From: Streptomyces sp. GS7
GTDB taxonomy: Bacteria > Actinomycetota > Actinomycetes > Streptomycetales > Streptomycetaceae
Direction: 5' to 3'
DNA: 64,000 bases
NCBI RefSeq assembly: GCF_009834125.1
Contig: NZ_CP047146.1
Span: 2,101,501 to 2,165,500 of the forward strand
Below the pieces are notes generated by a model. It ran no database searches and was not told the DNA's origin. It was given only the letters and a program-made list of their open reading frames with translations. How positions within the stretch are numbered: position 1 is the stretch's first letter; every line of letters starts with the position of its first letter. Shown here in pieces: positions 1 through 64,000 of this stretch. A program made the position numbers and the translations under genes.

Positions 1-622
1 CCACCGACTCCAGCAGCGCCCGGTCCCGGCTCCCGGCCGGCACCGCCGCCCCGTCGGCCTCCGCCAAAGCCGCCCGGGAGTCCGCGACCCCCGCGGCCTC
101 CAGCACCCGGCGCGCCTCGTGCGCCGTCAGCCGCTCCAGGTCGCGCAGGACGAACGCCGCCCGGCCCGGTGCGGAGAGCGCGGACAGCGCCTGGTCCAGG
201 GCGAGTTCGTCGGCGCCGCCGGAGCGGGGGAAGAGCCGCAGGCCCCAGACCTGGGGGAGCGGTGCCGGCGGCAGACGCCGCCGCCCGGCGGCGAGTGCGG
301 TGCGCAGCACCCGCAGCCGCATGAGCGCGTAACCGGGGTCGACGGCCGCCGCCGCGCCGTCGCGCTGGGCGGGCAGACCGGGACCGGACCCGGGGCCCGG
401 CCGCCGCGGCAGGGCCCGCTGCACCACTCCGTGTGCGGCCAGCACCCGCCGGCCGCGGCTCGGGCCCGGCGGCAGGACCAGATACGCCAGCCGGGCCAGC
501 CGGGGGTAGTGCTCGACCAGCGCCGCCTCGGCCTGCTCGACGTCGATGGCCTCACCGGCCTCCGCCGGGCTGCCGGGGGAGGTGCGGTCCGGACGCGGGG
601 TTGCCGCCTGCTGCTGCTCCAC
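1..622 (-). CDS. Sigma-factor-like membrane-anchored protein, N-terminal part (cut by window edge)
   Basis: Only the first ~207 codons lie in the window. The GTG at 622 follows a weak GGA and gives MEQQQATPRPD. The protein then shows EHYPRLARLAYLVLP, which resembles ECF sigma region 2, and GADELALDQALSALSAPGRA followed by a region-4-like stretch (LERLTAHEARRVLEAAGV). It closely parallels the complete gene at 25354-27255, which continues into one membrane helix and an exported domain, so the missing part probably has the same layout. The sigma-like part looks too degenerate for a working sigma factor. The paralogy is seen directly; membrane anchoring of this copy is inferred. Confidence 0.65.
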   Translation of the reverse strand, partial: MEQQQAATPRPDRTSPGSPAEAGEAIDVEQAEAALVEHYPRLARLAYLVLPPGPSRGRRVLAAHGVVQRALPRRPGPGSGPGLPAQRDGAAAAVDPGYALMRLRVLRTALAAGRRRLPPAPLPQVWGLRLFPRSGGADELALDQALSALSAPGRAAFVLRDLERLTAHEARRVLEAAGVADSRAALAEADGAAVPAGSRDRALLESV

Positions 623-792
623 ATTCCGTGGAACGAGTGAATCCTGTGATGGTCACCGGGGTGCCGGGCCGCCCCGGACGGGTGACCGCGGCGCCTGCCC
701 CCGGGCACCCGGGCCCGGGCGCGCCCCGGCCCGGGCCGCCGGGCGGCACCCCGCGACCCCGGCCACCGGGGCGGCGCCGCACGCCCGTGGCG

Positions 793-1029
793 TCACCGCG
801 AGAGGTCGAACTCCCCGTCCCGGGCGCCCTGGACGAACGCCCACCACTCCGCCTCGGTGAAGCGCAGCACCACCTCGGGGTCCGTGGAATTGCGCATCGC
901 GACCGCGCCGCGCTCCAGGAAGGCGATCTCCACCGCTTCCGCGTCGGGGGCCTCGCCGGGCGGGCGCTGCCAGGTGGCGTCGGAGATGTCGAGGCCGTAG
1001 AGCCATTCCTTGTCGGCTGCGGTGCCCAT
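793..1029 (-). CDS. DUF397 domain protein
   Basis: A 78-residue protein with the DUF397 pattern: VAMRNSTDPEVVLRFTEAEW followed by AFVQGARDGEFDL at the C-terminus. The ATG at 1029 has a GGGGAG Shine-Dalgarno 6 bases upstream, which decides against longer in-frame starts. DUF397 proteins are small actinobacterial proteins, usually next to XRE-type regulators and often linked to differentiation. No XRE partner is adjacent here, so this copy is an orphan. Its biochemical role is unknown. Confidence 0.8.
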   Translation of the reverse strand: MGTAADKEWLYGLDISDATWQRPPGEAPDAEAVEIAFLERGAVAMRNSTDPEVVLRFTEAEWWAFVQGARDGEFDLSR

Positions 1030-1391
1030 GTCGTTGCTCCCCTTGCTCGTGAACGTGCCGGTCAGCGTACGCGGCGCCCGGACGACCTTCCAGCCGCACA
1101 ACCGGGCCGTACCGCGGTTCCCGCCACCGGAGTTGGCGGCGCGGAGGCGGTCGGGCGGACCGGGCCGCAGCCGCATCCACGGCTGCCGCCCGCCCGGCCC
1201 CGACCCACCGGACAGGCCCCGAGCCCCCATGCCGCGGCGACCAGTGTTCCGCGGAGCCTCATCCGCACGCTCCCTGGGCTTCACGTGCCCGGCCGCCGCA
1301 CGCGGGGACAGTCTGCCGTGTAGGAGAACGCCAGGTCATTGGGTATGTGCACCCCGACGGGGTGTAACCAGCAGCACCTACGGAGGCTCTG

Positions 1392-2192
1392 ATGAGCATG
1401 GCACCCACCGCGTCCGCCGGCAGCCCCGGACTCACCTCTCCCACCGCGGACGCCGCGGCCACGGACGCCGCCCCCTCTCCCGACTACACCGCCGAGATCG
1501 CCGACACCCCCGACCGGATCCGGGCCGCCCAGCGCCTCCGCCACCAGGTCTTCGGCGAGGAGATGGGCGCCGCCCTCGACACCCCCCTCCCCGGCCACGA
1601 CATCGACGCCGTCGACGACCTCGCCGACCACCTCGTCGTCACCCACACCCCCACCGGCGCCGTCGTCGGCACCTACCGGCTGCTGCCCCCCGGGCGCAGC
1701 CAACGCCTCTACTCCGACGGCGAGTTCAACCTCTCCGCCCTGAACGCGCTGCGCCCCTCCCTCATCGAGGCCGGCCGCTCCTGCGTCCACCCCGACCACC
1801 GCGGCGGCGCCGTCATCAACGTGATGTGGGCCGCCCTCGCCCGCTACACCCTGCTCTCCGGCCACCGCTACCTCGCCGGCTGCGCCTCCGTCCCGCTCGC
1901 CGACGGGGGCACCGCCGCCGGACACGCCTGGGCGCTGGCCCTCACCCGCTACCCCGCCCCGGCCGGGCTCCGGGTCACCCCGCACCGCCCCTGGCGCCCC
2001 ACCGGCCCGCTGCCCGAGCGCCCCTCCCTCGCCCAGCTCCCGCCGCTGCTGCGCGGCTACCTCCGGATCGGCGCGTGGATCGGCGGCGCCCCCGCCCACG
2101 ACCCGGCGTTCGGCACCGCCGACTTCTTCGTCGTCCTGGACATGGAGCGCCTCGGCGACCGCTACCGCCGCTTCTTCCTGGGGGACCGGTGA
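1392..2192 (+). CDS. GNAT-type N-acyltransferase, OlsB-like (ornithine lipid first step)
   Basis: A 266-residue protein of the acyl-homoserine-lactone-synthase-like/OlsB acyltransferase family. Family features are RLRHQVFGEEMGA near residue 40, VVGTYRLLPP, EAGRSCVHPDHRGG and ALARYTLLSGHRYLAGCASV. OlsB moves a 3-hydroxyacyl chain from ACP to the amine of ornithine to make lyso-ornithine lipid. A GGAGG lies 5 bases before the ATG at 1392; the ATG at 1398 is an alternative. The stop overlaps the next start by 4 bases (GTGA), so it is coupled to the acyltransferase that would complete the lipid. The amino-acid substrate is inferred from family and context. Confidence 0.72.
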   Translation: MSMAPTASAGSPGLTSPTADAAATDAAPSPDYTAEIADTPDRIRAAQRLRHQVFGEEMGAALDTPLPGHDIDAVDDLADHLVVTHTPTGAVVGTYRLLPPGRSQRLYSDGEFNLSALNALRPSLIEAGRSCVHPDHRGGAVINVMWAALARYTLLSGHRYLAGCASVPLADGGTAAGHAWALALTRYPAPAGLRVTPHRPWRPTGPLPERPSLAQLPPLLRGYLRIGAWIGGAPAHDPAFGTADFFVVLDMERLGDRYRRFFLGDR

Positions 2193-3076
2193 ACGGCCCC
2201 TGGGACGTCCGGTCCGTCTGCACCCCGCACTGCGCCGGCCACGCCGCCCCGCGCGTCCCGGCCCGCGAATCCGCCCGCCGCGCCGCCGCGTTCGCCACCG
2301 CGGTGCGCCGCGTGCTGGCCGACGGCGACCTCCTGGCGGATCCGGTACGGCTGCGCGCGCACGCCCGGGCGCTGCTGGCGGCGTTGGGGATCGAGGCGGA
2401 AGGGGTGGACAAGCTGGCGGCTGCCGGGACGGGAGCCGGCGGCCCCGGTACCCTCACCGTCCTCAACCACATCTCCTGGCTCGACATCGTCGCGCTGCTC
2501 GCCGCCGAACCGACGACCCTGCTCGCCAAGCGCGAGGTCGGCCGCTGGCCGGTCGTCGGCGGCCTGGCGCGCCGGGCCGGCACGCACTTCATCGACCGCA
2601 CCAGCCCCCGCAGACTCCCGCACACCGTACGGGAGTTGTCCGACCTGCTCGCCGCCGGCCGCTCGGTGGCGGTCTTCCCCCAGGCCACCACCTGGTGCAC
2701 CGCCGACCAGGGCGCCTTCCGCCGCGCCACGTTCCAGGCCGCCCTGGACGCCGGCGCACCGGTCCGCCCGCTGACGGTCAGCTACACCCAGCAGGGCCGG
2801 CCGAGCACCGTGGCCGCGTTCTGCGGCGACGACACCTTCGCGGCCTCCCTGCGCCGCGTCCTGACCGCCCGCGCACTGGCCGTACGCCTCACCGCCCACC
2901 CGGCGCTGCCCACCGCGGGCACCGCCCTGGACCGCAGGGAACTGGCGGCCCGCGCCGAACACGCCGTCCTCGGCCGCGGCACCGTGCGGCCGGCCGCGGC
3001 GGCGATCCGGCCGCCGCGGCTCGCGCCGCAGGCCCCGCCGCCGACCACCGGCCCGCCCCTCCGCCAGCATGCCTGA
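2189..3076 (+). CDS. 1-acyl-sn-glycerol-3-phosphate acyltransferase-like (PlsC/OlsA-type)
   Basis: A 295-residue PlsC-type acyltransferase starting at the GTG that overlaps the previous stop. The catalytic HX4D motif is present as NHISWLD near residue 95, followed by LLAKREVGRWPVVG. The third motif reads FPQATTW where the family normally has FPEGT, so the usual Glu and Gly are replaced by Gln and Ala. Coupled to the OlsB-like gene, it would O-acylate lyso-ornithine lipid at the membrane. The C-terminal 40 residues are Pro/Ala-rich. The altered motif leaves activity open. Confidence 0.72.
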   Translation: MNGPWDVRSVCTPHCAGHAAPRVPARESARRAAAFATAVRRVLADGDLLADPVRLRAHARALLAALGIEAEGVDKLAAAGTGAGGPGTLTVLNHISWLDIVALLAAEPTTLLAKREVGRWPVVGGLARRAGTHFIDRTSPRRLPHTVRELSDLLAAGRSVAVFPQATTWCTADQGAFRRATFQAALDAGAPVRPLTVSYTQQGRPSTVAAFCGDDTFAASLRRVLTARALAVRLTAHPALPTAGTALDRRELAARAEHAVLGRGTVRPAAAAIRPPRLAPQAPPPTTGPPLRQHA

Positions 3077-3743
3077 CCGGTTCGCCCCCGTCCCCGCGAC
3101 CCCGCTCGCCTTCAGCCTCTTCGACCAACTGGACCGCCTCACCGACCCGTTGCACGCCCTGCTCGGCTCCCCCTGGCTCTGGCTCGCCGTCCTGCTGATC
3201 GCCGGGCTGGACGCCCTGCTCCCGTTCATGCCGAGCGAGACCACCGTCGTCCTGGTCGCCGTGCTCATCGGCCCCGACCTGCCGCCGCTCGCCCTGCTCG
3301 CGGGCGTCGCGGCGGTCGGGGCGCTGGCCGGCGACTGCCTCGGCTACGTCGTGGGCCGCCACGCGGGCCCGCGCGCGATCGCCCTGCTGCTGCGCGGCGA
3401 ACGCGGCCGAGCCCGCCATCTGCGCGCCCGCGCCCTGGTCGAACGGCACGCCGCCGTGCTGATCGTCGCCGGCCGCTTCCTCCCCGGCGGGCGGGTGGTC
3501 GCCACCCTCTCCACCGGCAGCGTCCGCTTCCCGCCGCGCCGCTTCGTCGCCCTGGACGCGCTGGGCGCGGGCATCTGGGCGCTGTTCAGCACGGCCCTCG
3601 GCGGCCTCGGCGGCGCGGCGCTCACCGACTCCCCGGTCAAGGGCCTGCTGCTGGCCTCCGGCGCCGGGCTGCTGGTGGCCGCCGGGGTGTCCACGCTGCA
3701 CCGCCGCTGCCCGCTCCCGCGGGGCGGCGGTGAGGGGGCCTGA
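3069..3743 (+). CDS. DedA family membrane protein
   Basis: A 224-residue DedA/SNARE-associated family protein with about five hydrophobic segments. Typical features are LDALLPFMPSETTVVLVAVL near residue 50, the GDCLGYVVGRHAG segment and the conserved AGRFLPGGRVVATLSTGS. It overlaps the upstream acyltransferase by 8 bases, making it the third gene of a coupled operon. DedA proteins act in phospholipid handling and membrane homeostasis, and some scramble or flip lipids, so co-transcription with ornithine-lipid-type acyltransferases is sensible. The exact cargo is unknown. Confidence 0.85.
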   Translation: MPDRFAPVPATPLAFSLFDQLDRLTDPLHALLGSPWLWLAVLLIAGLDALLPFMPSETTVVLVAVLIGPDLPPLALLAGVAAVGALAGDCLGYVVGRHAGPRAIALLLRGERGRARHLRARALVERHAAVLIVAGRFLPGGRVVATLSTGSVRFPPRRFVALDALGAGIWALFSTALGGLGGAALTDSPVKGLLLASGAGLLVAAGVSTLHRRCPLPRGGGEGA

Positions 3744-3765
3744 GCACCCTCACCGGCCGCCGCGC

Positions 3766-4392
3766 CTAGGCGCTTGGCACGTACTTGTACCCGACCCGCC
3801 GCACCGTCACGATCGACGACCGGTGCTCGGCGCCCAGCTTCCGCCGCAGCCGGGCGACATGGACGTCGACGGTGCGCCCGTCGCCGACATGCCCGTACCC
3901 CCACACCGTGGTCACCAGCTGGTCGCGGGTGTGCACCCGGTGCGGATGCGCGACCAGATGGGCCAGCAGCTCGAATTCGAGGTACGTCAGGTCCAGTTGC
4001 CGGCCCCGGACCTGCGCGGTCCGCCGCTCGGGGTCGATCCGTACGGTCTCGTCGCCGGTCCACCCCGGCGGTGCGGGGTCGGCGGGCGGCTGTGGGGCGG
4101 GGGCCGCCTCGGCCGGGACGAGGACGAGGTAGCCGACCATCGGCGGCTGGCCGGGCAGCGCGGGCAGGCTGTGTTCCGGCGCCGGGAGCCAGGTGGCGCC
4201 GGAGTTCAGCAGCTCGGCGACCTGCTGCGCACTGTGGCGCGGCGCCGCGGCACCCGGGGCGGCGGCCGGGCGGGCGGTGCTCCCGGCGGTGGCTTCGTCG
4301 GAGGGCACCGCGCGCAGCCGGTGGCGCTGGTGCGGCGGGTGCGGAACGGCGGCCGTGGCGGAACCGGCGGGAACGGTACGGAGATTCGTCAT
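3766..4392 (-). CDS. Orphan OmpR/PhoB-type winged-helix regulator without receiver domain
   Basis: A 208-residue protein whose C-terminal ~95 residues form a complete trans_reg_C domain (LTYLEFELLAHLVAHPHRVH, then TVDVHVARLRRKLG and VRRVGYKYVP). The first ~110 residues are Ala/Pro-rich and contain no phospho-acceptor receiver domain. No histidine kinase is next to it. It probably binds DNA but cannot be switched by classical phosphorelay. The 3' end faces dedA with 22 bases between. Upstream on the same strand are a possible 34-codon leader ORF and a hairpin (4456-4474). Confidence 0.8.
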   Translation of the reverse strand: MTNLRTVPAGSATAAVPHPPHQRHRLRAVPSDEATAGSTARPAAAPGAAAPRHSAQQVAELLNSGATWLPAPEHSLPALPGQPPMVGYLVLVPAEAAPAPQPPADPAPPGWTGDETVRIDPERRTAQVRGRQLDLTYLEFELLAHLVAHPHRVHTRDQLVTTVWGYGHVGDGRTVDVHVARLRRKLGAEHRSSIVTVRRVGYKYVPSA

Positions 4393-4455
4393 CGGAAGTC
4401 AGCTCTTTCGCGCAGGGGATCGTCGGGGGACGTCGTGCGCGCGGGCAGGGCTGGA

Positions 4456-4474
4456 GACACCGGTCAGCGGTGTC
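4456..4474 (-). promoter_or_regulatory. Hairpin in the leader of the winged-helix gene
   Basis: GACACCG-5-CGGTGTC forms a perfect 7-bp stem between a possible 34-codon leader ORF (4603 down to 4499) and the start of the winged-helix gene at 4392. It could be an attenuation or translation-control hairpin. The stem is seen; the role is inferred. Confidence 0.3.
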
Positions 4475-4638
4475 GGGAGGAGAGGTGCGGGCCCGCGCTC
4501 AGTGCGCGCGGCAACACAGACGGTCGAAAGCGTGCGCCTGCCGGGACGGCCAGAAAGGCTCAAGGTCGCTGCGACCCGTCGCGGTGTCGGTAAGGCTGGC
4601 CATGGACCTATTGAACCAGACAGCCGTTGTTCTGTCCT

Positions 4639-5385
4639 TCACACCACCTCCGCGGTGACGCGATCCCGCCGCACGCCGGCCGCACCACCCGCGGGACCGG
4701 CCAGGTCCCGCACCCGACTGCCCTTCCCCGCACCGGAGTTGCCCCTCAGGGCCGCCCCGAGGCGCCGTGCGCGGTGGCCGAAATCCGCCCCCGCGATCCC
4801 GGTGGCGCCCATCGCCATCCCGAGCGCCAGCGCCGCCAGATGCCCCGCGTCCGTGAACGTCCGGCCGCGGCGGACCACCGGCACCGCGGCCGGCACCAGC
4901 AGTGCGCCGACCGCCGCCAGCCGCGCGCCCCGGTGCGGGACCGTCGCCGCGAGGGCGCCGAGCGTGGCACAGAAGCCGTAGCTCGCCCCGACGTCGACGG
5001 CCCGCGCGGTGCCGCCGGAGCAGGAGCCCCGCCGGGCGCGCAGGCCCGCGTACACCAGCAGGCTGGCGCCGACGTGCCCGGCCGCGAACACCCCCGCGGC
5101 GCGCCCGGCGCCCCAACGGACCTCGGCCGTACCGAGGGTGGCCAGCAGCGCCGCGCCGTACACCGCCGGCAGCGGCTCCTCCACGAACGCCGCGCTGGTG
5201 GCGAGGGTGCCCCACCGGCCGGCCCGCAGGTTGGCGACATTGGTGGAGTGCGCGCGCAGCAGCTCCGCACGCCGCCGTCCCGGCAGCCGGCCGGTGGCAT
5301 ACGCCCCGAGCTGCACCACCCCCACATACAGCGGTGCCGCCCACGGCAGCGCCCCGCGCCGCACCGCTCGCCCCCGCGTCCCCAC
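4639..5385 (-). CDS. Rhomboid-like integral membrane protein
   Basis: A 248-residue protein with about six hydrophobic segments. The GTG at 5385 follows GGAGGG by 6 bases. A HSTNVANL segment (residues 46-53) precedes the membrane core. GASYG at residues 133-137 and AGHLAALALG with His182 match the Ser/His dyad pattern of rhomboid intramembrane proteases (GxSx and a later His). This makes it a candidate protease, although many actinobacterial rhomboid-like proteins are unproven. It lies 19 bases downstream of the DUF6891 gene on the same strand and may be co-transcribed with it. Confidence 0.65.
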   Translation of the reverse strand: MGTRGRAVRRGALPWAAPLYVGVVQLGAYATGRLPGRRRAELLRAHSTNVANLRAGRWGTLATSAAFVEEPLPAVYGAALLATLGTAEVRWGAGRAAGVFAAGHVGASLLVYAGLRARRGSCSGGTARAVDVGASYGFCATLGALAATVPHRGARLAAVGALLVPAAVPVVRRGRTFTDAGHLAALALGMAMGATGIAGADFGHRARRLGAALRGNSGAGKGSRVRDLAGPAGGAAGVRRDRVTAEVV

Positions 5386-5404
5386 GCCGGTCCCTCCGCT
5401 CCGC

Positions 5405-6310
5405 TCAGTTCCCCGCCGGCAGTCGCCTGCGCCAGTCCAGCGGGGTGATCTCGACGACCGTGTCCGGATCGCCGTCCCACTCCACCGTCAGACCGACGCC
5501 GGTCAGCGCGTCCGCCACCGTCCGCCCGACCTCGGCGCGGTCCGCCCCGCCATCCTCGTACGCGCCGTACCGCACCGAAAGACCGTGTCCCCCGGCCGCG
5601 GCGGCGGTGTCCTGCTGGTGGAAGAAGACGAAGCCGCGGTCGGCCTCGGCGCGCTCGGCGCCGATCTCGCCGAGCGCGCAGTTGCTGCAGCAGGTGAAGT
5701 GCATCCGGGCGGTGAGCCCCTGCGCGTCCAGCGCGGTGAACGCCCGCTCGACCCGGTCGGCGTCGGTCACCTCGGGCCACTCCGCCTGCTCGGCCAGCCG
5801 CCGCTCCCACACGGCCGCGACGATCCGCCGCGCCTCGTCCCGGGTGACCGGCGTCTCCTCGGGATCGAAGGCGTCGCACACGCCCTGCACGACGTCCTCG
5901 AACGTCCAGAAGCCGGACCGGATGTCCTCAAGGGCCTGCTCCTCGGCCTGCTCGCGGGTCTCCGGGTCCAGACCGGGCGTGGAATACAGGTCCGCCGGGC
6001 GCCAGTCGAGCGCCGTGCGCCAGGTCTCGGCGCCGCGCGCCCACGCCAGGAAGACCGCTATCACCTCGTCGGCGTCGGCGGTCTCGGCCGTGAAGTGCCG
6101 GTCCGGGCCGCCGTCGCGGAACTCCACGGCGAACGGCCCGTCGCCCTCCCGCCAGGTCTGCACGAACACCTGGTCCTCGTCGGGCAGCCGCTCGACGACG
6201 ACGAAGTGGTCGTCCTCGGCGCCGATCCGCCGCAGCAGGGCGGTCAGTTGGTCCGCGGTCGGCCGCGCGACGGCCGGCCCGCTCTCGGTCTTGGCGGTGA
6301 TCGCAAGCAT
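5405..6310 (-). CDS. DUF6891 domain protein
   Basis: A soluble 301-residue acidic protein starting at the ATG at 6310. The C-terminal half holds a cysteine-containing segment, MHFTCCSNCALGEIGAE, followed by GFVFFHQQDTAAAAGGHGLS, which I associate with the DUF6891 family. The N-terminal half (DDHFVVVERLPDEDQVFVQT) looks like a separate beta-rich domain. No membrane segment or signal peptide is visible. The CCSNC cluster could bind metal. Function is unknown. Confidence 0.65.
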   Translation of the reverse strand: MLAITAKTESGPAVARPTADQLTALLRRIGAEDDHFVVVERLPDEDQVFVQTWREGDGPFAVEFRDGGPDRHFTAETADADEVIAVFLAWARGAETWRTALDWRPADLYSTPGLDPETREQAEEQALEDIRSGFWTFEDVVQGVCDAFDPEETPVTRDEARRIVAAVWERRLAEQAEWPEVTDADRVERAFTALDAQGLTARMHFTCCSNCALGEIGAERAEADRGFVFFHQQDTAAAAGGHGLSVRYGAYEDGGADRAEVGRTVADALTGVGLTVEWDGDPDTVVEITPLDWRRRLPAGN

Positions 6311-6398
6311 GACCCCAGCGTGCCACCCGCCACTGACAGCCGGCCCCGCGCGCCCGCGACCGGCGACCGACCGGCGCCGGGTGGTGCGGGCATGCGAC

Positions 6399-6425
6399 GG
6401 GGCCGGACCCGCCGGGTCCGGCCCC
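6399..6425 (-). terminator. Terminator hairpin downstream of glnII
   Basis: A perfect 12-bp stem (GGGGCCGGACCC with GGGTCCGGCCCC) closes a 3-base loop about 38 bases beyond the glnII stop. There is no clear T-tract, as is common in Streptomyces. Confidence 0.65.
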
Positions 6426-6462
6426 ATCTCACGCCTGCGCCACCGCGGTTCGGGCGCGGGCG

Positions 6463-7482
6463 TCACACCTGCTCGCGGCGCTCCAGCTCCGTGCAGCAGG
6501 TGTCCACGATCAGCCGCGTCACCACGTAGGGGTCCACGTTCGCGTTCGGCCGCCGGTCCTCGATGTAGCCCTTCTTCTCGACCTCGACCTGCCACGGGAT
6601 GCGCACCGAGGCGCCGCGGTCGGAGGGGCCGTAGGAGTACTGGTCCCAGGGGGCGGTCTCGTGGGCGCCGGTCAGCCGCTCCTCGATACCGGTGCCGTAC
6701 TCGCGGACGTGCTCCAGCGGCTTGCCGTCCGCGCCCAGCGCCTCGCAGGCGGTGATGATCGCGTCGTAGCCCTCGCGCATCGCGCGGGTGGAGAAGTTGG
6801 TGTGCGCGCCCGCGCCGTTCCAGTCGCCCCGGGCCGGCTTGGCGTCCAGCGACGCGGAGACGCCGAACTCCTCGGCCGTACGGTGCAGCAGCCAGCGCGC
6901 CACCCACATGTGGTCCGCGACCTCCAGCGGCGGCAGCGCGCCCACCTGGAACTCCCACTGGCCGGGCATGACCTCGGCGTTGATGCCGGACAGGCCGAGG
7001 CCGGCCGCCAGGCACAGGTCGAGGTGCTTCTCGACGATCTCCCGGCCGAAGATCTCGCCGGCGCCGACACCGCAGTAGTAGCCGCCCTGCGGGGCCGGGA
7101 AGCCGCCCTCGGGGAAGCCCAGCGGGCGCTCGCCCTTGAGGAAGGTGTACTCCTGCTCGATGCCGAAGATCGGCTCCTGCGCGGCGAACCGCTCCGCCAC
7201 CGGGCGCAGCAGGGCCCGGGTGTTGGAGGAGTGCGGCGTGAGGTCGGTGTTCAGCACCTCGCACAGCACCAGCAGGTGGTCACCGCCGCGGATCGGGTCC
7301 GGGCAGCTGAACACCGGCTCCAGCACGAGGTCCGAAGAGTGGCCTTCGGCCTGATTGGTGCTGGACCCGTCGAACCCCCACCGCGGGAGCGTGGAACCGT
7401 CCGCCAGGATCTTGGTCTTGGAACGGAGCTTGGCGGTCGGCTGGGTGCCGTCGATCCAGATGTACTCGGCCTTGATGGTCAC
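6463..7482 (-). CDS. glnII: Glutamine synthetase type II (eukaryotic-like)
   Basis: A 339-residue GSII that makes glutamine from glutamate, ammonia and ATP. Recognisable parts are the start IKAEYIWIDGTQPTAKLRSK, WGFDGSSTNQAEG, GIEQEYTF, the nucleotide/metal segment PGQWEFQVG and GDWNGAGAHTNFST. It is much shorter than GSI and lacks the adenylylation tyrosine loop. The GTG at 7482 follows GAGGA. A four-part GlnR-like box lies at 7550-7587, pointing to nitrogen-dependent transcription together with glnA. Streptomycetes typically carry both enzymes. Confidence 0.95.
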   Translation of the reverse strand: MTIKAEYIWIDGTQPTAKLRSKTKILADGSTLPRWGFDGSSTNQAEGHSSDLVLEPVFSCPDPIRGGDHLLVLCEVLNTDLTPHSSNTRALLRPVAERFAAQEPIFGIEQEYTFLKGERPLGFPEGGFPAPQGGYYCGVGAGEIFGREIVEKHLDLCLAAGLGLSGINAEVMPGQWEFQVGALPPLEVADHMWVARWLLHRTAEEFGVSASLDAKPARGDWNGAGAHTNFSTRAMREGYDAIITACEALGADGKPLEHVREYGTGIEERLTGAHETAPWDQYSYGPSDRGASVRIPWQVEVEKKGYIEDRRPNANVDPYVVTRLIVDTCCTELERREQV

Positions 7483-7549
7483 GGGGTCCTCTTATACGGG
7501 TCGGTGCGGGTACGCGTGCGGGCGTACCGCTGCACTCTCGCAACAGGCC

Positions 7550-7587
7550 GTTTCCCGTCCGTTGCCCGTATGTGAACCGCAGGTTAC
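7550..7587 (-). promoter_or_regulatory. GlnR-type box upstream of glnII
   Basis: On the glnII strand the site reads GTAAC-n6-TTCAC-n6-GCAAC-n6-GAAAC, 68-105 bases before the start. The spacing matches the a-b-a-b half-site layout known for actinobacterial GlnR (gTnAC-n6-GaAAC, repeated). The outer half-sites match well and the inner two are weaker. Confidence 0.75.
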
Positions 7588-7939
7588 CCAGTCGGGCATC
7601 CTCTCATTCCACGGGAATTCACCATATATCAACCGGCCTTTCCGAACTCCCGTACACCGCCGCCGAATTGGCGCCTGCCGGTCTGCCGGCCTGCCCGCGG
7701 CGCGGCACCCGCCCGTAAGTGCGGCGGGTGCCGGCAGGCTCGGCTCGCCGCCGGGCGGGGCCCCGGGCCACCCCATGCCCCACCAGCCCTCACCACATGG
7801 CGATACTGGTCATGTTGCAAGGCAGGAACGCACCGGCCTGCCGCCGGAGGCGCCGGAGGCCGCCCGCACACGGGCCCCGTCCACCGGTACCCGCCCCGGC
7901 CGCACCCGCCCCTCTCCGCCCGCACCGAAGGAGCCCCGC
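7588..7939. other. Intergenic region between glnII and the acyl-CoA ligase gene
   Basis: No gene is convincing here. An A/T-rich patch near 7610-7635 may hold promoter elements. A large stem (CCTGCC...GGCAGG enclosing GGCACCCGCC-9-GGCGGGTGCC, 7690-7738) lies about 200 bases before the ligase start. The ligase Shine-Dalgarno AAGGAG is at about 7928-7933. Confidence 0.5.
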
Positions 7940-9571
7940 ATGGCAGCCGGCCCGGCCCCCGCCCCCGCCTTCACCAGCTACGTCGACATCGTCCTGGGGT
8001 CCCTCGCCCGCGACCCGGCCCGCGCCGTCCTCACCCCCGCCGACGGTCGCCCCGACGTCACCGCCGGCGCCTTACACGCCACCGTGCACCGCATGGCCGC
8101 CGTCCTCGCCGGCCACGGCATCGGCCGCGGCGACACCGTCTCCCTCCTCAGCGGCAACCTCCCGGAGGTGCTCGCCGCCCGGTACGCCGCCAACCTCATC
8201 GGCGCACGGGTGGTGTTCCTCTACGACGGCATGGCCGCGGAGACCCTGGCCCGTATCGCCGAGAGCGTGGAGACCGCGCTGCTGGTGGTCGACCCGGCGC
8301 TGTGCGACACCGCCCGCGCCCTGCTCGGCCATCTCACCGGCCCCCGCCCCCGGGCCATGACCCTCGGCCCGCTGCCCGGCCCCTCAGGGGAGCAGGCCCC
8401 GGGCTCCGCTCCCGATACGCCCGGCGACCGGGCGCCCCTCGGCCCCGACCTCCTCGCCGCCTGTGCCGCGCTCCCCGCCACCCCCACCGTGGCCGCCGCC
8501 GCCCGCCCCGAGGACGACTGGTGCATCCGCCACACCGGCGGAACGACCGGTATCCCCAAGGGAGTCCGGATGGCCCACGCGCCGTTCGCCGGGATGCTCG
8601 GCGGCCTCCGCCTGGAAGGCGCCGGCGACCCGCCCCGCCTCCTGGCCTGCACCTCGCTCGCCCACCTGGCGGGCATCATGGCCGACATCACCCTCGCGGC
8701 AGGCGGCAGCGTCGTCCTCCACCGCCGCTTCGACCCCACCGCCGTCCTGGCCGCCATCGCCCGCGAGCGCATCACCCACCTCTGGCTGCTGCCCCCGCTC
8801 CTCTACCGCCTCCTCGACGACCCCACCCTCCCCACCACGGACCTCGCTTCCCTCACCCGCATCACCTACGGGGGCTGCGTCGCCTCCCCGTCCCGGATGC
8901 GTCGCGCGGCGGAGGTCTTCGGGCCGGTCCTCTACGGGTGGTACGGCCAGTCCGAGGCGATGTCGATCACCGAGGCGGGCCCCGCGGACCACACCGCCCT
9001 CGCCGCCGACGGCCCGATGACCGTCGGCCGCCCGCTGCCCGGCGTCACCCTCGCCATCCGCGACGCGGACGGCCGGGACCTGCCGCCGGGAGAGCCCGGC
9101 GAGGTCCACGTGCGCTCCACCGGGGCGATGTCCGGCTACTGGAAGCAGCCCGAACTCACCGCGCAGGTCCTGCGCGACGGCTGGGTGCGCACCGGCGACG
9201 TCGGCCACCTGGACGCCGAGGGCCGCCTCTACCTCGTCGACCGCCTCAAGGACGTCATCATCGTCGTGGGCGGCCACGTCCATCCCGCGGAGATCGAGGA
9301 CCTCCTCCACGCCCACCCCGCCGTCGCCCACTCCGCCGTCTACGGAGTCCGCACCCCCGACGACGCCGAGGAGGTGCACGCCGCGATCGTCCCCGCCCCC
9401 GGCCACTCCGCCGACGAGGTCTCGCTGTCCGCCCTCCGCGCCTACGTCACCGCGCACAAGGGCGCCCTGTACGCCCCCGCCGCGGTCCACGTCCTGGACG
9501 CCATCCCGCTGACCCCGGTGGGCAAGCCCGACAGGAAGCGCCTGCGCGCGACGGCCGCGACGGCCCCCTGA
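7940..9571 (+). CDS. AMP-binding acyl-CoA synthetase / ligase family enzyme
   Basis: A 543-residue ANL-superfamily adenylating enzyme. The ATP/phosphate loop is HTGGTTGIPKGVRMAH near residue 200, the A5-type motif is YGWYGQSEA, and the hinge and lysine regions are GWVRTGDVGHLD, LVDRLKDVIIVVGGHVHPAE and a C-terminal TPVGKPDRKRL carrying the catalytic Lys. The length and an intact C-terminal domain suggest an active acid-CoA ligase. The substrate cannot be read from sequence. AAGGAG precedes the ATG at 7940. It stands alone, with no adjacent carrier protein or oxidation genes. Confidence 0.85.
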   Translation: MAAGPAPAPAFTSYVDIVLGSLARDPARAVLTPADGRPDVTAGALHATVHRMAAVLAGHGIGRGDTVSLLSGNLPEVLAARYAANLIGARVVFLYDGMAAETLARIAESVETALLVVDPALCDTARALLGHLTGPRPRAMTLGPLPGPSGEQAPGSAPDTPGDRAPLGPDLLAACAALPATPTVAAAARPEDDWCIRHTGGTTGIPKGVRMAHAPFAGMLGGLRLEGAGDPPRLLACTSLAHLAGIMADITLAAGGSVVLHRRFDPTAVLAAIARERITHLWLLPPLLYRLLDDPTLPTTDLASLTRITYGGCVASPSRMRRAAEVFGPVLYGWYGQSEAMSITEAGPADHTALAADGPMTVGRPLPGVTLAIRDADGRDLPPGEPGEVHVRSTGAMSGYWKQPELTAQVLRDGWVRTGDVGHLDAEGRLYLVDRLKDVIIVVGGHVHPAEIEDLLHAHPAVAHSAVYGVRTPDDAEEVHAAIVPAPGHSADEVSLSALRAYVTAHKGALYAPAAVHVLDAIPLTPVGKPDRKRLRATAATAP

Positions 9572-9696
9572 AACCCGCCCGCGCCACCGCCGCCCGCGGC
9601 CCTCAAATCCCGCCTGGCCAGCGGCTTTTGTCAGTGCCCGGCGGTAAAATGGGAACCAGTAAGTGAGGGTTCTCAACGCTCCAGGAGGTCTGCCGG

Positions 9697-9969
9697 ATGG
9701 CCGCAGCCGCACTCATGACGAAGCCTCTCCCGACCCACCCGCTGCCCAGGAAACCGCTCCCCGCCGGATGGCCCCGTGAGCGGTACGAATCCCACAACCG
9801 CCGCCTGAAGGCGATGCGCCTGGCGATAGCCCTGCTCGACACCGGCGTCTACCGCCCCGAGCACGCCACCAACGGCAAGATCCGCACCACCGCCCTCGCC
9901 ATCGGCGTCCACCGCCCCTCCGACACCACCTGCCGCCTGGTCCGCGCCCTGATCTACGACAACTGCTGA
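9697..9969 (+). CDS. Small uncharacterised protein (90 aa)
   Basis: The ATG at 9697 has a strong AGGAGG 8 bases upstream. The 90-residue product is basic and soluble. It has a proline-rich N-terminus (KPLPTHPLPRKPLP) and a helical centre (NRRLKAMRLAIALLDTGVY), ending in RPSDTTCRLVRALIYDNC. I do not recognise the family. The GIRPSDTTCRLVR-like end could be a small helix-turn-helix, but this is weak. A strong hairpin follows at 9986-10016, so it is probably a single-gene transcript. Confidence 0.65.
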   Translation: MAAAALMTKPLPTHPLPRKPLPAGWPRERYESHNRRLKAMRLAIALLDTGVYRPEHATNGKIRTTALAIGVHRPSDTTCRLVRALIYDNC

Positions 9970-9985
9970 CACCTGCCGATCGCCG

Positions 9986-10016
9986 CCGGCCCGGGGCTCC
10001 CCACGCCCCGGGCCGG
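9986..10016 (+). terminator. Terminator hairpin after the 90-aa gene
   Basis: A perfect 12-bp stem, CCGGCCCGGGGC with GCCCCGGGCCGG, closes a 7-base loop. Outer pairing of GACACCT with AGGTGTC may extend it. It separates the small gene from the kinase-MFS gene. Confidence 0.65.
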
Positions 10017-10191
10017 TAGGTGTCCACCCCGGCCCCACGGCCGCCCTCGGGCGGCGGCGCAGGGGCGGCGGTGCGGCCGGTCAGCCCTCCGGCGGTGCGG
10101 CGATGCGGAGTCCGGGACTCCACGGAAGGAAGGACGACGAGGAAGCGCGGAATCCGACACCGCGGCCCGCGCCGTGGATTACCTTTCCCCC

Positions 10192-12942
10192 GTGGACCAG
10201 TTGATCTCCTCAGACCCGACGCACATAGGCCCGTACCGCCTGATCGCCCGCCTGGGCGCCGGCGGTATGGGCCTGGTCTATCTGGGCCGTTCCGAGGCCG
10301 GGCGGACCGTCGCGGTGAAGGTCGTCCAGGCCGAGCACGCACAACACCCGGAGTTCCGCGGGCGCTTCGCCCGTGAGGTGGCGGCCGCGCGGAAGGTGGG
10401 CGGTTCCTGGACGGCGGCCGTTCTCGACGCCGACACCGAGGCCGCCGTGCCCTGGGTGGCGACCCAGTACATCCCGGGGCCCGACCTGACCACGGTGGTG
10501 GCGAACGACTTCGGGCCGCTGCCCGACAACTCCGTGCGGGTGCTGGCCAACCGCCTCGCCCTGGCCCTGCAGGCGGTGCACGGGGCGGGCCTGATCCACC
10601 GGGACCTCAAGCCGTCCAACGTGCTGGTGACGGTGGACGGGCCGCGCGTGATCGACTTCGGTATCGCGCGGGCCATGGACAGCCTCGCCGGGGACAGCCT
10701 GCACACCCGCACCGGCATGCTGATCGGTTCCCCCGGTTTCATGTCGCCCGAGCAGGTGCGCGGTCTCGAACTCACCCCCGCCAGCGACGTGTTCTGCCTG
10801 GGCGCCGTGCTCGTCTACGCCGCCACCGGACGCCTGCTCTTCGGCGCCGCGGAGACCGGGCTGAACGCCCACCTCTTCCGGGTCGCCGAGGAGGAGCCGA
10901 ACCTGACCGGCGTACCGGAGCCGCTGCTCGACCTCGTCCGCCAGTGCCTCGACAAGAACCCGGCCGAGCGGCCCACCCTCCAGCAGGTCGCCGCCCGCAC
11001 GGCGGCCGACGCGCACGGGGACGCGGACACGGACGCGGACGGGGAATGGCTGCCGGGCGCCGTCCTGGCCCAACTCGGCCGTCACGCGGCGAAGTTGCTG
11101 GACTTCGCCCCCGAGACGACCGCCGGCACACCCGGTTCCGCGCCCGCCGACGCGCCGACGCCCGTCGCGGACCCGCGCATCCCCTCCGCGCAGCCACAGC
11201 CGCAGCCGACGGCACCCCCGCCGCCCGCGTACGCGCCCACCGCCCCGGCGCACGCCGTCCCCCCGCAGGGATTCGGACCGCCCCCGGGCATGGCCACCCC
11301 CACCTGGTCCGCGGCTCCGCCCGCACCGCCCGCGGCCTGGTCCCCACCGCCCGCGGCCTGGTCCCCACCGCCCGCGGGTTGGTCCCCACCGCCCGCCCAG
11401 GACTCGTCGGTCCCGCACCGTATGCGCTGGTGGGGCCTGGCGGTGGCCGCCCTCGTGCAGCTGATCGTGCTGCTCGACGCCACGTCCCTGCACATGGCGA
11501 TGCCGGCGATCATGGCTGATCTGCACCTCCGCGCCACCGACCTGAAGTGGCTGTTCGCCGGCTATGAACTGGCCTTCGGCGGGCTGCTGCTGCTCGGTGG
11601 GCACCTCGCGGACCTGGTGGGCCGCAAACGGATGCTGGTCATCGGCCTGTCCGGTTTCGCGGTGGCCGCCGCGTTCGGCGGCCTGGCCGTCTCCTCCGGC
11701 ATGCTGGTCGCGGCCCGCGCCCTGCAAGGCGTCTTCGCCGCGCTGCTGTCGCCGGCCGCACTGGCCCTGGTGGCGGCCGACTTCCCCGAGCCGAAGGCCC
11801 GCGGCAGGGCCTTCGGGATCTACGCCGCGATCGCCGTCGGCGGCTCGTCGGTGGGCCTGTTCGCCGGCGGCTGGCTGCTGGTGTCCCTGAGCTGGCGCTG
11901 GTGCCTGTTCGCCGACGTCCCCCTCGCCCTGATCGCCGTGATCGGCGCGGCCACCCTGGTCCACGACCGCCCCGTCCACACCGGCCCCCGCTTCGACGCC
12001 CCCGGCCTGCTGCTCGGCTCCGGCGGCATCGCCGCCCTCATCTACGGCTTCCAGCAGACGGGTTCGCGCGGCTGGACCGACCTCCTGGTGCTGGCGCTGC
12101 TCGCGCTCGGCACCGCCCTGCTGACCGCCTTCTTCTGGTGGCAGACCAGCGCGGCCACCGCGCTCCTGCCCCCGTACGCCATCAGGGACCGCGCCCGCGC
12201 CGGCTCCTTCGTCACACTCTTCCTGGCCGGCGTCGGCACGCTCGCCCTCTTCCCGACCCTGACGGGGTACCTGCAGAACATCCGCGGCTACTCCCCGAGC
12301 CAGGCCGCCGTGGCGATCCTGCCCACGGCCGTCGCCATCGTCATCGGCTCCACCCAGATCTCCGCCCGCCTGCTGCACCGCACCGCACCGCGCAACCTGA
12401 TCGTGCCGGGCCTGCTGCTCACCGCGCTCGGTCTGGCGCTCCTGTCCCTCCTCACGCCCGACAGCGGGTACGCCACCCTGCCCCTGCCGGGCATGCTCCT
12501 CACCGGCCTCGGCCTCGGCATGGCCCTGATGCCGCTCCTCTCCCTCGCCACGGCCGGCCTCGCCGCGCAGGACTCCGGCGGGGGCGCGGCGGTGACCAGC
12601 ACGGCCAACCAGGTCGGCGGGGCGCTCGGCACCGCGCTGTTCGGCAGCGTCCTGTCCTCGGCCATCGCCGCCCGCATGGAACGGGTACCCGGCCTCGGGC
12701 AGGGCTTCGCCGACGCGGCCCGGAACGGCCGGATCCTCAACCCGCGAGGAGTGCCACCACAGCTGGCGGCACACCTCACCAGGGCAACGCTGGGCGGCTA
12801 CACCACCACCCTGTGGTGCTCGGTCGGCATCACCCTCCTCGCCGGCCTGGCCGCCGCCCTCCTCATCAGGTCCACCGCCCCCACGCTCCCCCAACTCCCC
12901 GAACCACCCCTCCCGCCCTACGCCCAGCCGCCCACCCACTGA
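10192..12942 (+). CDS. Fusion of Ser/Thr protein kinase and 14-TM MFS (DHA2-type) transporter
   Basis: A 916-residue continuous frame. Residues 1-270 are a full Hanks-type kinase: GAGGMGLVYLG loop, VAVK with Lys43, HRDLKPSN with Asp138, DFG at 155-157 and SPEQ. Residues ~320-405 are a Pro/Ala-rich linker with a 7-residue repeat. From ~411 an EmrB/QacA-like exporter follows, with LDATSLHMAMPAI, motif A as GGHLADLVGRKRM and about 14 membrane segments. The GTG at 10192 gives the usual kinase start (MDQLISSDPTHIGPYRL); a GTG at 10174 is possible. There is no clear ribosome site, so it may be leaderless. The kinase would be cytosolic and could phosphorylate its own transporter or linker. Substrate is unknown. 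Confidence 0.88.
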   Translation: MDQLISSDPTHIGPYRLIARLGAGGMGLVYLGRSEAGRTVAVKVVQAEHAQHPEFRGRFAREVAAARKVGGSWTAAVLDADTEAAVPWVATQYIPGPDLTTVVANDFGPLPDNSVRVLANRLALALQAVHGAGLIHRDLKPSNVLVTVDGPRVIDFGIARAMDSLAGDSLHTRTGMLIGSPGFMSPEQVRGLELTPASDVFCLGAVLVYAATGRLLFGAAETGLNAHLFRVAEEEPNLTGVPEPLLDLVRQCLDKNPAERPTLQQVAARTAADAHGDADTDADGEWLPGAVLAQLGRHAAKLLDFAPETTAGTPGSAPADAPTPVADPRIPSAQPQPQPTAPPPPAYAPTAPAHAVPPQGFGPPPGMATPTWSAAPPAPPAAWSPPPAAWSPPPAGWSPPPAQDSSVPHRMRWWGLAVAALVQLIVLLDATSLHMAMPAIMADLHLRATDLKWLFAGYELAFGGLLLLGGHLADLVGRKRMLVIGLSGFAVAAAFGGLAVSSGMLVAARALQGVFAALLSPAALALVAADFPEPKARGRAFGIYAAIAVGGSSVGLFAGGWLLVSLSWRWCLFADVPLALIAVIGAATLVHDRPVHTGPRFDAPGLLLGSGGIAALIYGFQQTGSRGWTDLLVLALLALGTALLTAFFWWQTSAATALLPPYAIRDRARAGSFVTLFLAGVGTLALFPTLTGYLQNIRGYSPSQAAVAILPTAVAIVIGSTQISARLLHRTAPRNLIVPGLLLTALGLALLSLLTPDSGYATLPLPGMLLTGLGLGMALMPLLSLATAGLAAQDSGGGAAVTSTANQVGGALGTALFGSVLSSAIAARMERVPGLGQGFADAARNGRILNPRGVPPQLAAHLTRATLGGYTTTLWCSVGITLLAGLAAALLIRSTAPTLPQLPEPPLPPYAQPPTH
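11326..11388 (+). repeat. Three 21-bp tandem repeats in the kinase-MFS linker
   Basis: Three in-frame copies of a 21-bp unit each encode seven residues ending in W-S-P (PPAAWSP type). They sit in the linker between kinase and transporter, so copy changes would alter linker length without breaking the frame. Confidence 0.8.
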
Positions 12943-13078
12943 CCCGCCACCCCGGCGGCAGCACGCAACCACCCGAGAACCGCCCCCAAAGCCCCGCAGC
13001 CGTACGGACTTTCACCCCTCCACACGGCCCGACGGTCCCCGCCAGGCCACCTGCCCCTCCACCACCAGCACGAAAAGA

Positions 13079-13122
13079 GCCGCCGGCCGCGCCTCCCCGG
13101 AAGGGAGTACGCGGCCGACGGC
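13079..13122 (-). terminator. Terminator hairpin downstream of glnA
   Basis: A 13-bp stem with one mismatch (13079-13091 with 13110-13122). On the glnA strand it is followed by CTCTTTTC, giving a T-rich tail. It may also end transcription of the kinase-MFS gene from the other side. Confidence 0.6.
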
Positions 13123-13138
13123 CCAGAGACGGCCCAGG

Positions 13139-13156
13139 AGAGCGGAAACCCGCTCT
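13139..13156 (-). terminator. Short hairpin just after glnA
   Basis: AGAGCGG-4-CCGCTCT, a perfect 7-bp stem 15 bases beyond the glnA stop. It may be a first, weaker terminator or an RNA 3'-end stabiliser. Confidence 0.45.
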
Positions 13157-13170
13157 GACCTGTGGCGTTC

Positions 13171-14580
13171 TTAGATGTCGAAGTACAGCTCGAACTCGTG
13201 CGGGTGCGGCCGGAGCTGGATCGGGGCGATCTCGTTGGTGCGCTTGTAGTCGATCCAGGTCTCGATCAGGTCGGAGGTGAAGACACCGCCCTGCTGGAGG
13301 TACTCGTTGTCGGCCTCAAGGGCGTCGAGGACGGCGGGGAGCGAGGTCGGGACCTGGGGGACGCCCGCGTGCTCTTCGGGGGCGAGCTCGTAGAGGTCCT
13401 TGTCGATGGGCTCGGCGGGCTCGATCTTGTTCTTGACGCCGTCCAGGCCGGCCAGGAGGAGGGCCGAGAACGCGAGGTACGGGTTCGAGGACGGGTCCGG
13501 GGCGCGGAACTCGACGCGCTTGGCCTTGGGGTTGGAGCCCGTGATCGGGATGCGCATGGCGGCGGAGCGGTTGCGCTGCGAGTAGACCAGGTTGACCGGG
13601 GCCTCGAAGCCGGGGACCAGGCGGTGGTAGGAGTTCACCGTGGGGTTGGTGAACGCCAGGAGCGAGGGGGCGTGCTTGAGGATGCCGCCGATGTAGTAGC
13701 GGGCGGTGTCCGAGAGGCCCGCGTAGCCCTGCTCGTCGTAGAAGAGGGGCGCGCCACCCTGCCACAGGGACTGGTGGACGTGCATGCCGGAGCCGTTGTC
13801 GCCGAAGATCGGCTTGGGCATGAAGGTGGCGGTCTTGCCGTTGCGCCAGGCGACGTTCTTGACGATGTACTTGAACTGCATCAGGTCGTCGGCGGCGGCG
13901 AGCAGGGTGTTGAACTTGTAGTTGATCTCCGCCTGGCCGGCGGTGCCGACCTCGTGGTGCTGGCGCTCGACCTGGAGGCCGGACTTCTCCAGCTCCAGGG
14001 AGATCTCGGCACGCAGGTCGGCGAAGTGGTCGACCGGCGGGGCCGGGAAGTAGCCGCCCTTGTAGCGGACCTTGTAGCCGCGGTTGTCCTCGCGGGCGCC
14101 GGTGTTCCAGGCGCCGGCCTCGGAGTCGATGTGGTAGAAGCCCTGGTTCGCGGAGGTCTCGAAGCGGACCGAGTCGAAGACGTAGAACTCCGCCTCGGGG
14201 CCGAAGTACGCGGTGTCCGCGATGCCGGTGGAGGCGAGGTACGCCTCGGCCTTCTTGGCGATGTTGCGCGGGTCGCGGCTGTACTGCTCGCCCGTGATCG
14301 GGTCGTGGATGAAGAAGTTGATGTTGAGGTGCTTCTCCTGGCGGAACGGGTCCAGGCGGGCCGTCGACAGGTCCGGGCGCAGCGCCATGTCCGACTCGTG
14401 GATCGCCTGGAAGCCGCGGATCGACGAACCGTCGAACGCCAGCTCCTCGTCCGGGTCGAACGCCGCAGCGGGGATCGTGAAGTGCTGCATCACGCCCGGC
14501 AGGTCGCAGAAACGGACGTCGACGAACTTCACGTCCTCATCCGCGATGAACTTCTTCGCGTCGTCGGCGTTCTGGAACAT
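13171..14580 (-). CDS. glnA: Glutamine synthetase type I
   Basis: A 469-residue GSI, the main ammonium-assimilating enzyme, forming a dodecamer. The start is [37 protein letters not shown], the [11 protein letters not shown] metal segment, [12 protein letters not shown], and [20 protein letters not shown] are present. The adenylylation tyrosine lies in [13 protein letters not shown], so control by GlnE adenylyltransferase is expected. AGGAGG-type bases precede the ATG. A GlnR-like box is at 14682-14719. The gene diverges from the RDD gene. Confidence 0.97.
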
Positions 14581-14681
14581 CCAACTCCTCCTAGCCCGGT
14601 CGGCCGGCCGGCGGACCCGGGGTTGCTACTCGGAGCGCGTCCATGTGCGGTGGCGCGCTTGCCCGACCATAGGCAGGCGGG

Positions 14682-14719
14682 ATTTCCCAAGCATGACCCA
14701 TTTGTTTCGCCGAGGTTAA
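14682..14719 (-). promoter_or_regulatory. GlnR-type box upstream of glnA
   Basis: On the glnA strand the site reads TTAAC-n6-GAAAC-n6-GTCAT-n6-GAAAT, 102-139 bases before the start. Each half-site differs from the GlnR consensus by at most one base, and the spacing is exact. Confidence 0.8.
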
Positions 14720-14838
14720 CCGGCGCGCTGTCGCCCCCGTCTCCCAGTGTGCGCCCTCGGAGCCCCGTCGAGCCGGTGTGCGAGGCCCACGGCAGCCCTC
14801 CGCGGAGGGAACGTATGCGGTCGCAGTACCGTGGACGG

Positions 14839-15306
14839 GTGGACAACAGGCAAGCAATGGGATCGTGGATCTCCGGGCCCCGTGCGGCAGCCGAGGACAT
14901 GGGCGTCGACTTCGGTTACCGCGGGCAGCGCCTCGGGCTGCCCGAGGAGGGGCCGGGCTCGATCGCGCGGGTCGGCCGCCGCCTCGGCGCGCTCTTCATC
15001 GACTGGGCGCTGTGCCTGCTCATCGCGTACGGGCTGCTCAGCGGCGGCAAGACGCAGTCGGCGAGCAACTGGGCGCTGGTGGTGTTCGCCGTGCTCAGCG
15101 TGCTGACGGTCGGCACGGTCGGCTTCACACCGGGCAAGCGGCTGCTGGGCCTGCGGGTGGTCGCCGAGGGTGGCGGCCGGATCTCGCTGCCGCGGGTGCT
15201 GCTGCGCACGCTGCTGCTCGTCGTCGTTATCCCGGCCGTGGTCTGGGACCGGGACGGGCGGGGGCTGCACGACCGGCTGAGCCGTTCCGTGCAGGTGCGG
15301 ATCTGA
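14839..15306 (+). CDS. RDD family membrane protein
   Basis: A 155-residue protein with a conserved soluble start (MDNRQAMGSWISGPRAAAED), then RVGRRLGALFIDWALCLLIA with the family's Arg/Asp pattern, two further hydrophobic segments and GFTPGKRLLGLRVV. RDD proteins are small membrane proteins, some tied to cation transport; this role is unproven. The GTG at 14839 lies 6 bases after TACCGT, suggesting leaderless translation. An ATG at 14815 with GGAGGG is an alternative. It ends well before the strong hairpin at 15542. Confidence 0.85.
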   Translation: MDNRQAMGSWISGPRAAAEDMGVDFGYRGQRLGLPEEGPGSIARVGRRLGALFIDWALCLLIAYGLLSGGKTQSASNWALVVFAVLSVLTVGTVGFTPGKRLLGLRVVAEGGGRISLPRVLLRTLLLVVVIPAVVWDRDGRGLHDRLSRSVQVRI

Positions 15307-15475
15307 TCCGTGGGCGCGGTGCTGATCGCCTGATCGCCGGCTCGGTTGGCCGTGTGCGGTGTGCCGTATGCCGCATGCGGTTCCCGTCGCAGGTCGCAGG
15401 TCGTGGGAGCCGTCGGTGCTGGAGGAGGGGGAGCGGCGGGTAGCTGCCCGGCTTCTCTCCTGGATGCGGCTCACC

Positions 15476-15546
15476 GGGATACGGCGAAGTGCTCTTCTCC
15501 CGGATACGGCTGGATGCCCGGATGCGGCTGTATACCCGGATACGGT
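15476..15546. repeat. Degenerate short direct repeats (CCCGGATACGG type)
   Basis: Four near copies of CCCGGATACGG/CCCGGATGCGG sit about 20 bases apart just before the hairpin. They look like low-complexity expansion in non-coding DNA. No function is evident. Confidence 0.4.
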
Positions 15547-15580
15547 GAAGCCCCGGAGCCAGCCTCCGGGGCTTCACCGT
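15542..15580. terminator. Strong bidirectional terminator hairpin
   Basis: A perfect 17-bp stem (15542-15558 with 15564-15580) with a 5-base loop. It lies between the RDD gene and the old 3' end of the DUF4191 gene and would serve both convergent transcripts. Confidence 0.85.
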
Positions 15581-15602
15581 ATTTCCGGCGCGTCGCGCGC
15601 GG

Positions 15603-15659
15603 TCAGCGCGTCTTGCCGCCGCCCTTGGGCATGCGCATGCCCTTCGACATCGGGCCCTT
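15603..15659 (-). pseudogene. Stranded original C-terminal tail of the DUF4191 gene
   Basis: On the minus strand these bases read KGPMSKGMRMPKGGGKTR then stop, with no start or upstream frame. The sequence continues naturally from VPKGP at the end of the intact DUF4191 gene 1.7 kb away. I read it as the native 3' end, cut off by an insertion. That it is the ancestral tail is inferred from the frame match and the 15-bp repeat. Confidence 0.75.
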
Positions 15660-15663
15660 CGGC
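15649..15663. repeat. Direct repeat, left copy (att-like)
   Basis: ATCGGGCCCTTCGGC, identical to 17331-17345. Both copies fall at the same codon position of the DUF4191 3' end. Confidence 0.8.
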
Positions 15664-16035
15664 GGCGTTCTCCCAGGTGGCTCTTCCGCTCACTCTGCGC
15701 GTATAGCCCCTGACCTGGGGAAATGACGAAGAAGGTCAACGTACCTCGGCCCCCGTCCCGACCTGGTGTCGATGGCGGGGGCTGTGTTGTGCCGGAGGGG
15801 TAGCCGCGTGGATGCCTATCGGTTGCCCTGAGGACGCGCCAAGAAGTCATGAGCGCATCAATGTCGCCTCGGTGGTCGATGGTTGCAAGTCGAACCAATC
15901 TCCGAATTTTCTCTACGCCAGCCGAGTCAAGATCACCGAATCCGCGAATGTGGATGGTCGGGAAGTGTGAGAACTACCCAATGCGGAGTCGGCGTCTCAG
16001 CCGATCCGATCACCTCGACTACTAGGGAGGTTTCG
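15664..16035. other. Left non-coding part of the insertion
   Basis: I see no convincing gene. The GC is lower than in flanking genes. A GGGAGG ribosome site for the hemopexin-like gene lies at its right end, and the promoter for that gene must be within it. Confidence 0.45.
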
Positions 16036-16653
16036 ATGGCCAGCAAGGTCGACGCGCTCGGCTGGGAGAACTGGGAGCGCATGTGGTTCTTCGTCGAGCA
16101 GGAATGCATCTTCTATAACGGCAAGCAGGGGACTGTCCGGGACCGCAAGAAGATCGGAGACATGTTCACTGCGATTCCTCAGTCGTTCCAGAACGGCATC
16201 GATGCCTTCGGGTTCGAGAACTGGGAGCGCCTGTGGTTCTTCAAGGGTGACCAGTACTGCTTCTACAACGCCAAGGCGCAGGAGGTTCGCGAGTCACGGA
16301 AGATCAAGGACCAGTTCACCAGGCTGCCGGACGACTTCAAGAAGGGGGTCGATGCGCTCGGGTGGGAGAGCTGGGAGCGTATGTGGTTTGTCAAGGGCGA
16401 GAGGATCGTGTTCTACAACGCCAAGGACAATGAGGTTCGGTCGGAGAATCTGCTGAAGCAGCAGTTCACCAAGCTTCCGCCCGCCTTCCAGAAGGGCCTG
16501 GACGCCTTCGGGTTCGAGAACTGGGAGCGCCTGTGGATGTTCAAGGGCGAGCAGTACTGCTTCTACAACGCCAAGGCGCAGGAAATCCGCGAGGTCAGGG
16601 ACATCAAGGCCCAGTTCCCCGGAGTACTGGAGCCGCAACCGTATATGGCGTGA
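16036..16653 (+). CDS. Four-repeat hemopexin-like protein
   Basis: The ATG at 16036 follows GGGAGG by 5 bases. The 205-residue product is almost entirely four 50-residue repeats, at residues 5-54, 55-104, 105-154 and 155-205. Each begins with a DA pair, then WERLWFFKG-type and YNAK-type segments, an Ile/Leu and a final F..LP. This matches the hemopexin repeat, whose four copies close a four-bladed propeller with the DA pairs lining the central tunnel. Repeats 1/3 and 2/4 pair, and 2 and 4 are nearly identical in DNA, so a two-repeat unit was duplicated recently. No signal peptide, so probably cytosolic. The ligand is unknown. Confidence 0.75.
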   Translation: MASKVDALGWENWERMWFFVEQECIFYNGKQGTVRDRKKIGDMFTAIPQSFQNGIDAFGFENWERLWFFKGDQYCFYNAKAQEVRESRKIKDQFTRLPDDFKKGVDALGWESWERMWFVKGERIVFYNAKDNEVRSENLLKQQFTKLPPAFQKGLDAFGFENWERLWMFKGEQYCFYNAKAQEIREVRDIKAQFPGVLEPQPYMA

Positions 16654-16710
16654 CGGACGGGATTGAGCCTCGTTGGTGTGCCTGAGCACTGATGAGGTGA
16701 CGAGCCACGT

Positions 16711-16845
16711 GAGCGGGCGCTGGATTGCCTGCGTTGGCTGCTGGCGCCACTGAAGAGGAACGGATGGACGCTGTCGGAGTAGGTCGGGCAGCTCCGACCG
16801 GACGGTGTCCAGCGCCTGCTCGACGACTCCGACGCCGATGCGGAG
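16711..16845 (+). pseudogene. Transposase N-terminal remnant (IS701-like)
   Basis: The frame from 16711 reads ERALDCLRWLLAPLKRNGWT, then LSE, a TAG stop at 16780, then VGQLRPDGVQRLLDDSDADA. This matches the N-terminal pattern of IS701-type transposases (LAPVERKNGW..., PDGVQRLL). It is truncated, has an in-frame stop and lacks the catalytic core. Confidence 0.6.
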
Positions 16846-17290
16846 GGCCGGATCGGCTGCTCCGTGGTCAGCATTCGTCGACATCATGATGGCCGTCGCA
16901 GCCAAGAAGGCTGCTAAGGCGGGGCCCAGGGAGCAGAGGCCGAGGCTTCTGTCGACAAGGCCATCAAGTCGTCAGTCGAAGCTCTTGAGTCCTTGAAGAA
17001 GGAACGGGCCGAGCTGGAGGTGTGGCAGGCGGAGTCCCCGTCAGAAGGGCGGACTCGCGCCCAGAACGATTCTTGAGGCGTTTCTGAAGAAGGCCCGGAC
17101 TGGAGCCGCCTGGTCCGAGTTGAACGCTGAGTACGGCTCTACGGGACTCATTGGGCACTGGAGGCGCGCTGGGTGGCCTGTGGCCGGTGGGCGCGCGTCA
17201 TGGAGGCCCTGGAGGGCGTGGAGGGTGTTCCTGCCGCGCCGCGCTGGCCTCTCCCGCCATTGCGTATGACGGGAGAGGTGAAGCCGGGGG
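16846..17290. other. Decayed coding-like DNA at the right side of the insertion
   Basis: No intact gene is visible. A coiled-coil-like fragment (ALESLKKERAELEVWQAE) appears near 16980-17040. Another frame from 17060 reads PRTILEAFLKKARTGAAWSE and onwards to a stop near 17268. These look like broken genes from mobile DNA, origin unidentified. A 9-bp hairpin (CCTCTCCCG-13-CGGGAGAGG) is at 17248-17278. Confidence 0.4.
17248..17278 (-). terminator. Hairpin beyond the new DUF4191 stop
   Basis: CCTCTCCCG with CGGGAGAGG, a 9-bp stem with a 13-base loop, 13 bases after the present stop codon. It would replace the separated native terminator. Confidence 0.45.
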
Positions 17291-17995
17291 TCATCCTCGC
17301 GGCGAGCGTCCTCGCATGCCACGTCCAGGAATCGGGCCCTTCGGCACCGGCATGTTGCTCATCAGGTCGCCAAGTGCGCGCAGCCGGTCGTTGACCGCGG
17401 TGACCTGGGCGCCCGGCAGGACGCGCGGCAGCTTGAGCAGGTGGGTCCGCAGCTTCTTGAGCGGGACCTGGCCCTCGCCGTCGCCGACGATGACGTCGTG
17501 CACCGGGGCGTCGGCGACGGTGCGCGCCATCCGCTTCTTCTCGGCGGCCAGCAGGCCGCGCAGCCGGTTCGGGTTGCCCTCGCCGACCAGCACGATGCCG
17601 GCCTTGCCGACGGCCCGGTGGACCACGTCCTGGCTGCGGTTCATCGCGACCGCCGGGGTGATCGTCCAGCCGCGGCCGACGTTCTCCAGGACCGCCGCCG
17701 CCGCGCCGGGCTGGCCTTCCATCTGCCCGAAGGCCGCCCGCTCGGCGCGCCGTCCGAAGACGATCGCCATCGCGAGGAAGGCCAGGACGAAGCCCAGGAC
17801 GCCTGCGTAGATGGGGTGGCCGATCACGAAGCCGATGGCGAGGAGAACGCCGAATACGACGATGCCCACGCCAGCGACGACTAGACCGACCTTGGAGTCG
17901 ACCCGACGGGTCATCTTGTAGGTCAGGGCGATCTGCTTCAGCCGCCCGGGGTTCTCAGCGCCGGCAGCGCCGTCTGAGTTTGCCTTCCTCGCCAT
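17291..17995 (-). CDS. DUF4191 membrane protein with exchanged C-terminal tail
   Basis: A 234-residue protein from the ATG at 17995 (MARKANSDGAAGAENPGRLK). It has a conserved start (QIALTYKMTRRVDSKVGLV), two adjacent membrane helices (residues ~42-85) and a cytosolic domain ending RLRALGDLMSNMPVPKGP. From the proline on, the tail is IPGRGMRGRSPRG, supplied by the insertion instead of the stranded KGPMSKGMRMPKGGGKTR. The core is intact, so function is probably kept. TAAACT lies close before the ATG and no ribosome site is seen, suggesting leaderless translation. Function is unknown. Confidence 0.85.
   Translation of the reverse strand: MARKANSDGAAGAENPGRLKQIALTYKMTRRVDSKVGLVVAGVGIVVFGVLLAIGFVIGHPIYAGVLGFVLAFLAMAIVFGRRAERAAFGQMEGQPGAAAAVLENVGRGWTITPAVAMNRSQDVVHRAVGKAGIVLVGEGNPNRLRGLLAAEKKRMARTVADAPVHDVIVGDGEGQVPLKKLRTHLLKLPRVLPGAQVTAVNDRLRALGDLMSNMPVPKGPIPGRGMRGRSPRG
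17331..17345. repeat. Direct repeat, right copy (att-like)
   Basis: ATCGGGCCCTTCGGC, identical to 15649-15663, at the fusion point between the DUF4191 core and its new tail. Confidence 0.8.
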
Positions 17996-18005
17996 ACAGC
18001 GAAGT

Positions 18006-18221
18006 TTACGTGGCGTGCGGACGACGGGTCGCCGCGGCCTCCAGTACGTACTGGGCGTCGGTCCGGTCCTTGGCGCGGCGGCGGTCCTCCAGGACCGACG
18101 TCCAGGCGTTGCGGCGGGCGGTGCGTTGGCCGCCGGCCAGCAGCACGGCCTCGACGGCACGCAGTGCACCGGTGACGGAGGGGATGGGGCGGGCGGTGGC
18201 GCGGAGCTGCGCGGCCTCCAT
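18006..18221 (-). CDS. Small conserved-looking protein (71 aa)
   Basis: The ATG at 18221 has GGGAG about 10 bases upstream. The 71-residue product (MEAAQLRATARPIPSVTGAL...) is basic and alpha-helical with a central RTARRNAWTSVLEDRRRAKD. It lies 10 bases upstream of the DUF4191 gene on the same strand, between lipA and DUF4191. I do not recognise the family. The strong ribosome site and charge pattern support a real gene. Confidence 0.6.
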   Translation of the reverse strand: MEAAQLRATARPIPSVTGALRAVEAVLLAGGQRTARRNAWTSVLEDRRRAKDRTDAQYVLEAAATRRPHAT

Positions 18222-18354
18222 GGTGATGGTCTCCCTCTGACGGTCGGACGGGCAGGAGCAGTACGTGTGGGAGGTGTCTTGCGGTGCGTGCATCCATCGT
18301 CACTGAAGGGTGTTACCAACGGATGACCTGCCGGTCAAACACCTATGAAACGTT

Positions 18355-18399
18355 GACGCGGCCCCACGCCCTCCAGCCTGGGGGAGTGCGGGCCGCGTC
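18355..18399 (-). terminator. Terminator hairpin downstream of lipA
   Basis: GACGCGGCCC with GGGCCGCGTC, a perfect 10-bp outer stem. Partial inner pairing (CACGCCC...GGGGGAGTG) includes a CCTCCAGCCTGGGGGAG-like palindrome of the type scattered through Streptomyces genomes. Confidence 0.6.
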
Positions 18400-18443
18400 C
18401 TCACAGCATGTGCCACGTTTCACAAGATGGCGCGCCGGGCGCC

Positions 18444-19418
18444 TCAAACCGCCTGACTGGACGCCTCGACCTCGCGCCGCTCGACGGCCTGCTGGTAGAG
18501 GCGGCCGGCCCGGTACGAGGAGCGGACCAGCGGGCCGGACATGACGCCGGCGTAGCCGATCTCCTCGGCCTCCTCCTTGAGCTCCACGAACTCGGCGGGC
18601 TTGACCCAGCGCTCGATGGGGTGGTGGCGCACCGACGGGCGGAGGTACTGGGTGATCGTGATCAGCTCGCAGCCCGCGTCGTGGAGGTCCTGGAGCGCCT
18701 GGCTGATCTCCTCGCGGGTCTCGCCCATGCCCAGGATCAGGTTGGACTTGGTGACCAGACCGGCCTCGCGGGACTTGGTGATGACCTCCAGCGACCGCTC
18801 GTAGCGGAAGCCGGGGCGGATCCGCTTGAAGATCCGCGGGACCGTCTCGACGTTGTGGGCCAGCACCTCCGGACGGGAGGAGAAGACCTCGGCGAGCTGC
18901 TCGGGGACCGCGTTGAAGTCGGGGATCAGCAGCTCGACGCCGGTGTCGGGCATCGCGGCGTGGATCTGCCGGACGGTCTCGGCGTAGAGCCAGGCGCCGC
19001 CGTCCTCCAGGTCGTCGCGGGCGACGCCGGTGATCGTGGCGTACTTCAGGCCCATGGTCTGCACGGACTCGGCGACCCGGCGGGGCTCGTCGCGGTCCAG
19101 TGCCTGCGGCTTGCCGGTGTCGATCTGGCAGAAGTCGCAGCGGCGGGTGCACTGGTCGCCGCCGATGAGGAAGGTCGCCTCGCGGTCCTCCCAGCACTCG
19201 AAGATGTTGGGACAGCCCGCCTCCTGGCAGACCGTGTGCAGTCCCTCACTCTTGACCAGGCCCTGGAGGTGGTTGTACTCAGGGCCCATTTTGGCCCGGG
19301 TCTTGATCCACTCGGGCTTGCGCTCGATGGGGGTCTGGCTGTTGCGGACCTCAAGGCGCAGCAATCGCCGGCCGTCGGGCTTCGGCATTGACTGACCGTC
19401 GGGTGCGACTGCGGACAC
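18444..19418 (-). CDS. lipA: Lipoyl synthase
   Basis: A 324-residue radical-SAM enzyme that inserts two sulfurs into protein-bound octanoyl groups. The radical cluster motif is CTRRCDFC and the auxiliary cluster motif is [12 protein letters not shown]. The conserved C-terminal RSSY is present. The GTG at 19418 follows AGGGAG. It lies 158 bases downstream of lipB on the same strand, giving the full de novo lipoate route. The products modify the E2 encoded at 33463-35202. Confidence 0.97.
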
Positions 19419-19576
19419 GTCGGCTCCCTAACAACTTCGATTCTTCGGCGTACACCAGGGTACGCCCGTCAAATCGCACGCATTTCCACGTGCGGGTGGT
19501 GCAGTGCCAACCTCGGAGGGGAGGGCGGCATTCCCGCGGCGGTGGCCGCGGGGTGGGGGCGGGCTGGGGGGCGGGC

Positions 19577-20401
19577 TCAGACGGCGCGGGGGAGGAGCTC
19601 GGCGTTCTCCAGGACGTCCCGCAGGTGGTGCTCGACGACCGGCAGGACCTCGGCGATGGTGATCTCGCGGCCCAGCTCGCCGGCGAGCGAGGCGACCCCG
19701 GCGTCCCGGATGCCGCACGGCACGATCTTGTCGAACGAGGTGTTGTCCGGGTTCACGTTCAGCGCGAAGCCGTGCATGGTGACGCCCTTGGCGACGCGGA
19801 TGCCGATCGCGGCGAGCTTGCGGTCCTCGCGGCGCTGGCCGGCGTTGGACGGCGCGTACTCGGGGCCGTTCAGACGCGGGTCGAAGAGCTCGTCGCCGGT
19901 CCGCGGGTCGAAGTCCAGCTGGAGGCCGCCCAGCGCGGCCCGCTCCTCGGCCGCGCCGATGGCGTCGCCCAGGACCCATACGCCGCTGCGGCCCTCGACC
20001 CGGGTGGCCTCGACGCCGAACTCGGCGCAGACCCGGATCAGCGCCTCCTCCAGGCGGCGGACGTGCGCGACCACGTCGACCGGGCGCGGCAGCTTCTGGA
20101 TGGGGTAGCCCACCAGCTGGCCGGGGCCGTGCCAGGTGATCTTCCCGCCGCGGTCCACGTCGACGACCGGGGTGCCGTCCAGCGGGCGCTCGTCGTCGGA
20201 GGTGCGCCGGCCCGCCGTGTAGACGGCCTGGTGTTCCAGGAGGAGACAGGTGTCGGGGACCTCGTCGGCGAACCGGGCGGCGTGGATCCGCCGCTGCTCC
20301 TGCCACGCCGACTCATACTCGACGGCGTCCGCCCCGAAGCCCAGATGCACAAAACGCAGCCCCTCGGGTGCGGGGGTCTCCCCCCGAGAGATCGCAGCCA
20401 C
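19577..20401 (-). CDS. lipB: Octanoyltransferase
   Basis: A 274-residue LipB that moves octanoyl from ACP to lipoyl domains. [28 protein letters not shown], the catalytic Lys in [16 protein letters not shown] and the catalytic Cys in [11 protein letters not shown] are all visible. The GTG at 20401 follows GAGGAG. A ~25-residue segment (residues ~152-190, [19 protein letters not shown]) expands the region between the two catalytic motifs. It precedes lipA. Confidence 0.96.
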
Positions 20402-20423
20402 GGCAGCTCCTCTTCGAACCTCT

Positions 20424-20441
20424 GTCGCAGTTCACTGCGAC
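20424..20441 (-). promoter_or_regulatory. Palindrome just upstream of lipB
   Basis: GTCGCAG-TTCA-CTGCGAC, a perfect 7-bp inverted repeat 23-40 bases before the lipB start. It could be an operator or a 5' hairpin. No regulator can be assigned. Confidence 0.4.
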
Positions 20442-20713
20442 GTTTGATGCCACTTCTGATGCACTTCCGGTGCCTCCTGCGCCTCTGCAACTGTACGGCC
20501 GCCGTGCGCGCCCCCCGCAGGCGGCCGGTGCGCCGCCCGTCCGCTGACGCGCCCGTGCCCTGCTCACACGATCGGATGAACGCGGGGCGCAGGCCGCGAG
20601 AACGGCGCCGAAGGCCGTTACATTCACGCCGTTCCACAAGGGCGAAGAGCATGCCGGACAAGGTCAGTCGAGCCCGGCGGCCCGGCCCGGAAGGCAGGAG
20701 ACCGGTAAAGCTG
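20442..20713. other. Divergent intergenic region between lipB and the TPR regulator gene
   Basis: No gene is convincing. GATGC repeats at about 20446 and 20459 lie near the lipB palindrome. A GGAG sits about 14 bases before the ATG at 20714. An in-frame ATG at 20651 would give a 21-residue longer regulator, preceded by GAAGAG. Confidence 0.4.
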
Positions 20714-22171
20714 ATGACGGAACGACCCCCGCACCACACGCCCAACCGCCAGCTCGCCGCGCTCATCGCCGAGGCGGGCTTCTCCAACGCAGGGCTGGCC
20801 AGACGGGTTGATCAGCTCGGTATCGAGCACGGCCTCGACCTGCGCTACGACAAGACCTCGGTGACCCGCTGGCTGCGCGGCCAGCAGCCGAGAGGCACCA
20901 CCCCGGCACTGATCGCGGAGGTGTTCACCCGCCGGCTGGGGCGCCGGCTGTCCGCGCAGGACCTCGGCCTGGACGCCTGCGCGCCGGTGTACGCCGGGCT
21001 CGAATTCGCCTCGACCCCCAGCGAGGCGGTGGACATCGTCAGCGGGCTGTGGCGCAAGGACTCCGGCAGCCACGCCGAACTCCGCAAGATCGCCTTCACC
21101 CCGGCCGGGCTGGTGGTGCCCAGCCGGGACTGGCTGATCGGCCGCCCCGACGAGCGCGTCGCGCACGGGGAGCCGACCGCCGACGGCGTGGACCGGGTGC
21201 CCCTCCAGGGTGGCCGGATCTCGGTGCCCCGGCAGCGGGGGGCCGACCGCGTCGACCGCACCCAGGGCGGCCGGGTCTCCTCCGGGGACATCGCGGCGCT
21301 GCGCTCGGTCGGCGAGCTGTTCCGCGCCCTCGACCACGCCTACGGCGGCGGCCACGCCCGGCAGGCCCTGGTGCGGTATCTGGAGCACGAGGCCGAGCCG
21401 ATGCTCCGCGGCACGTACGGGGAGGCCACCGGCCGGCGGCTGTTCGCCGCCGCCGCCGACCTGACCCGGCTGGCCGGCTGGACCTCGTACGACATCGCCG
21501 CGCACGGGCTGGCGCAGCGGTACTTCGTCCAGGCCCTGCGGCTGTCCCAGGCCGCCGGCGACCGGGCGTACGGCTCCTACGTCCTGGTGACGATGAGCCG
21601 GCAGGCCGTTTATCTGGGCCACGGCAGGGAGGCCGTCCAACTGGCGCGGGTCGCCCAGCAGGGCATCGGCAGCGGTGCCCCGCCCACCGTCCAGGCCCTG
21701 CTGCACGCCGCCGAGGCGCGCGGTCACGGCATCCTGAACGAGGTCCGGGCCTGCACCGCCGCGCTGGCCCGCGCCGAACGCGCCCTGGAGAGCGCCCGCC
21801 CCGGCGACGAGACCCCGTACTGGGCGCGGTTCTTCGACGAGTCCCAGCTCGCCGACGAGCTGGCGCACTGCCACCGCGATCTCCAGCAGTACCGCGCGGC
21901 CTCCCAGCACGCCGAGCGCTCCCTCCAGCTGCGCGCCGCCGGCTTCGCCCGCAGCCGGCTCTTCTGCCGGGTGGTGCTGGCCACCGCGCGGCTGGGCCTG
22001 GGCGAGCTGGAGCAGGCGTGCACTCTGGGCGCCGAGGCGGCCCTCCAGGCGTCCGAGATGCGCTCCGTGCGGGCCCATGAGTACGTCCGGGACTTCGAGC
22101 GCCGCCTGGAGCCGTACCGGGACGCGGCGGCGGTGCGCGGGTACCGGGACCGGGTGGCGGCGCTGGGTTGA
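20714..22171 (+). CDS. Helix-turn-helix and TPR-type regulatory protein
   Basis: A 485-residue protein. The N-terminus (NRQLAALIAEAGFSNAGLAR, then YDKTSVTRWLRGQQPRGTTP) resembles an XRE-like helix-turn-helix. The C-terminal ~280 residues are helical repeats of TPR type (LAQRYFVQALRLSQAAGDRA, VQALLHAAEARGHGILN, YRAASQHAERSLQLRAAG). This layout is shared by Streptomyces regulators such as NsdA-like proteins that influence development and antibiotics; membership of that exact family is not shown. It diverges from lipB and converges on the flavin oxidoreductase gene. Confidence 0.75.
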   Translation: MTERPPHHTPNRQLAALIAEAGFSNAGLARRVDQLGIEHGLDLRYDKTSVTRWLRGQQPRGTTPALIAEVFTRRLGRRLSAQDLGLDACAPVYAGLEFASTPSEAVDIVSGLWRKDSGSHAELRKIAFTPAGLVVPSRDWLIGRPDERVAHGEPTADGVDRVPLQGGRISVPRQRGADRVDRTQGGRVSSGDIAALRSVGELFRALDHAYGGGHARQALVRYLEHEAEPMLRGTYGEATGRRLFAAAADLTRLAGWTSYDIAAHGLAQRYFVQALRLSQAAGDRAYGSYVLVTMSRQAVYLGHGREAVQLARVAQQGIGSGAPPTVQALLHAAEARGHGILNEVRACTAALARAERALESARPGDETPYWARFFDESQLADELAHCHRDLQQYRAASQHAERSLQLRAAGFARSRLFCRVVLATARLGLGELEQACTLGAEAALQASEMRSVRAHEYVRDFERRLEPYRDAAAVRGYRDRVAALG

Positions 22172-22230
22172 CCACGCCGACCCACGCCGTCGCGGACGGC
22201 CGGGCGGCGGACCGGGGCTCGCTCGGGGCC

Positions 22231-23505
22231 CTATGCCGCCGCCCCGACGGGGTCCGGTGCCGGGTGGGCGGGGAGGCCGAAGTCCTGGAGCAGTGCGCGG
22301 GCGGCGCGGCGGCCGGAGCGGAGGGCGCCCTGGAGGGTGCTGGTGTCGCGGTGGTCGCCGCAGACGTAGAGCCCGGCCAGTACCCGCACGGTGCGCTGCG
22401 GGTCGTGCGGCGCGGGCATCGCCGGTACCGCGTACGGGTTGTGATGGGCCGTCAGCAGCTGCCAGTCGTCGGTCCGGGCGCCGTGGATCCGGTCGAGCTG
22501 CGGCCGTACGGTCTTGTCGAGGACGGAGACCGGCAGCGACGCGGCGGGGCCCAGCACGGCGGTGGTGATCAGTGTCCGGCCCGGCGGCGTACGGGACGGG
22601 TCGATCGCGCCGGCGAGGTAGCTGAAGCCGATGGGGCCGTCCGTCGGCAGGATCAGCGCGGTGTCGCGACCGGGCGCGCCGCGGGTCCCGGCGGGGACGC
22701 CCGCGGTGTGGTGCAGCACGGTCACCGGGTGGAAGGCGGGCAGCCGCAGCCCCGGCAGCAGTTCGGCGGCGTCGCGCGCGCCGGTCGCCACCAGTACCGC
22801 CCGGCAGGGTATCCGCCCGTGCTCGCGGGTGCTGACGCCGTTGGTGGCGACGGAGGTGACCTGGACGGACGTCCGGACCGTACCGGGCGGCAGACCGGCC
22901 GCCAGCAGTTCCGGGACGGCCGAGGCGCCGCCGGCCGGCAGCGCCAGCCGCCCCTCCGCGAAGGCGCGCAGCACCTGGGCGGCCCCCCGGCTGGAGACCC
23001 GCAGCCGCGGATCGCACAGCAGCGCGCGCAGCAGCGGTCGCAGGAACGTGTCGTGGGTGCGCGGCGGGAAGGCCGGGCGGCCGGCCAGCGCGTCGCAGAC
23101 GGAGCGGTCGGCGGACGGGGCAGCGGCGGCGGCCCGGTCCGTGCGGCGGTCGGCGCGCGAGAGGGCGCGCGCTGCGGACAGTGCGCCCCTTGTGCACCGC
23201 AGCGGGCTGATCCGCTGCGACCGCTGGCCGTTGTGGAGGGCCAGCCCGGACGCGAACGGGCGCAGCGCCAGCTCGCCCAGCCCCGGCGTACGGCGCAGCG
23301 CCACCGGGGAGACGGCCAGCGGACGGCCGCAGCGGTCCAGCCGGAAGCCGTCGAGCTCGTCGGTGGCGGACCGGCCGCCGACCCGTGGCCCGGCCTCCAG
23401 GACGGTGACCGAGACTCCGGCCCCGGTCAGATGGCGGGCGGCGGCGAGACCGGCCGGGCCGGCTCCCACGATGACGACGTCCACGGCCGATGCGGTGCGC
23501 AGCAC
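22231..23505 (-). CDS. FAD-dependent amine-oxidase-type oxidoreductase
   Basis: A 424-residue flavoprotein. The dinucleotide fold is VVIVGAGPAGLAAARHL at residues ~9-25, followed by VLEAGPRVGGRSATDE. The C-terminal FAD segment is GLYVCGDHRDTSTLQGALRS. The middle is typical of protoporphyrinogen-oxidase/phytoene-desaturase-like enzymes. The GTG at 23505 follows GGGAGG by 5 bases. It and the SDR39U1 gene point the same way with a 174-base gap. The substrate is unknown. Confidence 0.8.
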   Translation of the reverse strand: MLRTASAVDVVIVGAGPAGLAAARHLTGAGVSVTVLEAGPRVGGRSATDELDGFRLDRCGRPLAVSPVALRRTPGLGELALRPFASGLALHNGQRSQRISPLRCTRGALSAARALSRADRRTDRAAAAAPSADRSVCDALAGRPAFPPRTHDTFLRPLLRALLCDPRLRVSSRGAAQVLRAFAEGRLALPAGGASAVPELLAAGLPPGTVRTSVQVTSVATNGVSTREHGRIPCRAVLVATGARDAAELLPGLRLPAFHPVTVLHHTAGVPAGTRGAPGRDTALILPTDGPIGFSYLAGAIDPSRTPPGRTLITTAVLGPAASLPVSVLDKTVRPQLDRIHGARTDDWQLLTAHHNPYAVPAMPAPHDPQRTVRVLAGLYVCGDHRDTSTLQGALRSGRRAARALLQDFGLPAHPAPDPVGAAA

Positions 23506-23679
23506 ATGCCCCTCCCGATGTCGGTCCCAGCGGCGGCGCACCCGTTCTCATGCCCGGTGCTGCCGCCGGGGATGCCGAGCGGTCTGTCCGAGGACCGTAG
23601 GGAGGCGGCGGGCCGGCCGACAGGGGCGCCCCGGGGGCGCACCGGCGCGCCCTGCGCCACGAGGTCCGTACGGCCGCTC

Positions 23680-24573
23680 CTACGACTGCTGTGCGGCCCG
23701 CACGGCGTCGATGATCCGCGGGTGCGCGAAGCCGAAACCGGAGTCCAGCAGCCGTCGCGGGACGATCCGCTGACTGCCCAGGACGTCCTCGGCGAACTCG
23801 CCCAGCACGAGCCGCAGCGCCGGTGCCGGGACGGTGAAGAGCGTGGGGCGGTGCAGGACATGGCCCATCACCGCCGTCACCTCGCGGTTGGTGACCGGCT
23901 CGGGCGCGGTGAGGTTGACCGGGCCGGAGAGCTCCTCGGTGGTGACGAGGTGGCGCAGCGCCGCGATGTGGTCCTGGAGGGAGATGAAGCTCCAGTACTG
24001 GCTGCCGTCGCCGAGCCGGCCGCCCAGCCCCAGCCGGAAGATCGGGAACAGCCGTCCCCAGGCGCCGCCCGAGCCCGCCACGACGAGTCCGGTACGGGCG
24101 AAGACCGTCCGGATGCCGGCGTCCGCGGCGGGCCGGGCGGCGTCCTCCCAGTCCACGCAGACCTCCGGCAGGAAGCCGCGGCCGGCCGGCCCGCTCTCGT
24201 CCGTGCGCCGGTCGCCGGTGTCGCCGTAGTAGCCGATCGCGCTGCCGGAGACGAAGACCCGCGGCGGGGTGTCCATCGAGGCCAGCGCGGTGGCCAGGGT
24301 CCGTGTGCCGTGCACCCGGCTGTCGCGGATCCGCTGCTTGTACGCGGCGGTCCAGCGGTGGTCGGCGACGCCCGCCCCGGCGAGGTGGACCACCGCCTCG
24401 CAGCCGGCCAGCCCGGCGGTGTCGACCTGCTGTCCCTCGGGGTCCCAGCGCACCTCGCCGGCCGCGCGCGGCGCCCGGCGGACGAGCCGGACGACGTCGT
24501 GGCCGTCCGCGCGCAGGGACCGTACGAGGGCCGTGCCGATGAGACCGGTCGAGCCGGTGATCGCGATGCGCAT
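23680..24573 (-). CDS. SDR39U1/TIGR01777-type NAD(P)-binding epimerase-like protein
   Basis: A 297-residue atypical SDR with GSTGLIGTAL at residues 6-15, VHLAGAGVADHRW, SGSAIGYYGDTGD and the C-terminal DUF1731-like segment VPAPALRLVLGEFAEDVLGS. It is commonly annotated as a cell-division inhibitor SulA-like or nucleoside-diphosphate-sugar epimerase; neither role is established. It starts at the ATG at 24573 and lies 49 bases beyond the DUF4240 gene on the same strand. Confidence 0.88.
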   Translation of the reverse strand: MRIAITGSTGLIGTALVRSLRADGHDVVRLVRRAPRAAGEVRWDPEGQQVDTAGLAGCEAVVHLAGAGVADHRWTAAYKQRIRDSRVHGTRTLATALASMDTPPRVFVSGSAIGYYGDTGDRRTDESGPAGRGFLPEVCVDWEDAARPAADAGIRTVFARTGLVVAGSGGAWGRLFPIFRLGLGGRLGDGSQYWSFISLQDHIAALRHLVTTEELSGPVNLTAPEPVTNREVTAVMGHVLHRPTLFTVPAPALRLVLGEFAEDVLGSQRIVPRRLLDSGFGFAHPRIIDAVRAAQQS

Positions 24574-24622
24574 GGGGCCATACTGCCCGCAGTCGGCGAC
24601 CGGCGCGCAGCGAGCCGGCCCA

Positions 24623-25141
24623 CTAGCCCCGGAAGCGTTCCCAGAGGCGGGGGAATCGCTCGGCCAGCGCCGCGTCGTCCTCGAAGTCCACGTACGTGCC
24701 GACGGGTTCGGGCGGCGCCGGGGGCAGGCCCAGCTCGGGCATCACGGTGCCGGTCAGCTGCTCGTACGCCTCGTCGGCCGCGTAGCCCAGCTCCTCGGCG
24801 TCGCCGTCCACCTCCTCGTCGAAGTCGTCCAGCAGGTGGGCGAGGTGGTCCGGGTCGTGCAGCGCGCCCTCGAAGACCTCCCGCCCCTGGCCGATCAGCC
24901 AGCAGCGGAAGTAGTCGAAGACGTCGTCGCTCGCGCCGTCCAGCAGCAGCGCGGCGGCGGCCCACAGGTCCCAGGCGTACGCCCGGTTGTAGCGGGACTC
25001 GAAGTGGCGGGCGAAGTCCACGACGTCGTCCGGGTCGAGTCCGAGCAGCCGCTCGACCAGGGCGTCGGCCTGCTCCTCGGGGTCGCCCCCGCCGGCCTCG
25101 CGGGAACCGTCGACCAGTTCCCAGAACTCCATCTCGTCCAT
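24623..25141 (-). CDS. DUF4240 domain protein
   Basis: A soluble 172-residue acidic protein with MDEMEFWELVDGSREAGGGD at the start, then FARHFESRYNRAYAWDLWAA and FDYFRCWLIGQGREVFEGAL, the DUF4240 core. GGAG lies 5 bases before the ATG at 25141. Function is unknown. It may be co-transcribed with the SDR39U1 gene. Confidence 0.85.
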   Translation of the reverse strand: MDEMEFWELVDGSREAGGGDPEEQADALVERLLGLDPDDVVDFARHFESRYNRAYAWDLWAAAALLLDGASDDVFDYFRCWLIGQGREVFEGALHDPDHLAHLLDDFDEEVDGDAEELGYAADEAYEQLTGTVMPELGLPPAPPEPVGTYVDFEDDAALAERFPRLWERFRG

Positions 25142-25353
25142 CACCGCTCCATGATCCGCCCTGCCGACCCGGCCCGCACGCGGAGTCCCCCGGATGCTGC
25201 GGGGTGCTGCACGGTCCGGTGAACCGTGGTGTCGGGAGCGGGGATCCGCCGGGTGACCGTGCCAAGCTTCCCTCGTTGTGCGGCTTGCAACGACGGCAGA
25301 TCCTCCAGATCCCCCACAGCACTCCCCAATTTCGCGAAGGGCGCTTTCCAGCC

Positions 25354-27255
25354 ATGCCCATGGACGAACGAACCCGGGCCGACGTCGAACGCGCCGAGGC
25401 GGCCATCGTCGAGCACTACCCACGGCTCGTCCGCCTCGCCTATCTCGTACTGCCACCGTCAATGGGCCGCCACCGCAAGGTGCTGACCGCGCACGGCCTG
25501 GTGCAGCGGGCGCTGCCGCGGCCCGGACTGCGCCGCCCGGCCGGTGCGCTGCCCGCCCAGCGCGGCGCAGAAGCCGGGGCCGGCTACGACCTGGTGCGCC
25601 GGCGGACCCTGGAGCTGGCGCTGGCGTACGAGAACCGCCAGGGGCTCGCCGTCCTGCTGCCGCCGGTGCCGTTCGTCTGGGGGCTGCGGCTCTTCCCGCG
25701 CGCCGGCGGCGCCGACGAACTCGCCCTGGACCAGGCGCTGTCGGCCGTTCCGGCGCCGGTACGGGCCGCCCTGGGACTGTGGCACCTGGAGGGGCTGGAC
25801 GCGGAGGCGGCGCGCGCCGTACTGGAGCGGGCCGGGGTCCCGGACCCGGACGCGGCGCTGCGGGCGGCCGGGCAACTGGACCGGCAGACCGGGGCGCGGG
25901 CCGCGGCGCTGCTGAACTCCGGGGAGTTCGACCCCTGCACGGTGCAGGCCCGGCCGACGGATCTGCTGCGCCGCCGTCAGCGGGTGCGCGCGGCGGCCGT
26001 GATGGTGGCCGCCCTGGCGGTGGGCGCGGTCGCGCTGGCGCTGCCCGGCGGTGCCGGGGGAGACCGGGCCGCGACCCCCGCCCGGCAGGCCCTGGACCCC
26101 GGCCGGCTGCTGCGCGCCCCCAACGAGCAGTGGGCGAGGACCTCGCGGGTGGACTTCACGGCCTGGCCGCCGCGGGGCCGCGAGGCGGGCAACAGGGAAC
26201 TGCTGGCGCGGGCGCTGCGGGTGTGGGCCGCGCTGCCCGCCGACGCCCGGATCACCACGACCCCCGGCACCTCCACCCGGCCGCCCGCCGAACCGCCGCG
26301 GCTGCTCTACGCGGGGCTGATCGACAACGTCATGGTGGTCGTCTTCCACGACGGCGAGCGGCTGGTGCGCTACGCCGAACCCGAAGGCGCCTCGCCCACC
26401 CTGCACTTCGCCCGGGTCGACGACGCGGACCTCACCTCGGGTGCCGGGCTGGTGATCGGCCGCGGCGACGGGTGGATGCGCTATCTGATCGCCCCGTGGG
26501 TCTCCGAGGTGGCGACGCGGGACCTGCTCGCCCCGGACGCCCCGCCGCACGGGCTGCACCTGGCCCCGGACGGGGTCACCGACCGCATCGCGACTCCGCC
26601 CGAGGCGGGCGGGACCTGCGGGCACTGGCCGGCGGCCGAGTTCCACTCGTCGCCGCGGATCGACGACAACCGCTCCTTCCTGGTGACCGACCTCGGCGAA
26701 CTCGCGCCGGTGCATCTGACGTACCTGCCGCCGCCGTCCGCGGGCGGGGCCGGCTCGGGCGAGGCCACCGGTCCCGCCGCGCTGCACAGCTGGGCCCGCA
26801 CCGCCTGCACCCTGCGGTCGCTGCGCGGCACCGGCGTACGGTCCGTCAACAGCTGGGCGTACGCACAGCAGGTCCTCCCGGAGAACGCCGGCACCGCGAC
26901 CTGGGTCTGCAACCGTGCCGACACCTGGCGCGGACCCGGCCGGGCCATGGTCCAGTTCCAGCCGCCCGCCGGCGGGCCGAGGGACCCGGGGCGGATCACC
27001 GGCCGGGCGGTCGACACGGCGGTGTGCAGCCGCTTCGGCCGGCACGTCCTGAGCGATGTCCACTGGCAGGCGAAATCCGGGAAGTGGTACCTGCTCGCGG
27101 CGGGCAGCAGCCAGGTCGGCGGTATCGACGTCACGGGCGGCGTCCGGGCCAGCGCCGAGGCGCCGACGCTCGCCGTACCGGCCGCCCAGGACGCCCGGGC
27201 ACAGGTCGCCGGCCGGCTGCGGGACGGCGGGAGCGTGCGCGCCCTCCGGCCGTGA
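25354..27255 (+). CDS. Sigma-like domain joined to one membrane helix and an exported domain
   Basis: A 633-residue protein. Residues 1-200 carry ECF-sigma-like patterns (EHYPRLVRLAYLVLP and a region-4-like LWHLEGLDAEAARAVLERAG). A helix at ~212-231 (VMVAALAVGAVALALP) crosses the membrane. The remaining ~400 residues are exported, with paired cysteines (GGTCGHWPA, RTACTLRS, TWVCNRAD, TAVCSRFG). It resembles a transmembrane signalling protein in which a sigma-like cytosolic part is tethered to a sensor. The left-edge gene at 1-622 is its paralogue. ATG at 25354 or 25360. The sigma part lacks clear -10-recognition residues, so its activity is unproven. Confidence 0.7.
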   Translation: MPMDERTRADVERAEAAIVEHYPRLVRLAYLVLPPSMGRHRKVLTAHGLVQRALPRPGLRRPAGALPAQRGAEAGAGYDLVRRRTLELALAYENRQGLAVLLPPVPFVWGLRLFPRAGGADELALDQALSAVPAPVRAALGLWHLEGLDAEAARAVLERAGVPDPDAALRAAGQLDRQTGARAAALLNSGEFDPCTVQARPTDLLRRRQRVRAAAVMVAALAVGAVALALPGGAGGDRAATPARQALDPGRLLRAPNEQWARTSRVDFTAWPPRGREAGNRELLARALRVWAALPADARITTTPGTSTRPPAEPPRLLYAGLIDNVMVVVFHDGERLVRYAEPEGASPTLHFARVDDADLTSGAGLVIGRGDGWMRYLIAPWVSEVATRDLLAPDAPPHGLHLAPDGVTDRIATPPEAGGTCGHWPAAEFHSSPRIDDNRSFLVTDLGELAPVHLTYLPPPSAGGAGSGEATGPAALHSWARTACTLRSLRGTGVRSVNSWAYAQQVLPENAGTATWVCNRADTWRGPGRAMVQFQPPAGGPRDPGRITGRAVDTAVCSRFGRHVLSDVHWQAKSGKWYLLAAGSSQVGGIDVTGGVRASAEAPTLAVPAAQDARAQVAGRLRDGGSVRALRP

Positions 27256-27338
27256 GCGGCGGCGGGCCGGAGGGACATCAGGCGAGGAAACCGGCGAGGA
27301 AACCGGCGGGAAATCCGGACGGAGGGTGTCGGGATTCG

Positions 27339-27378
27339 CTGTCAGGGTCGCGGCGTACGGATGCGGGACACCTGACAG
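27339..27378 (+). promoter_or_regulatory. CTGTCAG / CTGACAG inverted repeat upstream of the SDR gene
   Basis: CTGTCAG at 27339-27345 and CTGACAG at 27372-27378 form an inverted repeat just before the SDR ribosome site. The same TTGTCAG half-site occurs before the WYL regulator gene (29571-29578), so that regulator may bind both. Confidence 0.5.
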
Positions 27379-27393
27379 CGAGGAGTGGCGAAC

Positions 27394-28437
27394 GTGGCGC
27401 ACAACGAACCGGCGGCCCAGCGGGAAGCGGCGGAGCGTACGGGAGCGGCGCGGCGAACGGAGGCGGCGGACCCCGGCGGGCTGCTGCCGGCCGCCGATCT
27501 GACCGGGCGGGTGGCGCTGGTCGCCGGGGCCACCAGGGGCGCGGGCCGGGCCATGGCCGTGGAGCTGGGCCGCGCGGGCGCCCTGGTGTACGTGACCGGG
27601 CGGACGACGAGGGAGCGGGTCAGCGAGGTCGGCCGGGCCACCGAGACGATCGAGCAGACCGCGGAGCTGGTGACTGGGGCGGGCGGCACCGGCGTCGCCG
27701 TACCGACCGACCACCTGGAGCCGGAACAGGTCAGGGCGCTGGTCGAGCGCATCGACCGCGAGCAGGGCCGGCTGGACATCCTGGTCAACAGCCTCTGGGG
27801 CGGCGACCGCCTGATCGAGTTCGACACCAAGGTTTGGGACCTCGATCTCGCGGGCGGGCTGCGGATGTTCCGGCTCGGCGTCGACGCGCACGTCATCACC
27901 GGCCACTACGCGCTGCCGCTGCTGATCCGGCGCCCCGGCGGACTGGTCGTCGAGGTCACCGACGGCACCGCCTCCTTCAACCGCACCTACCGCGGCAGCC
28001 TCTGCTACGACATCACCAAGAACGTCCCGCACCGCATCGCCTTCGGGCTCGCCGCCGAACTGAAGGAGTACGGCGGCACCGCCGTCTCGCTCACCCCCGG
28101 CTTCCTGCGCTCCGAGGAGATGCTGGACCGCTTCGGCGTCACGGAGGAGACCTGGCGCGACGCGATCGCTAAGGAGCCGCACTTCGCCATCGCCGAATCC
28201 CCGGCTCTGATCGGCCGCGCGGTGCGGGCGCTGGCCGGCGACCCGGACAAGGCGCGCTGGAGCGGCCGTTCGCTCTCCAGCGGCCAGCTGGCGAAGGAGT
28301 ACGGCTTCACCGACGCGGACGGCACCCGGCCCGACTGCTTCGGCTACTTCGAGGACGTCGTGCTGGGCGGCAGGGACGCGGGACCGGAGGACTACCGCAC
28401 GCCGGCCGCGGCACCCTCCTCTCCCGGCGGGGCGTAG
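27394..28437 (+). CDS. Short-chain dehydrogenase/reductase
   Basis: A 347-residue SDR. The cofactor loop is GATRGAGRAMAVEL near residue 44, and the active-site YxxxK is YDITK in SLCYDITKNVPHR. A ~30-residue polar N-terminal extension precedes the fold, and the C-terminus is extended (FGYFEDVVLGGRDAG). The GTG at 27394 has AGGAG 8 bases upstream. Its 3' end overlaps the convergent WYL gene by 46 bases. Substrate unknown. Shared TGTCAG sites suggest control by the WYL regulator. Confidence 0.88.
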   Translation: MAHNEPAAQREAAERTGAARRTEAADPGGLLPAADLTGRVALVAGATRGAGRAMAVELGRAGALVYVTGRTTRERVSEVGRATETIEQTAELVTGAGGTGVAVPTDHLEPEQVRALVERIDREQGRLDILVNSLWGGDRLIEFDTKVWDLDLAGGLRMFRLGVDAHVITGHYALPLLIRRPGGLVVEVTDGTASFNRTYRGSLCYDITKNVPHRIAFGLAAELKEYGGTAVSLTPGFLRSEEMLDRFGVTEETWRDAIAKEPHFAIAESPALIGRAVRALAGDPDKARWSGRSLSSGQLAKEYGFTDADGTRPDCFGYFEDVVLGGRDAGPEDYRTPAAAPSSPGGA

Positions 28438-29549
28438 AGCGCGGCCGTCCGCCGGGCGGCCGCGGCGAACCGCTCCCGCAGCCCGGAGGGCGCGAGCACC
28501 TCGCCCTCCGGGCCGAGCGCCAGCAGCTGGGAGTAGGCGACCTCCGCGGACTCCACGGCGAGGGTGACCGTCAGCCGCCCCCGCCCGTCGGGACCGCCGG
28601 CCGCCAGCGCCGCCGCTACCGCCTCCCGGGCCGCGATCCGCTCGGTGACGTACGGGAGTTGGCGCACGCCCTGCGGGGAGAGCCGGAGGACCACCTCCTC
28701 GCGCAGCAGCGACCGGGCGAACTCCTGGGCGCGCTCGGCCCAGAACGCGGGCAGATCGAACCCCTCGTCGCGCCGGAAGCGATCGCCGGCGCGCCCCGGC
28801 CGCGGGGCGGCCCCCGCGGCGCCGGCCCGCTCGGGCGGCTCCGCCGGATCGGTCGCCCGGGCGGCTTCGACGGCGGTGAACCGGTCGACCCGATAGACCC
28901 GGAAGCCCGCCGACCGCCGGCCGTCGCACGGCGGGGGCGCGTCCCGCGGCGCCCCCGGACCGGTCGCCGCCGCGCGCCGGCCGTCGCACGCGCGGGCCGC
29001 CAGGTACCAGACGCCCGCCTTCAGCACGAGCCCGTACGGTTCCAACTCCCGTACCACTTCACGGTCCTTGCGGAGATAGCGGACCGTCAGCCGGCGGTCG
29101 TCCCACACCGCGTCGGCGATCGCGGGCAGCAGCGCGGGCGTCTCGGGCTCCTGATACCAGGCCGGCGCGTCCAGATGGAACCGCTGGGCGGCGCCCGAGG
29201 CGGCGTCCCGCAGCTCGGGCAGCAGCGCGGCGGACACCTTCAGGCGGGCGGCGGACGCGGCGTCCGCCAGGCCCATCTCCCGCAGGGCGGAGGGCACTCC
29301 GGACAGGAAGAGCGCCTCCGCCTCGCTGCGGCCGAGGCCGGTGAGCCGGGTGCGGTACCCGCCTGTCAGGCGGTAGCCGCCGGCCCGGCCGCGGTCCGCG
29401 TACACGGGCACGCCGGCCTCCGAGAGCGACAGGACGTCCCGGGCGACCGTGCGCTCCGAGACCTCCAGCTCCCGCGCCAGCTCACCGGCCGTCATCGACG
29501 GCCGGGACTGGAGCAGCAACACCATCCTGATCAGCCGTGCGGCACGCAT
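28392..29549 (-). CDS. WYL-domain transcriptional regulator (DeoR/YafY type)
   Basis: A 385-residue regulator. The HTH_11 N-terminus reads MTAGELARELEVSERTVARD, then GRAGGYRL. The WYL region begins near residue 150 (DRRLTVRYLRKDREVVRELE, YGLVLKAGVWYLAARA). A Gly/Pro/Arg-rich insert of ~70 residues interrupts the WYL domain. It contains a 16-bp direct repeat with a 60-bp period (28915-28930, 28975-28990), so 20 codons seem to have been duplicated. It is convergent with, and overlaps, the SDR gene. TTGTCAGT at 29571-29578 lies just upstream. Confidence 0.87.
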   Translation of the reverse strand: MRAARLIRMVLLLQSRPSMTAGELARELEVSERTVARDVLSLSEAGVPVYADRGRAGGYRLTGGYRTRLTGLGRSEAEALFLSGVPSALREMGLADAASAARLKVSAALLPELRDAASGAAQRFHLDAPAWYQEPETPALLPAIADAVWDDRRLTVRYLRKDREVVRELEPYGLVLKAGVWYLAARACDGRRAAATGPGAPRDAPPPCDGRRSAGFRVYRVDRFTAVEAARATDPAEPPERAGAAGAAPRPGRAGDRFRRDEGFDLPAFWAERAQEFARSLLREEVVLRLSPQGVRQLPYVTERIAAREAVAAALAAGGPDGRGRLTVTLAVESAEVAYSQLLALGPEGEVLAPSGLRERFAAAARRTAALYAPPGEEGAAAGVR

Positions 29550-29570
29550 GAATCCATCATGCCGCGCACC

Positions 29571-29578
29571 ACTGACAA
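29571..29578 (-). promoter_or_regulatory. TTGTCAGT half-site upstream of the WYL regulator
   Basis: The half-site lies 22-29 bases before the ATG and matches those upstream of the convergent SDR gene. It may also serve as a -35 element. Confidence 0.35.
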
Positions 29579-29606
29579 CGCCCCGCGGCCGAGGAGGTGA
29601 GCGAGC

Positions 29607-29649
29607 CCCGTGCGAAGACCCCGGGCGCGGGAGGTGGTCTTCGCACGGG
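29607..29649 (-). terminator. Terminator hairpin downstream of aceE
   Basis: CCCGTGCGAAGACC with GGTCTTCGCACGGG, a perfect 14-bp stem with a 15-base loop. It lies between the aceE stop and the WYL promoter. Confidence 0.75.
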
Positions 29650-29734
29650 AGTTGGCGGGCGGGCGGCGCCCGGTGTCGGCCGGGGCCGCCCGCGTCCGGT
29701 GGGCGCGGTCACCAGGGCGGGACCGCGCGCGGGG

Positions 29735-32410
29735 TCACAGCCCGTAGCGCTCCCGGGCCTCCTTGACCGTCTCCGGCTTGACGTCGCCGCGCCGGGCCAG
29801 CGCCGCGAGCGCCTGGACGACGAGCGACTGCGGGTCCACGCCGAAGTGCCGGCGGGCCGCCTCCCGGGTGTCGGAGAGGCCGAAGCCGTCCGTCCCGACG
29901 GAGGTCCAGTCCTGCTCGACCCACTGGGCGATCTGGTCCGGGACCGCCCGCATCCAGTCGCTGACCGCGACGACCGGGCCGGGGGCACCGGCCAGCGCAC
30001 GGGTGACGTACGGGACGCGGTCCTCGCCCTCCAGGCGGGCCGCGTCGCACTCCAGGGCGTCGCGGCGCAGCTCCGTCCAGGACGGGGCCGACCAGACGTC
30101 CGCGGCCACGCCCCAGTCGGCGGCCAGCAGCTGCTGCGCCTCCAGGGCCCAGTGGATGGCGGTGCCCGACGCCAGCAGCTGGAGCCGCGGGACGTCGGCG
30201 CCCTCTATGGAGACGGCTTGCCGGTAGCGGTACAGGCCCTTGAGGATGCCCTCTTCGGCACCCTCCGGCATGGCCGGCTGCACCTTGGTCTCGTTGTAGA
30301 CCGTCAGGTAGTAGAAGACGTCCTCGGCGTCGGGGCCGTACATCCGGCGCAGCCCCTCCTTGACGATCACCGCCACCTCGTACGCGAACGCCGGGTCGTA
30401 CGAGACCGCCGCCGGGTTGGTCGAGGCGATCAGGTGGGAGTGGCCGTCGGCGTGCTGGAGGCCCTCACCGGTCATCGTGGTGCGGCCGGCGGTGGCGCCG
30501 ATGACGAAGCCGCGGCCCAACTGGTCGGCCAGCGCCCAGAACTGGTCGGCGGTGCGCTGCCAGCCGAACATCGAGTAGAAGATGTAGAAGGGGATCATCG
30601 GCTCGCCGTGCGTCGCGTACGACGTCGCGGCGGCGGTGAAGTCGGCGAGCGAACCGGCCTCGGTGATGCCCTCGTTGAGGATCTGGCCGTCCTTGGCTTC
30701 CTTGTACCAGAGGAGCTGGTCGCGGTCGACCGGGTCGTACGTGGAGCCCTTGGGGGAGTAGAGGCCGGCCGTCGGGAAGAGGGACTCCATGCCGAAGGTA
30801 CGGGCCTCGTCCGGGACGATCGGGACCCAGCGCCGGCCGGTCTCCTTGTCCCGCATCAGGTCCTTGACCAGCCGGACGAACGCCATGGTGGTGGCGATCT
30901 CCTGGCTGCCGGAGCCCTTCTTCAGCGCGTCGAAGGTCTTGTCGGCGGGCATCGGCAGCGGCTTGGCCACGACCTTGCGGGCCGGGGCCGGGCCGTCGAG
31001 GGCGGTGCGCCGCGAGCGCAGGTACCGCATCTCGGGCGAGTCCTCGGCCGGGCGCCAGTACGGCACCAGGTCGCCGTCCAACGCGCTGTCCGGGATGGGG
31101 AGTTCGAGCAGATCGCGCATCGCGCGGAACTCCGCCAGGGTCAGCTTCTTCATCTGGTGGTTGGCGTTGCGGGACTCGAAGCCCGTGCCGAGGGTGTAGC
31201 CCTTGACGGTCTGCGCCAGGATGACGGTAGGCGCGCCCTTGTGCTCGACGGCGGCCTTGTAGGCGGCGTACACCTTGCGCGGCTCGTGCCCGGCGCGGGA
31301 GGTCTGGAACAGCTCCAGCAGCTTGGCGTCGGAGAGCTTCTCGGCGAGGGCCCGCAGCGACGCGCTCGCGCCGAAGAAGTGCTCGCGCAGGTAGGCGGCG
31401 TCGCGGGTGGCGTACGTCTGGAACTGCGCGTCGGGGGTCTCGCGGAGGCGCTGGAGCAGCGCGCCGTCGGTGTCGAGCGCGAAGACCTCGTCCCACGCCC
31501 GGCCCCAGAGGGCCTTGACGACGTTCCAGCCGGCGGCGCGGAACTGGGCCTCCAGCTCCTGCACGATCTTGAAGTTGGGGCGGACCGGGCCGTCCAGGCG
31601 CTGCAGGTTGCAGTTGATGACGAAGGTCAGGTTGTCCAGGCCCTCGCGGCCGGCCAGTGCCAGTGCGGCGGTCGACTCCGGCTCGTCCATCTCGCCGTCG
31701 CCCAGGAACGCCCAGACGTGGGAGTTGGCGGTGTCCTTGATGCCGCGGTGCTCCAGGTAGCGGTTGAAGCGCGCCTGGTAGATCGCGGAGAGCGGGCCCA
31801 GGCCCATGGAGACGGTGGGGAACTCCCACAGCCAGGGGAGGCGGCGCGGGTGCGGGTACGAGGGCAGGCCCTCGCCGCCGGCCTCCTGGCGGAAGTGGTC
31901 GAGCTGGTCCTCGGTGAGCCGGCCTTCGAGGAAGGCGCGGGCGTAGATGCCGGGGGAGGCGTGGCCCTGGATGTAGAGCTGGTCGCCGCTGCCGTCGCCG
32001 TCCTTGCCGCGGAAGAAGTGCTGGAAGCCGGTCTCGTAGAGCCAGGCCGCCGAGGCGAAGGTGGCGATGTGCCCGCCGAGGCCGAGCTTGGAGCCGCGGG
32101 TCACCATGGCGGCGGCGTTCCAGCGGTTCCAGGCGGTGATCCGGGCCTCCAGCGCCTCGTCACCCGGGAACGCGGGCTCGGCGGAGGTCGGGATGGTGTT
32201 GACGTAGTCCGTCTCCAGCAGCGAGGGCAGGTCGGTGCCCTCGGTGCGCGCGGTGTGCTCCAGGGCGCGGCGCATCAGGTACGCGGCGCGATGCGGGCCC
32301 GCTGCCTCGGCGACGGCGTCCAGCGACTCGCGCCATTCGGCCGTCTCCTCGGGATCGAGGTCCGGGAGCTGGTCGAGCTGGCTGTACGGCAGGCGCACGG
32401 GATCGGGCAT
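29735..32410 (-). CDS. aceE: Pyruvate dehydrogenase E1 component (homodimeric)
   Basis: An 891-residue AceE that decarboxylates pyruvate with thiamine diphosphate and loads acetyl onto lipoyl-E2. [20 protein letters not shown], the TPP motif [25 protein letters not shown] and [15 protein letters not shown] are visible. AAGGGG precedes the ATG at 32410. A promoter overlapped by a 17-bp palindrome lies upstream. Its E2 and E3 partners are 1-4 kb away beyond the GntR gene. Confidence 0.96.
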
Positions 32411-32489
32411 GGGTGGCCCCTTTCCGGACGGGTGGGAATGCGAGTTCGGCAGGCATTCGGCAGGCAGGGGTGTCGCGCCCCAGCAGTCG

Positions 32490-32519
32490 ACGATACGCCT
32501 CTGATCGATGATCGATCAA
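32490..32519 (-). promoter_or_regulatory. aceE promoter with overlapping 17-bp palindrome
   Basis: On the aceE strand, TTGATC and TATCGT are separated by 18 bases. TGATCGAT-N-ATCGATCA (32502-32518) covers the -35 box and spacer as a perfect 8+8 palindrome, the expected position for a repressor. The GntR protein encoded upstream is the natural candidate. Confidence 0.6.
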
Positions 32520-32546
32520 CGCCCTCCGAGTGAATAACCGCAGGTC

Positions 32547-32581
32547 GGCACGGGGTGCCGCATTATGGGGCACCCCGTGCC
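32547..32581 (-). terminator. Hairpin between the GntR gene and aceE
   Basis: GGCACGGGGTGCC with GGCACCCCGTGCC, a perfect 13-bp stem with a 9-base loop, 107 bases beyond the GntR stop. It would separate GntR from aceE transcription. Confidence 0.7.
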
Positions 32582-32687
32582 AGCTCCGGAGACTCCCTCC
32601 GTTACACCCCGGAGCCCCGCCGGCACGCCATGGAACCGGCGGGGCCGCAACCGCCGTGACCCGCCGCGAGCGCGGCCGGCCGGGGCC

Positions 32688-33311
32688 TCACACGCGCGGT
32701 GCGCAGCTCAGCACATGCGCCTTCAGCAACGTGCCGATCTTCGGGTCGCGCCGCCGGAACGCGTCCACGATCTCCTGGTGGTCCTGGGCGTGCGAACGCG
32801 GCTCCGGGCTGAACCAGCGGATGGAGAGCGTCGTCCAGACCTCGACGCCCAGCGACTCCCAGGTGTGCAGCAGCACCGCGTTCCCGGCCGCCCGCACGAT
32901 CTCCCGGTGGAAGGCCACCGTGTGCCGGACCTGTGCCTCGCCGTCGCCCGTCGCGTCCGCCTCGCGCAGCGCCGCCACCTCGCGCTCCAGCGCCGCGGTG
33001 TCCTCCGCCAGCCGTCCGGCCGCCAGTTCCGCGGCGACCTGCTCCAGCCCGGCCCGCACCGGGTAGCTCTCCTTGAGGTCGTCCGCGGTCAGATTCCGCA
33101 CCCGGACGCCCTTGTTCGGCGCGGACTCGATGAGCTGGAGCGACTCCAGCTCCCGCAGCGCCTCGCGCACCGGGGTCTGGCTGACCTCCAGCTCGACCGC
33201 GATCCGCCGCTCCACGATCCGCTCGCCCGGCTGCCAGCGGCCGCTGACGATCCCCTCAAGGATGTGCTCGCGGATCTGCTCGCGCAGCGAATGGACGACG
33301 GGCGGGGTCAT
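32688..33311 (-). CDS. GntR-family regulator (FadR/FCD subfamily)
   Basis: A 207-residue regulator. The winged helix reads LREQIREHILEGIVSGRW then SQTPVREALRELESLQLIES. The C-terminal FCD domain (residues ~80-200) has the metal-ligand-like FHREIVRAAGN and HAQDHQEIVDAF. AAGGAG lies 7 bases before the ATG at 33311. Placed between aceE and the E2 gene, it is the likely controller of pyruvate-dehydrogenase genes, sensing a carboxylate. A GCCCCATGGGGC palindrome lies upstream of its own start. Confidence 0.88.
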   Translation of the reverse strand: MTPPVVHSLREQIREHILEGIVSGRWQPGERIVERRIAVELEVSQTPVREALRELESLQLIESAPNKGVRVRNLTADDLKESYPVRAGLEQVAAELAAGRLAEDTAALEREVAALREADATGDGEAQVRHTVAFHREIVRAAGNAVLLHTWESLGVEVWTTLSIRWFSPEPRSHAQDHQEIVDAFRRRDPKIGTLLKAHVLSCAPRV

Positions 33312-33336
33312 GACGTGCTCCTTCAGAGCGTGTGGG

Positions 33337-33348
33337 GCCCCATGGGGC
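33337..33348 (-). promoter_or_regulatory. 12-bp palindrome upstream of the GntR gene
   Basis: GCCCCATGGGGC, a perfect palindrome 26-37 bases before the start. It may be an autoregulatory operator. Confidence 0.35.
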
Positions 33349-33393
33349 AAAAAGGCCGGTGGGGGCCATTATCGGGGACGCGGACATGCGCAA

Positions 33394-33434
33394 GGGCCGA
33401 CCCCGGCTCGTCAGGAACGAACCGGGGCCGGCCC
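33394..33434 (-). terminator. Terminator hairpin downstream of the E2 gene
   Basis: GGGCCGACCCCGG pairs with CCGGGGCCGGCCC over 13 positions with one mismatch, 29 bases beyond the E2 stop. Confidence 0.6.
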
Positions 33435-33462
33435 CTTTGCACGGCTACGGCTTACGCGGGTG

Positions 33463-35202
33463 TCAGAGACCGATCTCGGTCTCGAACTCCGCCGCCTCCA
33501 GGATCTGCTTGACCGTGGTCAGGTAGCGGGCGGCGTCGGCGCCGTCCACCAGACGGTGGTCGTAGGAGAGCGCGAGGTAGGTCATGTCGCGCACCGCGAT
33601 GGTCTCGCCGAGGTCCGGGTGGTTGATGACCACCGGGCGCTTGACGGTGGCACCGATGCCCAGGATGCCGACCTGGTTCGGAGGCACGATCACGGTGTCG
33701 AACAGGGCGCCGCGCGAACCGGTGTTGCTGATGGTGAAGGTCGCGCCGGACAGCTCGTCCGGGGTGATCTTGTTGGCCCGGACCTTGCCCGCCAGCTCCG
33801 CCGTCTTACGGGCGATGCCGGCGATGTTCAGGTCGCCCGCACCCTTGATGACCGGGGTCATCAGGCCCTTCTCCGCGTCCACCGCGATACCGACGTTCTC
33901 GGTGTCGAAGTAGGTGATGGTGCCCTCGTCCTCGTTGATCCGGGCGTTGACGACCGGGTGGGCCTTCAGCGCCTGGACGGCGGCCTTGACGAAGAACGGC
34001 ATCGGGGAGAGCTTGACGCCCTCACGCTGCGCGAAGGCGTCCTTGGCCTTGTTGCGCATCCGCATGATCGCGGTGATGTCCACCTCGACCACGGAGGTCA
34101 GCTGCGCCTGGCCGTGCAGCGCCTTCATCATGTTGTCGCCGATGACCTTGCGCATCCGCGGCATCTTGACGGTCTGACCGCGCAGCGGCGACGCCTCGAT
34201 GACCGGGGCGCCCGGCTTGGCGGCGGCGGCCGGCGCGGCCGGGGCCGGGACGGCGGCCTTGAGGGCCTCGGCGGCGGCGATGACATCCTGCTTGCGGATC
34301 CGGCCACCGACACCGGTGCCCTTGACCGTGGCGAGGTTGACGCCGTTCTCCTGCGCCAGCTTGCGCACCAGCGGGGTGACGTACGCGCCCTCGCCCTCAC
34401 CGGCCGCCGGGGCGGGGGTGACGGGGGCCGGCGCGACCGGAGCCGGAGCCGCGGCCGGAGCCGGAGCCGGCGCGGGGACCGGGGCCGGGGCCGGGGCAGC
34501 GGCGGCCGGGGCGGGCGCCGCCGGAGCGGGCGCGGGGGCCGGGGCGGGCGCCGGAGCGGCGACCGGGGCCGGGGCGGCCGGAGCCGGGGCAGCGGCCGGA
34601 GCCGCACCCTTGACGCCGATCACCGCGAGCTTGGCGCCGACCTCGGCGGTCTCGTCCTCGCCGACCACGATCTCCAGCAGGACGCCGGAGGCCGGCGCTG
34701 GGATCTCGGTGTCGACCTTGTCGGTGGAGACCTCCAGCAGGGGCTCGTCCTCGGAGACCTCCTCGCCGACCTCCTTCAGCCAGCGGGTGACGGTGCCCTC
34801 GGTGACGCTCTCGCCGAGCGCGGGGAGGACGACGTCAGTGCCCTCGGCGGCGCCGGCGGGCGCGGCGACGGGGGCCGGCGCCGGAGCCGCGGCGGGCTCG
34901 GGCTGGGCAGCCGGGGCGGGCGCCGCGGCGGCGGCCGGAGCCGGAGCGGCGACCGGCGCACCGGTGCCGTCGTCGATGATGGCCAGCTCGGCGCCGACCT
35001 CCACGGTCTCGTCCTCGGCCACCTTGATGGAGGCCAGCACGCCGGAGGCCGGGGCCGGGATCTCGGTGTCGACCTTGTCGGTCGACACTTCGAGCAGCGG
35101 CTCGTCGGCCTCTACGCGCTCACCCTCGGCCTTCAGCCAGCGGGTGACGGTGCCCTCGGTGACGCTCTCGCCGAGCGCCGGCAGGGTTACGGAAACCGCC
35201 AT
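33463..35202 (-). CDS. sucB: 2-oxoacid dehydrogenase E2 acyltransferase with two lipoyl domains
   Basis: A 579-residue E2. Two lipoyl domains (residues ~1-78 and ~120-197) each carry STDKVDTE with the lipoylated Lys (Lys43 in the first). Long Ala/Pro linkers follow. Then comes a subunit-binding domain ([20 protein letters not shown]) and the catalytic domain with [16 protein letters not shown] (HxxxDG). In actinobacteria this E2 is often annotated SucB but can serve the pyruvate complex; aceE and lpd beside it support that. It lies 54 bases beyond lpd. Confidence 0.93.
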
Positions 35203-35256
35203 GGTTTCTGTTGCTCCTTACGGAAAGTGCGGATGTGGTCGCGCCCGGGACTGGAA

Positions 35257-36645
35257 TCAGTCGTGGGAGTGGAGAGGCTTGCCGGCCAGGGCCAGGTGGG
35301 CCTCGCCGAGAGCCTCGTTCTGCGTCGGGTGCGCGTGTACGAGCTGCGCAACCTCGGCCGGCAGGGCCTCCCAGTTGTAAACCAGCTGGGCCTCACCGAC
35401 CTGCTCGCCCATACGGTCACCGACCATGTGGACGCCGACCACGGCACCGTCCTTGACCTGGACGAGCTTGATCTCGCCCGAGGTCTTGAGGATCTTGCTC
35501 TTGCCGTTGCCCGCGAGGTTGTACTTCAGAGCGACGACCTTGTCGGCGCCGTACAGCTCCTTGGCCTTGGCCTCGGTGATGCCCACCGAAGCGACCTCGG
35601 GGTGGCAGTACGTCACGCGCGGGACGCCGTCGTAGTCGATCGGCACGGTCTTGAGACCGGCCAGCCGCTCCGCCACCAGCATGCCCTCGGCGAAGCCGAC
35701 GTGCGCGAGCTGGAGGGTGGGGACGAGGTCGCCGACGGCCGAGATCGTCGGCACGTTGGTCTGCATGTACTCGTCGACCAGGACGTAGCCGCGGTCCATC
35801 GCGACGCCCTGCTCCTCGTAGCCGAGACCGGCGGAGACCGGCCCGCGGCCGATCGCGACCAGCAGCACCTCGGCCTCGAAGGTCTTGCCGTCGGCGAGGG
35901 TGACCCGGACGCCGTCGGCGGTGTACTCGGCCTTGTCGAAGAAGGTGCCGAGGTTGAACTTGATGCCGCGCTTGCGGAAGGCCCGCTCCAGCAGCTTGGA
36001 GCTGTTCTCGTCCTCGACCGGGACGAGGTGCTTGAGGCCCTCGATGACGGTGACGTCGGTGCCGAAGGACTTCCACGCCGAGGCGAACTCGACGCCGATC
36101 ACGCCGCCGCCCAGGATGATCGCGGACTGCGGGACGCGGTCGAGCGTGAGCGCGTGGTCCGAGGAGATGATGCGGTTGCCGTCGATCTCCAGGCCCGGCA
36201 GCGACTTCGGCACGGAGCCGGTCGCGAGCAGGACGTGGCGGCCCTGGACCTGCTGACCGTTGACCGCGACGGAGGTCGGGGAGGACAGCCGGCCCTCGCC
36301 CTCGATGTACGTCACCTTGCGGGAGGCGATCAGGCCCTGCAGGCCCTTGTACAGGCCCGAGATGACCTCGTCCTTGTACTTGTGGACCGCCTCGATGTCA
36401 ATGCCCTCGAAAGTGGCCTTGACACCGAACTGCTCGCTCTCGCGAGCCTGGTCGGCGATCTCACCGGCGTGCAGCAGAGCCTTCGTGGGGATGCAGCCGT
36501 TGTGCAGGCAGGTGCCGCCGACCTTGCCCTTCTCGATCAGGGCGACGTCGAGACCCAGCTGCGCCCCGCGCAGCGCGGCGGCGTAACCGCCGCTACCGCC
36601 GCCGAGGATCACTAGGTCGAAAACGGTGCTGGCGTCGTTCGCCAC
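35257..36645 (-). CDS. lpdA: Dihydrolipoyl dehydrogenase (E3)
   Basis: A 462-residue flavoprotein that reoxidises dihydrolipoyl-E2 with NAD. FAD fold VILGGGSGGYAAAL, redox disulfide GGTCLHNGCIPTKALLH, NAD fold ILGGGVIGVEFASAW, ISAVGDL and the C-terminal His-Pro-Thr-x-x-Glu (HAHPTQNEALGE) are present. The GTG at 36645 follows GGAGGA by 6 bases. It is followed on the same strand by the E2 gene. Confidence 0.97.
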   Translation of the reverse strand: MANDASTVFDLVILGGGSGGYAAALRGAQLGLDVALIEKGKVGGTCLHNGCIPTKALLHAGEIADQARESEQFGVKATFEGIDIEAVHKYKDEVISGLYKGLQGLIASRKVTYIEGEGRLSSPTSVAVNGQQVQGRHVLLATGSVPKSLPGLEIDGNRIISSDHALTLDRVPQSAIILGGGVIGVEFASAWKSFGTDVTVIEGLKHLVPVEDENSSKLLERAFRKRGIKFNLGTFFDKAEYTADGVRVTLADGKTFEAEVLLVAIGRGPVSAGLGYEEQGVAMDRGYVLVDEYMQTNVPTISAVGDLVPTLQLAHVGFAEGMLVAERLAGLKTVPIDYDGVPRVTYCHPEVASVGITEAKAKELYGADKVVALKYNLAGNGKSKILKTSGEIKLVQVKDGAVVGVHMVGDRMGEQVGEAQLVYNWEALPAEVAQLVHAHPTQNEALGEAHLALAGKPLHSHD

Positions 36646-36928
36646 GTCACGTCCTCCATGCATGGGTGCGCCGGAGCCGGTCGTCGATGACCGGACCGCG
36701 GCTGTTGTTCGGCCGCTTTAACTCGGCCCTGGGTAAGGGGGGCCCTGTCCTGCCGAGAACCCATCTTCGCACTTGTTCAACGAAGCCGGGACGCCGGGCC
36801 GGGCTCCGGACGGCCGATCCGCTGCCCGGACCGGGTTACCCAGCCATGCGAACGTGCGAATTTCGTTGAGGGCGAACGTGGCCGGACTGCCGGGCCGCTG
36901 TGGTAAGCGACGATACGGGACCGCGCGA
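36646..36928. other. Intergenic region upstream of lpdA
   Basis: About 280 bases without a convincing gene. It must hold the lpdA promoter. GGTAAGGGGGGCCC near 36733 is the most conspicuous run, and I see no clear operator. Confidence 0.4.
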
Positions 36929-36955
36929 CGGCCCCGGGCGCATGGCCCGGGGCCG
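36929..36955 (-). terminator. Terminator hairpin downstream of pepA
   Basis: CGGCCCCGGGC with GCCCGGGGCCG, a perfect 11-bp stem with a 5-base loop, 53 bases beyond the pepA stop. Confidence 0.65.
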
Positions 36956-37007
36956 CAGGGGGCATATCCGGCGAAACGGCCGGGAGTCGGCCGGGAGCCG
37001 ACCGGCG

Positions 37008-38552
37008 TCAGCCGAGGTCGCCGGCGGCGGTGCGCTCGGCCAGCCGCACCAGGGTGCGCACCGAGGAGCCAGTGCCGCCCTTGGGGGTGTAGCCCCAGGG
37101 CGCGCCCTCGTGGAAGGCGGGGCCGGCGATGTCCAGGTGCGCCCAGGTGATGCCCTCGCCGACGAACTCCTTCAGGAAGAGCCCGGCGACCAGGCCGCCG
37201 CCCATCCGGTCACCCATGTTGGCGATGTCGGCGACCGGGGAGTCCATCCCCTTGCGCAGCTCGGTCGGCATCGGCATCGGCCAGGACTGCTCGCCGACCT
37301 CCTCCGCGATCTCGTGGATCGCGGTGCGGAAGGCGTCGTCGTTGGCCATGATCCCGAAGGTGCGGTGGCCCAGCGCCAGCACCATCGCGCCGGTCAGCGT
37401 CGCCACGTCCACGATCGCGTCCGGCGACTCCTCCGAGGCCCGGGTCAGCGCGTCGGCCAGGACGAGCCGGCCCTCGGCGTCGGTGTTGAGCACCTCGACG
37501 GTCTTGCCGCTGTACATGGTCAGCACGTCGCCGGGGCGGGTGGCGGAGCCGGACGGCATGTTCTCGGCGAGCGCCAGCCAGCCGGTGACGTTCACCGGGA
37601 GGTCCAGCCGGGCGGCGGCCACCACCGCGGCGAACACCGCGGCGGCACCGCTCATGTCGCACTTCATGGTCTCGTTGTGACCGGCCGGCTTGAGCGAGAT
37701 GCCGCCCGAGTCGTAGGTGATGCCCTTGCCGACCAGCGCCAGCGTCTTCTCCGCGTCGGCGTGCGTGTGGGCGATCCGCACCAGCCGCGGCGGCGCCTCG
37801 GAGCCCTGGCCGACGCCCATCAGACCGCCGTAGCCGCCCTTCTTGAGCGCCTTCTCGTCCAGCACCTCGACCTGGAGGCCGAACTCCTTGGCCGCGGCCT
37901 GCGCCTCGGCCGCGAACTGCTTCGGGTCCAGGGCGTTGGAGGGCGTGTTGATGAGGTCGCGGGCGCGGTTGATCTCCGCGGCCAGCGCCTGGGCGCGCTC
38001 GGCGGCGGCCTTGAACTCCTTGTCGCGCGGCTTGGCGCCGAGGATCGCGGCCTCGCCCAGCGGCGCCGACTTGGTGTCGTTCTTCCTGCCCGTGGCGGCC
38101 TTGCCGTTCTGGCCGTTGCTGCGGAACGCGGTGAAGGTGTACGCGCCGAGGAGGGCGCCCTCGCCCACCGCGGCGGCGGCCTCGGCGTCCTCGACCGGCA
38201 GGGCGAAGCCGGCCTTCTTGGTGCCGGCCAGCGCCCGGGCCGCGCTGCCCGCCGCGCGCCGCAGCGCCTCGTTCCCGTACGCCTCGCCCTTGGCCGGCGC
38301 GTCGCCGAGGCCGGTCGCCAGCAGGACCGGCGCCTTGACGCCGTCGGCGGTGGGCAGTTTGGTCACCTCGCCCTCGGCACCGGTCGCGCCGAGGGTCTCC
38401 AGCACGGCGGCGAGCTTGCCGCCGAACGCCTTGTCCACGGCCTCGGCGCCGGGGGCGACCACGACGCCCTTGGCGCCTTTGGCCACGCCGACGACGACGG
38501 CATCCGCACGCACCGTTGCGGCGGAAGAAGTACTGAGGGTCAGTGCAGTCAC
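37008..38552 (-). CDS. pepA: Leucyl aminopeptidase (M17)
   Basis: A 514-residue cytosolic di-zinc aminopeptidase. The N-terminal regulatory domain is followed by GKGITYDSGGISLKP, MKCDMSGAAAV and the M17 signature NTDAEGRLVLADAL with metal-binding Asp and Glu; DVATLTGAMVLALG and the C-terminal HLDIAGPAF are also typical. The GTG at 38552 gives MTALTLSTSSA; the ribosome site is weak (AGGA). It releases N-terminal Leu and similar residues during peptide turnover. Confidence 0.94.
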   Translation of the reverse strand: MTALTLSTSSAATVRADAVVVGVAKGAKGVVVAPGAEAVDKAFGGKLAAVLETLGATGAEGEVTKLPTADGVKAPVLLATGLGDAPAKGEAYGNEALRRAAGSAARALAGTKKAGFALPVEDAEAAAAVGEGALLGAYTFTAFRSNGQNGKAATGRKNDTKSAPLGEAAILGAKPRDKEFKAAAERAQALAAEINRARDLINTPSNALDPKQFAAEAQAAAKEFGLQVEVLDEKALKKGGYGGLMGVGQGSEAPPRLVRIAHTHADAEKTLALVGKGITYDSGGISLKPAGHNETMKCDMSGAAAVFAAVVAAARLDLPVNVTGWLALAENMPSGSATRPGDVLTMYSGKTVEVLNTDAEGRLVLADALTRASEESPDAIVDVATLTGAMVLALGHRTFGIMANDDAFRTAIHEIAEEVGEQSWPMPMPTELRKGMDSPVADIANMGDRMGGGLVAGLFLKEFVGEGITWAHLDIAGPAFHEGAPWGYTPKGGTGSSVRTLVRLAERTAAGDLG

Positions 38553-38640
38553 GGTGATGAAGGTCCTGTTCCGTCCGGGGATTCCGTTTCGCGCATAGCG
38601 CGCTGCTGCGGCCGAGCCTACGCTCGGTGGCGCCGCCAGG

Positions 38641-38667
38641 CCCGGCCGGTAGCGGTACCGGGCCGGG
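38641..38667 (-). terminator. Terminator hairpin downstream of cobS
   Basis: CCCGGCCGGTA-4-TACC(G)GGCCGGG, an 11-bp stem with one bulged G, about 80 bases beyond the cobS stop. Confidence 0.55.
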
Positions 38668-38743
38668 ACCGGGCGCCCGGAAGGCGCACCTCCGGACGCG
38701 GAACGGGCGCTTCCCCGGGGGCGGTTGGCCGTCCCACGGGCCG

Positions 38744-39559
38744 TCAGCCCAGGGCCAGTACCACCAGTGCCGCGAGCCCCGCGCTCTCCGCGAGGGCGCC
38801 GAAGACATCGCCGGTCACCCCGCCGAACCGCCGCCGGCAGTGCCGCAGCAGCAACTCCCCGGCCGCCAGCCCGAGCACGACGGCGAGCGCGGTGTGCAGC
38901 GCCCCGGACGGCCCGAACACCCCGCCCGCCGCCGCGCATCCGGCCGTCACCAGCGCCGCGCACCCCAGCGCGGCCCGCACCGGAACGGTCTGCGCGACCG
39001 CCGCGCCCAGCCCCTCGGGGCGGGCCGCCGGCACCCCCGTACGGGACGCCAGGGTCAGCGCGCAGCGCGCGGTGACCGCCGCCACCGCCACCCCGGCCGC
39101 GCCGTACGCCCAGCCCGCCGCGTACAGCCGGGACACCGCCGCCACCTGCGCGAACAGGCAGAACAGCAGCGTGACGACCCCGAACGGGCCGATGTCGGAC
39201 CGCTTCATGATGCGCAGCGCCTCGTCCGCCGGCTTGCCGCTGCCCAGCCCGTCGGCGGTGTCCGCGAGCCCGTCCAGATGCAGTCCGCGGGTGAGCACCG
39301 CCGGCACCGCCGCGCTGCCGACCGCGGCCAGCAGCGGGCCGCCGCCGAGCAGCAGCAGCGCCCCGCCGAGCGCCGCCGCGCACAGCCCGACGACCAGCCC
39401 GGCCAGCGGCGCGCACAGCATCCCGCCGCGGGCCGCCGCCCGGTCCCAGCGACCGACCCGCACCGGCAGCACGGTCAGCGTGCCGAACGCGAACCGCAGG
39501 GCGTCGGCGGGCGAAGGCGGTGCGGGCGGCGGGGGAGTGGAGGGCGCGGCGTCGTTCAC
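38744..39559 (-). CDS. cobS: Adenosylcobinamide-GDP ribazoletransferase (cobalamin synthase)
   Basis: A 271-residue polytopic membrane enzyme that joins adenosylcobinamide-GDP to alpha-ribazole. The metal-binding motif appears as LTRGLHLDGLADTADGLGSG, then MKRSDIGPFGVVTL. About six membrane segments follow. The N-terminal 20 residues are Pro-rich. It starts at the GTG at 39559 with a weak ribosome site. CobT and CobU are encoded 3-5 kb away on the same strand, with two membrane genes between. Confidence 0.93.
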   Translation of the reverse strand: MNDAAPSTPPPPAPPSPADALRFAFGTLTVLPVRVGRWDRAAARGGMLCAPLAGLVVGLCAAALGGALLLLGGGPLLAAVGSAAVPAVLTRGLHLDGLADTADGLGSGKPADEALRIMKRSDIGPFGVVTLLFCLFAQVAAVSRLYAAGWAYGAAGVAVAAVTARCALTLASRTGVPAARPEGLGAAVAQTVPVRAALGCAALVTAGCAAAGGVFGPSGALHTALAVVLGLAAGELLLRHCRRRFGGVTGDVFGALAESAGLAALVVLALG

Positions 39560-39590
39560 CGCGGCAGGCTATCGGGGCGCCGCGGCGCGC

Positions 39591-40301
39591 CTACCAGGGG
39601 TGCTCCCGGCCGCTGGCGTACTGGGTGTCCAGCGGCTTGCGCGGGCGCCACCAGTCCCAGGCCACGCACAGCACCAGCACCACCAGCACCGCCGCCACAT
39701 GCTCCTTGCCCGCGAGGTTGTTCTTGATGAACGCCACCTCGACGAGCATCGCGACGACCACCGCCACACACGTGAAGCGGGCCCGGTAGCGCCAGCAGAC
39801 GAAGACCGCCAGGCCCACCACCGCCGCCGACGGGCCGGTGTCCACCACGAACTTGTCCGAGTCCGGCAGCCCGATCGGGCCGCCCGGGCCGATCCACAGG
39901 CCGATCCGCGCGTACATCGTCCCGGCGAGCGTGGCGGCGTACGCGACCAGCAGCGTCTGCCGCCAGCCGATGCAGATCTCCGCGATGCCGAACACCGCCA
40001 GGACCTGCGCCAGCGCGCCCCACACCGGGAGGTCCAGGGCCGGGACGAACAGCGACAGCGGGGTCCGCAGCAGCGCCAGCCACAGATGCTCGTACGCCTG
40101 GACGGAGCCGATGTTCTGGACCGCGTGGTAGCCCCACGACTGGTTCTGCACGAACTGGAGGACCAGCGTCAGCGCCACCGCGCCCAGCGTCATGGGGAGC
40201 GCCCGCAGTTTCGCCGCGGTCAGCGCCGACCACACGGTGCTCAGGAGCGGGCCCCACTCGGCGCCGGCGGCGCGACGCAGACCCGCCCCGGCCTTGCTCA
40301 T
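39591..40301 (-). CDS. Rhomboid-like membrane protein coupled to the aminoacyl-lipid synthase
   Basis: A 236-residue protein with about six membrane segments. The ATG at 40301 overlaps the stop of the upstream synthase gene by 4 bases (ATGA). DTGPSAAVVGLAVFVCWR resembles a rhomboid GxSx segment and GKEHVAAVLVVLVL a later His helix, as in the protein at 4639-5385. Protease activity is not shown. The tight coupling suggests it works with the MprF-like protein. Confidence 0.65.
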   Translation of the reverse strand: MSKAGAGLRRAAGAEWGPLLSTVWSALTAAKLRALPMTLGAVALTLVLQFVQNQSWGYHAVQNIGSVQAYEHLWLALLRTPLSLFVPALDLPVWGALAQVLAVFGIAEICIGWRQTLLVAYAATLAGTMYARIGLWIGPGGPIGLPDSDKFVVDTGPSAAVVGLAVFVCWRYRARFTCVAVVVAMLVEVAFIKNNLAGKEHVAAVLVVLVLCVAWDWWRPRKPLDTQYASGREHPW

Positions 40302-42049
40302 CTCACGTTCTCCAGGTGCTTGCGGTTCAGCCACTTCGGCAGGCCGGGCGCTTCGAGGAAGCCCTCGGCGCGGCCCGCGGCAATACCGATCCGCAGCAAA
40401 TCCGTGCTCTTTTCGAAGAGCATGTACCGGGGTTCCCAGATCGGCCGGTATTTCGCGTTGGCGCGATACAGCGATTCGATCTGCCACCACCGGGAGAAGA
40501 AACTGAGCAGTGAGCGCCACAGCCGCAGCACCGGACCCGCGCCGAGCCGCGACCCACGTTCGAAGACGGACCGGAACATCGCGAAGTTGAGTGAGATCTG
40601 AGTGATCTCCACCTCTTTCGCGCGCTGGATCAGCTCCAGCACCATGAACTCCATCAGCCCGTTCTCGGACTCCCGGTCACGCCGCATCAGATCCAGCGAC
40701 AGACCCTTCTCACCCCACGGCACAAAACTCAGCAGCGCCCGCAACCGGCCTTCCGCGTCGCTGCATTCGAGCATCACGCAGCGCCCGTCACCAGGATCCC
40801 CGAGCCGCCCCAGCGCCATCGAGAAACCGCGCTCGGTCTCCCCGTCCCGCCAGTCGTCCGCCAGCCGCAGCAACTGCGCCAGTTCCTCCGGGGGGATGTC
40901 CTCGTGCCGCCGGATGCGGACCGTGTAGCCGGCCCGCTCGATGCGGTGGTACGCCTGCCGCACGGTCCGCATCGCCCGGCCGCCGAGGGTGAACTCCGCG
41001 GTCTCCACGATCGCTTCGTCGCCCAGTTCCAGCGCGTCCAGCCCGTGCCGGGCGTAGACGGTGCCGCCCTCCTCGCTCGCGCCCATCACCGCGGGCGCCC
41101 AGCCGTGCTCCCGGGCCTCGGCCAGCCAGCACTCGATCGCGCCCGGCCACGCCTCGGGGTCGCCCAGCGGATCCGCGGAGGCCAGCGACACCCCGCCGAC
41201 CACCCGGTAGGTCACCGCCGCCTTGCCGCTGGGGGAGAACAGCACGCTCTTGTCGCGGCGCAGCGCGAAGTACCCCAGCGAGTCCCGGTCGCCGTGCCGC
41301 GCCAGCAGGGCCCGCAGCCGCTCCTCGTCGTCCGCGGTGATCGGGTCGGTGCTGCGGACGGTCCGGAACGCCGCCCACAGGACGGCCACCAGCAGCACCG
41401 TGCTGAGCACGTTGATCACGACATCGACCCAGTTCGGGGTGGAGATCCCGGGGAACCTGCTGTCGTCGGCGGCCAGCGACACCAGCCGCATCAGCCCGTA
41501 CCGCCAGCGCTCGACGAACGTGGACGACCCGGCGGCGGCGCCGTTGGTGGCCGTCACCAGCACCGCCGCCAGCAGCGAGGCGGCCAGCAGCCCGCCGGCC
41601 GCGGTCAGCGCCGCCCGTTTCGGATTCGCCCGGTCGCCCCTGGCGTAGAACTCCCGCCGCCCGGCGACCAGCGAGGCCGCGAACAGCAGGGTCAGTACCA
41701 GCGACACCCAGTTCTGGGCGTGCGCGCGGAATTCCGGTGCGCTCACCATCGCGAAAAGGAGCACCAGCAGGAACAGCCCGGACAGCACCAGGTTCAGGAT
41801 CCAGGAAGCCCGTTTGCGCCGCCGCAGCGTCACCGCCAGGAACAGGGAAAAGGCACCGGAGGCGAAACCGGCGGTGAGCAGATACGGGGTGAAGAACTCC
41901 TCGACGTTGTGCCGCCGGATGTCATTGCCGAACGACACCCACACCGCACTGAGGAAATTGACGAAAGTGATGGCGCGCAGATACCAGATACCGAACGCGG
42001 CACCGCGCTGTGACCAACGGCCGCGAGGGCGGTCTTCCTCCGGACTCAA
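40298..42049 (-). CDS. MprF-like aminoacyl-phosphatidylglycerol synthase (DUF2156)
   Basis: A 583-residue protein. The N-terminal ~240 residues hold about six membrane helices. The C-terminal LPG_synthase_C/DUF2156 domain (residues ~255-560) has double-GNAT features: GYFALRRDKSVLFSPSGKAA, GDPLGDPEAW-type segment, LGDEAIVETAEF, ERGFSMALGRLGDP, LSLDLMRRD and NFAMFRSVFERGSRLGAGP. Such enzymes add lysine or another amino acid to phosphatidylglycerol, changing membrane charge. The start is a TTG at 42049 after GGGAG. The amino acid used is unknown. Confidence 0.82.
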   Translation of the reverse strand: MSPEEDRPRGRWSQRGAAFGIWYLRAITFVNFLSAVWVSFGNDIRRHNVEEFFTPYLLTAGFASGAFSLFLAVTLRRRKRASWILNLVLSGLFLLVLLFAMVSAPEFRAHAQNWVSLVLTLLFAASLVAGRREFYARGDRANPKRAALTAAGGLLAASLLAAVLVTATNGAAAGSSTFVERWRYGLMRLVSLAADDSRFPGISTPNWVDVVINVLSTVLLVAVLWAAFRTVRSTDPITADDEERLRALLARHGDRDSLGYFALRRDKSVLFSPSGKAAVTYRVVGGVSLASADPLGDPEAWPGAIECWLAEAREHGWAPAVMGASEEGGTVYARHGLDALELGDEAIVETAEFTLGGRAMRTVRQAYHRIERAGYTVRIRRHEDIPPEELAQLLRLADDWRDGETERGFSMALGRLGDPGDGRCVMLECSDAEGRLRALLSFVPWGEKGLSLDLMRRDRESENGLMEFMVLELIQRAKEVEITQISLNFAMFRSVFERGSRLGAGPVLRLWRSLLSFFSRWWQIESLYRANAKYRPIWEPRYMLFEKSTDLLRIGIAAGRAEGFLEAPGLPKWLNRKHLENVR

Positions 42050-42116
42050 GCGAAGTCTCCCGATAAAAGCGTGTAAAGCACGATCTTATGGGGAGCCACC
42101 GCCGGCCCGGCGCCGG

Positions 42117-43187
42117 TCAGCGGCGCACCGGCCCGGCGGTTCCGTCGCGTTCCGGCAGTTCCGCGGCCAGGGCCGCCGCGGCCCGTACCAGCGGCAGGGC
42201 GAGCAGCGCCCCGGTCCCCTCCCCAGCTGTGACGCCGTGATCGAGGAGAGGGTTGAGTGCGATCCGGTCCAGTGCCTTGGCCTGCGCCGGTTCGCCGCTC
42301 GCCTGCCCGGCCACCCACCAGTCCGGTGCGCGGAACGCCACCCGCTGCGCGACCAGCGCACAGGCCGCGGACACCACGCCGTCCAGGATCACCGGCGTCT
42401 TGCGCACCGCGCTCTGCAGCAGGAACCCGGTGATCGCGGTCAGGTCCGCGCCGCCGACCGTGGCCAGCAGCTCCAGTTGGTCGCCGAGCACCGGCCGGGC
42501 CCGGCGCAGCGCGTCCCGGATCGCCGCGCACTTGCGCATCCAGGCCAGGTCGTCGATCGGCCATCCGCCGCGCCCGGTGACCACCGAGGCGTCCGTGCCG
42601 CACAGCGCGGCGATCAGGGTGCCGGCCGCGGTCGTGCCGCCGACGCTCAGATCGCCCAGGACGACCAGGTCGCAGCCGGCGTCCGCCTCCTCGTCGGCGA
42701 TCGCCATACCGGCCCGGAACGCCGCCTCGGCCTCCTGTGCCGTCAGCGCGTCCTCGACGTCGATCCGGCCCGAACCCCGCCGCACCCGATGCCGCGTGAC
42801 CTCCTCCGGCAGCTCCGCCGGATCGCAGTCCACCGCCATGTCCACCACCCGGACCGGCACCCCGGCGCCGCGCGCCAGCACCGCCGCCGGACTCGCCCCG
42901 TCCAGTACGGCCCGCACCAGGTCCGCGGTCCCGCCGGCCGGCCGGGCCGACACGCCCAGCTGCGCCACCCCGTGGTCCCCGGCGAACAGCAGCACCCGGG
43001 GCTGCTCGATCGGCCGCACCGGCACCCGCTCCTGTACCGCGGCCAGCCACCCGCCCAGCTCGTCCAGCCGGCCCAGCGCCCCCGGCGGCACGGCCAGCCG
43101 GGTCCGCCGCTCCTCGGCGTCGCGGCGCACACCCGCGTCGGGGCGCTCGATCAGTTGGGCGAAGTCATCGAGGTTCAGGGCGCTCAT
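42117..43187 (-). CDS. cobT: Nicotinate-nucleotide-dimethylbenzimidazole phosphoribosyltransferase
   Basis: A 356-residue CobT that makes alpha-ribazole phosphate for the lower ligand of cobalamin. LFAGDHGVAQLGVSA, VLGDLSVGGTTAAGTLIAAL, ILDGVVSAACALVA and the catalytic Glu segment VTAGEGTGALLALPLV are present. It starts at the ATG at 43187. With cobS and cobU it completes the nucleotide-loop pathway in this window. Confidence 0.94.
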   Translation of the reverse strand: MSALNLDDFAQLIERPDAGVRRDAEERRTRLAVPPGALGRLDELGGWLAAVQERVPVRPIEQPRVLLFAGDHGVAQLGVSARPAGGTADLVRAVLDGASPAAVLARGAGVPVRVVDMAVDCDPAELPEEVTRHRVRRGSGRIDVEDALTAQEAEAAFRAGMAIADEEADAGCDLVVLGDLSVGGTTAAGTLIAALCGTDASVVTGRGGWPIDDLAWMRKCAAIRDALRRARPVLGDQLELLATVGGADLTAITGFLLQSAVRKTPVILDGVVSAACALVAQRVAFRAPDWWVAGQASGEPAQAKALDRIALNPLLDHGVTAGEGTGALLALPLVRAAAALAAELPERDGTAGPVRR

Positions 43188-43359
43188 TGGGCGCAGATTA
43201 CCGGCAACGGGGCGCGGAGGGGGGCGCGCCTCCGGGAAGCTGCGCCGACGGATCGTCAGCCGGGCCGCGCCGGCAGGTCGTCGGGCCGTTGCGTCGTCGG
43301 GTACCGCATCCCGCCGACCGCGTACGGGCGGACGCCGGCCGCCGGGCCGGGCGCCGCCG

Positions 43360-44628
43360 TCAGCCGCGCAGCGTGAGCGCCTGGCCCGCGACGACCAGCA
43401 GCACCTGTTCGCACTCGGCGCCGAACGCGGCGTTCAGCCGCCCCAGTTCGTCGCGGAAGCGGCGGCCCGCCGCGGTCGCCGGCACCACCCCCGAGCCGAC
43501 CTCGTTGCTGACCGCCACCACCCGCCGACGGGTCGCCCGGACGGCCGCGACCAACGCGTCGCAGCGCTCCCGCAGGGCCCGCCGCCCGCCGGCCTCCCAG
43601 GCCGCGTCGTCCCAGGCCCCCACCTCGTCCATGGCGTGCGTCAGCCACAGCGCCAGGCAGTCGATGAGCAGCGGCGGGCCGGCGGCGGGCCGCCCGTTGC
43701 CGGGGTCCGCACCCGGCCCGGGGGCGTCGGCGAGCAGCGGCACCAGGTCGCAGGTCTCCACCGTGCGCCAGCTGCCGGGGCGCCGCTCGCGGTGCAGCGC
43801 CACCCGCTGCGCCCAGTCCTCGTCGCCGTCCCGGGTGCCGCCGGTGGCCACGTAGAGCACGTCGGGGAACGCCACCAGCCGTCGCTCGGCCTCCACCGAC
43901 TTCCCGCTGCGCGCGCCGCCCAGCACCAGCGTGCGGCGCGGCAGATCGGGCACCGCGTGGTACTCGCCGACCACCAGCGAGCCGCCGTCCGGCACCGTGC
44001 GGGCGCCCAACGCGGCCAGCCTGCGGTGCAGTTCGGGACCGGGCGGCACGCTGTGGTCGAGGTGTACCGCGACCACGTCCGTCGCCGCGTCCACCGCCCC
44101 GCTCGCCCGCAGCCGGGCCAGCGCGTCCGGCCGGGCCAGGACGTCGAGCAGCACCAGGTCGTACGGCCCGGTGCCGGCGGGCGCGTCGTAGCCGCCGTTC
44201 CCGGCGACCGCCCCGGCGGGCGCGGCCCCCGGCGGCAGGTACAGCAGCCGCTCTCCGCCCCCGCCCGCGACCTCGTAACCCGTCCCCGGTACGTCCACCG
44301 CGATCGCCCGCACCCGGTGCCCGCCCAGCAGGGCCAGCTCCCGCCCGTCCGCGATCCGGACCGGCTGCGGCAGCCCGGCCGGCACCTCCAGCGCCGGGCC
44401 GTCGTGCGGATGCGAGAGCAGCACCTGCCGCACGCCGGCCAGCGACCGGCCGGCGCGGGCGGCGGCGAAGGCCGGTCCCGGCGTCAGGTCGATGAGCAGC
44501 GCACCGTCGACGAGCAGCGCGGTCGCCGCCCGCGCCTCGTCGCCGACGGCGGTCGCACAGGCGGCACATGGGCAGTCGGGGCGCGGCAGCCCCTGCGGGG
44601 CCCCGGTGCCGAGGAGAGTCAGGTCCAC
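43360..44628 (-). CDS. cobU: CobU with an N-terminal beta-lactamase-fold domain
   Basis: A 422-residue fusion. The C-terminal ~190 residues are adenosylcobinamide kinase/guanylyltransferase (P-loop LVLGGARSGKS, LYVATGGTRDGDEDW, LVVAVSNEVGSGV-type end). The N-terminal ~225 residues resemble a PhnP/PqqB-like metallo-beta-lactamase fold (LTLLGTGAPQGLPRPDCPC, SHPHDGPAL), but the HxHxDH metal motif is reduced to HPHDGP, so it may be non-catalytic. The GTG at 44628 begins MDLTLLGTGAP. It precedes cobT by 172 bases. Confidence 0.87.
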   Translation of the reverse strand: MDLTLLGTGAPQGLPRPDCPCAACATAVGDEARAATALLVDGALLIDLTPGPAFAAARAGRSLAGVRQVLLSHPHDGPALEVPAGLPQPVRIADGRELALLGGHRVRAIAVDVPGTGYEVAGGGGERLLYLPPGAAPAGAVAGNGGYDAPAGTGPYDLVLLDVLARPDALARLRASGAVDAATDVVAVHLDHSVPPGPELHRRLAALGARTVPDGGSLVVGEYHAVPDLPRRTLVLGGARSGKSVEAERRLVAFPDVLYVATGGTRDGDEDWAQRVALHRERRPGSWRTVETCDLVPLLADAPGPGADPGNGRPAAGPPLLIDCLALWLTHAMDEVGAWDDAAWEAGGRRALRERCDALVAAVRATRRRVVAVSNEVGSGVVPATAAGRRFRDELGRLNAAFGAECEQVLLVVAGQALTLRG

Positions 44629-44769
44629 CCGCCGAGTTTCTCGCGTCCCGCGGCGGTCAGCGCGCGGGGGCACCCCTCGACACGGCCGATAGGCTTTCGA
44701 TCAAGCACGGAAGCTCGGCCCGGAAGCACGACGTACGACGACGTACCCGGTGGGATCCAGGAGGCGCAC

Positions 44770-44994
44770 ATGGCGTGGACGTGGCGGTTCGAGAAGGCGG
44801 ACGGTTCGGAGGCGGTGCCCTCGGTGGAACCGGAGGAGTTCACGACCCAGGGGGACGCCGAATCCTGGATCGGCGAGGAGTGGCGGACCCTGCTGAACGG
44901 CGGCGTCGACCAGGTCCGGCTCTTCGAGGACGGCACCGAGATCTATCCGGCGCCGATGAGCCTGCACGCGGAGGCGGAGGCCGACGCGGAGTGA
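44770..44994 (+). CDS. Small uncharacterised protein (74 aa)
   Basis: AGGAGG lies 6 bases before the ATG at 44770. The 74-residue acidic product begins MAWTWRFEKADGSEAV and contains FTTQGDAESWIGEEWRTLLN. It is compact and soluble and probably folds into a small mixed domain. The family is not recognised by name; the ribosome site and biased composition indicate a real gene. It diverges from cobU. Confidence 0.75.
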   Translation: MAWTWRFEKADGSEAVPSVEPEEFTTQGDAESWIGEEWRTLLNGGVDQVRLFEDGTEIYPAPMSLHAEAEADAE

Positions 44995-45073
44995 CGCCGA
45001 CCGGCGCCGGGTGGCGCCGGCTGACCCAGCCCGGCGCCGTCCGCCGCCGCAGGGATGCCCTGAGCCCGCGGGC

Positions 45074-45670
45074 TCAGGGCCGCTCGCCGCGCTTGACCTG
45101 CGGCTTGGGCAGCCGCAGCCGCCGCATCTGGAGCGTCCGCATGATCGCGTACGGCTTGGCGCCCTTGAGGTTCTCGTTGGGGAACTTCTCCTTGAGCCGC
45201 GCGCCCAGCCGGACCCAGATGATCACGGAGTCGATCGCGATCAGCGCGATGATCGCGGCCCACAGCAGCAGCGCGATGCTCTGGATCGACGGCACCCGGA
45301 CCATGGTGAGCACGAGGATCACCACGGCCATCGGCAGGAAGAACTCCGCGACGCACCAGCGCGAGTCGATGTAGTCGCGCGCGAACCGGCGCACCGGTCC
45401 CTTGTCGCGCACCGGCAGATAGCGCTCGTCGCCGTTGGCCAGGGCCTCGCGCTGGCGGGCCATGTCCGCACGGCGCGCCTCCCGCTGGGCCTTGACGGCG
45501 TCCTTGCGGTTGCTCGGCGTCTGCGCACGCGAGCGGCGCTGCGACTGGGAGTCGCTGCGCTTGGGTGTCGGGCGGCCCTTCGGGGCCTGCGGGTCGCGGG
45601 GCTGCTGGGGCTGGTCCGCGCTCACCTTGGAGGTCGCGGCCTGCCCATCCTTCGAACGGCTTCGGAACAC
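45074..45670 (-). CDS. DUF3043 membrane protein
   Basis: A 198-residue protein starting at the GTG at 45670 (MFRSRSKDGQAATSK). A charged N-terminal half (KGRPTPKRSDSQSQRRSR, GDERYLPVRDKGPVRRFARD) precedes two membrane helices (residues ~110-155), and RTLQMRRLRLPKPQVKRGER ends the protein. These are DUF3043 features. TACTCT about 10 bases upstream and no ribosome site suggest a near-leaderless transcript. Function is unknown. Confidence 0.88.
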   Translation of the reverse strand: MFRSRSKDGQAATSKVSADQPQQPRDPQAPKGRPTPKRSDSQSQRRSRAQTPSNRKDAVKAQREARRADMARQREALANGDERYLPVRDKGPVRRFARDYIDSRWCVAEFFLPMAVVILVLTMVRVPSIQSIALLLWAAIIALIAIDSVIIWVRLGARLKEKFPNENLKGAKPYAIMRTLQMRRLRLPKPQVKRGERP

Positions 45671-45965
45671 AACACCCAAGAGTACGTGGTCGTCGTGAAT
45701 GGGCCACGGGCCGACGGGGAACGATCCGGCAACGGCACCGACCGCGGAGCGGCGACATAACGGGACGGGCCGGGCGTCGCACGGATTCCCCGGGCTCGCC
45801 CTACTCCCTGGGCGGGAGAAGCCGGACGGTCTGATCGTCCTGGAGGAGGAGCGCATCCGGGCCCGAACAGTGCGGTAATGGAACCAAGGCCCGTACTGTG
45901 GGGTCTGTAGATGTGCTGGAGCCTAAGCCCGATGCAAGTCGGTCAGAAGGGGGCGCGCGAGGCCC

Positions 45966-46766
45966 ATGAGCGATGGTGTCATGAAGCGGATGGGGATGAT
46001 CTTCCGCGCGAAGGCCAACAAGGCCCTTGACCGGGCCGAAGACCCGCGCGAGACCCTCGACTACTCGTACCAGAAGCAGCTCGAACTGCTGCAGAAGGTA
46101 CGCCGCGGCGTCGCCGACGTGGCGACCTCCCGCAAGCGCCTGGAGCTGCAGCTCAACCAGCTCCAGGGCCAGTCCGCCAAGCTGGAGGACCAGGGCCGCA
46201 AGGCGCTGGCGCTCGGCCGCGAGGACCTGGCCCGCGAGGCGCTGACCCGGCGCAGCGCGCTGCAGCAGCAGGTCACCGACCTGGAGACGCAGCACCAGAC
46301 GCTCCAGGGCGAGGAGGAGAAGCTCACGCTCGCCGCGCAGCGGCTGCAGGCCAAGGTCGACGCCTTCCGGACGAAGAAGGAGACGATCAAGGCCACGTAC
46401 ACGGCGGCCCAGGCGCAGACCCGGATCGGCGAGGCGTTCTCCGGCATCTCCGAGGAGATGGGCGACGTCGGCCTGGCGATCCAGCGCGCCGAGGACCGGA
46501 CCGCGCAGCTCCAGGCCAGGGCCGGTGCCATCGACGAGCTGATGGCCTCCGGCGCGCTGGACGACCCGACCGGCATGGCCAAGGACGACATCACCGCCGA
46601 GCTGGACCGGCTGTCCGGCGGCAGCGACGTCGAGCTGGAGCTGCAGCGCATGAAGGCCGAGCTGGCGGGCGGCCCGTCCGCCCAGCAGCAGGCCATCGAG
46701 GGCGGCCCGGGCGGCGCCGCCCAGCAGACCCCGCAGCAGGAGCACCCGCGTCTCGACAAGCAGTGA
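45966..46766 (+). CDS. pspA: PspA/IM30 family phage-shock protein
   Basis: A 266-residue, almost wholly coiled-coil protein: MKRMGMIFRAKANKALDRAE with the amphipathic start, DPRETLDYSYQKQLELLQKV, AREALTRRSALQQQVTDLET and a Gln/Gly-rich tail. PspA coats and stabilises stressed membranes. It starts at the ATG at 45966 after GAGG. The next gene is pspAA, 92 bases on. The ~295 bases before pspA contain no gene; the pspA promoter is expected within 45850-45950. Confidence 0.93.
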   Translation: MSDGVMKRMGMIFRAKANKALDRAEDPRETLDYSYQKQLELLQKVRRGVADVATSRKRLELQLNQLQGQSAKLEDQGRKALALGREDLAREALTRRSALQQQVTDLETQHQTLQGEEEKLTLAAQRLQAKVDAFRTKKETIKATYTAAQAQTRIGEAFSGISEEMGDVGLAIQRAEDRTAQLQARAGAIDELMASGALDDPTGMAKDDITAELDRLSGGSDVELELQRMKAELAGGPSAQQQAIEGGPGGAAQQTPQQEHPRLDKQ

Positions 46767-46858
46767 GGGACGGCGGCGGTCAGCCTCCCGGCGATCACGT
46801 TGTTGATCGCCGCAGCGACCGCCGCCGGTACCGCCGGACCGCACCGAGGGAGACCGTC

Positions 46859-47137
46859 GTGATCGTACGGATCATGGGGGAGGGCCAGGTGAAGTTGGAC
46901 GACTCCCACTTCATCGAGCTCAACAAACTGGACGACGAACTGCTCGACGAGATGGAGAGCGGCGACGAGACCGGCTTCCGGCGCACCCTCGCGGCACTGC
47001 TGGACGCGGTCCGCCGCCTGGGCACCCCGCTTCCGGACGATGCCCTGGAGCCCTCCGAGTTGATCCTGCCGGGCCCGGACGCCACGCTCGCCGAGGTCCG
47101 CGAGATGCTCAGCGACGACGGCCTGATCCCGGGCTGA
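46859..47137 (+). CDS. PspA-associated protein PspAA
   Basis: A 92-residue acidic protein. The GTG at 46859 follows GAGGGAG and gives MIVRIMGEGQVKLDDS. FIELNKLDDELLDEMESGDE and ELILPGPDATLAEVREMLSD match the PspAA family, which accompanies PspA in actinobacteria and is thought to modulate or bind it. It is probably in the same operon as pspA. Confidence 0.88.
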   Translation: MIVRIMGEGQVKLDDSHFIELNKLDDELLDEMESGDETGFRRTLAALLDAVRRLGTPLPDDALEPSELILPGPDATLAEVREMLSDDGLIPG

Positions 47138-47221
47138 CCGGCCGCCCGGCAGCTCCACCCCAGCGCACTACGGACAGCGCCCCGGCCCCTCAGGGGGACC
47201 GGGGCGCTACCGTTTCCTCTT

Positions 47222-48646
47222 GTGACCGCCAGCCCGTCGCCCGCCCCCGCCCCCGCCCCCGCCGCGAGTGGCGGTCCGGCGCGCTGCGGTGCGGCGAGCG
47301 GCATCCCGGACGCCACCCGGGTCGCGCGGCTGCGCCAGTGGCACCGGACGCATGCGCTCGCGGTCGACGTCGCCGTGGCGGTGGTGGCGTTCGCGGCGAT
47401 CCTGTGCGGGGCGGTGGCCGCGCCGCACGGTGCGCACGGCCCGCACTTCCCCGGCTTCGGCCTGCGCCACCTGACGGCCACGACCGTGGTGCTGGCCGCC
47501 CTCGCCTCCGGCGCGCTGGTGCTGCGCCGCCGGATGCCCCGTACGGTCCTGGCCGCGACCTGCGGGCTGACCGTCGTCGAGATCCTCGCGCAGTCCAGCG
47601 AGCCGCGCGTCCCGGTGGCCGGTTCCGCGGTGATCGCGCTGTTCACCCTGGCGTCCCGGACCGACCGGCCCACCACCTGGCGGGTCGGCGCGCTGACCGT
47701 CGTCGTGCTGACCGCCGCCGCGATGTTCTTCGGGCACCGGCCCTGGTACGCCCAGGAGAACCTCGCGATCTTCGCCTGGACGGGCATGGCGGCGGCGGCC
47801 GGTGACGCGGTCCGCAGCCGGCGGGCGTACGTGGACGCCATCCGCGAGCGCGCCGAACGCGCCGAGCGCACCCGCGAGGAGGAGGCCCGCCGCCGGGTCG
47901 CCGAGGAGCGGCTGCGCATCGCCCGCGAGCTGCACGACGTCGTCGCCCACCACATCGCCCTGGTCAACGTCCAGGCCGGGGTCGCCTCGCACGTCATGGA
48001 CAACCGCCCCGACCAGGCCAAGCAGGCCCTCGCCCACGTCCGCGAGGCGTCCCGCTCGGCGCTGGAGGAACTCCGTGCCACGGTCGGCCTGTTGCGCCAG
48101 TCCGACGACCCGAAGGCGCCGACCGAGCCCGCGCCGGGCCTCGGCGTCCTGGACCAGCTGATCGACGGCTTCGTCCGCGCCGGCCTTCCCGTGGACCTGG
48201 AGCTGCCGCCCGCCCTCCCCCAGCTACCGCTTGGTGGGGGTGCCCCCGGCCCGCCGCCGCCCCGAGCGGAAGCGCTTCGCGCTGTAGCGACATCGCCGCA
48301 CCCCCTGCCCGCCTCCGTGGACCTCACCGCCTACCGGGTCGTGCAGGAGGCGCTGACCAACGTCCGCAAGCACGCCGGCGAGGGCGCCCGCGCCGCGGTG
48401 CGGATCGTCCGCTCGCAGAGCGCGCTGACCGTGACCGTCCACGACGACGGCACCGGCGGCGTGGCGGGTGCGGCGGGCGACGAGGGGGAGCCGCACGGCA
48501 GCGGCGGCGGCCATGGTCTGATCGGGATGCGCGAGCGGGTCTTCGCGCTGCGCGGCACGGTCGTCACCGGACCGCGCCCGACCGGCGGCTTCCAGGTGCG
48601 GGTCACCCTGCCACTGAACGGCGCCCGCGCGGGCGAGACGACATGA
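47222..48646 (+). CDS. Sensor histidine kinase (NarL-type, HisKA_3)
   Basis: A 474-residue kinase. Four or five membrane helices occupy residues ~40-190. The phospho-acceptor is His238 in RIARELHDVVAHHIALVNVQ. The ATPase domain has VVQEALTNVRKHA and GGGHGLIGMRERVFALRG. An in-frame insertion of about 30 residues (~332-361, LGGGAPGPPPPRAEALRA) lies just before the ATPase domain and comes from a palindromic repeat (48215-48247). The GTG at 47222 is 8 bases after TACCGT with no ribosome site, suggesting leaderless translation. Its regulator follows 16 bases on. Confidence 0.9.
   Translation: MTASPSPAPAPAPAASGGPARCGAASGIPDATRVARLRQWHRTHALAVDVAVAVVAFAAILCGAVAAPHGAHGPHFPGFGLRHLTATTVVLAALASGALVLRRRMPRTVLAATCGLTVVEILAQSSEPRVPVAGSAVIALFTLASRTDRPTTWRVGALTVVVLTAAAMFFGHRPWYAQENLAIFAWTGMAAAAGDAVRSRRAYVDAIRERAERAERTREEEARRRVAEERLRIARELHDVVAHHIALVNVQAGVASHVMDNRPDQAKQALAHVREASRSALEELRATVGLLRQSDDPKAPTEPAPGLGVLDQLIDGFVRAGLPVDLELPPALPQLPLGGGAPGPPPPRAEALRAVATSPHPLPASVDLTAYRVVQEALTNVRKHAGEGARAAVRIVRSQSALTVTVHDDGTGGVAGAAGDEGEPHGSGGGHGLIGMRERVFALRGTVVTGPRPTGGFQVRVTLPLNGARAGETT
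48215..48247 (+). repeat. Palindromic REP-like element inside the kinase gene
   Basis: A C-rich/G-rich hairpin (CTCCCCCAGC...TTGGTGGGGG then TGCCCCC) of the type scattered through Streptomyces intergenic DNA. Here it sits in frame and is translated. A second small hairpin (GAAGCGCTTC) lies 20-40 bases on. Confidence 0.6.
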
Positions 48647-48662
48647 CCACGAGGGCGACGCC

Positions 48663-49349
48663 ATGACGATCAAGGTGCTGCTGGCCGACGACCAGACGCT
48701 GCTGCGCAGCGCGTTCCGCATCCTGGTCGACTCCGAACCCGACATGACGGTGGTGGGGGAGGCGTCCGACGGCGCGCAGGCGTACGAGCTGACGCGCGCG
48801 GCGCGCCCCGACGTCGTCCTGATGGACATCCGGATGCCCGGTACCGACGGCCTGGCCGCCACCCGCATGATCAGCCAGGACCCGGAGCTGACCGGTGTCC
48901 GGGTGGTCATCCTGACCACCTTCGAGGTCGACGACTACGTCATCCAGTCGCTGCGGGCCGGGGCCAGCGGCTTCCTCGGCAAGGGCGCCGAACCGGACGA
49001 GATGCTGGGCGCGATCCGGGTCGCGGCGGCCGGGGAGGCGCTGCTGTCCCCCGCGGCGACCAAGGGACTGATCGCCAAGTTCCTTGCGCAGGGCGACGGT
49101 TCGGGCGAGGAGGGCCCCGCGGGACCGGGCTTCGAGCGGCTGGCCACGCTCACCGGACGGGAGCGCGAGGTGCTGGTCCTGGTGGCCGGCGGGCTGTCCA
49201 ACGACGAGATCGCCGAGCAGCTGGAGGTCAGCCCGCTCACCGTCAAGACGCACGTCAACCGCGCGATGGCCAAGCTCGGCGCCCGCGACCGCGCCCAGCT
49301 GGTGGTCATCGCCTACGAGTCGGGACTCGTACGCCCACGGGTGCAGTGA
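48663..49349 (+). CDS. NarL/FixJ response regulator
   Basis: A 228-residue regulator. The receiver has acidic residues Asp9/Asp10 and phospho-acceptor Asp55 in VVLMDIRMPGTDG. The LuxR-type DNA-binding domain (residues ~160-225) reads LTGREREVLVLVAGGLSNDE and SPLTVKTHVNRAMAKLGARD. It is paired with the kinase upstream and probably controls the RND gene 192 bases downstream, a common arrangement. The downstream target is inferred. Confidence 0.94.
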   Translation: MTIKVLLADDQTLLRSAFRILVDSEPDMTVVGEASDGAQAYELTRAARPDVVLMDIRMPGTDGLAATRMISQDPELTGVRVVILTTFEVDDYVIQSLRAGASGFLGKGAEPDEMLGAIRVAAAGEALLSPAATKGLIAKFLAQGDGSGEEGPAGPGFERLATLTGREREVLVLVAGGLSNDEIAEQLEVSPLTVKTHVNRAMAKLGARDRAQLVVIAYESGLVRPRVQ

Positions 49350-49541
49350 GGGTGGAGCGGTCCGTACTCCGAACGCGGTACGGCCGCTGACCGGAAACCG
49401 ACCTGCGAGCGAGGAAAACCGGCCTGGTCGTGGCGGAGGGTGTAGGTGGGCCGGTGCCGGCCCTTCCCCCGGGTCCGCGAGGGCCCCGCCGACGTCGTCC
49501 GACCTCCCCGGACTTTTCTGAACAGAAGAGAGACCCCACCC

Positions 49542-52500
49542 ATGTCCTGGCTGTCCCGAATCAGCCTCGTACAACGGGGCCTGATAGCGCTGATGTCGAT
49601 CGTCGCGATCGCCTTCGGCGCCATCGCGATCCCGCAGCTCAAACAGCAGCTCCTGCCGTCCATCGACCTGCCGATGGTGTCCGTGATCGCGCCCTACCAG
49701 GGTGCGTCGCCCGATGTCGTCGAGAAGCAGGTGATCGAGCCGCTGGAGAACGGCATCCAGGCGGTCAACGGCATCAAGAGCGTCACCTCGACGTCGAGCG
49801 AGGGCTCCGGCGTCATCATGGCGCAGTTCGACTACGGCAACGACTCCAAGACTCTCGTCGCCGACGTCCAGCAGGCCGTCAACCGGGCCCGTGCGAAACT
49901 GCCCAAGGACGTCGACCCGCAGGTGGTGTCGGGCGGTACGGACGACCTGCCCACCGTCGTCCTCGCCGTCTCGTCCTCGTCGAAGGACCAGCAGACGCTC
50001 GCCGACCAGCTCAACCGCAGCGTCGTCCCGGACCTGAAGAACATCGACGGGGTCGGCCAGGTCAACGTCAGCGGGGTCCAGAACCGGATCGTCGCGGTCA
50101 CCCCCGACAACGAGAAGCTCGCCGCCGCCGGGCTGAACCCCGCGGCGCTCGGCCAGGCCCTCCAGGCCGGCGGTACGTCGGTGCCGGCCGGCGCCTTCGC
50201 CGAGAACGGGCAGAGCAGGACGGTCCAGGTCGGTGCCGGGTTCACCTCCGTCCAGCAGATCAGGGACCTGATGGTCGCCCCGTCCGCGGGCGCCGGCGGC
50301 ATGGCCGGCGGCCAGGGCGGCCAGGGCGGCAAGGCGGTCCGGCTCGGTGACGTCGCCACCGTCCAGGAGACGTCGGCCACCCCGACCTCCATCACCCGCA
50401 CCGACGGCAGGCCCAGCCTCTCCGTCACCGTGACGATGAACCAGGACGGCAGCGCCGTCGCCATCTCCGACGCGGTCAAGGGCAAGCTGGGCAAGATCCG
50501 CCAGGACCTCGGCACCGGCACCACCGTCACCATCGCCTCCGACCAGGGCCCGCAGGTCTCCAAGTCCATCGAGTCGCTGACCACCGAGGGCCTGCTCGGC
50601 CTGGCCATGGCCGTGGTCGTGATCCTGGTCTTCCTGCTCAGCCTGCGCTCGACCCTGGTCACCGCGGTCTCCATCCCGCTGTCCGTGGTCATCACGCTGA
50701 TCGTGCTGTGGACCGGGAACCTCTCCCTCAACATGCTCACCCTCGGCGCGCTGACCATCGCGATCGGCCGCGTCGTCGACGACTCGATCGTCGTCCTGGA
50801 GAACATCAAGCGGCACCTGGGCTACGGCGAGGAGCGCCGCGAGGCCATCCTCACCGCCGTCAGGGAGGTCTCCGGCGCGATCACCTCCTCCACCCTCACC
50901 ACCGTCGCGGTCTTCCTCCCGATCGGTGTGGTCGGCGGAATGGTCGGCGCCCTCTTCGGCTCCTTCTCCATCACCGTCACCGTCGCGCTGCTGTCCTCGC
51001 TGCTGGTCTCCCTGACGGTGGTGCCGGTCCTCTCGTACTGGTTCCTGCGCGCCCCTGAAATACCCGAAGGCACCGACCCCGAGGAGCTGCGCCGCGCGGC
51101 CGAGGAGAAGGAGACCCGCAGCCCGCTCCAGCGCCTGTACGTCCCGGTCCTGCGCTTCGCCACCCGCCGCCGCTTCACCAGCCTGCTGATCGCCGTGGTG
51201 ATCCTCGTCGGCACCTTCGGCATGGGCCCGCTGCTGAAGACCAACTTCTTCGACCAGGGCAAGCAGGACACCCTCAGCATCAAGCAGGAGCTGAAGCCCG
51301 GTACCAGCCTGGGCGCGGCCGACACCCAGGCCAGGAAGGTCGAGCGACTGCTCGCCGGCACCAAGGGCGTCAAGGACTACCAGGTCACCGTCGGCTCCTC
51401 CGGCATGATGGCGGCCTTCGGCGGCGGCACCGGCGCCAACCAGGCCAGCTACCAGGTCAAGCTGAAGGACGCCTCGGACTCCGCCAAGGTCACCGACGAC
51501 CTGCGGGCCGGCCTGGCCCGGCTCGGCCCGTCCATCGGCGACACCACCGTCACCGCGGGCGGCGCCGGCTTCGGCAACCAGAACCTGAGCGTGGTCGTCA
51601 AGGCCGGCGACCCCGCCGTCCTCAAGCAGGCCGGAGAGCAGGTCCGCAAGGCCGTCGCGGGCCTCGACCACGTCACCGACGTCCAGAGCGACCTCTCGCA
51701 GAGCGTGCCGCGGATCTCCGTCACGCCCAACGACAGGGCCGCCGCGGCCGGTTACAACCAGACCACCCTCGGCGCGGCCGTCGCCCAGGCGGTCGGCGGC
51801 ACGCCCAGCGGCAAGGCCGTCCTGGACGACACCGAGCGCGACGTGGTGATCAAGTCGGCCCACCCGGCCACCACCGAGGCCCAGTTGAGGGACCTGCCGA
51901 TCCCGACCCCGGCCGGGACGGCGAAGCTGGGCGACCTCGCCACCGTCAAGACCGTCCCCGGTCCCGTCCAGATGACCCGTATCGACGGTGCCCGCTCGGC
52001 GACCATCACCGCCAAGCCCACCGGCGACAACACCGGCGCGGTCTCCACCCAGCTCCAGAGCAGGATCAAGAGCCTGAAGCTGCCGTCCGGCGCCACCGCG
52101 ACCATCGGCGGCGTCTCGCAGGACCAGTCCGACGCCTTCTCCTCGCTCGGCCTGGCCATGCTCGCGGCCATCGCGATCGTCTTCATGCTGCTGGTGGGCA
52201 CCTTCAAGTCCATCATCCAGCCGCTGATCCTGCTGATCTCGATCCCGTTCGCGGCCACCGGCGCGATCGGCCTGCTGGTCGCCACCGGCACCCCGCTCGG
52301 CGTCCCGGCGATGATCGGCATGCTGATGCTCATCGGCATCGTGGTCACCAACGCCATCGTGCTGATCGACCTGATCAACCAGTACCGCGCGCAGGGCTAC
52401 GGCGTCGTCGAGGCCGTCATCGAGGGCGGCCGGCACCGCCTCCGCCCCATCCTGATGACGGCGCTGGCGACGATCATGGCGCTGCTCCCGATGGCGATGT

Positions 52501-52730
52501 CCATCACCGGCGACGGCGGCTTCATCTCCCAGCCGCTGGCTGTCGTGGTCATCGGCGGCCTGATCACCTCCACCCTCCTCACCCTCCTCCTCGTCCCGAC
52601 GCTCTACGCGATGATCGAACTCCGCAAGGAGCGCCGGGCGAAGAAGAAGGCGGCGAAGCGGGCGGAGAAGGACGGCACCTCGCCGGTGCCCGCCGACACC
52701 GACCGGCAGCCGGAGCCGGCCGGGGTGTGA
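49542..52730 (+). CDS. RND-family efflux permease (AcrB/SwrC-like)
   Basis: A 1062-residue transporter with about 12 membrane helices and two large exported loops. Starts SWLSRISLVQRGLIALMSIV. TM4 carries the proton-relay pattern GRVVDDSIVVLENIKRHL, and PIGVVGGMVGALFGSFSITV and the C-terminal IVVTNAIVLIDLINQY follow. Gram-positive RND proteins of this type act without an outer-membrane channel. It follows the two-component genes and ends with a strong terminator, so drug- or envelope-responsive expression is plausible. Substrate unknown. Confidence 0.93.
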   Translation: MSWLSRISLVQRGLIALMSIVAIAFGAIAIPQLKQQLLPSIDLPMVSVIAPYQGASPDVVEKQVIEPLENGIQAVNGIKSVTSTSSEGSGVIMAQFDYGNDSKTLVADVQQAVNRARAKLPKDVDPQVVSGGTDDLPTVVLAVSSSSKDQQTLADQLNRSVVPDLKNIDGVGQVNVSGVQNRIVAVTPDNEKLAAAGLNPAALGQALQAGGTSVPAGAFAENGQSRTVQVGAGFTSVQQIRDLMVAPSAGAGGMAGGQGGQGGKAVRLGDVATVQETSATPTSITRTDGRPSLSVTVTMNQDGSAVAISDAVKGKLGKIRQDLGTGTTVTIASDQGPQVSKSIESLTTEGLLGLAMAVVVILVFLLSLRSTLVTAVSIPLSVVITLIVLWTGNLSLNMLTLGALTIAIGRVVDDSIVVLENIKRHLGYGEERREAILTAVREVSGAITSSTLTTVAVFLPIGVVGGMVGALFGSFSITVTVALLSSLLVSLTVVPVLSYWFLRAPEIPEGTDPEELRRAAEEKETRSPLQRLYVPVLRFATRRRFTSLLIAVVILVGTFGMGPLLKTNFFDQGKQDTLSIKQELKPGTSLGAADTQARKVERLLAGTKGVKDYQVTVGSSGMMAAFGGGTGANQASYQVKLKDASDSAKVTDDLRAGLARLGPSIGDTTVTAGGAGFGNQNLSVVVKAGDPAVLKQAGEQVRKAVAGLDHVTDVQSDLSQSVPRISVTPNDRAAAAGYNQTTLGAAVAQAVGGTPSGKAVLDDTERDVVIKSAHPATTEAQLRDLPIPTPAGTAKLGDLATVKTVPGPVQMTRIDGARSATITAKPTGDNTGAVSTQLQSRIKSLKLPSGATATIGGVSQDQSDAFSSLGLAMLAAIAIVFMLLVGTFKSIIQPLILLISIPFAATGAIGLLVATGTPLGVPAMIGMLMLIGIVVTNAIVLIDLINQYRAQGYGVVEAVIEGGRHRLRPILMTALATIMALLPMAMSITGDGGFISQPLAVVVIGGLITSTLLTLLLVPTLYAMIELRKERRAKKKAAKRAEKDGTSPVPADTDRQPEPAGV

Positions 52731-52761
52731 CGCCCCCGGCCCGCTGACGACCGGCGCGCAC

Positions 52762-52799
52762 CGAGCCCCCGCCGCCTCCCCGCGAGGCGCGGGGGCTCG
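52762..52799 (+). terminator. Terminator hairpin after the RND gene
   Basis: CGAGCCCCCGC with GCGGGGGCTCG (11 bp), extended inward by GCCTC/GAGGC after a one-base bulge. It lies 31 bases beyond the stop. Confidence 0.8.
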
Positions 52800-52964
52800 T
52801 CGTTTCCGGATGCGGCTGCCGGGTAACCGTTGAACGTCCGGGGCAGTTGACACCGCATGACCTCTGGCCAGGAATCTCCGCCGCCCCGCGGCCCCGTGGT
52901 TAGCGATCCCGGCCCCCGGGTACCGCCGTCGCGGGAGGCATCCGCATCCCGGAAGGGGGACTTC

Positions 52965-53078
52965 ATGGGTAAGCACGGAGACGGCAGGGACGGCCGGGAC
53001 GGCGACAAGCGGCAGAGCCCGAAAGAGTCCGACGGCCAGTGGAACAAGCCGGTGAGCGACCCGCCCAAGAAGAAGTAG
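52965..53078 (+). CDS. Asp-Gly-rich small peptide (37 aa)
   Basis: GGAAGGGGG precedes the ATG at 52965. The 37-residue peptide is very hydrophilic, with four Asp-Gly pairs (GDGRDGRDGDKR, ESDGQW) and a PPKKK end. The next gene, a PCMT-like methyltransferase, begins 14 bases after its stop, so the two are almost certainly co-transcribed. Asp-Gly is the classical site of isoaspartate formation and repair, making this a possible substrate or modified-peptide precursor. An upstream start at 52857 would add 36 residues. I do not recognise a family. Confidence 0.55.
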   Translation: MGKHGDGRDGRDGDKRQSPKESDGQWNKPVSDPPKKK

Positions 53079-53092
53079 CCGGGCGGCCCGCC

Positions 53093-54184
53093 ATGTCCTC
53101 GCCGAGCCGGCTCCTGGAGATCCTGCGCAACAAGGGTGCCCTGACGCCGGATTGGGCGCCGACCGTCGCCGCCGTCGACCGCGCCCACTTCGTCCCCGAT
53201 ACGTTCGAAGTGGAGGGCCGCACCGTCTCCCGTTCCCGCGACGAGAGCGAGTGGCGGCGCATGGTCTACGCGGACCTGCCGCTGATCACCCAGCACAACG
53301 ACGGTGAGCGGCGGGACGACGGGCAGGTCGGCTTCCCCACCTGCTCGACCTCCATGCCCTCCCTGATGCTGACCATGGACGACATCGTCCAGGACGGGGA
53401 CGCGGTTCTGGAGATCGGGACCGGTACCGGCTACCACGCCGCCTGGCTCGCGCACCGCCTCGGCGAGGACCGCACGACGACCGTCGAGACCGACCGGGCC
53501 CTGTACGGCATCGCCCGCCGCAACCTCCAACGGGCCGGTCTGCGCCCGCACATGGTCTGCGGCGACGGCCTCGCCGGCGTCCCGGAACGGGCCCGCTACG
53601 ACCGGGTCATCGCCACCTGCACGGTCCGCGACATCCCCTACGCCTGGGTGGCCCAGACCGCCGACGAGGGAACGATCCTCACCCCGTGGGGCTCCTCGTT
53701 CCACTCCTTCTCCTTCGCCACCCTCACCGTCCACGACGGCGAGGCGACCGGCGGCTTCTCGGGTCGCCCGGCCTTCATGTGGGCCCGGCAGCAGCGCCGT
53801 TCGTACGGCCGCGTCGAGGACTGGTACCACGGCGAACGGGGCGACACCGGGCGCACCGCCATCGACCCCCGCGTCCTGGAGAACGACCTCGACGCCCGCT
53901 TCGCCGTCGGCCTGCGCGTACGGGACGCCTGGCCGCTCCTGTACCCCGCCGACGACGGCAGCGACGAGGCCACCTACTGGCTCTTCGACGACGCCCGCAC
54001 GTCCTGGGCCACCGTCGAGTACGTCCCCGGCCACGAGACGTACGAGACCGAGCAGTTCGGCCCGCGCCGCCTGTGGGACGAGGTCTCGGCGGCCTTCCGC
54101 GACTGGCTCGCGGACGGCAGCCCGCCGCGGGACGCGCACCGCATCACGGTCGGCCCGACCCGGCAGCGGGTCGGGACGGACTGA
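53093..54184 (+). CDS. PCMT-like SAM-dependent methyltransferase
   Basis: A 363-residue protein related to protein-L-isoaspartate O-methyltransferase. The N-terminus has AVDRAHFVPD and YADLPLITQHNDG, then TSMPSLML before the SAM loop VLEIGTGTGYHAAWLA (residue ~105), VETDRALYGIARRNLQRAG, VCGDGLAGVPERARYDRVIA and GTILTPWG. The C-terminal ~150 residues are extra. Members of this larger type occur beside modified-peptide (FxLD and ATP-grasp) systems in actinobacteria; that is family knowledge and no such maturase is nearby. It is coupled to the Asp-Gly-rich peptide gene. Confidence 0.82.
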   Translation: MSSPSRLLEILRNKGALTPDWAPTVAAVDRAHFVPDTFEVEGRTVSRSRDESEWRRMVYADLPLITQHNDGERRDDGQVGFPTCSTSMPSLMLTMDDIVQDGDAVLEIGTGTGYHAAWLAHRLGEDRTTTVETDRALYGIARRNLQRAGLRPHMVCGDGLAGVPERARYDRVIATCTVRDIPYAWVAQTADEGTILTPWGSSFHSFSFATLTVHDGEATGGFSGRPAFMWARQQRRSYGRVEDWYHGERGDTGRTAIDPRVLENDLDARFAVGLRVRDAWPLLYPADDGSDEATYWLFDDARTSWATVEYVPGHETYETEQFGPRRLWDEVSAAFRDWLADGSPPRDAHRITVGPTRQRVGTD

Positions 54185-54219
54185 CCGGAACGTGCCTCGG
54201 GGGGCGGCCGCCCGGCCGG

Positions 54220-55398
54220 CTACGGCAGCGCCAGCATCCGCTCCAGCGCCAGCTTGGCGAAGCTCTCGGTCTCCCTGTCGACCTGGATGCGGTTGACGAC
54301 CTTGCCGTCCGCCAGGGACTCCAGCGCCCAGACCAGGTGCGGCAGGTCGATGCGGTTCATGGTCGAGCAGAAGCAGACCGTCTTGTCGAGGAAGACGATT
54401 TCCTTGTCCTCGGCGGCGAAACGGTTGGCCAGCCGGCGGACGAGGTTCAGCTCGGTGCCGATCGCCCACTTCGAACCGGCGGGCGCGGCCTCCAGGGCCT
54501 TGATGATGTACTCCGTCGAGCCGACCTGGTCCGCCGCCGCGACGACCTCGTGCTTGCACTCGGGGTGGACCAGGACGTTCACGCCCGGTATCCGCTCGCG
54601 GACGTCGTTCACCGAATCCAGCGAGAAGCGGCCGTGCACCGAGCAGTGGCCGCGCCACAGGATCATCTTCGCGGCCCGCAGCTCGTCGGCGGTCAGCCCG
54701 CCGTTCGGCTTGTGCGGGTTGTAGACCACGCAGTCGTCCAGGGACATGCCCATGTCCCGTACGGCGGTGTTGCGGCCCAGGTGCTGGTCCGGCAGGAAGA
54801 GGACCTTCGAGCCCTGCGCGAAGGCCCAGTCCAGCGCCCGCTTCGCGTTCGAGGAGGTGCAGATCGTGCCGCCGTGCTTGCCGGTGAACGCCTTGATGTC
54901 CGCGGAGGAGTTCATGTAGGAGACGGGCACGACCTGCTCGGCGACGCCCGCCTCGGTCAGCACGTCCCAGCACTCGGCGACCTGCTCGGCGGTGGCCATG
55001 TCGGCCATCGAGCAGCCCGCGGCCAGGTCGGGGAGGATCACCTGCTGGCCGTCGCCGGTGAGGATGTCCGCGGACTCGGCCATGAAGTGCACACCGCAGA
55101 AGACGATGTACTCGGCGTCCGGCCGGGCCGCGGCGTCCCGCGCGAGCTTGAAGGAGTCGCCGGTCACGTCCGCGAACTCGATGACCTCGTCGCGCTGGTA
55201 GTGGTGCCCGAGGACGAAGACCCGGTCCCCGAGCTTCGCCTTGGCCGCGCGGGCGCGCTCGACGAGGTCGGGGTCGGAGGGGGCCGGCAGATCGCCGGGA
55301 CACTCCACGCCGCGCTCGCTCTTCGGGTCGGCCTCCCGGCCGAGGAGGAGCAGCGCCAGCGGGGTCGGCTGGACGTCCAGGGGCTGGGCGGTGGTCAC
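54220..55398 (-). CDS. nadA: Quinolinate synthase
   Basis: A 392-residue NadA that condenses iminoaspartate with dihydroxyacetone phosphate to quinolinate for NAD. It has the long actinobacterial form: GHHYQRDEVIEFADVTGDSF, CGVHFMAESADIL, NPHKPNGGL, VHPECKHEV and DKTVCFCSTMNRIDL, with the [4Fe-4S]-ligating cysteines. The GTG at 55398 has AGAGAGG 9 bases upstream; a GTG at 55407 touches the ribosome site and is unlikely. Two matching palindromes flank its promoter (55448-55494). Confidence 0.96.
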   Translation of the reverse strand: MTTAQPLDVQPTPLALLLLGREADPKSERGVECPGDLPAPSDPDLVERARAAKAKLGDRVFVLGHHYQRDEVIEFADVTGDSFKLARDAAARPDAEYIVFCGVHFMAESADILTGDGQQVILPDLAAGCSMADMATAEQVAECWDVLTEAGVAEQVVPVSYMNSSADIKAFTGKHGGTICTSSNAKRALDWAFAQGSKVLFLPDQHLGRNTAVRDMGMSLDDCVVYNPHKPNGGLTADELRAAKMILWRGHCSVHGRFSLDSVNDVRERIPGVNVLVHPECKHEVVAAADQVGSTEYIIKALEAAPAGSKWAIGTELNLVRRLANRFAAEDKEIVFLDKTVCFCSTMNRIDLPHLVWALESLADGKVVNRIQVDRETESFAKLALERMLALP

Positions 55399-55447
55399 GA
55401 CACGCACCCTCTCTTCTCTGCAGACAGCTCTTTGGCACATGCCTTTT

Positions 55448-55494
55448 CGTCTATTTGACGCTATCTATCATAGCCGCTTCACGTCACTTTGACG
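55448..55494 (-). promoter_or_regulatory. nadA promoter with two CGTC-N5-GACG operator sites
   Basis: Two 13-bp palindromes, CGTCTATTTGACG (55448-55460) and CGTCACTTTGACG (55482-55494), lie 34 bases apart. On the nadA strand both read CGTCAAA-n2-GACG. A TATGAT -10-like box is between them (55467-55472). The layout fits a repressor binding both sites, possibly an NrtR-type NAD regulator. Confidence 0.65.
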
Positions 55495-55691
55495 ATGGCC
55501 ATCGTGTCGATGTGACGCATCAGCCCTCCGGCCCAGGAGCCGCGGGCGGCAGGCCGCGTCCGCGCGCCGGTGTGCGAGCATGAAGAAAGAGCAGAACACG
55601 TCACGCGCAGCCGGAATTAATCCGGGAAGCCACCGGTTGGACCTGTAGGCAACCGCTGGCAAGCCGTCCGTACAACCCGGGAGAGATGTAG

Positions 55692-56045
55692 ATGAGCGTT
55701 CAGGACGAGACCACCGTCACCGACGGCATCATCCTGTCCGACGCGGCGGCGTCGAAGGTCAGGAGCCTGCTGGAGCAGGAAGGTCGGGACGACCTCGCGC
55801 TGCGGGTGGCGGTCCAGCCCGGCGGCTGCTCCGGCCTGCGTTACCAGCTCTTCTTCGACGAGCGCTCGCTCGACGGCGACGTCGTCAAGGACTTCGACGG
55901 CGTCAAGGTCGTCACCGACCGGATGAGCGCTCCCTACCTGGGCGGCGCCTCCATCGACTTCGTCGACACCATCGAGAAGCAGGGCTTCACGATCGACAAC
56001 CCGAACGCCACCGGCTCCTGCGCCTGCGGCGACTCCTTCAGCTAA
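55692..56045 (+). CDS. erpA: A-type iron-sulfur carrier (ErpA/IscA-like)
   Basis: A 117-residue HesB/IscA-family protein with the three conserved cysteines in GGCSGLRYQ and GSCACGDSF. It delivers Fe-S clusters to client proteins; nadA next door encodes one such client. GGGAG lies 8 bases before the ATG at 55692. The gene diverges from nadA and ends at a shared terminator. Confidence 0.93.
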   Translation: MSVQDETTVTDGIILSDAAASKVRSLLEQEGRDDLALRVAVQPGGCSGLRYQLFFDERSLDGDVVKDFDGVKVVTDRMSAPYLGGASIDFVDTIEKQGFTIDNPNATGSCACGDSFS

Positions 56046-56066
56046 GGGGCCCGGGTCCACGACGCA

Positions 56067-56101
56067 CACGGGCGGCGCTCGCCGAAGGAGCGCCGCCCGT
56101 G
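56067..56101. terminator. Bidirectional terminator between erpA and the secreted-protein gene
   Basis: CACGGGCGGCGCTC with GAGCGCCGCCCGTG, a perfect 14-bp stem with a 7-base loop, between convergent genes. Confidence 0.8.
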
Positions 56102-56129
56102 GCGTATCCGTATCCGCCGCCGGCCCGGC

Positions 56130-57569
56130 CTACTGCGCCGGGTTCCCCGTGTTCTCCGGGGTCTCCGGCTTCTCCGCCACCGCGCCGCCCGAGGCCGCGT
56201 CGACGACCTTCCGGCCGTCCAGCGGCTGCCGCAGCGTCACCGTCTTGGTGAAGTCCTTGGCGATCTTCACGCACATCTGGCCGGGGTGCGTGTCCTTCCC
56301 GGTGACCGTGATCCGCACCGCCGTGGCCGACTCCTGGGCGCTCGCCTCGTAGGTGCTGCACACCCCGCCCCAGAAGTGCACGGTCAGCGTCCTGCCGTCA
56401 CCGCCGGCGGAGTAACGCTCCAGCCGCATCGCCGTCTGGCCGGGCTTCCCCGACGGCTGCGGGCCGCCGTCCGGCCGCCGCAGGTACTTCGGGTCCACCG
56501 CGACCCGGGCCAGGGTCGAGGTCGCGTCCTGCCCCTTCCCGGCGTCCGCCCGGCGCACCGTGTACAGCCACGACGGGACCAGTACCTGGCCGCCGTCCGC
56601 GTTCTGCGCCGAGAGCCCGAAGACCGCGCCGGTCACCTCGGCCGGCGTGCGGCCGCCCTGCGCGTTCATCCGGTCCAGCGTCTTCTGCGCGCTCAGCACG
56701 GGGTAGTCCGCGCCCTTGACGGGCTGCGCCAACTGCCCGCTGCCGCCCACGAGTCTGCCGTCCGCGCCCACCTGGAACGCGCTCTGCCAGCCGAGCGTCG
56801 GCAGCCCCCCGACCACCGGATCGGCCCGCACCGTCCGCACCGCGCCGACCAGCCCGCGCGCGTCCAGCCGGGCGTTCTGCTGGCCGAGCGCCGCCAGCAC
56901 CGGCCGCGCCGCCGCCTCGGCCTTCGCCTCCGACACCGCGCCGCCGTCGCCCGCCGTCGCCCCGGTGTCCGCGCCGCCGCGGTACGAGGGGCAGCCAGGC
57001 GCCGTGGGGGCCGTGTCGTCCGCGCCACCCGAGATGTGCAGCGGGCACATCATCCGGCCCGGGGTGACCCGGTACGTCCAGGCGCCCGAGCCGGTCTTGT
57101 TCACTTCGAGGCTGGGACCGTGGGTGTCCTGGGGCAGCGCGCCGACCTTCCAGGTGGCACCCTCCGAGCGGACCTTTCCGGTCACATCCAGCGCCTTCGC
57201 CAGCCGTTCCACGGCCTGCCGGTCGACCTCGCCCTGCGGGCGGTACACGGGTGCGGACCCCGGCCCCCCGGGCAGTGTGCCCACCACCTTGTAGTGCGCC
57301 CCGCCCGGGGCGGGCTCCCCGACGGCTATCGAGCCCCCCGCGCCGCCCGTGCGGTCGTCCAGCGTGAGCGGCGGCGGACTGCCCTGCGCGCGGGCCCCCG
57401 CCGGGCCGGCCGCGCCGCCGGCCGCGGAGGCGGCCCAGTACGCCGCGCCGCCGCCGGCCAGCAGGACCGCGGCGGCCACCGAGGCGACCACCAGCGGGGT
57501 CCGCCGCCGACCGGTGGCTTCCGGGGTGTCCGGCGTGTCCGGGGTATCCGTACTGTCCTCGGTGTTCAC
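56130..57569 (-). CDS. Membrane-anchored exported protein
   Basis: A 479-residue protein. A Thr/Pro/Asp-rich cytosolic start (TEDSTDTPDTPDTPEATG) precedes one membrane helix (residues ~25-48, TPLVVASVAAAVLLAGGGAAYW). The rest is exported, Gly/Ala-rich and repeat-poor, with cysteine pairs (RMMCPLHISG...APGCPSY; GGVCSTYEAS...GQMCVKIAKD) likely to form disulfides. The GTG at 57569 has AAGGAG upstream. I do not recognise an enzymatic domain. It may be a cell-envelope protein. Confidence 0.78.
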   Translation of the reverse strand: MNTEDSTDTPDTPDTPEATGRRRTPLVVASVAAAVLLAGGGAAYWAASAAGGAAGPAGARAQGSPPPLTLDDRTGGAGGSIAVGEPAPGGAHYKVVGTLPGGPGSAPVYRPQGEVDRQAVERLAKALDVTGKVRSEGATWKVGALPQDTHGPSLEVNKTGSGAWTYRVTPGRMMCPLHISGGADDTAPTAPGCPSYRGGADTGATAGDGGAVSEAKAEAAARPVLAALGQQNARLDARGLVGAVRTVRADPVVGGLPTLGWQSAFQVGADGRLVGGSGQLAQPVKGADYPVLSAQKTLDRMNAQGGRTPAEVTGAVFGLSAQNADGGQVLVPSWLYTVRRADAGKGQDATSTLARVAVDPKYLRRPDGGPQPSGKPGQTAMRLERYSAGGDGRTLTVHFWGGVCSTYEASAQESATAVRITVTGKDTHPGQMCVKIAKDFTKTVTLRQPLDGRKVVDAASGGAVAEKPETPENTGNPAQ

Positions 57570-57668
57570 CGCTTCGCTCCTTCGGCTCCGCAGAACATCT
57601 GACGTGCCACCCCGGGGCGGGGTGCACGCCGATGGGACGGAGCGGGGGCGCGGGCGGTTCCGTGCGCC

Positions 57669-57896
57669 TCAGTCGCCGTACTCGGACATCCCGTCCACGA
57701 GTGCGGCAGACTTCGCCGGGACCCGGATCCCGTGCAGGTCGGAGGGCCGGCCCGGCGCGGGCGCGGACCGCCGCCGGCCCGTCCAGTGCGCGGCCATCCG
57801 CGCGCAGTCCCCGCGGAGCTGGTCCAGCGACTCCGGCTCCTGCACCGAGGCGGCGGAGGGGCCGGGGTGTGTGACGGCTTTCACAGGCTTGGTCAT
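57669..57896 (-). CDS. Small uncharacterised protein (75 aa)
   Basis: From the ATG at 57896 the 75-residue product reads MTKPVKAVTHPGPSAASVQE, then LDQLRGDCARMAAHWTGRRR, and ends in MSEYGD. It is soluble and basic. The ribosome site is weak. It lies 99 bases before the exported-protein gene on the same strand and diverges from the PfkB kinase. Family not recognised. Confidence 0.55.
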   Translation of the reverse strand: MTKPVKAVTHPGPSAASVQEPESLDQLRGDCARMAAHWTGRRRSAPAPGRPSDLHGIRVPAKSAALVDGMSEYGD

Positions 57897-57935
57897 ACGA
57901 GGAACCGTACGCACCCCACGTCCGACGAGAAAGAC

Positions 57936-57949
57936 CTACTATTGGGTAG
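57936..57949. promoter_or_regulatory. Inverted repeat in the divergent region
   Basis: CTAC-n6-GTAG (CTACTATTGGGTAG) lies in the only A/T-rich patch between the 75-aa gene and the PfkB kinase. It is a possible operator or promoter element. Confidence 0.3.
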
Positions 57950-58055
57950 TTTCGGCGGATCCGAGTGTCCTGGAATGGGCAGATGCAGGCCGACCCGCCG
58001 GGTAGCGTTGCCCTCCGTCCGCCAACCTCACGCCTTCCGCAGGAGCAGACCCGCC

Positions 58056-59030
58056 GTGCGTATCGCAGTCTCCGGCTCCATCGCCACCGATCACCTGATG
58101 ACCTTCCCCGGCCGCTTCGCCGACCAGTTGGTCGCCGATCAGCTGCATACCGTCTCTCTCTCCTTCCTGGTCGACCAACTCGACGTCCGCCGCGGCGGGG
58201 TCGCCCCCAACATCTGCTTCGGCATGGGCCAGCTCGGCATCAGGCCGGTCCTGGTCGGCGCCGCCGGCACCGACTTCGAGGAGTACCGCGCCTGGCTCGA
58301 CCGGCACGGCGTCGACACCCGCTCGGTGCGCATCTCCGAGGTCCTGCACACCGCCCGCTTCGTCTGCACGACCGACGCGGACCACAACCAGATCGGCTCC
58401 TTCTACACCGGCGCCATGAGCGAGGCCCGGCTGATCGAGCTCCAGGCGGTGGCCGACCGGGTCGGCGGACTGGACCTCGTGCTGATCGGCGCGGACGACC
58501 CGGAGGCGATGATCCGGCACACCGAGGAGTGCCGCACCCGCGGAATCCCGTTCGCCGCCGACTTCTCGCAGCAGATCGCCCGCATGGACGGCGAGAACAT
58601 CCGCACCCTCATGGAGGGCGCCACCTACCTCTTCAACAACGAGTACGAGGCGGGGCTGATCGAGACCAAGACCGGCTGGACCGCCGAGGAGATCCTCGCC
58701 AAGGTCGGCACGCGCGTCACCACCCTCGGCTCCAACGGCGTCCGTATCGAGCGGGTCGGCGAGCCGGTCATCGAGGTCGGCGTCCCCGAGGAGAAGACCA
58801 AGGCCGACCCGACCGGCGTCGGCGACGCCTTCCGGGCCGGCTTCCTGGCCGGTCTGGCCTGGGGCGTCGACCTGGAGCGCGCCGCCCAGATCGGCTGCAT
58901 GCTGGCGACGCTGGTCATCGAGACCGTCGGCACCCAGGAGTACGAGCTGCACCGCAGCCACTTCATGGACCGCTTCACCAAGGCGTACGGCCACGAGGCC
59001 GCCGCCGAGGTCCAGCAGTACCTGGTCTGA
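58056..59030 (+). CDS. PfkB-family carbohydrate/nucleoside kinase
   Basis: A 324-residue ribokinase-fold kinase. The N-terminus (MRIAVSGSIATDHLMTFPGR), RRGGVAPNICFGMGQLG substrate segment and the ATP/anion hole motif DPTGVGDAFRAGFLAGL with the catalytic Asp are present. Homologues are often annotated adenosine kinase or sugar kinase; the substrate cannot be settled. The GTG at 58056 has AGGAG upstream. It converges on the desulfurase gene with a 9-base gap. Confidence 0.92.
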   Translation: MRIAVSGSIATDHLMTFPGRFADQLVADQLHTVSLSFLVDQLDVRRGGVAPNICFGMGQLGIRPVLVGAAGTDFEEYRAWLDRHGVDTRSVRISEVLHTARFVCTTDADHNQIGSFYTGAMSEARLIELQAVADRVGGLDLVLIGADDPEAMIRHTEECRTRGIPFAADFSQQIARMDGENIRTLMEGATYLFNNEYEAGLIETKTGWTAEEILAKVGTRVTTLGSNGVRIERVGEPVIEVGVPEEKTKADPTGVGDAFRAGFLAGLAWGVDLERAAQIGCMLATLVIETVGTQEYELHRSHFMDRFTKAYGHEAAAEVQQYLV

Positions 59031-59039
59031 GCCGCCGGG

Positions 59040-60473
59040 TCAGCCGCGGCGCCGCACCACGTATGCGGCGCCGCGTTCCGCGGGCTCCTCGCCCACGTAC
59101 TCCTGGCCGCGCATCGCGCACCAGGCCGGGATGTCCTGCCGCGCCGCCTCGTCGTCCGACAGCACCGTCACGGTCCCGCCGACCGGCACGCCGCCGATCG
59201 CCTTCGCCAGCTCGATGACCGGAATCGGGCAGCGCCTGCCGAGCGCGTCGACCACCACCCCGCCCGGCTCCTCTTCCGCCGCCGCCCCCGCCGTCTCCGC
59301 AGCTGTCGTTGCCGCCGCCGCGGGCTCCTCCCGCACCGGCACCCCGAACCGCTCCCGGACCGACCGCACCGCCTCCGGCAGCACCTCCAGGAACCGCTCC
59401 ACATCCGCCTCGACGGTGCCGTACGGCAGCGAGACCCGGACGTTCCCCTCCGACAGCACGCCCATCGCGCGCAGCACATGGCTGGGCGTCAGCGTGCTGG
59501 ACGTACACGACGAACCGGACGATACGGAGAATCCCGAGCGGTCCAGCTCGTGCAGCAGGGCCTCCCCGTCGACGTAGAGGCAGGAGAAGGTGACGAGATG
59601 GGGGAGCCGGTGCACCGGATCGCCGACCACCTCCACGTCCGGGACCAGTTCCGGCACCCGCGTCCGGATCCGCTCCACCAGCCCCCGCAGCCGGGCCGCT
59701 TCGTCCGGCCCGGACTCCGCCGCCGCCCGCAGCGCGCGCAGGGACGCCGCCGCGGCCACCACCGCCGGGAGGTTCCCGAACCCCGGGCTGCGGCCCGACT
59801 CCCGCTCGTCCAACGGCCCCTGGGGCGAGAACCGGGTTCCCTTACGGACCGCCAGCAGCCCCACCCCGGGCGGCCCGCCCCACTTGTGGGCGCTCGCCGC
59901 CAGCACGGACCAGGCGCCCGGCACCGTCCCCCAGGGCAGCGACTGCGCCGCGTCCACCAGCAGCGGCACCCCGGCCTCCCGGCACAGTGCCGCCACCTCC
60001 TCCACCGGCTGCTCGGTCCCCACCTCGTGGTTGGCGGACTGGAGGCAGACCAGCGCGGCGTCCGCACCCAGCGCCGCGGCGACCTCCCCGGGCGCCACCC
60101 GGCCCGTACGGTCCACCGCCACCTCGGTCAGCGTCCCGCCGGCCGCCTCGTGCACCTCGGCGGCGTGCAGGACGGAGGAGTGTTCGACGGCGGAGTGCAC
60201 CAGCCGGCGGCCGGCACGCCGGCGGGCCGCCAGCGTGCCGAAGATGCCCGAATGCAGCGCGTGCGTCCCCGAAGGGGTGAACGTCAACTCGTCGGGCCGG
60301 CAGCCCACCGCCTCGGCGGCGGCCTCCCGCGCGGCGTCCAGCAGCATCCGGGCCCGCCGCCCCTCGCGGTAGAGGCGGACCGGGTCGGCCCACCCCTCGT
60401 CGAGCGAGGCGAGCAGAGCCTCCCGGGCGACGGGGTGCAGGGGGGCGGCCGAGGCGGCGTCGAAGTAGGGCAC
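59040..60473 (-). CDS. Cysteine desulfurase fused to a TusA-type sulfur carrier
   Basis: A 477-residue fusion. Residues 1-380 are a class V aminotransferase-fold desulfurase with PLP Lys in AASAHKWGGPPGVG and the active-site Cys in SSGSSCTSSTLTPSHVLRAM. After a Glu/Ala linker, residues ~405-477 form a TusA domain with VVDALGRRCPIPVIELAKAI (CPxP). Sulfur can be handed within one chain. The GTG at 60473 lies 7 bases after TACCGT, suggesting leaderless translation. The acceptor pathway (tRNA thiolation, Fe-S or cofactors) is unknown. Confidence 0.92.
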   Translation of the reverse strand: MPYFDAASAAPLHPVAREALLASLDEGWADPVRLYREGRRARMLLDAAREAAAEAVGCRPDELTFTPSGTHALHSGIFGTLAARRRAGRRLVHSAVEHSSVLHAAEVHEAAGGTLTEVAVDRTGRVAPGEVAAALGADAALVCLQSANHEVGTEQPVEEVAALCREAGVPLLVDAAQSLPWGTVPGAWSVLAASAHKWGGPPGVGLLAVRKGTRFSPQGPLDERESGRSPGFGNLPAVVAAAASLRALRAAAESGPDEAARLRGLVERIRTRVPELVPDVEVVGDPVHRLPHLVTFSCLYVDGEALLHELDRSGFSVSSGSSCTSSTLTPSHVLRAMGVLSEGNVRVSLPYGTVEADVERFLEVLPEAVRSVRERFGVPVREEPAAAATTAAETAGAAAEEEPGGVVVDALGRRCPIPVIELAKAIGGVPVGGTVTVLSDDEAARQDIPAWCAMRGQEYVGEEPAERGAAYVVRRRG

Positions 60474-60646
60474 GTACGAGACGGTAGAACACCGGCCGCC
60501 GCGCTGCCGGGCAGGCCGTCAGATGCCTGGTGGGGGCGGCTGATCGGAGCCCCGGCGGACGGGCCGCGGAGCACGCGGCCACCCCTTAGGGGTGCCGCGC
60601 GGCGCGTTGGGCACCCTCCCCGCGCGACCCCAAATAGCGTCCAGTA

Positions 60647-60675
60647 GGGTTTGGTCCGCATAAACATCCAAACCC
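60647..60675 (+). promoter_or_regulatory. Inverted repeat upstream of ctaC
   Basis: GGGTTTGG-n13-CCAAACCC, 81-109 bases before the ctaC start and overlapping a TAGGGT -10-like box. It may be an operator or a 5' leader hairpin of the oxidase operon. Confidence 0.45.
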
Positions 60676-60755
60676 CTGCCCGACGCAGGGCGGCGACCGA
60701 CCAGCGAGTAAGGCCGCAGCCGACCGCGCGGGCGAGACTCTCGGGAAGGCGCTAC

Positions 60756-61718
60756 GTGAGTCCCAACGGCTCCGACCGCTCGTCGCGGCGCCCGATGCGG
60801 CGGAAGCTGCCGCAGGTGCTTGCTGCGGGCCTGGTCCTGGCGACCGCGACTGGTTGCACATACAAGGACTTCCCCCGCCTCGGCATGCCGACGCCCGTCA
60901 CCGACGAGGCGCCGCGGATCCTCTCTCTTTGGCAGGGCTCCTGGGCCGCCGCCCTCGCAACGGGCGTGCTGGTGTGGGGCCTGATCATCTGGAGCGTGAT
61001 CTTCCACCGCCGTAGCAGGACCAAGGTGGAGGTCCCTGCGCAGACGCGGTACAACATGCCGATCGAGGCGCTGTACACCATCGTCCCGTTCATCATCATC
61101 GCGGTGCTCTTCTACTTCACCGCGCGCGATGAGAGCGCACTCCTCAAGACCTCCAAGAAGCCGGACCACGTCATCAACGTCGTGGGCTTCCAGTGGAGCT
61201 GGGCGTTCAACTACCTGGAGAACGTGGGCGGCAAGAACGCGACCACGAACATCAACTCTCCGGAGCTGGCGGCCATTCCGGACAAGTGGAAGAAGGGTGC
61301 CCCGGCGAACGCCGACGGCGTCTACGACACGGGAACCCCGGCCACGCGCAACCCGCAGACCGGAAACCCGGGCCCCACGCTGTGGCTGCCGAAGGGCGAG
61401 ACGGTCCAGTTCATCCTGACCTCCCGTGACGTCATCCACGACTTCTGGGTGGTGCCGTTCCTGATGAAGATGGACGTCGTCCCCGGGCACACCAACGTCT
61501 TCGAGGTGACCCCCAACAAGGAGGGCACGTTCAAGGGCAAGTGCGCCGAACTCTGTGGTGTCGACCACTCCCGGATGCTCTTCAACGTCAAGGTCGTTTC
61601 GCCTGCCCAGTACCGGCAGCACCTGAAGGACCTGGCGGCGAAGGGTCAGACCGGGTATCTGCCGGCGGGTATCAAGCAGACTGACCACGCCAGGAATGCG
61701 GAGACCAAGAACCAGTGA
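60756..61718 (+). CDS. ctaC: Cytochrome c oxidase subunit II
   Basis: A 320-residue subunit. An Arg-rich start and signal-like helix with a possible lipid-attachment Cys (LVLATATGC) are followed by two membrane helices. The exported CuA domain has [17 protein letters not shown] and the complete copper motif [12 protein letters not shown]. The GTG at 60756 follows GGAAGG by 7 bases. An actinobacteria-typical insertion (residues ~165-205) lies in the CuA domain. It overlaps ctaD by 4 bases. Confidence 0.96.
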
Positions 61719-63445
61719 GCATCCTCAACGAACCTCAGGGTGCCGCCGCCGATACGGCTCCGGCAGCACCGCCCGTACGCAAGAAGCAACCCGGTATCGC
61801 TGCGGTCAAGTGGCTCACCACCACTGACCACAAGACCATCGGCACGATGTACCTGGCCACGTCGTTCGCCTTCTTCTGCATCGGCGGCGTCATGGCGCTC
61901 CTCATGCGCGCCGAACTGGCCCGTCCCGGCATGCAGATCATGTCGAACGAGCAGTTCAACCAGGCGTTCACGATGCACGGCACGATCATGCTGCTGATGT
62001 TCGCGACGCCGCTGTTCGCCGGGTTCGCGAACTGGATCATGCCGCTGCAGATCGGCGCGCCCGACGTGGCGTTCCCGCGGCTGAACATGTTCGCCTACTG
62101 GCTCTACCTCTTCGGCTCGCTCATCGCGGTCGCCGGCTTCCTCACCCCGCAGGGTGCGGCCGACTTCGGCTGGTTCGCGTACTCGCCGCTCTCGGACGCG
62201 GTGCGTTCGCCGGGCGTCGGCGCCGACATGTGGATCATGGGTCTGGCCTTCTCCGGCTTCGGCACGATCCTCGGTTCGGTCAACTTCATCACCACCATCA
62301 TCTGCATGCGTGCTCCCGGCATGACGATGTTCCGGATGCCGATCTTCGTATGGAACGTGCTGCTGACCGGTGTGCTGGTCCTGCTCGCCTTCCCGGTGCT
62401 GGCCGCCGCGCTGTTCGCCCTGGAGGCGGACCGTAAATTCGGTGCCCATGTATTCGACGCGGCAAATGGTGGAGCACTGCTCTGGCAACACCTCTTCTGG
62501 TTCTTCGGCCATCCAGAGGTGTACATCATTGCCCTGCCGTTCTTCGGCATCATTTCCGAGGTCATTCCGGTCTTCTCCCGGAAGCCGATGTTCGGTTACA
62601 TCGGCCTGATCGCCGCGACGATTTCCATCGCCGGTCTCTCGGTCACGGTGTGGGCGCACCACATGTATGTGACGGGCGGCGTACTGCTGCCGTTCTTCTC
62701 CTTCATGACGTTCCTCATCGCGGTTCCGACCGGTGTGAAGTTCTTCAACTGGATCGGCACGATGTGGAAGGGCTCGCTGTCCTTCGAGACGCCGATGCTC
62801 TGGGCGATCGGCTTCCTGATCACCTTCACCTTCGGTGGTCTGACCGGCGTCATCCTGGCCTCGCCGCCGATGGACTTCCACATCTCCGACTCGTACTTCG
62901 TCGTGGCGCACTTCCACTACGTCGTGTTCGGCACGGTCGTCTTCGCGATGTTCGCCGGATTCCACTTCTGGTGGCCGAAGTTCACCGGCAAGATGCTCGA
63001 CGAGCGGCTCGGCAAGATCACGTTCTGGACGCTGTTCGTCGGCTTCCACGGCACGTTCCTCGTCCAGCACTGGCTGGGCGCGGAGGGCATGCCCCGGCGT
63101 TACGCGGACTACCTCGCGGCCGACGGCTTCACCACGCTGAACACCATCTCGTCGATCAGCTCGTTCCTGCTGGGCATGTCGATCCTGCCGTTCCTCTACA
63201 ACGTCTGGAAGACCGCCAAGTACGGCGAGAAGATCGAGGTCGACGACCCCTGGGGCTACGGCCGCTCGCTGGAGTGGGCGACGTCCTGCCCGCCGCCGCG
63301 GCACAACTTCCTCACCCTGCCGCGTATTCGGTCCGAATCCCCGGCGTTCGACCTGCACCACCCGGAGATCGCGGCGCTGGACGCGCTGCACAACGGCCAC
63401 GCGGGTGACAAGGCGCTGGCCGGCGGCAAGGAGGCGGGCAAGTGA
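61715..63445 (+). CDS. ctaD: Cytochrome c oxidase subunit I
   Basis: A 576-residue heme-copper oxidase core with 12 membrane helices. Haem and copper ligands are visible in [31 protein letters not shown] (His-Pro-Glu-Val-Tyr with the cross-linked Tyr) and [21 protein letters not shown] near the C-terminal third carries the haem His pair. The GTG at 61715 overlaps the ctaC stop. It transfers electrons to oxygen as part of the bcc-aa3 supercomplex. Confidence 0.97.
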
Positions 63446-63840
63446 AGATCCAGGGCAAGATGTTCATCTGGCTCTCCGTCTTCGTCCTGGCCATGGCGAT
63501 CGTCTATGGCGTCTGGTCGAAGGAGCCGGCGGGCACCACCGCGCTGTTCCTCGCCTTCGGCCTGTGCATCATGGTCGGCTACTACCTGGCCTTCACGGCC
63601 CGGCGGGTCGACGCGGGCGCACAGGACAACGAGAACGCCGAGGTCGCGGACGACGCCGGTGAGCTGGGCTTCTTCAGCCCGCACAGCTGGCAGCCGCTCT
63701 TCCTGGGCATCGGCGGCGCGCTGGCCTTCATGGGAGTGGTCTTCGGCTTCTGGCTGCTGTACTTCTCCCTGCCGGTGATCCTCGTGGCCCTCTGGGGCTG
63801 GGTGTTCGAGTACTACCGCGGTGAGAACCGCACCCAGTAA
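63442..63840 (+). CDS. ctaF: Cytochrome c oxidase subunit IV (actinobacterial CtaF)
   Basis: A 132-residue membrane protein with four hydrophobic segments, starting [20 protein letters not shown]. The middle loop ([20 protein letters not shown], then [11 protein letters not shown]) and the final VFEYYRGE are typical. It is the small fourth subunit found only in actinobacterial aa3 oxidases. The GTG at 63442 overlaps the ctaD stop, completing a coupled operon. Confidence 0.94.
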
Positions 63841-63881
63841 CGCACCTTCCGCGCTGCGCGCGGCGGACACGCCGAAAGGCC

Positions 63882-63913
63882 GGGCCCGGACACCCCATCA
63901 GGTGTCCGGGCCC
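63882..63913 (+). terminator. Terminator hairpin after the cta operon
   Basis: GGGCCCGGACACC with GGTGTCCGGGCCC, a perfect 13-bp stem with a 6-base loop, 42 bases beyond the ctaF stop. Confidence 0.85.
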
Positions 63914-64000
63914 ACTCCGTTCGGCCCCACGGGACAGACCCGTTTGGAGTCTTCCAACGCGCCGGTACGGGCGGCTCTTCGTACGTTTGGGGCATGAACC

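Follow-up and report, generated by a model that had tools for sequence, protein, structure and literature searches.

Does a protein kinase joined in one chain to a drug-exporter fold govern that exporter, or does the exporter fold govern the kinase? The question is raised by a single open frame in the window, as we call the whole 64,000-nucleotide stretch of Streptomyces sp. GS7 DNA analysed here, from the genus behind most known antibiotics. The frame (10192–12942, + strand) encodes a 916-aa kinase-MFS fusion protein, which an earlier note had read as a transporter that its own cytosolic kinase domain gates. For the family as a whole we favour control of the kinase by the MFS fold over control of an exporter by the kinase, and we give an even chance to the reading that the protein is an AfsK-type membrane receptor kinase with a DHA2-type MFS fold in the sensor position.

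One frame, one chain, one family

The frame is open from either of two GTG codons, 10174 or 10192, through the stop that ends at 12942, and the start at 10192 was preferred since the relatives listed most often begin with MDQLI. No clear Shine-Dalgarno stretch was found before 10174, before 10192 or before the internal candidate start 11422, so this signal does not decide the start. A scan for promoters and terminators found nothing resembling a promoter and a single weak hairpin, as chance alone could give (0.4 expected).

Of the 7913 matches that the homologue search scored, the best 120 are those listed, one of them the window's own entry; figures on 119 or 120 sequences refer to these. Matches were ranked by whole-protein score, and the search would therefore favour fusions. 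All 119 relatives among the matches listed are full-length kinase-MFS fusions of 819–903 aa, from Streptomyces where named; none is encoded as two genes with a start near 11422, and that codon is Met in 19 of the 119. The protein is a genuine single-chain fusion that requires no frameshift, and here the earlier note, which had placed kinase and exporter in one frame without frameshift or stop, was right. That two genes were joined by an error of annotation or assembly, for which we found no support, is rejected as very unlikely, because the listed relatives are fused and the internal Met at 11422 is not conserved; long stop-free fusion frames also occur at 25 of 29 Streptomyces loci. Three loci (L018, L020 and L026) carry shortened or interrupted frames, which may be sequencing errors or broken copies. 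A plasmid match (H57) with MFS and kinase genes nearby was considered as a split-gene ancestor and rejected, since its MFS gene comes first and the two lie about 0.9 kb apart.

The earlier note had also called the joining of two normally separate proteins odd. The fusion is real, but its oddness was overstated, because the architecture recurs in Streptomyces and already has names in NCBI and TCDB. Streptomyces proteins annotated at NCBI as 'bifunctional serine/threonine protein kinase/MFS transporter' (P0028, P0073, P0078, P0088 and others) are direct relatives, and most other named relatives among the matches listed are called 'MDR family MFS transporter' or 'MFS transporter' only. TCDB family 2.A.1.34, 'Sensor Kinase-MFS Fusion' (SK-MFS), likewise has the kinase and the MFS carrier as parts of a single chain, a likeness of architecture drawn from the family's description only; Table 7 of PMC3924187 gives it one member in Streptomyces coelicolor and none in Myxococcus, with the substrate entered as 'unknown'. 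A full-text literature search, judged by titles and abstract openings and covering mostly papers outside subscription, turned up no study of how a Ser/Thr kinase-MFS fusion functions.

The kinase, its linker and the exporter fold

The Hanks-type Ser/Thr kinase domain spans residues 15–267 (10234–10992, + strand; Pfam PF00069, E 3e-37, 128.9 bits against a cut-off of 31.7), and its nearest solved structure is PknB (E 2e-33). The catalytic residues K43 (the Lys of VAVK), E62, H136-R137-D138 and N143 of HRDLKPSN, and D155-F156-G157 (DFG) are invariant in 119 of the 119 relatives among the matches listed, the HRDLKPSN motif as a whole included; GAGGMG is nearly so, with one row gapped over four motif columns. 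By its catalytic residues the kinase is intact, as the earlier note had proposed from its motifs, and it is predicted to be active. The activation loop holds T172 and T174 (10705–10713, + strand), both Thr in all 119, which are candidate autophosphorylation sites since they align with the T-Q-T threonines of PknB, which are phosphosites. The best profile on the kinase side is that of AfsK (NF053615), which scores 296.6 bits over residues 1–341, far below its curated cut-off of 1300, and matches over profile positions 1–336 of 809.

That match includes a juxta-kinase element, EWLP...VLAQLGRHA...LLD (residues 285–304; 11044–11103, + strand), whose parts recur among the 119 relatives listed as EWLP in 119, VLAQLGRHA in 109 and [AG].LLD in 118. 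It is followed by a Pro/Ala-rich linker (11104–11421, + strand) that is predicted to be disordered, AlphaFold2 giving pLDDT below 50 over residues 275–404. The linker varies in length: the stretch from kinase end to MFS measures 79–123 aa in the 119 listed relatives and, by a near-identical cut, 135 aa in the window protein. A motif Y-x-P-T-x-P (residues 347–352; 11230–11247, + strand), a candidate phosphosite or docking motif, is kept in 100 of the 119 linkers, and its P349 is invariant across 68 aligned linkers. The tandem repeats that the earlier note saw in this Pro-rich linker are there as a 21-bp repeat in 3.5 copies (11324–11396, + strand), which encodes repeats of about WSPPPAA; no repeat of this type was seen in seven other linkers compared.

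The MFS domain occupies residues 412–892 (11425–12867, + strand), with Pfam MFS_1 (PF07690) matched at residues 420–814 (E 1.9e-44, 152.4 bits against a cut-off of 33.4). AlphaFold2 predicts 14 long helices, with 10-residue blocks mostly at pLDDT 84–98, and motif A is kept, so both features that the earlier note had read from the letters are borne out. The best structural match is EfpA (8ufd; TM 0.89 by target, 29% identity), and the nearest solved folds are the efflux pumps EfpA, QacA, EmrB and NorC. With 14 helices, the MFS fold, an acidic residue in TM1 and the motif B Arg in TM4, the window protein has the fold and sequence features expected of DHA2 exporters; the EmrB subfamily model TIGR00711 scores 206.5, below its curated cut-off of 230.2.

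In DHA2 exporters the TM1 acidic residue and the TM4 motif B Arg have a role in coupling. The window protein carries both, as D429 (11476–11478, + strand) and R509 (11716–11718, + strand), together with motif A (GGHLADLVGRKR; 11596–11631, + strand), which has His at its third position. Motif A is conserved across the fusions, with D474 and G477 in 119 and H471 in 110 of the 119 listed, and the third position is occupied by a basic residue in all 13 stand-alone relatives compared. Of the 119 other fusions among the matches listed, 47 have D and 7 have E at position 429, and R509 occurs in 66, as against D in 15, E in one and R509 in 15 of 16 stand-alone plasmid relatives; in one stand-alone clade R509 is present in 119 of 119 members among the matches listed. 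The stand-alone control came from a second protein search, with alignments built domain by domain. The 16 plasmid sequences are our own choice from 40 matches listed, and four frames (L044, L048, L049 and L050) were called by ourselves, L044 having Pro at 509 and L048 Glu at 429; the comparisons of sides and residue groups below drop the first three and keep L050 (13 sequences), and the final tree and parsimony use the 12 annotated relatives only.

Export residues and rates of change across the fusions

Counting the window protein, 52 of the 120 listed fusions lack both D/E429 and R509, 54 have both and 14 are mixed, whereas all 12 annotated stand-alone relatives have both. A first tree placed two stand-alone sequences, L044 and L048, on long branches among the fusions; once the self-called frames are left out, the 120 listed fusions form one clade (support 0.90). 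The 52 fall into a clade of 48 and a clade of 4 among the matches listed, and represent few independent events. Parsimony places a non-acidic residue at 429 at the fusion root and is ambiguous for 509; regain in the window's clade is therefore as possible as repeated loss, and the residue changes may have run in either direction. The earliest-branching fusion clade among the matches listed lacks both export residues, and sensing without export could thus be the older state.

Among the listed fusions the kinase is no less conserved where these residues are missing (mean identity 0.924 in the 'absent' group, 0.895 in the 'present' group). At 622 the 'absent' group conserves a basic residue (0.88 of sequences versus 0.04 in the 'present' group), and it more often has an acidic residue at 755 (0.87 versus 0.41) and a basic one at 828 (0.90 versus 0.39). 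These charges argue against plain decay, and their conservation partly reflects common descent. No new acidic column in TM1 of the 'absent' group replaces D429 among the listed fusions, and where R509 is missing a variety of residues takes its place (S, N, H, G, Y, D and others).

The two halves of the protein also differ in rate. In six close orthologue pairs, hand-picked from several lineages, kinase dN/dS is 0.08–0.19 and MFS dN/dS 0.56–0.97, with non-overlapping bootstrap ranges in every pair; the three pairs that lack both export residues have kinase values of 0.08–0.16. A wider pairwise comparison used 26 of 30 sequences (the window gene and 25 of 29 loci, without L018, L020, L026 and L023, which runs off its contig), and the dS filter retained 323 of its 325 pairs. 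The omega values are Nei-Gojobori estimates in a gene with 94–96% GC3, where dS is compressed and omega inflated, and close pairs alone therefore count. Flanking genes have a median omega of 0.22 and a 90th percentile of 0.42 over 136 gene pairs, a thin control with a hydrophobic protein in one pair only; five close stand-alone pairs, partly dependent and likewise a thin control, give 0.05–0.34. Two near-identical stand-alone pairs (dS 0.00–0.01) give 0.59 and 0.27 and are too close for use. Distant stand-alone pairs reach 0.34–1.12, an inflation at high GC3 by which values near 1 are no proof, and we do not claim positive selection. We did not find this pattern of rates and residues in print in a literature search mostly of papers outside subscription.

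Within the MFS half, conservation at equal divergence averages 0.56 in fusions versus 0.48 in stand-alone relatives for the cytosolic half, and 0.42 versus 0.50 for the extracellular half (13 fusions, a diverse subset chosen greedily from the 120 listed, against 13 stand-alone relatives); 17 of 478 circular shifts of the side mask match the observed contrast. Omega is higher in the extracellular half in 10 of 11 close pairs, and when the window gene, L022 and L027 are compared with one another (three comparisons) it is 0.85–1.23 there versus 0.52–0.73 in the cytosolic half. The contrast is not uniform: against the average trend, cytosolic loops 8–9 and 12–13 are less conserved in fusions, and helices 1–5, 9 and 13 lose conservation whereas 6–8, 10–12 and 14 gain. 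Another partition could therefore explain it.

Direction of control and related systems

In the mechanism that we infer, with regard to ligand sensing and the direction of control as much as to autophosphorylation and substrates, the kinase would lie in the cytosol ahead of TM1, as the topology suggests. Some small compound, which might be an antibiotic, a lipid or a metabolite, would enter or bind the MFS cavity and shift it between inward and outward states; the constrained cytosolic face, the linker and the EWLP-LLD element would relay that state to the kinase, which would autophosphorylate (T172/T174) and then phosphorylate other proteins. In the two clades without export signatures the MFS would be a sensor only. 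The window copy keeps the transport signatures and may export as well, so that flux itself could be the signal in its clade. A narrower proposal, which we put forward tentatively, is a fast-diversifying receptor on an exporter fold, in which kinase and cytosolic face stay fixed and the extracellular half changes at close to the synonymous rate, so that every Streptomyces lineage would sense a compound of its own, for example an antibiotic of rivals, by way of a single conserved kinase output.

The gating of the exporter by its own kinase, through cis phosphorylation of linker or cytosolic loops that would open, close or recycle a proton-coupled exporter of drugs or lipids, is possible but unlikely. 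It agrees with the efflux-pump folds nearest to the MFS part, with the widespread Y-x-P-T-x-P motif and with a cytosolic face that is on average more constrained, as docking or phosphorylated surfaces would be. Moreover, D429, R509 and motif A are kept in the window's clade, so that a working exporter is fully allowed for the window protein. To this extent the earlier note's proposal is possible; it fits the family poorly, however, since a kinase serving only its exporter should decay with it, and the kinase is equally conserved in the 52 fusions of the 120 listed that lack both residues. A further point against gating is that, among close pairs, the MFS half has a higher omega in the fusions than in the five stand-alone examples.

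That every member both exports and signals, with other coupling solutions in place of the missing residues, we consider improbable. The window's clade with its two export residues would fit such a strict flux sensor (transceptor), as would the charges at 622, 755 and 828 of the 'absent' group and the precedent of CbrA, a transporter and kinase in one chain for which measured transport is described in PMC7918813; but TM1 of the 'absent' group gains no acid for D429, and the varied residues at 509 look like a relaxed need there. About as improbable is a passive anchor, a degenerating MFS leftover that merely tethers the kinase. The high MFS omega in close pairs would be expected of it, as would the shortened or interrupted frames at L018, L020 and L026 and a plasmid relative of 562 aa in which the kinase is kept but the MFS reaches only to about its midpoint. 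Against it stand the long MFS part of all 119 listed relatives, the invariant Asp and Gly of motif A among them, a cytosolic half whose average conservation exceeds that in stand-alone exporters, and the basic residue that the 'absent' group conserves at 622.

If the receptor reading is true, the family would form, among Ser/Thr kinases, a counterpart of CbrA and of Snf3/Rgt2, the non-transporting sugar sensors of yeast. The receptor kinases PknB and PknA have a single transmembrane helix, and PknB also an extracellular domain; their kinase domain is alike, but the window fusion has a carrier fold in place of that helix. EfpA and QacA have the same DHA2 fold as stand-alone exporters without a kinase. 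To our knowledge, no activator is known for most receptor kinases of the Ser/Thr type in bacteria. Their activation is called an outstanding question in PMC6069109, and a carrier fold that acts as sensor would offer in its cavity a convenient entry point for screening ligands. Clades that have the export signatures and clades that lack them provide a natural experiment, with the same kinase and the transport residues present or absent.

CbrA and MxtR resemble the window fusion in principle, with a secondary-carrier fold as the membrane part of a kinase. They differ in that their carrier is SSS rather than MFS, their kinase a histidine rather than a Ser/Thr kinase and their domain order opposite, and they have PAS and STAC domains between the parts. 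According to PMC7918813, CbrA transports histidine and still signals without its SSS part, which by analogy counts against the transporter part as sensor.

A conserved operon partner was sought in 29 Streptomyces loci and none was found, nor do the neighbourhoods give a target gene. Six of them (L002, L020, L022, L024, L025 and L027) have at least one neighbour in common with the window gene; we claim no partner because other lineages carry the gene elsewhere. On the kinase side, the likeness to AfsK extends through the EWLP-LLD element, and the MFS stands where AfsK has C-terminal PQQ repeats, as described in PMC1262709. A related plasmid kinase (P0243), which matches at 62.5% over residues 1–304, has a different C-terminal part in the MFS slot, a point in favour of the receptor reading. 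Haloarchaeal matches (L030–L034) cover the kinase part only, at 26–30%.

One reading frame and one family

The earlier note had read a Ser/Thr kinase and an MFS carrier in a single open frame, and this arrangement is real: on the forward strand the frame opens at GTG 10192 (or 10174), ends with the stop codon at 12942 and encodes 916 aa, with Pkinase at residues 15-267 and MFS_1 at residues 420-814 (Pfam). The fusion is a member of a family. The 119 best-scoring relatives (the window's own entry excluded) are all fusions, 819-903 aa long, and those with a named source come from Streptomyces; the ranking goes by whole-protein score, which favours fusions among these best 119. The architecture is already recorded: NCBI calls some relatives 'bifunctional serine/threonine protein kinase/MFS transporter' and gives the majority of those with a name an MFS label alone, and TCDB family 2.A.1.34, 'Sensor Kinase-MFS Fusion', has one S. 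coelicolor member of unknown substrate according to a 2013 comparative paper (PMC3924187, in excerpt). A full-text literature search, judged by titles and abstract starts, found no functional study of a Ser/Thr kinase-MFS fusion.

PknB is the nearest solved structure to the kinase, and EfpA, QacA, NorC and EmrB are the nearest solved carriers to the MFS part. An AlphaFold2 model built on an alignment of 68 fusions (mean pLDDT 73.6, pTM 0.60) has 14 long helices at high confidence in the MFS part. The kinase was modelled poorly, which we attribute to the shallow alignment; since linker 275-404 also has pLDDT below 50, the model gives no relative placement of kinase and MFS.

Constraint along the protein

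Judged by sequence, an intact kinase is the constant feature of the family. K43, E62, HRDLKPSN, D155-F156-G157 and the activation-loop residues T172 and T174 are invariant in 119/119 relatives, and identity to the window's protein is 84-96% in the kinase and only 48-84% in the MFS. An AfsK profile is the best match of the kinase side, reaching residue 341 with a score far under the profile cut-off. The plasmid kinase P0243, 62.5% identical across residues 1-304, has a quite different C-terminal part following its kinase domain, so that the region behind this kinase type is exchangeable. In the linker, EWLP occurs in 119/119 relatives, VLAQLGRHA in 109/119 and Y-x-P-T-x-P in 100/119, while the rest varies. 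Y-x-P-T-x-P, of which none was seen by eye in P0243, may be a phosphosite or serve for docking; a 21-bp repeat looks like a local trait of the window's copy.

Six close orthologue pairs were picked across several lineages of fusion loci (window-L022, L002-L024, L003-L028, L004-L006, L009-L019, L010-L012; the last three all lack both the acidic residue 429 of TM1 and Arg 509 of motif B). Their omega (dN/dS, Nei-Gojobori) is 0.08-0.19 for the kinase versus 0.56-0.97 for the MFS, with bootstrap ranges separate within every pair. Medians are 0.12 for kinase, 0.42 for linker and 0.84 for MFS (323/325 pairs, non-independent). Among 136 pairs of genes flanking the fusions the median is 0.22 and the 90th percentile 0.42, with one pair at 0.82 and only one being a hydrophobic protein. 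Five partly dependent pairs of stand-alone DHA2 plasmid orthologues at dS 0.03-0.5 gave 0.05-0.34. Distant stand-alone pairs reach 0.34-1.12, indicating inflation by GC3 near 95%, so that absolute omega values are no evidence for positive selection; the contrast between kinase and MFS inside one gene is the sound part of these data.

To compare the two sides of the MFS, 13 chosen fusions (mean divergence 0.499) were set against 13 stand-alone relatives equally diverged on average (0.496), with helix borders placed by hydropathy before the AlphaFold2 model and in rough agreement with it. Mean conservation of the cytosolic half is 0.56 in fused versus 0.48 in stand-alone proteins, and that of the extracellular half 0.42 versus 0.50, a contrast equalled by 17 of 478 circular shifts of the side mask. 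Relative to the stand-alone proteins, conservation drops most in TM1, TM2 and TM13 and rises in cytosolic loops 6-7 and 10-11. It also drops in two other cytosolic loops, 8-9 and 12-13, and rises over the full length of helices 6-8, 10-12 and 14, so side is not the sole possible partition. Extracellular omega exceeds cytosolic in 10 of 11 close fusion pairs (exception L004-L006). Comparing window, L022 and L027 with one another (three comparisons) gives 0.85-1.23 outside versus 0.52-0.73 inside. Among three stand-alone pairs, the extracellular value is the greater in one.

Export signatures and the role of the carrier

The TM1 acid (429) and motif B Arg (509) are important for proton-coupled export. 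Diverse stand-alone relatives have Asp at 429 in 15/16 (one Glu) and Arg at 509 in 15/16, and one stand-alone clade has both residues in 119/119 members. The 119 fusions besides the window's have Asp in 47 and Glu in 7 at 429, and Arg in 66 at 509; with the window's included, 54 carry both residues, 52 neither and 14 are mixed. Motif A Asp, Gly 470 and Gly 477 are invariant in the fusions, and mean kinase identity is 0.895 with both residues and 0.924 with neither. The 52 comprise one clade of 48 (49 including the protein P0049, support 1.0) and a clade of 4 that branches earliest among the fusions; the window's clade has both. Parsimony places a non-acidic residue at 429 of the fusion root and leaves 509 undecided. 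Either repeated loss, or early loss and regain in the window's clade, may account for this pattern, hence our neutral term 'absent'. At residue 471 (11602-11604), the third position of motif A, His stands in 110/119 fusions and Arg/Lys in 13/13 stand-alone relatives, possibly a signature of the fused family. Residue 622 (12055-12057) switches charge by clade, acidic in 0.65 of fusions with both export residues and basic in 0.88 of those with neither.

A retained MFS fold with a more constrained cytosolic face and a freer outer side, even where export signatures are absent, is the expected look of a sensor domain. We therefore favour, at roughly an even chance, a receptor kinase with an MFS sensor, in which export is possible in the window's clade. 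The earlier note's exporter gated by its own kinase is the main rival and less likely; the window's clade keeps both export residues, and 52 fusions have neither. A strict flux sensor throughout the family we consider quite improbable. That the MFS half is a passive anchor seems about as improbable, given the side contrast. In CbrA, likewise a carrier fused to a kinase, the carrier part can transport and signalling persists without it (PMC7918813, in excerpt).

Genomic setting and related loci

An acyl-CoA ligase gene (PF00501) and a glutamine synthetase gene, reading from its sequence as glnA, flank the fusion gene in the window. S. noursei (L022) has neighbours on both sides in common with it; at least one window neighbour recurs at 6 of the 29 Streptomyces loci, and other lineages place the gene elsewhere. 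It looks like an independent unit.

Other kinase genes lie nearby at two loci: a divergent one directly adjoining the fusion (L017:5992-7875, 49% over 292 aa) and, some 4 kb from it, one carrying WD40-type repeats (L016:1647-3701). At L018:8001-9956, L020:7770-10094 and L026:8001-9545 the fusion gene has a frame that is interrupted or falls short of the tblastn match, through either sequencing error or a broken copy. A Streptomyces sp. NBC_00212 plasmid (L059:5001-6689) encodes a 562-aa relative whose kinase is intact but whose MFS stops roughly halfway (MFS_1 match stopping at profile position 175 of 347, Pfam); it is a truncated copy or else a kinase with half a carrier. On a Streptomyces anulatus plasmid (L060:3001-4845), an AfsK-type kinase with 62.5% identity to the window's over residues 1-304 continues into what seems to be a single hydrophobic segment, and then into a C-terminal region that has no match in Pfam. 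The window further encodes a protein in which a unit of about 50 aa (FGFENWERLWFFKGDQYCFYNAK type) is repeated internally, four times in all (15883-16653), and, near a gene reading as glutamine synthetase (6463-7482), a protein with a Trans_reg_C DNA-binding domain as sole Pfam match (3766-4392) and a rhomboid-like membrane protein (4639-5385).
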